Origin: Candidatus Hydrogenedentes bacterium CG07_land_8_20_14_0_80_42_17 | GTDB taxonomy: Bacteria > UBA8481 | Direction of reading: 5' to 3' | Assembly (NCBI GenBank): GCA_002780065.1 | Contig: PEWQ01000145.1 | Location: 1-5,598 of the forward strand | Length of the DNA stretch: 5,598 bases | In this document: piece after piece, positions 1 through 5,598 of the stretch | Position numbering within the stretch: position 1 is the first letter of the stretch | Layout: the number at the start of each line of letters is the position of its first letter | The notes under the pieces: model-generated | The model's database searches: none | The model's input: only the letters and a program-made list of their open reading frames with translations | What the model was told of the DNA's origin: nothing | Translations under genes and position numbers: made by a program

Positions 1-244
1 AATTTTCAATTTGCACTTTCCAATTTGCAATTTTCAATTTGCACTTTCCAATTTGCACTTTCCAATTTGCACTTTCCAATTTGCAATTTTCAATTTGCAC
101 TTTCCAATTTACAATTTTCAATTTGCACTTTCCAATTTGCATTTTCCAATTTACAATTTTCAATTTGCACTTTCCAATTTACAATTTTCAATTTGCACTT
201 TCCAATTTCCAATTTCCAATTTGCACTTTTCAATTTGCACTTTT
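1..244. repeat. Phase-perfect heptanucleotide tandem array (about 35 units)
   Basis: The stretch divides without one inserted or lost base into 7-bp units, the first lacking one base at the window edge. Nearly all units fit C-A-(A/C)-T-T-T-N; one is CATTTTC. The commonest are CAATTTG, CACTTTC and CAATTTT, with CAATTTA, CAATTTC and CACTTTT as minor forms. There is a 14-bp super-period: even-numbered units are almost always CAATTTG or CAATTTA, while odd ones alternate mainly between CACTTTC and CAATTTT. Because 7 is not a multiple of 3 and no phase makes a stop, all three forward frames stay open; this is an artefact of the repeat and not coding. The array continues beyond the left edge of the window. 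Short tandemly repeated heptamers are known from heterocystous cyanobacteria, but these units are different in sequence. Confidence 0.95.
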
Positions 245-308
245 CAAATATAATAACATACCAGATACCAAGACACTGAGTTTTTTTATCTTTTTTTCCT
301 TGTCTCCG
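219..308 (+). repeat. Left arm of a long imperfect inverted repeat (array end plus core)
   Basis: This segment begins in the last heptads, crosses the junction CAAATAT at 245-251 and runs through a non-repetitive core to the T-rich stretch and TCTCCG near 303-308. The reverse complement of 5427-5512 aligns along its length. Hand alignment of the core, 245-290 against 5487-5442, gives 41 of 46 identical positions. Similarity fades after about 308. The array-to-core junction is the same in both copies, so the composite looks like one dispersed element present twice in opposite orientation, with very different numbers of heptads. Confidence 0.85.
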
Positions 309-427
309 GTGCCTATTCAGAAAATTGCGTTCAGTCTACCAGTTTCATTTTCATCCGTTGAGGAGCGGCCTAGCCGCATGAGTTTCTCTGTGGTTGTATT
401 CCATATCGACTTGCATGACTCCGGTAA
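309..427. other. Intergenic DNA downstream of the operon, no clear terminator
   Basis: This lies between the left repeat and the end of the large exported-protein gene, which reads toward it. I see no gene and no Rho-independent terminator. The only GC-rich dyad is GCGGC-CTA-GCCGC at 365-377, a 5-bp stem with a 3-nt loop and no T tract on the minus-strand side. How the operon transcript ends is therefore not visible here; Rho-dependent termination or run-on into the A-rich minus strand of the repeat are both possible. Confidence 0.5.
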
Positions 428-3400
428 CTAATTGCTATCCGCTTTGCCGATAACATACGATGCGTATCTTTCAAGCTCATTCAGCGCAGAGCTGACTTTA
501 TCTTGCTCTAACTCTATAGGCTCTGCCGCTAAAATATTTAATCTCTCAATCGCCGAGAAAAACATATTCAATTGCTTTGCCTCTAATGTTATCGGCAATC
601 TTGCGCCTTGAATAATTTCAGAGACCTTTTTCCAGCCTTTCGCTAATTCTATCAATGCCTCGCGATAAGCTATGCGTCCGAGCGCTGACGTATCTTTTTC
701 AGATCGTTTGAGGTTAAGTGCTGATTGAGGCGTAATCAGTGGCAAATTAGTGATGCCTTGCTCGACTAATAATCTAGAAGCTTCCCACGCTAAATTAGCT
801 AACCGTTCGGTCACATCACCTTTACTTTGTGTTGAAACAATTACAGGTAAAGTCCAATCTCGATCTGCTCGTGTTATGACATCTTTGATTAAAGTCAATT
901 TAGAACTGAAACGGTCAAGAAGAAAGAAAGAAGGAGAGAGCTCTTCAAAAAGTATGATATTTGCTTCGCCTGAAGAACCTGCATTTAATTTAAATCCGCC
1001 ATAATATTTCTCGCCTTCTTTAAGCTGAGGAACATTTTGAGCTTGCCGAAGAATTCCGTTTACTGCTACATAAACCCTTCCCGCAGATAAAACTCCTGTT
1101 TCTGCATATCGCGCATACCTGATTACAATATCTCTGCCTGCCGGCGGAGTGTCATCGCCAAGATTAAGTATTTTTAAGTGACTCAATCTATTTCTAAAAC
1201 TGTCTTCCTGAAGATTAGCTGAAAAATTCAGAGGCCCGTAATTTACCAAAAACCGATTCGCTCGTTTGAAAGCAAATACTGCTGTTTCACCGGCAGGAAC
1301 GAACGTTATGGCTTGTTTTTCCGAGCTCTTTTCATCTTCGCTTTTTACTTCTAGATCCGGAGCATCTCCATCTTGAACATTAATATTTACCAGCGAGAGA
1401 TTTTCTCCGTCTTCTGATTGTGCATTTGCCAGCAGTGAAAAATTCATGTTTGGAAATGGAACAGGCGGGACAAATCGTGTGACTTCGACTAACTGATTCC
1501 ATGGTGAATTTGGAAGAGAAAGCAGTATCGTCTCCTTTCCGTATTTAGTAGAGGCGATTGGAATAAAAACATTTTTTATTTCTCCGGATTTAATTTTGAT
1601 TATCGAAGTAGTTTCTGCCGAACTAACTTTTGAGAATAATGTTAGATTGTTTGATTTAGTAAAGACCCCGCGATTTTGAAGTGTGAGATACACTCCGCTT
1701 TCAGAAGCAATTGCATTGGAGATGACTCCGTTTTCCGTGTAAACAAGCTTTCCAATCAGCCGAGGAGTATCAGTAAGAAAGGTTTTAATATTTCCCACAG
1801 GACTGAGTTTCAATTCCAGAGTGTCTTCAAGCATCGAGCGCGTAAGCGATGAGAAAAACGTTGTTTCAGTAGAAGCTACTTCGAACTTATCTTGCCAGCC
1901 GCTTCCTTTCAGACGGGCAGTTACTGCGGGCACAGGCCTTTGCTCGTTTGCAGAGCCCCATGTCTTAACATGAAGTTCGATGGTGATCACCGTATCGAGC
2001 TCAGTTGTCTCAACCGGAGCAAAAATAAATTTCAGTTCATCATCTATAGGCATTACAGAATAATTTGGATTGAGAACTGAAATTAACGGTTCTATCTTAA
2101 TGCAGTCTTCGGGACTTTCATGTCGCTCAGGTGGAACGTCTAATAAAATGAACTCGCTTTTTTCTCCAAGTAAAACATCTCCGCGTATCAGGCCTGACAA
2201 AAGAGGAAAAGGCTCTGTCGCGACAAGAGCTGTTTCACCAGGCATAATTCTGATTCTTCTGTTGAAATCAGAGATTACGATATCTTCAAGTGACGCTTTT
2301 AAAACTGGAGAAACATTCCCGGCAAGATTTCCCTTGTTGCTGATGACAGCATAAAGTCTGCTTTTAGATCCAATCGATTTATCCGATTCAAAATAAATAT
2401 TTTCGATATTAAAAATGGGGGCAGGCCGAGGAATCCTCGAAACAAAAAAGGAAATTTTAGTTTCCGTGACTTCGTCATTAATAAAAAATAAGTCTAAATT
2501 AAAAGATTCAGGAAAAGAATCCTGCCACAAAAAAGAGAATGCATTTGTCTCTTCGGCTCGCAGGGGCGGGAGCATTACATAAGTTTCTTTGCCGAAACCT
2601 TTCAATCTAATATTCATTTTGTCTGCAGTTCCAGTTCCTTGGTTAGCAACTGCAATAATCAATTCCAAAGGCTCTTCAGCATTATTGCTCACAATCTTTG
2701 CGGATAGTAGTTTTGGAATAGCCATAGATTGAGGTTCGAAATCTGCGGCAATCGATTGATTGGCAATCGATTGATTGGCAATCGATTGATTGCTGATCTT
2801 TAATATTACTCTTCCTCGATCGCGCTGAGCCGTTGAGGCAAACTTTAGAGTTTGAAAAGTGCCGCCTCGAATTGAAGGAATTTCATCGATTTGCGTTTCA
2901 CTGCCGTATTCCCAATATGCTGTTGCTGTTTCAGTCGGAATATCTCCGCTGTTCATAAGAATTATTGAAGAGGCGAATGTAGAACCGATGAACGGAGCAG
3001 GAGGAAAAATAGAGAGAGGAGATGCGAATTGCAGTCTGCCCGGCTTTGGAGGTCTGCCAGGATTTTGAGCCGGTTTCATCTCTAATAAAAAATCGGTTGG
3101 CTTCCAGATAATGGTTCGGTTTTCCATAGGTTGCAAATCCGGAATAGAGGCCGCTGAAGAATCGTCTTGGCAGACTCGTATGTGAAAGAGAATTTTTGTT
3201 TGAGACCAGTTGCTTGTTGCGCTTTGAATAGGCAGTTCTATTTCTCCGGCATCTCGAATTCGAATTCCAAACTCTTTTACAGCAAGAGTTTTTCCTTCAC
3301 ATTGAAGTTCAATCGATTTGAGCTCCAACATTGTTCGCCCTCTCTTTATAGGCTTCAATACTCTTGAAATGCCGAGAAATCCTCCCTTCGACTCTTCAGG

Positions 3401-3709
3401 TTCTTCGTAAGCTAGTTCTGATTTAATTTTCAATTTAATACTCTCGATAAAACGTTCTTTTGAATTGCCTGATACCAACGCGCTCCCTTCAATATTGAAA
3501 TCGCCTTTGCGCAAAAAGATAGTTTGTTCTCGAGAAGTGAACTGAATTCTTTGAACAACAAAATGCTTAGCAGGAATTATTATAGCTTTTGTTTCAGTTT
3601 GAAGATTTATCGGCGCTTCTGCATGAACCGATACTGATAAAAAAAATAAAAGCATAATCGTAACAATATGCGAATATTGAAATGCAATTTGCTTTTTGAG
3701 TTTAATCAT
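428..3709 (-). CDS. Large exported multi-domain beta-sandwich (CARDB/Ig-like) protein with helical C-terminus
   Basis: This gene encodes 1093 residues whose specific family I do not recognise. Residues 1-30 form a Sec signal peptide: a basic start (MIKLKK), a hydrophobic core around 16-28 and a VHA/EA cleavage site after A30. The mature protein should be periplasmic or surface-located. Residues 31-180 are beta-rich, and 188-240 are proline-rich. Several segments then look like CARDB or Ig-like beta sandwiches, with similar turns at N253-S-G, N356-Q-G, N458-K-G and N679-R-G, each between hydrophobic strands; these domains usually serve adhesion or as spacers. A triple NQSIA repeat lies at 307-321, an acidic stretch at about 764-797, and residues 945-1093 are mainly alpha-helical. 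Cysteines are few (137, 180, 536), and I see no LPxTG motif, lipobox or catalytic motif. The start is supported by GGAAAG seven bases upstream. It is the last gene of the operon, 43 bp after the preceding one. Gene call is firm; domain naming is inference. Confidence 0.92.
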   Translation of the reverse strand: MIKLKKQIAFQYSHIVTIMLLFFLSVSVHAEAPINLQTETKAIIIPAKHFVVQRIQFTSREQTIFLRKGDFNIEGSALVSGNSKERFIESIKLKIKSELAYEEPEESKGGFLGISRVLKPIKRGRTMLELKSIELQCEGKTLAVKEFGIRIRDAGEIELPIQSATSNWSQTKILFHIRVCQDDSSAASIPDLQPMENRTIIWKPTDFLLEMKPAQNPGRPPKPGRLQFASPLSIFPPAPFIGSTFASSIILMNSGDIPTETATAYWEYGSETQIDEIPSIRGGTFQTLKFASTAQRDRGRVILKISNQSIANQSIANQSIAADFEPQSMAIPKLLSAKIVSNNAEEPLELIIAVANQGTGTADKMNIRLKGFGKETYVMLPPLRAEETNAFSFLWQDSFPESFNLDLFFINDEVTETKISFFVSRIPRPAPIFNIENIYFESDKSIGSKSRLYAVISNKGNLAGNVSPVLKASLEDIVISDFNRRIRIMPGETALVATEPFPLLSGLIRGDVLLGEKSEFILLDVPPERHESPEDCIKIEPLISVLNPNYSVMPIDDELKFIFAPVETTELDTVITIELHVKTWGSANEQRPVPAVTARLKGSGWQDKFEVASTETTFFSSLTRSMLEDTLELKLSPVGNIKTFLTDTPRLIGKLVYTENGVISNAIASESGVYLTLQNRGVFTKSNNLTLFSKVSSAETTSIIKIKSGEIKNVFIPIASTKYGKETILLSLPNSPWNQLVEVTRFVPPVPFPNMNFSLLANAQSEDGENLSLVNINVQDGDAPDLEVKSEDEKSSEKQAITFVPAGETAVFAFKRANRFLVNYGPLNFSANLQEDSFRNRLSHLKILNLGDDTPPAGRDIVIRYARYAETGVLSAGRVYVAVNGILRQAQNVPQLKEGEKYYGGFKLNAGSSGEANIILFEELSPSFFLLDRFSSKLTLIKDVITRADRDWTLPVIVSTQSKGDVTERLANLAWEASRLLVEQGITNLPLITPQSALNLKRSEKDTSALGRIAYREALIELAKGWKKVSEIIQGARLPITLEAKQLNMFFSAIERLNILAAEPIELEQDKVSSALNELERYASYVIGKADSN
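2747..2791 (-). repeat. Three identical 15-bp in-frame tandem units (NQSIA x3)
   Basis: Three exact copies of a 15-bp unit, each containing the 10-bp palindrome CAATCGATTG, encode NQSIA three times at residues 307-321 of the exported protein. The site lies at the end of the first CARDB-like segment, before the next begins near residue 333, so it sits in a probable interdomain linker. The unit is a multiple of three, so gain or loss of copies would keep the frame. The copies are identical at the DNA level, which suggests recent duplication. Confidence 0.93.
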
Positions 3710-3736
3710 ATTGAAACTTTCCAGTGCAAGTTCAAT
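3710..3736 (-). promoter_or_regulatory. Intercistronic hairpin overlapping the ribosome binding site of the exported-protein gene
   Basis: On the mRNA strand, ATTGAACTT (3736-3728) can pair with AAGTTTCAAT (3719-3710), giving a 9-bp stem with one bulged T and an 8-nt loop. The stem ends directly before the start codon at 3709. The weak Shine-Dalgarno GGAAAG (3722-3717) lies half in the loop and half in the stem. Such a structure could limit initiation at the third cistron and set its level below the two upstream genes. The pairing is seen in the sequence; the regulatory effect is inference, and an AT-rich stem of this size may be only marginally stable. Confidence 0.45.
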
Positions 3737-3752
3737 GCCTCGACTTTCCCGC

Positions 3753-4670
3753 TTACTTCAGCTCTTCAAATAACCCTTTCAATTCTTTGCCAATTTCAGC
3801 ATCACCGTCGTTTTGACTTTTGACTGATTCGTTAATCTTTTTAGCAATCTCTTCCGGCTTTTGTTTTAGCATAACATCTATCTCTGCGATTTCAGCTCTG
3901 ATAACCATCGCGGCTTGAACAGCATTTTGGTCGGTGCTCTTCATCACTGCGTTCATTGTTTCCTCTAATTTCTGACGCTTGCTGGCAAGCATATCGTAAA
4001 TGTTCTTGAACCCTTTTGATGATGCCCGCAACTCAAGCATTGCCGTCATTTGATCGGCTATTTTTGAATTATCAGTATTAGATGAAACAAATTCTTCTTC
4101 AGGCTCGCTTTGTGTATCACCTGCCTTGACCTTTTCAAGAAATGAGAGCATCTTTCCTTTTGGTTTTGATGATGCGGCTGAAGGTTGAGATGAAATAGGA
4201 GCGGGAATTTGAGCTGAAGCAGGTTGAGTTGAACTCGCTTGAGTCGTACTAGTTTGAACCGATTTCAGAAATGACATCATACCGCCTTTGGGACTCGGAG
4301 CAGACTCTTTTGGAGTATAGCTCGCCGCTTGAGATGAGGATCGAGTTTCATGGCTGGATTGAGCCTCACCGACTCGCTTAGGCTGAGGTATTGCTCCGTC
4401 CGGAACAAGAGATTTTCGTTCAGAGACGGCTGGAGCAGATTGAGCGGCTTGACTTTCAACTCCGGGAAGTTTTGCAAGGTAAAGCCTTGGAGAATTTGAA
4501 ATCTCCATGAACTTGGCTCTGGCAACACTTAATTTTTCGACCTCTTCAAGATGCTTTCCTGAGACAAGCAGTTCTTCAATCTTATGATTCAAATAATCGA
4601 TCTTTGCTTGAAGAGCCTGACTTAAAAATAAATCAGGATCTAAATTGTTATCTTCTATTCTGAATGTCAT
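3753..4670 (-). CDS. Cytosolic helical protein with disordered Ser/Ala/Pro/Gln-rich centre and a duplicated short motif
   Basis: This gene encodes 305 residues of a family I do not recognise. There is no signal peptide or membrane segment, so it should be cytosolic. Residues 1-60 are charged and helical, plausibly a coiled coil. Residues about 72-200 are low-complexity and rich in Ser, Ala, Pro and Gln, hence probably disordered. Inside this linker a motif occurs twice: PKGGMMSFLKSV at 127-138 and PKGKMLSFLEKV at 170-181. Residues about 203-305 form a charged, mostly helical domain ending in GLFEELK. The ATG overlaps the upstream stop codon as TAATG and has no good Shine-Dalgarno of its own, so translation is probably coupled to the membrane-protein gene. 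The layout of two helical ends joined by a flexible linker with repeated hydrophobic peptides suggests an adaptor or scaffold, perhaps binding the neighbouring membrane protein; that is inference. No enzymatic motif is visible. Confidence 0.9.
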   Translation of the reverse strand: MTFRIEDNNLDPDLFLSQALQAKIDYLNHKIEELLVSGKHLEEVEKLSVARAKFMEISNSPRLYLAKLPGVESQAAQSAPAVSERKSLVPDGAIPQPKRVGEAQSSHETRSSSQAASYTPKESAPSPKGGMMSFLKSVQTSTTQASSTQPASAQIPAPISSQPSAASSKPKGKMLSFLEKVKAGDTQSEPEEEFVSSNTDNSKIADQMTAMLELRASSKGFKNIYDMLASKRQKLEETMNAVMKSTDQNAVQAAMVIRAEIAEIDVMLKQKPEEIAKKINESVKSQNDGDAEIGKELKGLFEELK

Positions 4671-5017
4671 TAGAACTTAAACTGATTAATCCAGAAGGCG
4701 ATGGCTATTATCGAGAAAGCAAAGAAGAAGAGCGTGATCGAAATAGAGAGAAGAAGAGTCAGAGGAAGTTCGAAATAATCCATCACAGACGACGCAATTT
4801 TTACTACGTTCGGCCCGAATCCATCGTTTAGCTGACTTTGAATACGCTTCTTGAAGAGCGACATGATGTAGAATATAACGATAAAAGTGACTAGCGGTAT
4901 TAAGAATCCGACAAGCAGAAATATGGAGCCTGTGGTAACTGCTATAAGAAAAGCTATTCCTATGACTAAAAATAGAATCGCAAATAAAATCATCTTCATT
5001 ACAGGATCATCTTTCAT
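4670..5017 (-). CDS. Small integral membrane protein, three predicted transmembrane helices
   Basis: This gene encodes 115 very hydrophobic residues of unknown family. Likely membrane helices are at about 9-28, 31-53 and 84-110. The first two form a tight hairpin separated by a few residues (TTGS). The positively charged stretch F55-K-K-R after the second helix suggests that the loop at 54-83, which ends in an amphipathic segment, faces the cytoplasm. No cleaved signal peptide, catalytic residue or lipobox is evident. The ATG at 5017 is favoured over the second Met (residue 7) because AGGAG lies five bases upstream. It is the first cistron of the operon, its stop codon shares one base with the start of the next gene, and its 5' untranslated region begins in the tRNA-tail repeat. 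It could anchor the cytosolic protein encoded next or help place the exported one; neither is shown by the sequence. Confidence 0.88.
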   Translation of the reverse strand: MKDDPVMKMILFAILFLVIGIAFLIAVTTGSIFLLVGFLIPLVTFIVIFYIMSLFKKRIQSQLNDGFGPNVVKIASSVMDYFELPLTLLLSISITLFFFAFSIIAIAFWINQFKF

Positions 5018-5022
5018 AACTG

Positions 5023-5027
5023 CTCCT
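5023..5027 (-). promoter_or_regulatory. Shine-Dalgarno AGGAG of the membrane-protein gene
   Basis: AAAAGGAG ends five bases before the ATG at 5017 and is the strongest ribosome binding site of the operon. It decides the start over a second in-frame Met six codons later. A 5-bp GC hairpin (GCCCC-GAA-GGGGC on the mRNA, 5049-5037) derived from the tRNA-tail repeat sits about nine bases upstream, leaving an A/T-rich single-stranded stretch around the site. Confidence 0.8.
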
Positions 5028-5030
5028 TTT

Positions 5031-5210
5031 AATTTTGCCCCTTCGGGGCGGCCGGATGACGGCGTATTCCTACACGCCGTGAATCCATAGGCTACGATAC
5101 ATCCTGTATCGTGATTAATTAATTTTGCCCCTTCGGGGCGGCCGGATGACGGCGTGTTCCTACACGCCGTGAATCCATAGGCTACGATACATCCTGTATC
5201 GTGATTAATT
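5031..5210 (-). repeat. Two tandem 90-bp units, each carrying a copy of the tRNA-Pro 3' end plus two hairpins
   Basis: Units at 5031-5120 and 5121-5210 differ at one base only (A5066 versus G5156). A third partial copy of 27 bp, 5211-5237, runs into the real tRNA gene. In gene direction, each unit contains two palindromes and then the last 15 nt of the tRNA (part of the T loop, the 3' T-stem strand, the 3' acceptor strand and A73), followed by 12 nt of trailer. One palindrome is ACGATACA-GGA-TGTATCGT (5094-5112 and 5184-5202). The other has the stem ACGGCGTG/CACGCCGT (5149-5170, with the outermost loop-side pair lost in the copy at 5059-5080). The remaining 63 bp resemble a REP-like palindromic element and are GC-richer than the flanks. 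The arrangement recalls the E. coli tyrT distal repeats, where a tRNA tail is also repeated downstream of the tRNA. Confidence 0.95.
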
Positions 5211-5222
5211 AATTTTGCCCCT

Positions 5223-5296
5223 TCGGGGCGGCCGGATTTGAACCGGCGACTCCCTGGTCCCGAACCAGGTGCGCTACCGGACTGCGCTACGCCCCG
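5223..5296 (-). tRNA. tRNA-Pro, anticodon CGG
   Basis: The 74-nt minus-strand gene folds into a standard cloverleaf. It has a 7-bp acceptor stem (CGGGGCG with CGCCCCG), a 4-bp D stem GCGC/GCGC with GG in the loop, an anticodon stem CCTGG/CCAGG with loop TTCGGGA, a 5-nt variable loop GAGTC, a T stem GCCGG/CCGGC with loop TTCGAAT, and discriminator A (5223). The anticodon CGG (5262-5260) reads CCG. C1:G72 and A73 are the usual bacterial tRNA-Pro identity elements. CCA is not encoded, so a CCA-adding enzyme is needed. The trailer AGGGGC right after A73 can pair with GCCCC of the 3' acceptor strand, a possible competing hairpin before end processing. No T-tract terminator follows, so transcription may continue into the downstream repeats and operon. 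Confidence 0.97.
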
Positions 5297-5305
5297 TATA
5301 TTGAA

Positions 5306-5334
5306 AGCATATTATCGCAATAATGATTTGTCTA
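5306..5334 (-). promoter_or_regulatory. Candidate sigma-70 type promoter for tRNA-Pro (and possibly the operon)
   Basis: Reading the minus strand, TAGACA (5334-5329, one mismatch to TTGACA) is followed after 17 bp by TATGCT (5311-5306, four of six to TATAAT). The tRNA 5' end lies nine bases past the -10 box, so initiation would leave only a very short leader. An overlapping TAATAT at 5314-5309 is a better -10 sequence but gives a 14-bp spacer. No other promoter is apparent between here and the first protein gene. Confidence 0.5.
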
Positions 5335-5371
5335 CCATCAGAAGATAAAAAAATGAAAAAAGGCAGTAGCA

Positions 5372-5411
5372 GAAATTTGAAATTGTAAATTGAAAATTTC
5401 ATTTTTCAATT
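5372..5411. repeat. Short degenerate heptad fragment with an AT-rich hairpin
   Basis: The reverse complement of 5372-5392 reads CAATTTA-CAATTT-CAAATTT, closely like the array/core junction of the right inverted-repeat arm (CAATTTG-CAATTT-CAAATAT), including the same one-base-short unit. It appears to be a truncated further copy in the same orientation, without the core. Next to it AATTGAAAA (5388-5396) and TTTTCAATT (5403-5411) form a 9-bp stem with a 6-nt loop. There is no T-run, so it is not read as a terminator. Confidence 0.55.
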
Positions 5412-5426
5412 ATTTCACACGTTCTA

Positions 5427-5512
5427 CGGAGAAAAAAAATAGATAAAAAATCTCAATGTCTTGGTACATGGTATGTTATAATATTTGAAATTGCAAATTG
5501 GAAAGTGCAAAT
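5427..5512 (-). repeat. Right arm of the long inverted repeat (core plus about four heptads)
   Basis: This is the reverse-complement partner of 219-308. The core at 5442-5487 matches 290-245 at 41 of 46 positions by hand alignment, followed outward by the units CAATTT, CAATTTG, CACTTTC and a partial unit when read on the minus strand. Unlike the left copy, the heptad part stops after about four units and is followed by unrelated sequence from 5513. A plus-strand TGTTATAAT (5474-5482), an extended -10 type sequence, lies in the core and points outward; the left arm has TGTTATTAT on the minus strand at 258-250, also outward. Confidence 0.85.
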
Positions 5513-5598
5513 GGGTGCATGGCGAATTATTGGCACTTCCCCTGTAATCCGAAGATAATGTAGGACAGGCAATTACAATCGCGGGAGGGAACGCAGAT
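5513..5598. other. Right-edge flank, no supportable gene
   Basis: This is outside the inverted repeat. I see no gene, and the longest plus-strand frame starting here is 15 codons. The window ends in GGGAGGGAACGCAGAT; if the next base is G, this would be a purine-rich ribosome binding site spaced seven bases from an ATG, so a plus-strand gene may begin at the edge. That cannot be decided from the window. Confidence 0.3.

Follow-up and report, generated by a model that had tools for sequence, protein, structure and literature searches.

The stretch of DNA analysed here (the window) is the whole of contig C28, 5,598 nt long, from a genome bin (G000) of 2.39 Mb in 207 contigs. ARAGORN placed a tRNA-Pro gene with the anticodon CGG at 5223..5296 on the minus strand, and the gene was also matched by Rfam (RF00005, 67.6 bits). 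Because tRNA-Pro(CGG) is on the minus strand, the repeats found at lower coordinates lie downstream of it. Directly downstream of the repeat array is the gene for a 115-aa membrane protein (4670..5017, minus strand), and the order tRNA-Pro(CGG), membrane protein of ~115 aa and a conserved 305-aa protein (3753-5017 for the two proteins) forms a syntenic block shared with J006. This genome, a Candidatus Hydrogenedentota (contig RFFU01000144.1), is the only other genome of the order that we compared. At the orthologous junction in J006, tRNA-Pro(CGG) is followed by a membrane protein 53% identical to that of the window and by the next gene, with no repeat unit between tRNA and membrane protein. 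A 30% match to the membrane protein was also seen on a viral contig.

The window holds several further repeats. An AT-rich tandem repeat of the AATTTGCACTTTCC/AATTTTCAATTTGC type occupies the contig end (1-245), and related AAATTGAAAATT stretches are found at 5375-5510 as well as behind the Pro-TGG, Val-GAC and Glu-TTC tRNAs of the same genome. A dispersed repeat, TTTCACACGTTCT...AAAAAATCTCARTGTCT, is present at 5401-5480 and 255-330 as well as downstream of tRNA-Pro(TGG) and tRNA-Glu(TTC), and a similar stretch lies behind tRNA-Val(TAC). Within a 1093-aa open reading frame, a 15-bp unit, ATTGATTGGCAATCG, is repeated three times in frame (2752-2792), encoding a repeated QSIAN. An Rfam match to ‘HIV-1_SL3’ at 4888-4951 fell below its cut-off and was taken as chance.

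The trailer of tRNA-Pro contains a pair of 90-nt units followed by part of a third, all on the minus strand. The proximal unit spans 5133..5222 and the distal unit 5043..5132. As stated in the initial annotation, they are one base apart (99% identical; A5066 versus G5156). This difference turns a G-C pair in hairpin B (described below) into a G-U pair, and the structure is therefore preserved. The initial annotation had also described three identical 27-bp blocks, each with the last 15 nt of the tRNA and 12 nt of trailer. The three copies, their 90-bp spacing and the 15 nt of tRNA were confirmed, but the exact block is 29 bp long (5029-5057, 5119-5147 and 5209-5237) and its trailer part 14 nt.

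Read in the sense of the tRNA, each unit begins with AGGGGC, an acceptor-like 5' strand (5217..5222 in the proximal unit), continues through an AT-rich linker to hairpin A, a spacer, GGAUUCA, hairpin B and UC, and closes with AUCCGGCCGCCCCGA, the stretch of tRNA-Pro(CGG) that runs from T-loop to discriminator base. In the proximal unit, hairpin A (ACGATAC-AGGAT-GTATCGT; 5184..5202) presents a CAGGAUG loop like that of the CsrB repeat, and the distal unit carries the same loop at 5094..5112. Hairpin B lies at 5149..5170 in the proximal unit, where its loop is AGGA, and at 5059..5080 in the distal unit. The GGAUUCA between the two hairpins is the T-stem strand of the unit. The proximal and distal units finish with copies of the final 15 nt of the tRNA, at 5133..5147 and 5043..5057, respectively, and GGGGC of the acceptor-like strand pairs with GCCCC of the tail copy, in line with the test of own-tail matching described below. 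The array ends with a third copy of the 14-nt trailer (5029..5042), adjoining the upstream region of the next gene. A single 90-nt unit folded with an MFE of -40.4 kcal/mol (z = -5.5; none of 200 shuffles folded as well). No terminator-like site was found between tRNA-Pro and the units on scanning 4950-5450.

We then inspected the trailers of the tRNAs that Rfam found in G000, and the element was present behind Gly-CCC, Met-CAT, Ser-GCT, Ser-CGA, Leu-GAG and Pro-GGG, and in decayed form behind Pro-TGG and Ser-TGA. A covariance model (R1), run on the whole genome, gave 13 matches at E <= 3e-5, including both units of the window (5144-5203 and 5054-5113). R1 added Ala-CGC, the 3' end of an apparent tmRNA gene (C129), Gly-GCC (C106) and a copy cut by a contig end (C159). 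The tmRNA gene is interrupted by Ns and its Rfam matches are partial and below the gathering score; a unit with GGA hairpins sits at its 3' end. A tmRNA-linked repeat is not mentioned in the literature cited here. The number of units per locus is two at Pro-CGG, at least two in tandem behind the N-interrupted tRNA-Gly(GCC) of C106, and one at most others. Every copy with an intact end terminates in the tail of its own tRNA. Tail copies matched at 15 of 17 nt at Gly-CCC, Ser-GCT, Ser-CGA and Leu-GAG, compared with a background of 1 in 63 tRNAs of unrelated genomes. A further R1 match, on C35 (E = 0.7), was taken as chance; that contig carries no tRNA.

Other than the copy at the contig end, no significant R1 match in G000 lay away from stable-RNA genes. 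The search for the element and for other tRNAs with tail copies, which the initial annotation had proposed, thus revealed recurrence at about a dozen tRNAs. It also weakened the suggestion made there that a dispersed REP-like hairpin had inserted repeatedly, as 13 of 13 significant copies were at tRNA or tmRNA genes, behind the N-interrupted tRNA-Gly or at a contig end. The copies are not scattered irrespective of their neighbours, as REP or MITE elements would be, nor is the element equally common away from tRNAs, an outcome that had been named as one that would speak against a tRNA-linked arrangement. The assembly is fragmented into 207 contigs, some of the units border on a contig end or an N gap, and the copy number could in principle be an artefact of metagenome assembly. 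However, the two units of the window differ by one base and the element occurs at many independent loci. We find this explanation barely credible, and an artefact is unlikely for the element itself because it recurs elsewhere and is in tandem at tRNA-Gly(GCC). The tRNA-linked element of G000 is a real and well-supported RNA feature.

The shared fold was examined in alignments of the units. In a MAFFT alignment of seven sequences, 95.5% of the cells paired and 10 of 16 pairs had changed on both sides; in an alignment of 13 sequences, which leans towards the structure as it was fitted to the model, the values were 93.7% and 11 of 16. None of 500 shuffles was as good in the covariation measures, and all slid registers fell far short. 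The free MFE of the Ser-GCT unit differs from the shared fold, which for this unit rests on the alignment. The Met unit, in which both sides are changed (GGAAG and CUUCC), had pointed to a kissing interaction between hairpin A and the tail (GGAUG with CAUCC), which was rejected since the tmRNA unit combines CAGGAUG with a CUUCC tail.

The ends of the units follow the host gene. The T-stem pairing GGAU/AUCC gives way to GGAA/UUCC in the Met and tmRNA units, precisely the ones whose host gene contains UUCC. The 5' strand of the units is complementary to the acceptor strand of their own tRNA, with a summed score of 53.5 against a mean of 40.9 for permuted partners, and permutation reached 53.5 once in 200,000. 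In Met and Ala, for instance, 7 of 7 pairs are complementary, and Gly-CCC and Leu have six pairs plus a G-U; tRNAs without the element score 3-5. The Gly-GCC unit is a weak case in this matching.

A second conserved property is found in the hairpin loops. GGA was present in 19 of 26 loops of the G000 units, where dinucleotide shuffles gave an expectation of 3.9 +/- 1.7; as the units are interrelated these are not independent events, and the point is that the loops stay while the stems change. The loop of hairpin A is CAGGAUG or CAGGAAG, with UGA in place of GGA in the Leu-GAG unit. The CAGGAUG and CAGGAAG loops resemble the CsrB repeat, CAGGA(U/A/C)G (PMC7652899). An ANGGAX hexaloop borne on a stem is a high-affinity site for CsrA/RsmE, and absence of the nucleotide N of A(N)GGAX, which hairpin A of G000 lacks, lowers affinity in RsmE (PMC4005645). 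Hairpin B of the Ser-GCT unit, CGCC-ACGGAU-GGCG, is a canonical ANGGAX hexaloop. The recurrence, the host-matched ends and these CsrA-type GGA loops had all been missed in the initial annotation.

Template switching at quasi-palindromes, together with unequal crossing-over at tRNA ends, could also make and homogenise tail copies with no selection involved. Adjacent inverted repeats are a classic substrate of templated mutation, the acceptor complement and the tail are such repeats, and the near-identical units of the window suggest a recent duplication. Such events would, however, leave unexplained both the conservation of GGA loops on diverged stems and the core shared between different tRNA loci, and we regard them as a highly improbable account of the element.

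A csrA gene is present in G000, behind fliW, and its product matches solved CsrA/RsmE chains (2jpp and others). J006 encodes a CsrA 67% identical to that of G000, and CsrA is also encoded in the sampled stretch of G151, a genome of another phylum discussed below. FliW is the known antagonist of CsrA in B. subtilis, C. jejuni and other bacteria that lack CsrB-type sRNAs (PMC4894983). The presence of FliW implies that RNA sponges are not required in G000, and a layer of RNA control would be additional.

We compared the array with the trailers of J006, where R1 detected no copy of the G000 element. J006 has tRNA-tail units of its own, 140-180 nt long and with exact tail copies, behind Arg-ACG, Asn, Gln-CTG, Val-CAC and Ser-GCT, and partial or decayed units behind Arg-TCG, Ser-GGA, Ser-TGA and Asp. 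They carry an inverted copy of their own T-arm upstream and a direct copy downstream, and are unrelated in sequence to the G000 units. Each of the eight J006 units tested has a C-ANGGAN-G hexaloop, and the stems that carry it differ (loops AAGGAG, AGGGAG, ACGGAC, AGGGAU twice, AGGGAA, ACGGAA and ACGGAU). Five of the eight have a C-AGGAN-G pentaloop in addition, and the Asn unit has one GGA loop only. Ten units, eight of them from J006 and the others from G000, together held 15 stem-loops of the C-ANGGAN-G or C-AGGAN-G type, against 0.16 expected and a maximum of 2 in 2000 shuffles.

Over 290 genomes, R1 matched only G000 and, weakly, one unrelated genome, G173 (C81 7419-7483; a single match, E = 3e-4), and ARAGORN found no tRNA in the stretch fetched from the latter. 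A DNA-pattern scan of genome and viral collections gave no match to the element, and its sequence therefore looks lineage-specific. When the 290 genomes were scanned for a pattern of T-loop, CAGGAWG and AGGA, more than one match was obtained only in G000 (5), G151 (3), G289 (2) and G152 (2). Chance probably accounts for the matches in G152, G011, G028, G044 and others. Another phylum is represented among the genomes compared by G151 and G289 alone, and in their tRNA-Ser units the acceptor complement (GGAGAG) is accompanied by a hairpin with CAGGAUG, by GGGAU/AUCCC, by a further hairpin that has AGGA, and by a tail copy; behind tRNA-Gly of G151 there is an exact tail copy. R1 scores these units weakly, so that the layout is shared but homology is not demonstrated. 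Downstream of tRNA-Lys(CTT) on C7 of G151 we also observed two tandem units of ~75-80 nt that contain GGCACGTACT...CGCGAGCCANGATGGTGAG and have degenerate tRNA tails, the second having CGA in place of GGA.

These comparisons bear on whether the array is the footprint of a mobile hairpin or integrase that targets the T-loop and 3' ends of tRNAs, leaves target duplications and has no RNA function. The T-loop is a known crossover region of integrases, and the tail copies start there. The J006 junction without an element, the spread over a dozen tRNAs, which implies movement or conversion, and four Y1 transposase genes in G000 are all in keeping with such a footprint. However, the units are 90 bp long and gene-free, and no copy was found away from stable-RNA genes apart from the one at the contig end. 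Neither a recombinase gene nor mobile cargo lies between the tail copies, as would be expected of att sites (the interval between tail-plus-trailer blocks is ~60 nt of noncoding DNA), and by inspection no open reading frame on contig C28 was assignable to a recombinase. A simple insertion would not give a 5' strand that fits each host tRNA; compensatory change is strong and the loops are conserved; and the same layout is attained in J006 and in G151/G289 by unrelated sequences. We therefore consider a mobile footprint improbable, and less likely than an arrangement of tRNA-linked repeats.

The closest known kind of element is the tRNA-linked repeat (TLR, or RtT) of E. coli, of which there are 22 units at ten loci, each identical over its 3' 18-19 bp to the 3' terminus of the tRNA or rRNA that precedes it (PMC8144298). 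The initial annotation had offered a tyrT-like arrangement as one of two readings, and our examination of the E. coli tyrV and proK units bore out that this is the right kind, with a tail copy, an inverted T-arm complement, a hairpin body and tandem units common to both. Like the tyrTV and proK repeats, the G000 units lie directly downstream of a stable-RNA gene on the same strand and end in a copy of the 3' end of their own RNA; with one unit at most loci, two at Pro-CGG and at least two at Gly-GCC, they also agree with the one to five units per locus of TLRs. In the tyrV and proK units, the inverted T-arm complement lies opposite the tail copy and encloses the hairpins (GGGGAAGGAT in tyrV and GAGGAT in proK). 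The tail copy starts in the T-loop, and the complement (GGGGAAGGAU and GAGGAU in the RNA) surrounds hairpins without GGA loops. The G000 units differ in having GGA loops, in their length (90 versus 178 nt), in occurring at many more genes, including tmRNA, and in their acceptor-like stem. In blastn comparisons, the E. coli units and those described here shared only 10-11-mers and one weak 20-nt match, indicating no sequence homology. The Rfam RtT model (RF00391), which scores E. coli tyrTV and proK at 101-138 bits, gave no match in the window or at the G000, J006 and G289 loci tested. The G000 element has the layout of a TLR and would work like one, but does not belong to the RtT sequence family.

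TLRs have been known since 1978, and no function was known before the three 5S-linked units were tied to CsrA. These RNAs (rrA, rrB and rrF) arise by processing of the rRNA transcript, and their GGA motifs mediate binding to CsrA with an apparent KD of about 100 nM; the 19 tRNA-linked units are predicted not to bind CsrA, and deletion or over-expression of rrB gave modest and partly contradictory CsrA phenotypes (PMC8144298). Similar to the G000 units, rrA, rrB and rrF finish with a copy of the stable RNA that precedes them and carry GGA stem-loops, rrB having a CAGGACG loop. They are, however, 5S-linked, lie behind a terminator and are near-identical at three loci, whereas the G000 units are linked to tRNA and tmRNA genes with no terminator-like site in the window. 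CsrB/CsrC and RsmX/Y/Z resemble the units described here in having several GGA stem-loops per RNA, with CAGGAUG loops and ANGGAN hexaloops. They are dedicated sRNA genes of Gammaproteobacteria, while here two sites per unit are distributed over a dozen tRNA transcripts in a genome that also has FliW. Thus, G000 has the multiple GGA motifs in hairpin loops and the CsrA expected for an RNA antagonist of CsrA, but the motifs are in tRNA and tmRNA trailers and not in a dedicated sRNA gene. A regulatory RNA from a tRNA 3' trailer, as proposed here, has a parallel in 3'ETS-leuZ of E. coli, which base-pairs with the sRNAs RyhB and RybB; neither a tail copy nor CsrA sites are described for it in PMC8144298.

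Taken together, we think it probable that the array is part of an independent TLR system, and that the RNAs processed from it titrate CsrA in parallel with the synthesis of tRNA and tmRNA. The array, on the same strand as tRNA-Pro and with no terminator-like site between 4950 and 5450, would be read through as the 3' trailer of the tRNA. Since a copy of the tRNA 3' tail stands at the end of every unit, and tRNA-like acceptor and T-stem pairings close it, we propose that the nucleases that process the ends of stable RNAs release the units by acting at the tail copies. A released RNA of ~90 nt would show two GGA-loop hairpins, both of which could be bound by a CsrA dimer, and such an RNA would be a CsrA binding site and most likely a sponge. 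Since the units would be made from tRNA and tmRNA transcripts, titration of CsrA would track tRNA and tmRNA synthesis and hence growth rate.

The same processed RNAs might instead use their GGA loops for another GGA-binding protein or for anti-Shine-Dalgarno pairing, or might serve tRNA 3'-end processing, or as a decoy, through the acceptor/T-stem cap. The acceptor-like stem is matched to the host and, judging from established tRNA processing, would make a substrate like those of RNase P or RNase Z. In the tRNA-linked units of E. coli, the inverted T-arm complement and the hairpin body are retained although GGA loops are absent, which indicates that the cap probably has a function in its own right. 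The loops, however, fit the CsrA/RsmE consensus specifically, with C-ANGGAN-G in all eight J006 units, and CsrA is encoded in the same genomes, which makes these other functions unlikely as the explanation of the array.

Titration of CsrA by the G000 units would have wider implications. The same layout occurs with unrelated sequences in at least two distant lineages, and CsrA-type hexaloops are kept while the stems change, suggesting that the layout is selected and predicting its binding partner. It is possible, though we hold this tentatively and at somewhat less than an even chance, that tRNA- and tmRNA-linked repeats are a widespread and repeatedly evolved class of CsrA-titrating RNAs. Many bacteria have CsrA without a known antagonist sRNA (PMC4894983), and a class of this kind would bear on that gap. 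It would provide a function for the TLRs of E. coli and an RNA layer in the control of CsrA outside the Gammaproteobacteria, and would couple global post-transcriptional control to the synthesis of stable RNA.
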